A stretch of 11,304 bases of DNA from Bacteroidales bacterium UBA4318 (GTDB lineage: Bacteria; Bacteroidota; Bacteroidia; Bacteroidales; UBA932), in contig DGUE01000119.1 of assembly GCA_002393895.1 (NCBI GenBank), forward strand, positions 1 through 11,304, in the 5' to 3' direction. The notes below the pieces were generated by a model. That model saw only the letters and a program-made list of their open reading frames with translations, ran no database searches and had not been told where the DNA came from. Below are positions 1 through 11,304 of the stretch, piece by piece (position 1 is the stretch's first letter; each line of letters starts with the position of its first letter). A program made the translations under genes and the position numbers.

Positions 1-2
1 AA

Positions 3-209
3 TGTCAGATTTGTGGACACAAGATTGTTCCAATATTATATGGTCTTCCTTCTGACATTGGATTAAAAAAGGCAAAAAATGGGAAATTATTATTAGGGGG
101 TTGCATGCCCGGTTGGATAGAAGTAAATGAGAATGGTGAAGAAACATACATTCCCAAGCCAAAGTTTGGGTGTTCTTATTGCGGTCAATTGTATTTCACA
201 AAAGAGTAG
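3..209 (+). CDS. Small zinc-ribbon protein, 3' part (5' end outside window)
   Basis: Open from the left edge to TAG at 207-209, giving 68 residues of C-terminal sequence. The start lies outside the window. The fragment begins with a CxxC pair (CQICGH), has a single Cys in LLLGGCMPGW, and ends with a second CxxC pair (CSYCGQLYF) five residues before its C-terminus. This spacing, with PILYGLPS after the first pair and a GGC in the middle, is that of small stand-alone zinc-ribbon proteins found widely in bacteria; their cellular role is not known to me. The four paired cysteines would bind one zinc ion. Codon use is clearly more AT-rich than in the genes from 695 onward, which fits an acquired or accessory gene. 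No terminator hairpin directly follows the stop, only a T-run at 210-215. Confidence 0.7.
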   Translation, partial: CQICGHKIVPILYGLPSDIGLKKAKNGKLLLGGCMPGWIEVNENGEETYIPKPKFGCSYCGQLYFTKE

Positions 210-219
210 TTTTTTCCAG

Positions 220-292
220 GGATAGTAAAAATGGGATTCATCATGTCAGTTGATGACTATTACCCTGCCTCAGACTTTCCCAGTAACTATCC
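220..292. repeat. Nested imperfect inverted repeat
   Basis: GGATAGT at 220-226 is the exact reverse complement of ACTATCC at 286-292. Inside it, GGGA at 233-236 pairs with TCCC at 278-281, separated from the outer arms by 6 and 4 unpaired bases. Further in, TCATCA (238-243) and TGATGA (251-256) can form a small stem with a 7-base loop. It could be a structured RNA, an end of a small mobile element or a protein-binding region; nothing in it identifies which. Confidence 0.45.
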
Positions 293-374
293 GAGATTTT
301 GAACATTGTTGTAACTGCTTGACAATAAAACAATTATAGACAATATTCCATATATTTAACGAAGAGGAATATTG

Positions 375-389
375 ATTTGATAATCAAAT
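375..389. repeat. 15-base perfect palindrome
   Basis: ATTTGAT (375-381) and ATCAAAT (383-389) form a perfect inverted repeat around a single central A. It lies in the AT-rich segment between the inverted repeats and the TraN-like relic. Its symmetry would suit a dimeric DNA-binding protein or a recombination site, but AT-rich palindromes also arise by chance. Confidence 0.4.
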
Positions 390-400
390 AGTTAGCCTTT

Positions 401-430
401 TAGCCAGTTTCTTATTGAGCGGGCTATTTA
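401..430 (+). terminator. Weak candidate terminator hairpin
   Basis: TAGCC (401-405) and GGCTA (422-426) can pair around a 16-base loop and are followed on the + strand by a T-rich tail. The stem is short and the loop long. It is nearly 200 bases beyond the zinc-ribbon stop codon, so the assignment is weak. Confidence 0.22.
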
Positions 431-483
431 TTTTATATCAAGGTTCTTCGGCAAGTACCCAGCAAGTAAAACCACAGAGGTAA

Positions 484-692
484 TCCTTATCCTTGGGTGG
501 GCATGCTCCGGAATCGGCCTTGCAGGTGGTGCATCTGCGTTTTGCCTCTGAGCTGAAGTACGTGAATCTTGGCTCCCGAAACATCGTGGCCAAGATTGTG
601 GACGGCAGCAAGGATTTCGTGGCCGTCAAGGCCCGCGAGGGTATGGGATAGACATCCTCTGCGAGAACTTTTTTGTGAAGTATGATGTCCAT
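484..692 (+). pseudogene. Decayed TraN-like fragment of a conjugative transposon
   Basis: Between TAA at 481-483 and TAG at 649-651 the + strand encodes about 55 residues with no plausible start. The central part includes VHLRFASELKYVNLGS and then KIVDGSKDFVAVKA. This pattern (VHL.F.S...YV.LGS.NI.A...DG......VKA) resembles the N-terminal half of TraN, a conserved protein of Bacteroidota integrative conjugative elements. After the TAG, a different frame (651-692) reads ILCENFFVKYDV, which resembles the family's next segment (ICE..SFY.F.VKY) with small deletions. Full TraN is about 300 residues, so this is a short, frameshifted remnant. The opposite strand is also open here for 84 residues but looks like a shadow. 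The match is from memory of the family, not from a search. Confidence 0.5.
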
Positions 693-694
693 AA

Positions 695-3070
695 TTATAA
701 AGATATGCTTTTTCGGTCAGTAAAACAATACCGGACAAACTCTCCCGGGCTTTCCAGATACAGATTCCCGTAGGAGGCGGCGCCCACGATTTTTGCGTGC
801 GAGCCAAGGGTATGGGCGGCGAGGTAGAGGAACAGATCCCGGAAATTGCATTCCGGATTCTCCGTCAGATAATCTGTCAGACTGAGGGAGAACCTGTCGC
901 ACATCCAGATGCGCGCCGAGGAGTTCCAGTGCTCAGCCCACGACATTTCGTTGGCGCTTGCCCCGGAAATGGCGAGGACTCCCCGGATTCCGTCAACATT
1001 GCGTATGACAGCCTCCCCGTAGCACGGTTCGGCGCATATCAGCAGCTTTCGGAATGTCATCTTTTCCGCTGTCTCCTTGAGGAGCCCGGCGCCGAAGCCT
1101 TCGCCCGGGGGTTTGTCTCTCCAGCAGAATTCATCGGCTCCGTCGGTGGGCTGGCTGTGTCCGTGGCCGCTCCAATAAAGAAGGACATTCGCTCCGGCGT
1201 CCTGCGGCAGCACTGTATGGAGCCGTCCGCTGCTCCTGCCCAGCAGGATGTCGGCTATATCGGCGGAGGAGAGGTCCTTGCTGTCGTAATCCATGACGGC
1301 GGCGGGAAGGGCGTCTGTGCCTCCAAGAAGGTCGGGTCCGTCTTCCGCGTTCCTGACAATCCCCGGTTCGGGATTCATCTCGTCCGAAGCCATGTCCTTG
1401 TCCAGAACGAGGATGATATGGTCGTCCGGGAAACCGCGGCTGCGGAGCATCTGATACACGCCGAGCACATCTGCCTGATGCCGATAGTTGCTGAAACCGT
1501 TGCTGCCCTGCACGAGGACAGCATACTGGCAGTCGAGTTCGGGATAGCTGAAAACCGCGCCGCCCGAAGCCTGGGAGTCGAAATCGGACCTTGCCTGCTG
1601 CTCGCTGTAGAGATATCGCCAGGCGGCGTTGGCATCGGCGGTACGGCCTCCGGATCCTCCGAAATAACCCCGGTGATGGATTTCACCGTCCAGAATCTGC
1701 CAGAGGACATAGGTGGTTGAAGTGGCCGCGGTGTAGGTCTGACTGTCGAAACTGATTTCTCCTGACGCACCGATGAAGTGAAGCAGCCGCCCCTGCTCGA
1801 GTGCATTCAGATACACTTCCATGGATGTGGCGTTCCAGGCAGCTCCGCCGAGTTCCTCTCCGTCGGCGTTCATGGTGATGTCGATGATGGCCTGGTTGAA
1901 AGCCTTGTTGTCGGCATCCACGCCCGAATGTTCCACATGGCATGCGGCGAAACCGACGACCATGAGCGCATCGTAAAACTTGCATTCGGCGAAGCCGGGT
2001 TTGGAACCGAAACGTACCTCGTAGCTGAGTTCGAAACCCGTGGAAGGGTCTGCGTAGGGCGAAAATCCTTCGTATCCCTGCAGGATATTCCATGAACGCG
2101 GCCCCATGGCATCCACATCTTCTTCATAAAAGCCAGGGATTGCAAAATATGTGTTGTACGCCGATTTGAACAGCTGCCAGTATTTGTCGTTGGCGGGGTC
2201 GTCGGGATCCGTGCTGTCGTGAAGCAGGCTCCAGAATTCATTGTTCATAACCGCTGCGCGGTTGGCGCGGGCCACCTCATACATCTGATCCGCCGTTTCC
2301 GCCACACAGAAAACAGCGGACTCCGCCACTCCCTGCCCGGTTGCAACCGCACGGTATTTGTCGAATATGGAAAGCAGTTCCTGCGTGTTGCCGTACTGCA
2401 GGTTCTGCTGGAGGATGATATCGTTCTGAAGTGAATAGAACGGAGCCCAGTAGTTGAATGTCATTCCGTATGCATCCACGGGAGAGAAAAATGCGGCCTT
2501 CGGACTGCGTATGATGGTGTCGTAGTACTTGCTGACAGAAGCATAACGGGTCATCATCAGGCCGGTGAAGGAGACGTCACTTTCCGTCAGGGCCCATAGG
2601 AATGGCTCCTTGTTTATATTCAGGCCGCTCGTCGTAACTGCATACCGGCGTATAATGTCTTCGCTGGTCGCCGTCGGCGCCATGAGAGGCTTGAGCGTTC
2701 GTTTGCAGGCAGGAGCGAAGTCGGCGATGTTCTCGTTTCCGAAAGGCCCCACGACTGCAATCACATCTTCCCTTCCGGCCAGTTCGCGGCTCAGCTTCAC
2801 AAGGTCTTCCGACAGTTCATCGTACCATTCAAGTTTGAGGTCGATTGCGACGGCGTTGTGTCGCTGCGCTTCCCGAAAGTTGTCCAGGAACCATTTCGCC
2901 GTGCGCTCAAGCCGCTTTTTGGAAGTTTTGTTGCCAATGGGCGCCACGACGGCCACCGTGCATTCTGTCCAGTGACGCTGGCTCTGATACACCGTCTCTT
3001 TATTCCCGCATGCCGTCAGGATCAGGCCCGCGGCGATGCACAGCAGGATACCAATCAGCCTTTTACTCAT
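695..3070 (-). CDS. Lipoprotein: type I periplasmic-binding domain fused to legumain/GPI8-like C13 peptidase
   Basis: 791 residues. The signal peptide ends in a lipobox (LTAC, Cys21), so this is an envelope lipoprotein. Residues about 37-500 look like a type I periplasmic-binding (receptor-ligand) domain; VIAVVGPFGNENIADFAPAC is the family's region after the first strand-helix repeats. Residues about 513-790 are a complete C13 peptidase domain close in pattern to legumain and GPI8: NYRHQAD (528-534), NPEPGIV, SGHGH (His636, His638), AEPC (Cys683) and a C-terminal SHAKI...YGNL. By alignment in mind, Cys683, a His of SGHGH and Asn528 correspond to the legumain catalytic residues, and Arg530, His531 and Asp725 to its S1 pocket for Asn or Asp. 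The likely activity is therefore asparaginyl endopeptidase or transamidase. Its start overlaps the upstream gene by 8 bases and has a strong AGGAGG site. The ligand and substrate are unknown. Confidence 0.85.
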   Translation of the reverse strand: MSKRLIGILLCIAAGLILTACGNKETVYQSQRHWTECTVAVVAPIGNKTSKKRLERTAKWFLDNFREAQRHNAVAIDLKLEWYDELSEDLVKLSRELAGREDVIAVVGPFGNENIADFAPACKRTLKPLMAPTATSEDIIRRYAVTTSGLNINKEPFLWALTESDVSFTGLMMTRYASVSKYYDTIIRSPKAAFFSPVDAYGMTFNYWAPFYSLQNDIILQQNLQYGNTQELLSIFDKYRAVATGQGVAESAVFCVAETADQMYEVARANRAAVMNNEFWSLLHDSTDPDDPANDKYWQLFKSAYNTYFAIPGFYEEDVDAMGPRSWNILQGYEGFSPYADPSTGFELSYEVRFGSKPGFAECKFYDALMVVGFAACHVEHSGVDADNKAFNQAIIDITMNADGEELGGAAWNATSMEVYLNALEQGRLLHFIGASGEISFDSQTYTAATSTTYVLWQILDGEIHHRGYFGGSGGRTADANAAWRYLYSEQQARSDFDSQASGGAVFSYPELDCQYAVLVQGSNGFSNYRHQADVLGVYQMLRSRGFPDDHIILVLDKDMASDEMNPEPGIVRNAEDGPDLLGGTDALPAAVMDYDSKDLSSADIADILLGRSSGRLHTVLPQDAGANVLLYWSGHGHSQPTDGADEFCWRDKPPGEGFGAGLLKETAEKMTFRKLLICAEPCYGEAVIRNVDGIRGVLAISGASANEMSWAEHWNSSARIWMCDRFSLSLTDYLTENPECNFRDLFLYLAAHTLGSHAKIVGAASYGNLYLESPGEFVRYCFTDRKSISL

Positions 3071-4127
3071 TCCCGGCCTCCTTTTTCATGGCGTCTGCGT
3101 GTATGGTTTGAAGCAGATCTTCCGGCAGATAACGTTCAATGATGGCTTTCTGCAAATCGGTGTAGGGATGCAGGACGACTTCCGTCCATCCGTCGGCAAA
3201 TGACAGGGTCTGGTGCTTTGGCATCCCCTCTGAAGACAGCCACTGGCCGATGCACAGGTCAATGGCCCTGTCGATATGTTTGACTACGGAAAACGGGCAG
3301 TGGTTAGAGATGCTGACAACGTCGATGCCTATATAATCAAATCCTCCGAACAGGCCGCTCATGCGGTAGAATGTGCCGGAAGCGCCCCCGCACACCGGAA
3401 ATACGAGCTGGGCGATCGGGAGGGTTTCGGAGTTGTAGACTATGCGCATCGCGTCTTCGTCGTCAATCCTGAATCCGCCCCCTTCTTCATAGGAAATCCA
3501 TTCCACCTGAAGCTCATGGTCATCCCCGGTCAGGACGTATTTTGCATTGAAGCCTTCTGTAAAACCTTCCACGGACTCCCTTATGGCCGACGCCAGGGGA
3601 TTCGCGGCAATCAGGAGCAAGTTGTCCGAGAACGCGGTTGCGACCGCTCCGGCCTCGTACATGGCGCTGTAATACGGCAGGCAGATGGTGGATCCTTTGC
3701 CAGGAAGCGGATCCTTCGTTTCAAGGTACAGCAGGTCAGCGCGCGGACATGCTCCCAGCTCATCGCTGTGCCGGCGGAGATAATCGTCGTATTCGCTCCC
3801 CGCCACTATGAGAAGTCTCCGCACCGTGTCCCGGAGCATTGACATCTGCTCGAAATAAGTCTGGAGGATTGCAAGGCCCTCCGCGCTTGTGGACGGTGAA
3901 AACTGCATTGTGCGCAGCCCGTTTGCGAGGGCGGTCCGCTCGACTCCGGCATAAATCAGATCGTTGTAGCTCCTGTCGCCCAAAGCGCCGGGATCGTACA
4001 CGACTGTCACCAGAGCTTTGCCGGAGGGGACGTCGGCGGGGTCCGGTTCATAATGTACCTTCCTGCACCCCATTGCCACCAGGGCAATTGCGGTCATCAG
4101 CAGATATTTTGCAGGCAGAGTATTCAT
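3063..4127 (-). CDS. BMP/PnrA-like substrate-binding lipoprotein
   Basis: 354 residues. The signal peptide ends in a lipobox (VAMGC, Cys21). After a short linker, ALVTVVYDPGALGDRSYND (38-56) is the hallmark first strand and loop of the basic membrane protein family (PF02608), whose members bind nucleosides or similar small ligands for ABC uptake or act as sensors. SAMYEAGAVAT (about 155-165) and the GGFDYIGID segment fit the second half of the fold. No ABC permease or ATPase gene lies in the window, so uptake is not demonstrated and a sensing or scavenging role is possible. The start is set by AGGAGA seven bases upstream. It is the first gene of a two-gene operon: its last 8 bases overlap the start of the C13 fusion gene. 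It is divergent from the muramidase lipoprotein gene. Confidence 0.8.
   Translation of the reverse strand: MNTLPAKYLLMTAIALVAMGCRKVHYEPDPADVPSGKALVTVVYDPGALGDRSYNDLIYAGVERTALANGLRTMQFSPSTSAEGLAILQTYFEQMSMLRDTVRRLLIVAGSEYDDYLRRHSDELGACPRADLLYLETKDPLPGKGSTICLPYYSAMYEAGAVATAFSDNLLLIAANPLASAIRESVEGFTEGFNAKYVLTGDDHELQVEWISYEEGGGFRIDDEDAMRIVYNSETLPIAQLVFPVCGGASGTFYRMSGLFGGFDYIGIDVVSISNHCPFSVVKHIDRAIDLCIGQWLSSEGMPKHQTLSFADGWTEVVLHPYTDLQKAIIERYLPEDLLQTIHADAMKKEAGNE
3077..3082 (-). promoter_or_regulatory. Strong Shine-Dalgarno for the C13 fusion gene
   Basis: The minus strand reads AGGAGG six bases before the ATG at 3070, inside the last codons of the BMP gene. It fixes the start and, together with the 8-base overlap, points to translational coupling. 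Such a strong site stands out because most other genes here have none. Confidence 0.75.
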
Positions 4128-4134
4128 TTTGCAT

Positions 4135-4140
4135 TCTCCT
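4135..4140 (-). promoter_or_regulatory. Shine-Dalgarno for the BMP lipoprotein gene
   Basis: The minus strand reads AGGAGA seven bases before the ATG at 4127, supporting that start. Confidence 0.7.
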
Positions 4141-4146
4141 GTTCTG

Positions 4147-4154
4147 CAAAATTA
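4147..4154 (-). promoter_or_regulatory. Bacteroidota -7 element for the BMP/C13 operon
   Basis: The minus strand reads TAATTTTG, a match to TAnnTTTG, 19 bases before the ATG at 4127 and just upstream of its Shine-Dalgarno site. No convincing -33 TTG lies at the usual 19-21 base distance, so this is supported by the -7 element only. Confidence 0.5.
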
Positions 4155-4166
4155 CCTTTTTTTTCG

Positions 4167-4174
4167 TAATTTCG
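4167..4174 (+). promoter_or_regulatory. Near-consensus -7 element for the muramidase gene
   Basis: TAATTTCG differs from TAnnTTTG at one position and lies 32 bases before the ATG at 4207. It is arranged back to back with the opposite-strand element at 4147-4154, with a T8 run between them. Confidence 0.35.
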
Positions 4175-4206
4175 CGGCCAAGAATGAAATGATGAGAATA
4201 AGAATT

Positions 4207-4944
4207 ATGAAAAGGTTTAGTTTTATGCTTGCAGCTTTCTGCTGCTTCCTTGGTTTGTCGACAGTGGTGTCATGCAGTAAAGACGACGGAGAAGAGACAA
4301 GTGAACTTCAGCGTGTGCTGTACAGCGAACTCGGCTTGCCGGATGACGGATCCAACAGCTCGAAGTATGGAATCAGCGACGAAGACATCGAGACCCGCGC
4401 AAAGGGAATGGGTGTCGAGGCTGCCGCGCTGAAGGCAGTCTGGAAGGTGGATACCGGCGGTCACGGTGGTTTCCTGGCCAATGGCGATCCTATGATTCTT
4501 TTCCAGGGACATATCTTCTGGCAGCAGCTCAGGACGAGGGGCCTTAATCCTCAGAATTACGTGAAAGGCAACGAGGATATTCTTCACCAGAGGCTGGACA
4601 AATCAAAGTTTGTCGGCGGAGTCGGTGAATGGGAACGTCTTGAGAGGGCCGTCGCGATTCATGAAGATGCCGCTCTCTCTTCTGCGAGCTGGGGCATGTT
4701 CCAGATAATGGGTTTCAATTACGGAAAGTGCGGCTGCAAGTCCGTGCAGGAGTTTGTTTCCAAGATGAAAGAAAGCGAGGTCGCTCAACTTGATTTGTTC
4801 GTGGCTTTCCTGAAATCGAATTCAAAGATGGTCGAGGCTCTCAAAAACCGCTCCTGGGTAGAGTTTGCCAGACTTTACTACGGCCCTACAGAGTACAATA
4901 TCTACGCTGAGAAGCTTTCCAAGGCATACGCAGCCCTCAAGTAG
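4207..4944 (+). CDS. Surface-type lipoprotein with N-acetylmuramidase (PF11860/DUF3380) domain
   Basis: 245 residues from the ATG at 4207; starts at 4189 or 4192 are also possible and would add 5-6 residues to the signal peptide. The lipobox is VVSC (Cys23), followed by SKDDGEE, a Lys-acidic stretch like the lipoprotein export signal that sends Bacteroidota lipoproteins to the cell surface. Residues about 60-245 match the N-acetylmuramidase domain known from phage endolysins such as Gp110: ALKAVWKVDTGG, PMILFQGHIFW, ASWGMFQIMGFN, then a Tyr-rich RLYYGP. The expected reaction is cleavage of the MurNAc-GlcNAc bond of peptidoglycan. Oddly, the usual Glu in KVE is Asp82 and the usual Glu in ILFE is Gln100, so activity may be altered. 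It is divergent from the BMP/C13 operon across 79 bases. Confidence 0.8.
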   Translation: MKRFSFMLAAFCCFLGLSTVVSCSKDDGEETSELQRVLYSELGLPDDGSNSSKYGISDEDIETRAKGMGVEAAALKAVWKVDTGGHGGFLANGDPMILFQGHIFWQQLRTRGLNPQNYVKGNEDILHQRLDKSKFVGGVGEWERLERAVAIHEDAALSSASWGMFQIMGFNYGKCGCKSVQEFVSKMKESEVAQLDLFVAFLKSNSKMVEALKNRSWVEFARLYYGPTEYNIYAEKLSKAYAALK

Positions 4945-4968
4945 GATATAGCAAATTGCATTTTTCAG

Positions 4969-4997
4969 ATGCGCTTCTTTCCGGAAAAGGAGCGCAT
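4969..4997. terminator. Hairpin terminator between convergent genes
   Basis: ATGCGCT (4969-4975) and AGCGCAT (4991-4997) form a perfect 7-base stem that can extend inward by further T-A and C-G pairs. It lies 25 bases after the muramidase stop, with an AT-rich tail (ATTATTT) on the + strand, and 7 bases beyond the stop of the GH5-like gene on the other strand. The T-run is poor in both directions, so termination strength is uncertain. Confidence 0.6.
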
Positions 4998-5003
4998 ATT
5001 ATT

Positions 5004-6104
5004 TCAGAACTGGCTATTCTGATACAAACGCGTCATTTCTTTTATAAACTTGATTTCCTCCTCGCTGTAGGGGGTGTGATCCGGGCGGAAAAGGTCGTGG
5101 AACCAGACATCGGGCTCTTCCTCAAAAGGAACGGGTTCACCATTTTCAATGTGGTTCCAAGGATACTGGCACTGCTGCTTGCCGTTCACGAGGCCATAGC
5201 TGAAGCAAGCTATCTTTTTCTCTTTGAACAGAGGGAGGATGGAGTAATAATCCGACCCCATACTGCGTGCCATCCATTCTGAACACAAAACCGGCCGGCC
5301 GAACTGCTCACAGTATTCCACGAACCTGCGGCATTCGGGCAGATCCTTATAGCAATGGAAAGAAATGATGTCACTTTCCGACAGAACGAACTGCGAGATC
5401 TCTTCATTATGCGACTTCCAGTCCGAAAGAGTTATGATAGGAGCTGTCAGAGGCTGCGAAGGGTTCACTTCCCTCGCCCAGCGAAAAACCTCCCTCATAA
5501 ACGGCAAAGTCTCGAATCCCTTGGTGTTTGCTGGCTCATTGTAAAGACACCAGGCAAGGATGCGGGGGTCCTTCCGATACTTCCTTATGACCTGCTTTAC
5601 GTAACGCTCCATTATCGGCCACTTCTCGGGGTTATTGACTATGTCTTTGCCGGGAGAAGACATCCATACCGAATTGTGAACACCGGGCACTGGCTGAGGC
5701 TGGGGGCCGGTATAGGGGTTCTTAATGGTTCCACCATTTGTGAAGAAAGTCATCAGTATCCGCAGCCCGTGCCTGTCGGCAATACTGATTGTCTTCTCCA
5801 GCCTTCCCATAAAGCCTTTGGGGTCTTCCTGCCAGACTAAATCGCACAGGAAGAGCCGGATGCAGTTGAAGCCAAGATCCTCTGCCAGGGCAAGCTCGCT
5901 GTCCACCACTTCGGGACGGAAGAATTCCTTTCCCCATATTTCCACGGGTGTTCCAGCATAGGACGGCATATAGACGCATCCTACGGGCCAGGGCTGGGCT
6001 GCATACCATTCATTGGCCTTTTCTGCACTCCATTTCCGGGGAGTATCAACACTGCAGCCGACCAGGGCCAGCAAGGCTGAAACAGCAATAATTATCCTTT
6101 TCAT
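5004..6104 (-). CDS. GH5-like (clan GH-A) glycoside hydrolase lipoprotein
   Basis: 366 residues from the ATG at 6104; a TTG four codons upstream is in frame but less likely. The signal peptide ends in LVGC (Cys17). The rest is one TIM-barrel catalytic domain of clan GH-A. LAWCLYNEP (183-191) ends strand 4 with the acid/base Glu190, SFHCY (248-252) holds the usual His and Tyr after strand 6, and PVLCSEW (271-277) ends strand 7 with the nucleophile Glu276. KWSAEKANEWYAAQPWPVGC near the N-terminus is typical of a Bacteroidota subgroup often labelled cellulase or 1,4-beta-xylanase; the true substrate, probably a beta-1,4-linked glucan, mannan or xylan, cannot be read from sequence. It has no Shine-Dalgarno site, and a -7 element lies 9 bases upstream. 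It is divergent from the GH3 gene. Confidence 0.8.
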   Translation of the reverse strand: MKRIIIAVSALLALVGCSVDTPRKWSAEKANEWYAAQPWPVGCVYMPSYAGTPVEIWGKEFFRPEVVDSELALAEDLGFNCIRLFLCDLVWQEDPKGFMGRLEKTISIADRHGLRILMTFFTNGGTIKNPYTGPQPQPVPGVHNSVWMSSPGKDIVNNPEKWPIMERYVKQVIRKYRKDPRILAWCLYNEPANTKGFETLPFMREVFRWAREVNPSQPLTAPIITLSDWKSHNEEISQFVLSESDIISFHCYKDLPECRRFVEYCEQFGRPVLCSEWMARSMGSDYYSILPLFKEKKIACFSYGLVNGKQQCQYPWNHIENGEPVPFEEEPDVWFHDLFRPDHTPYSEEEIKFIKEMTRLYQNSQF

Positions 6105-6113
6105 CACTGTGCA

Positions 6114-6121
6114 CAAATCTA
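6114..6121 (-). promoter_or_regulatory. Bacteroidota -7 element for the GH5-like gene
   Basis: The minus strand reads TAGATTTG, a full TAnnTTTG match, 9 bases before the ATG at 6104. Transcription would begin only a few bases before the start codon. No -33 TTG is visible at the usual distance. Confidence 0.45.
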
Positions 6122-6145
6122 ATCAAAAAGCGGAATATTATTTAT

Positions 6146-6153
6146 TATATTTG
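6146..6153 (+). promoter_or_regulatory. Bacteroidota -7 element for the GH3 gene
   Basis: TATATTTG, a full TAnnTTTG match, ends 15 bases before the ATG at 6169. No clear -33 element is present. Its last three bases are also a possible in-frame TTG start (6151), so the promoter and that start codon are mutually exclusive readings. Confidence 0.45.
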
Positions 6154-6168
6154 CAAAAAAAGAAACCG

Positions 6169-8568
6169 ATGACACTGAGTACTTTAGCCATCCTGGCCCT
6201 CCTTAGCACAACGCCATCCGCCAAAATCTACCATTCCAACTGGACCGATTTCAACAAAAACGGCAAGATGGACGTCTACGAGAACCCCAAGGCAGCCATA
6301 CAGGACCGCGTAGAGGATCTGCTCTCACGCATGACCCTCGAAGAAAAAACCTGCCAGCTCGTCACATTATATGGCGCAGGAAGGGTCCTGAAAGATGCGC
6401 TTCCTAACGAGTCCTGGAAGAATGAAGTCTGGAAAGACGGACTGGCGAACATTGACGAGCATCTCAACGGTGTCGGCAAATCTGCCGCCAGATACAGGGA
6501 TTACATCTATCCCTTCTCCAACCATGTAGATGCCCTGAATACCGTGCAGAAGTGGTTTATCGAGAACACCCGGCTTGGCATCCCCGTGGAGTTCTCCAAC
6601 GAAGGCATACATGGCCTCAATCACACCCTCGCCACTCCCCTTCCCGCCCCCATAGCCATAGGCTCCACCTGGGACCGCGAGCTGGTCCGTACCGCCGGCC
6701 GCATTGCGGGAGAAGAAGCGGCACTGCTTGGTTACCACAGCGTCTATGCGCCTATTCTGGACATCGCACGCGACCAACGCTGGGGCAGGACCCTGGAATG
6801 CTACGGTGAGGATCCCTTCGTGGTAGCAGAACTCGGCATACAGATGGCCGCAGGCATACAGGAGCAGGGCGTAGCTTCGTGCATGAAGCATTATGTGGCA
6901 TACGGCGTGCCCAAAGGCGGACGCGACGCAGACTGCCGCACAGATCCGCACATCACCCCAAGAGAACTTCACGAACTCTACCTTTATACCTTCCGCCGCG
7001 TCATCGAGGAGGCTCATCCTATGGAAGTTATGTCCAGCTACAACGACTGGAATGGCGAGCCTGTGAGCGCATCGCATTATTTTCTCACCGAGCTGTTGAG
7101 AGACACTTACGGTTTCGACGGATATGTTGTCAGCGACAGCGACGCCGTGGAATTCGTTCACACCAAACATAAGGTAGCCCCCACCTACGACGATGCGTGC
7201 CGCCAGGTGCTTGAGGCAGGCCTCAACGTGCGCACCAACTTCACCCAGCCCGCCATCTTCGTAGATGCAGTGCGCCGCCAGCTTGCAGACGGCAGCCTGT
7301 CGCAGGAAATCCTGGACCAGAGAGTTCGGGAAGTGCTCAGCGTCAAATTCCGTCTTGGCCTCTTCGACAATCCTTTCTCCGGGAACGGAAAGAAAGCGGA
7401 TGCGAAGGTCGGTCTGGAAAAGCACAAGGACTTCGTGATGCAGATGGGAAGGGAAAGCGTAGTTCTGCTCAAAAACGAGAATCACATACTCCCCCTGAAG
7501 AAGGATTCGTATTCCAGGATACTGGTTACCGGTCCGCTTGCCGACGAAGACAATTTCATGACCAGCCGCTACGGTCCGGATGGAGTTCCTACTGTCACCA
7601 TGCTCCAGGGTATAAGGAACTACCTGAAATCCAGCGGAATAACCGTAGACTACGAGAAAGGCTGCGATGTTAAGGATTCCCGCTGGCCCGTCAGCGAGAT
7701 TATCCCGGAACCTATGTCTGCTGATGAAGAAGAAGGCATACGCAGAACTGCAGAGAAAGCGGCCGCAGCCGACCTGGTGATAGCGGTTGTCGGCGAAGAC
7801 AAGTATGCCACCGGTGAAAGCCGGTCCAGGACTTCCCTGGAGCTCCCCGGACGTCAGCGCCAGTTGCTCGCCGAACTGTACAAGACAGGCAAACCCATAA
7901 TCCTGGTACTCATCAACGGCCAGCCTCTCACCATCAACTGGGAGGACAAGTACATGGATGCTATTCTTGAAATGTGGTTCCCTAGCGGCGAAGGAGGCGA
8001 CATCCTGGCTGAAACGCTTTTCGGTGACAACAATCCCAGCGGCAAACTGACCGTCACCTTCCCAAAGGCAGTGGGGCAGATTGAGACAAACTTCCCTTAC
8101 AAGAAGGGCTCCGAGGGCGGCCAGGGAAGGATAGGAGATCCGAACGGCTGGGGAGTCACCCGTGTCGTAGGCCCCCTCTACCCTTTCGGATACGGACTCA
8201 GCTATACGGATTTCAGCTACTCCAATCTGGAAATCAGCAAGAAAGATGACAGCCGGATAGATGTTTATTTCGACCTGGCGAATACCGGCGAGTACGAGGG
8301 CGCCGAGGTGGTGCAGCTCTACATCCGGGACAAATACAGTTCCGTGGTAACCTACGACTCCGTGCTGCGCGGTTTCGAAAGGGTTCCACTCAAGCCCGGA
8401 GAGAAAAAACGCCTTCACTTTACCCTTCAGGGCAAAGATCTCAGCATCCTGGATAAAGAGATGAAGTGGCGGACCGAAGCCGGCGAATTCGAAGTGCTTG
8501 TTGGCGCCAGTTCCACCGACATCCGCCTGGCGGGCTCATTCAATATAGATAAGGACAGGCTCTATTAA
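6169..8568 (+). CDS. Glycoside hydrolase family 3 beta-glycosidase (beta-glucosidase/xylosidase type), exported
   Basis: 799 residues from the ATG at 6169. The hydrophobic start ending in PSA (about residue 18) is a signal peptide; with a TTG start at 6151 it would gain the charged n-region MQKKKP, so that start is a real alternative. The N-terminal GH3 barrel covers about 45-400: RWGRTLECYGEDPF (204-217), CMKHY (238-242) and GYVVSDSDAV (318-327) with the nucleophile Asp323. The second GH3 domain covers about 425-640, including GESRSRT (549-555), whose Glu550 sits where the acid/base lies in BglX-type enzymes. A fibronectin-III-like domain follows from FGYGLSYTDF (673-682). It removes terminal beta-linked sugars from oligosaccharides, probably in the periplasm; glucose versus xylose cannot be decided. 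It ends 3 bases from the convergent lyase gene. Confidence 0.9.
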   Translation: MTLSTLAILALLSTTPSAKIYHSNWTDFNKNGKMDVYENPKAAIQDRVEDLLSRMTLEEKTCQLVTLYGAGRVLKDALPNESWKNEVWKDGLANIDEHLNGVGKSAARYRDYIYPFSNHVDALNTVQKWFIENTRLGIPVEFSNEGIHGLNHTLATPLPAPIAIGSTWDRELVRTAGRIAGEEAALLGYHSVYAPILDIARDQRWGRTLECYGEDPFVVAELGIQMAAGIQEQGVASCMKHYVAYGVPKGGRDADCRTDPHITPRELHELYLYTFRRVIEEAHPMEVMSSYNDWNGEPVSASHYFLTELLRDTYGFDGYVVSDSDAVEFVHTKHKVAPTYDDACRQVLEAGLNVRTNFTQPAIFVDAVRRQLADGSLSQEILDQRVREVLSVKFRLGLFDNPFSGNGKKADAKVGLEKHKDFVMQMGRESVVLLKNENHILPLKKDSYSRILVTGPLADEDNFMTSRYGPDGVPTVTMLQGIRNYLKSSGITVDYEKGCDVKDSRWPVSEIIPEPMSADEEEGIRRTAEKAAAADLVIAVVGEDKYATGESRSRTSLELPGRQRQLLAELYKTGKPIILVLINGQPLTINWEDKYMDAILEMWFPSGEGGDILAETLFGDNNPSGKLTVTFPKAVGQIETNFPYKKGSEGGQGRIGDPNGWGVTRVVGPLYPFGYGLSYTDFSYSNLEISKKDDSRIDVYFDLANTGEYEGAEVVQLYIRDKYSSVVTYDSVLRGFERVPLKPGEKKRLHFTLQGKDLSILDKEMKWRTEAGEFEVLVGASSTDIRLAGSFNIDKDRLY

Positions 8569-8571
8569 GCT

Positions 8572-9714
8572 CTAAAGCCATATCAGAGGATTCCTAACAG
8601 GAAGATTACGGAGCACTTCCGCGTTTGTCGGGAAGTGCTCGTAGTTTTTCCATGCACGGTAATATGACTCTTCGCCGAAACGCAGCCATGCGAACAGGAA
8701 AGCAGGTTGTGCCACAGGCCATTCATCCCAGTACATGACATCTTCTCCATACGGCCACTTGGTTTTATCCTGGACATATGGGAGCATGAACTCTACTGCT
8801 TTATGCATGTCATCCCATAAGTCTTCTCCATCTTGCGACAGGATATGGCAGAGGACTGCCATCGCATCCAGGTTGAAGAGCGAATAGCCGTATGGCTTGG
8901 TGCGGGCCAGTTCCTGCGGGAAACTTCCGTCCTCCGCCATCTGAGTGGGAAGGAAAACATCCTTGAAGCGCTGCCGGCAAAGCCCGGTAATCTCCTTGTT
9001 TCCCGTAAAACGGGCAAAGGCGGCCGCCTGAAGGGCCCAGCAGGTGCCATGATTGTTCCTGGCGTTCATCTCGTCTATGCCATACTGGTGGGTAGTCAGC
9101 CAGTGGAGATACTCCGAGAACCAGGTCTGCGCTCCTTCGATGCACTCCGAACTTATCGCCCCGGCATCCCTGAGGCGGATCAGCGCCTGCGCCACTTCTA
9201 TCAGATGAATAGTATCGATTATGCCTATGCCCCGCCCGGTTGCACGCCCTTTTATTGCCTGGGCGTACTGGAGGCTTGGGTTCATTTTTGTGTCTTCGTC
9301 GATAAACCACGCACGTACATGTTTCTCCACGGCAGCGGCATATCTGGCATCTCCCGTAAGCAGATAAGCGGACGTGAGTGAGCCCACGGCCATGCTGAAA
9401 TCTATCATCGCCTTCCTGTGTGCGGAGAAATTGTCCGGATTGCTTTCGCCGTCGCGCCTGATGTAAGGCCCGTCGGGATTCTCGGGATCCGGCCACCAGT
9501 AATCCCCTTCTGAATAGAAATCATGTATGCCTCCGGCGCTGCGCTCGGCAACGAAAGCGGTAACAGTCACAGGCTCGGCATCAAGCCAACTGTCAGCCCC
9601 GGACATTATTCCCTTTTCAAGCAGGGATGACACCTTTTGACTTGGCGAAACACTGCAAGAAGACGCAAACGCAAGGACGCTAAAGAGCAGGGAGATGGAT
9701 GTGGCTTTAATCAT
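8572..9714 (-). CDS. Alginate lyase superfamily (PF05426-like) lipoprotein, possible PL38-type uronan lyase
   Basis: 380 residues. The signal peptide ends in ASSC (Cys20). The mature protein is one alpha/alpha-barrel lyase domain. DYWWPDPENPDGPYIRRDG (71-89) is a hallmark of the Bacteroidota members, MNARNNHGTCW contains Asn221-His222 where the catalytic Asn/His pair of alginate lyases falls, and KPYGYSLFN carries Tyr275 and Tyr277, one of which is the likely catalytic Tyr. These enzymes cleave uronic-acid polysaccharides by beta-elimination. The Bacteroidota group includes PL38 enzymes acting on glucuronan or alginate, but PL5-like or other specificities are not excluded. The -7 element ends only 5 bases before the ATG and there is no Shine-Dalgarno site. 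Its last codons hold the apparent terminator of the convergent GH3 gene. Confidence 0.75.
   Translation of the reverse strand: MIKATSISLLFSVLAFASSCSVSPSQKVSSLLEKGIMSGADSWLDAEPVTVTAFVAERSAGGIHDFYSEGDYWWPDPENPDGPYIRRDGESNPDNFSAHRKAMIDFSMAVGSLTSAYLLTGDARYAAAVEKHVRAWFIDEDTKMNPSLQYAQAIKGRATGRGIGIIDTIHLIEVAQALIRLRDAGAISSECIEGAQTWFSEYLHWLTTHQYGIDEMNARNNHGTCWALQAAAFARFTGNKEITGLCRQRFKDVFLPTQMAEDGSFPQELARTKPYGYSLFNLDAMAVLCHILSQDGEDLWDDMHKAVEFMLPYVQDKTKWPYGEDVMYWDEWPVAQPAFLFAWLRFGEESYYRAWKNYEHFPTNAEVLRNLPVRNPLIWL
8607..8649 (+). terminator. GH3 terminator embedded in the lyase coding sequence
   Basis: GAGCACTTCC (8611-8620) and GGAAGTGCTC (8631-8640) form a perfect 10-base stem with a 10-base loop. TAC (8607-8609) and GTA (8641-8643) extend it past a bulged G, and TTTTT follows at 8645-8649. 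This is a classic rho-independent terminator for the + strand, 38 bases after the GH3 stop. On the minus strand the same bases encode EHFPTNAEVL of the lyase. Confidence 0.75.
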
Positions 9715-9719
9715 ATCTG

Positions 9720-9727
9720 CAAAGATA
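9720..9727 (-). promoter_or_regulatory. Bacteroidota -7 element for the lyase gene
   Basis: The minus strand reads TATCTTTG, a full TAnnTTTG match, with only 5 bases between it and the ATG at 9714. A transcript from here would be leaderless or nearly so. No clear -33 element is visible. Confidence 0.5.
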
Positions 9728-9758
9728 AGCGAATTATCATAAAGCCGGAATCAAATAC

Positions 9759-9788
9759 TTGTTGTTCCAAAAAATAATAGTATATTTG
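9759..9788 (+). promoter_or_regulatory. Complete Bacteroidota promoter for tRNA-Val and the downstream gene
   Basis: TTG at 9759-9761, a 19-base spacer and TATATTTG at 9781-9788 reproduce the -33/-7 arrangement of the Bacteroidota housekeeping sigma factor. It ends 11 bases before the mature tRNA, giving a short 5' trailer. Confidence 0.75.
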
Positions 9789-9799
9789 TACTCCGATTC

Positions 9800-9874
9800 G
9801 GGACCTTAGCTCAGTCGGTTTAGAGCGCTTGCTTCACACGCAAGAGGTCAGCAGTTCGAATCTGCTAGGTCCCA
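9800..9874 (+). tRNA. tRNA-Val (anticodon CAC)
   Basis: A full cloverleaf can be drawn by hand. The acceptor is GGGACCT (9800-9806) with AGGTCCC (9867-9873). The D stem is GCTC/GAGC, the anticodon stem CTTGC/GCAAG around loop TTCACAC, and the T stem AGCAG/CTGCT around TTCGAAT. The anticodon at 9835-9837 is CAC, reading the valine codon GUG. The discriminator base is A9874, as expected for valine. CCA is not encoded. The next gene starts 20 bases later with no promoter or terminator in between. Confidence 0.95.
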
Positions 9875-9894
9875 CATTGTTGACCATATGCAAT

Positions 9895-11304
9895 ATGGAA
9901 AAACAAAAGTACGTAGTTTCTGAAGCCGACCTGCAGAACGCTCTGGGGCTCAAAGGAGCATTCGGGCGCTTTGTAACCCGCCGTATTCACCGCCTCCTCG
10001 AAATACATAAAGTCAATGCAATGCACGAGAAACTCATGGAGCATGATGGTCCGGAGTTTTCCGAAGCTGTGCTTAAAGAGGTTGGCGTCACCTACGAGAT
10101 TCTCCCCGAACAACTTGCCCGCATCCCCGAAGAGGGAGGCTTCATCACCGTATCCAACCACCATTTCGGCAGCATAGACGGTCTCATCCTCAGTTCGGTA
10201 ATAGGCGGAAAGAGAAAGGATTACCGCATTCTCACCACCTTTGTGCTCGCACTGATTCCCAGCCTCAAGAGCAGTTTCATGCCGGTTGACAACCTGAGCG
10301 GAAGCAAGGCAAGCGTAAAAAGTGTCCACGGCATCAGGATGGCTCTGGAGCACATCCACGAAGGTGGTGCTCTCGGATTCTTCCCCGCAGGCGAGGTCGG
10401 CACCTACCAGAAAGGCGCAAAGCGCACCGCTGTAGGCAACAAGAAAGTCATCGAAGACAAGCCCTGGGCCGATAACATCATCAAGTTGATCAAGAATTCC
10501 GGATTCCCGGTTATTCCGATATACTTCGAAGGCACCAACTCCCGGTTCTTCCATTTCCTCGGCAAGATTCATCCCCGCCTCCGCACCGTGCGCCTTATCC
10601 ATGAGATGCTTAACAAGAAAGGCACTCACGTAAAGGTACGCATCGGCCAGGCCATCAGCCCAGAGGAGATGAGCAAGTACACGGTGCCGGAGCTTGGCAG
10701 ATATCTGCGCAACCGCACTTATGCCCTCCAGGCAGAGTGCCTGCCAAAGAAAGAGCTGGCCGCACAGAACATCACGGAGCCCCTTGCAGAGCCTGTCGAT
10801 CCCGAAATTGTGCGCTCCGAAGTAGCCGCGATTGCAGACCGTGCCATCTTCGAAGTAGGAGACTACCGTTGCTACCTCACCACCGTAGACGGCATTCCCA
10901 ATACCATGCGCGAGCTTGCCCGCCTCCGCGAAGAGACCTTCCGGGCAGTTGGAGAAGGCACCGGCAAGGCTATCGATACCGACCGTTTCGATTCCTTCTT
11001 CCATCATCTTATCCTCTGGAACATTCCCAACGGCGAGATAGTCGGTTCATACCGCATTGGAGCAGGCACCGAAACTGTTGTCAATCACGGCGGGATCAAT
11101 GGTCTTTACACCTCTACCCTGTTCAATTATGCCCAGGGCAACGAGCAGCTGCTTTCTACCTGCCTCGAACTTGGGCGTACATTCATACAGCAGAAGTATC
11201 AGCGTGAGGTCCTGGGCCTCAAATTCCTTCTCACAGGGCTTGCCGCCTCCACCGTGCAGTTCCCCGAAGCCAGATACTTCCTGGGCCCGGTCAGCATCAG
11301 CAAC
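9895..11304 (+). CDS. Bifunctional acyltransferase, OlsF/GlsF-like (PlsC domain + OlsB-like GNAT domain), 3' end outside window
   Basis: Open from the ATG at 9895 to the window edge: 470 residues, no stop. Residues about 30-290 are a PlsC-type O-acyltransferase: NHHFGSIDG has the HX4D motif (His90, Asp95) and FFPAGEVG (162-169) takes the place of the usual EGT block. Residues about 335 onward resemble OlsB-like N-acyltransferases (autoinducer-synthase/GNAT fold): RELARLREETFR, GEGTGK, DTDRFDSFFHHL and EIVGSYRIG. The fused order matches OlsF/GlsF proteins, in which the C-terminal part N-acylates an amino acid with a 3-hydroxy fatty acid and the N-terminal part adds the second acyl chain, giving glycine or ornithine lipids at the inner membrane. 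Relatives are about 600 residues, so roughly a quarter is missing. No Shine-Dalgarno site is visible; it probably shares the tRNA-Val promoter. Confidence 0.85.
   Translation, partial: MEKQKYVVSEADLQNALGLKGAFGRFVTRRIHRLLEIHKVNAMHEKLMEHDGPEFSEAVLKEVGVTYEILPEQLARIPEEGGFITVSNHHFGSIDGLILSSVIGGKRKDYRILTTFVLALIPSLKSSFMPVDNLSGSKASVKSVHGIRMALEHIHEGGALGFFPAGEVGTYQKGAKRTAVGNKKVIEDKPWADNIIKLIKNSGFPVIPIYFEGTNSRFFHFLGKIHPRLRTVRLIHEMLNKKGTHVKVRIGQAISPEEMSKYTVPELGRYLRNRTYALQAECLPKKELAAQNITEPLAEPVDPEIVRSEVAAIADRAIFEVGDYRCYLTTVDGIPNTMRELARLREETFRAVGEGTGKAIDTDRFDSFFHHLILWNIPNGEIVGSYRIGAGTETVVNHGGINGLYTSTLFNYAQGNEQLLSTCLELGRTFIQQKYQREVLGLKFLLTGLAASTVQFPEARYFLGPVSISN

Follow-up and report, generated by a model that had tools for sequence, protein, structure and literature searches.

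A lipoprotein joining a LivK-type binding domain to a legumain-type peptidase in a rumen-type Bacteroidales bacterium, with linkage to perforin-like proteins in relatives

The window analysed here is the whole of an 11,304-nucleotide stretch of DNA from a rumen-type Bacteroidales bacterium. Its minus strand carries the gene of a lipid-anchored protein in which a domain of the amino-acid-sensor type is joined to a legumain-type protease. The gene and its main parts are as follows.

695..3070, minus strand: gene of the fusion lipoprotein, a periplasmic-binding protein (PBP) domain followed by a C13 peptidase, 791 aa (open reading frame; Pfam C13; full-length relatives; model)
3008..3070, minus strand: lipoprotein signal peptide up to the lipobox Cys21 (TA, then CGNKETV; sequence)
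1631..2968, minus strand: type I periplasmic-binding (LivJ/LivK) domain, residues ~35-480 (predicted fold and profile)
716..1537, minus strand: C13 peptidase domain, residues 512-785 (PF01650; predicted fold)

A sequence-only reading of this DNA had proposed that a C13 peptidase and a binding-protein domain are joined on one lipoprotein, and both the sequence and the predicted fold confirm this. The lipobox Cys21 is invariant across alignments A1, A3 and A7. PF01650 (C13) matched the protein with 116.2 bits against a cut-off of 22.8, and the structure predicted for the fusion protein (pLDDT 81.9, pTM 0.70) shows a legumain-type fold in the C13 domain. The comparison of both domains with known structures that this reading had called for was run, and it assigned the N-terminal domain to the type I binding-protein fold of the LivJ/LivK type, in agreement with the profile. 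Its TATSE segment and E-G segment presumably lie near the ligand-contact regions of LivJ.

Legumain and GPI8 are mostly treated as eukaryotic enzymes. It had also been suggested that the fusion protein resembles the GPI transamidase; read in this way, it would be a GPI8-like transamidase or an asparaginyl ligase that attaches surface proteins to an acceptor. The analysis adds no support to this, since PIGK only ties with legumain as a fold match of the C13 domain in the PDB comparison, and by sequence the domain is closer to legumain (76 bits) than to PIGK/GPI8 (63 bits). Unlike PIGK/GPI8, the fusion has an added binding domain, and no transamidase subunits or partner were recognised among the scanned neighbour genes. 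Neighbouring proteins have lipoboxes of their own, and no sorting signal was noticed among them. A role of this kind is, in our view, very improbable.

The active site was assessed in an alignment of 278 rows, made up of 38 genes from the loci and 240 database proteins, many of them near-identical.

1487..1489, minus strand: Asn528, equivalent of legumain Asn42 (Asn in 269 rows, Asp in 7, Tyr in 1, gap in 1)
1481..1483, minus strand: Arg530, equivalent of legumain Arg44 (Arg in 277 rows, 1 gap)
1163..1165, minus strand: catalytic His636, legumain His148 (His in 276 rows, 1 Asn, 1 gap)
1022..1024, minus strand: catalytic Cys683, legumain Cys189 (Cys in 275 rows, 1 Ser, 2 gaps)
896..898, minus strand: Asp725, equivalent of legumain Asp231 (Asp in 136 rows, Asn in 139, Thr in 1, Ser in 1, gap in 1)

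The legumain-type catalytic residues noted from the sequence are thus present, as His636, Cys683 and Asn528 align with legumain His148, Cys189 and Asn42. These make up the catalytic triad of human legumain, in which Glu190 acts as a brake on activity (PMC9604545). The fusion family departs from legumain at the Glu190 position, where 275 of the 278 rows have Tyr or Phe; the Glu187 position is Glu in 272 rows and Asp in four, with two gaps. We take legumain Arg44, Glu187 and Asp231 to be the residues of the Asn pocket (S1), and the window protein appears to keep those expected there, Arg530, Glu681 and Asp725. On this alignment the cysteine peptidase of the fusion protein is apparently intact, and a specificity for Asn/Asp would be expected of it. 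The P1 preference may differ, because the Asp231 position is occupied by Asn in half of the rows. Members of the legumain subfamily have a C-terminal activation peptide and prodomain. The fusion, in contrast to legumain (MEROPS C13), is a lipoprotein with an N-terminal LivK-type domain whose chain stops after the catalytic domain; it terminates 6 residues past the matched region, and a legumain-type prodomain is absent. At the 3' end of the fusion gene the window has ~279 bp (447-725) of extra DNA relative to L001, L002 and L003, which alters the final residues after EFVRY; L008 differs again at this point.

The fusion gene lies directly downstream of a second lipoprotein gene, which is preceded by a candidate promoter element.

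3063..4127, minus strand: Bmp/PnrA-like lipoprotein, the partner gene directly upstream of the fusion gene (open reading frame; PF02608; profile)
4147..4154, minus strand: TAATTTTG, a candidate -7 element of a promoter for the Bmp and fusion genes (sequence; compare TAnnTTTG)

The -7 consensus assumed for this candidate is TAnnTTTG; a sigma-70 promoter scan of window positions 3900-4400 gave no match. In the window the 3' end of the partner gene overlaps the start of the fusion gene by 8 bp. PF02608 matched four of nine members of the partner family at E <= 0.1 (best 8e-9), the window's own partner giving E 0.052 and 13 bits, below the cut-off of 24.1, and a profile of the partner family matched the TmpC/PnrA structure 2fqw at 1.2e-7. 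The arrangement is well conserved: the partner stands directly upstream of the fusion gene in 35 of the 37 loci that have upstream sequence. Of the 38 fusion genes called, L059 starts at a contig edge, which leaves these 37; the partial or broken genes L016 and L060 are excluded from the 38. Among the 35 partners, 25 were called as open reading frames and 10 were recovered by tblastn where the picking of reading frames had missed them; in 22 of the 25 there is an overlap of 4-26 bp with the fusion gene. The partner is split into two reading frames in L006 and L057.

Two loci have no partner: L007, in which the N-terminus is missing from the called fusion gene, and L051 (8344-10557), a second fusion copy in genome G256. 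The latter is the sole full-length copy whose catalytic residues are lost, His being replaced by Asn and Cys by Ser. Since this catalytically dead copy also has no Bmp partner, it suggests, as a single case, that partner gene and catalysis go together. L051 sits after a TonB-dependent receptor gene (PF00593, 3.1e-25), and a dead copy that lacks Bmp in such a place might be a repurposed receptor, as would fit a fusion acting as a signalling receptor whose C13 domain, on ligand binding, cleaves a regulatory protein of the surface or envelope with no weapon involved. L051 aside, a regulator was not recognised among the operon neighbours scanned or read, and the repeated linkage to MACPF proteins described below suggests effectors instead. 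We consider the signalling receptor quite unlikely.

The published signal for surface export of lipoproteins in Bacteroidota (LES) is C-X-K-(D/E)2-X after the lipobox (PMC5080379). The window protein (CGNKET) fits it in part, and relatives with sequences such as CREDD, CHKDDD and CRQEDD are acidic at this point. As many relatives have such acidic stretches resembling the export signal, the lipoproteins of the module may face outward. A similar stretch is found in the divergent neighbour of the pair.

4189..4944, plus strand: N-acetylmuramidase lipoprotein (PF11860, E 1.9e-57; CSKDDGEE from the lipobox Cys)

Its CSKDDGEE is a strong surface-export-like stretch, and the protein is a peptidoglycan hydrolase whose place is possibly the cell surface. 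The muramidase adjoins the fusion locus in all nine loci of the window's clade (the window and L001-L008), as clustering showed for eight of these and tblastn, with 67% identity, for L005. L004 and L006 have it in the same direction as the pair, whereas the other loci of the clade have it divergent. In the window, no recognisable effector occupies the slot after the fusion gene; the muramidase may be the effector of the clade. Further along, the window holds genes for a GH5-like lipoprotein, a GH3 protein and a protein of the alginate-lyase family (5004-9714). Beyond a tRNA-Val (cac) at 9800-9875 lies an acyltransferase + GNAT protein (9829-11304, cut by the window end), which, we presume, resembles the bifunctional ornithine-lipid synthases.

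In relatives, the pair is repeatedly found beside proteins of the perforin-like MACPF family. Co-directional MACPF proteins above the Pfam cut-off adjoin it in 6 of the 38 loci (L014, L048, L050, L063, L064 and L065); the partial or odd pieces L048_10, L048_11 and L064_0 were counted as no separate locus. In L050, three MACPF genes run straight into Bmp and then the fusion gene. Most of the neighbouring MACPF proteins have a lipobox; eleven were scanned, and BACON or BACON_2 matched nine of them at E <= 0.1, but only two above the cut-off. Across 24 carrier genomes, chosen from 30 with any A1 match after omission of the weak or partial G406, G470, G474, G551, G566 and G625, there were 13 MACPF matches in five genomes. 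Eleven of these lie on the contig of the fusion gene, within ~6.5 kb. The other two are on a contig of G507 that shares its initial 388 bp, at 97.7% identity, with the end of the carrier contig, so that all 13 are probably in fusion operons. By rounded genome sizes, ~0.8% of the five genomes lies <=8 kb from a fusion gene. MACPF is rare in these families (5/56 and 2/18 genomes), and it also occurs apart from the fusion, as three of the nine matches of the first family are in genomes that have none. On a tree of 30 rows (the 38 fusion genes less five near-copies and three fragments), the linkage appears on two lineages and requires two changes.

In 32 of the 38 loci MACPF was not found within the locus sequence, which in several ends at a contig edge. 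It was likewise not found in the window or in G001, the nearest genome compared (77% complete). L066, L067 and L070 have only a small protein of no assigned fold ahead of the pair, and in L068 and L069 the pair is followed by two lipoproteins of no recognised type. No immunity gene was identified. Two further candidates were dropped: L059 matched our own MACPF profile, but Pfam gives BACON-type domains only, and the match in L060 is an 83-aa piece that by eye resembles the BACON-type protein of L059.

The linkage bears on a reading in terms of nutrient scavenging, in which amino acids, peptides or nucleosides would be captured by the two binding proteins, and peptides would be trimmed by the C13 domain so that they can be taken up. 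Both binding folds do come from solute-binding families, the N-terminal domain being like LivJ/LivK in fold and profile and the partner like PnrA/TmpC in profile, and many genes of the window are for carbohydrate enzymes. Unlike LivJ/LivK, the LivK-type domain is fused to a protease. Against scavenging, no adjacent transporter, ABC permease or peptide transporter was recognised in the window. A site-specific C13 protease would be a poor general scavenger, and uptake leaves the MACPF linkage unexplained. We consider scavenging unlikely.

The slot directly 3' of the fusion gene is variable. It is occupied by a MACPF protein in L014, by a protein that we call c5 (BACON and a core without recognised fold, ~785 aa) in the L014 relatives L015, L011 and L017, the last with one doubtful reading frame in between, and by a different 787-aa lipoprotein without a Pfam match in L013. 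c5 is present in 7 of the 38 loci and is always followed by c4, a third lipoprotein family; when our own small gene set was searched with the c4 profile, the protein next to MACPF in L063 gave a match at 5.5e-5. From these gene orders, the pattern resembles exchangeable effector cassettes. The database protein P0336 carries a c5 leader (86% identity over 5%) on another body of 617 aa without a Pfam match; to judge from this one sequence, leader and body appear to be exchangeable.

We asked whether c5 is a hidden MACPF and found no support for this: in profile comparison with the MACPF set only leader and BACON align, over 118 columns, and beyond the BACON-like domain the PDB comparison gave nothing convincing, although a fold match may have escaped it. 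In the c5 model (pLDDT 74.6), a Gly-rich hydrophobic stretch of low confidence lies between two long strands (327-348 and 457-471); to see in it a hairpin that inserts into a pore would be a guess. The database proteins P0320 and P0323 were rejected as genuine c5-C13 fusions, since the two neighbouring genes are joined in them at differing points inside the coding parts; they are probably deletions or assembly chimeras. In L011, co-directional genes upstream of Bmp (810-6698) encode two BspA-type LRR proteins (PF13306, 1.1e-65 and 2.4e-62) and a protein of the peptidyl-arginine-deiminase type (PF04371, 1.3e-30).

With one genome taken for each GTDB species, a pattern scan gave 17 loci, mainly in MAGs titled as Bacteroidales, Bacteroidia or Prevotella, several of them from ruminants. 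Some PF01650 match (E <= 0.001) was obtained in 43 of 295 sampled genomes of the order Bacteroidales, and matches above 100 bits numbered only seven, in six genomes, all of them full-length fusions; the next reached 55.7 bits. Within families the carriers are scattered, with A1 matches (E <= 0.001, some weak or partial) in 10/199, 1/13, 4/18, 9/56 and 6/173 genomes. Among 395 genomes of the phylum, 103 gave a match. The whole profile was covered only in G001, the other matches being of <=39.8 bits and confined to positions 1-443 of the 737 in the profile, which make up the half of the binding domain. In the control genomes, PF01650 matched in Caulobacter and MACPF in one Bacteroides. Database proteins named 'C13 family peptidase' are from Parabacteroides, P. 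goldsteinii, Bacteroides sp. and Phocaeicola faecalis. L002 has a 98% identical copy in a MAG labelled Oscillospiraceae, which is probably a binning error. In L070 (9548-11032; G522) the fusion gene is split over two frames, and in L067 (G526), with the same flanking clusters, it is in one frame. A phage, plasmid or listed defence-system origin was rejected: tblastn of the window protein against phage and plasmid collections gave no match, PHROGs had no family for the fusion protein or its Bmp-like partner, and PADLOC had none for these two or for two MACPF relatives.

Activation of toxins by surface proteases is known in Bacteroidales. The CDCL pore-formers are activated by surface C11 proteases, BfCDCL requiring DpnB, and the bacteriocin Fab1 requires fragipain (PMC11169675, PMC8406203). 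Like the fusion protein, these are lipoprotein proteases of Bacteroidales; they differ from it in belonging to family C11 and cleaving after Arg/Lys, and DpnB, the activator of BfCDCL, was identified on the sensitive species. The BSAP toxins, which are of the MACPF type, are LES lipoproteins and include a small subgroup with BACON (PMC12853789); the MACPF neighbours of the fusion, most of them with a lipobox and a BACON match, are comparable to this subgroup. The term C13 is absent from the main text of the CDCL, BSAP (PMC12853789) and Fab1 papers. In the open-licence literature, as judged by titles and the beginnings of abstracts, neither a C13 protease in Bacteroidota nor its linkage to MACPF was described, in line with the earlier statement that no characterised bacterial system of this architecture is known. 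The domains and the type of toxin activation are thus known ones, in a combination for which we found no description in that literature. We know of no fused binding domain in fragipain or DpnB.

We propose, with a probability of roughly 0.5, that the LivK-type/legumain-type lipoprotein and its Bmp/PnrA-like partner act together as a module for sensing and processing, the targets of which are most likely co-encoded surface lipoprotein effectors. The LivK-type domain, the partner or both would bind an amino-acid-like or nucleoside-like ligand, and binding would gate the C13 protease, which would then cut the effectors after Asn/Asp and so process or activate them. Depending on the lineage, its substrates would be MACPF pore-formers or other BACON lipoproteins, and in the window perhaps the adjacent muramidase. 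What the analysis shows is the domain architecture, the catalytic residues, the predicted folds, the pairing with Bmp and the linkage to MACPF in relatives; an outward position, cleavage after Asn/Asp, gating by ligand, the choice of substrates and an antagonistic role are inferred. A ligand-controlled envelope protease, as the sequence-only reading had it, is therein a plausible description. Since relatives pair the fusion with a second sensor-type protein and with perforin-like proteins, these findings suggest a protease that serves specifically to process surface weapons.

A bolder form of this proposal, which we hold only tentatively and think rather doubtful, is that of an undescribed, ligand-gated system of weapon activation, with two surface sensors and with Asn/Asp cleavage arming exchangeable effectors of the same operon. 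The sensors would detect small molecules, for instance from lysed neighbours, upon which MACPF, the BACON protein c5 or the muramidase would be armed, and the system might then parallel, in bacteria, the complement/perforin chemistry that is set off by proteases.

The analysis thus describes a protease of the legumain type, joined to a sensor-type domain and scattered in gut and rumen Bacteroidales, that is repeatedly linked to perforin-like proteins. If it is true that the fusion arms them, this would be a second, Asn/Asp-specific and sensor-controlled route beside the C11 route of gut-bacterial pore-formers, and the switching-on of such weapons would become testable.
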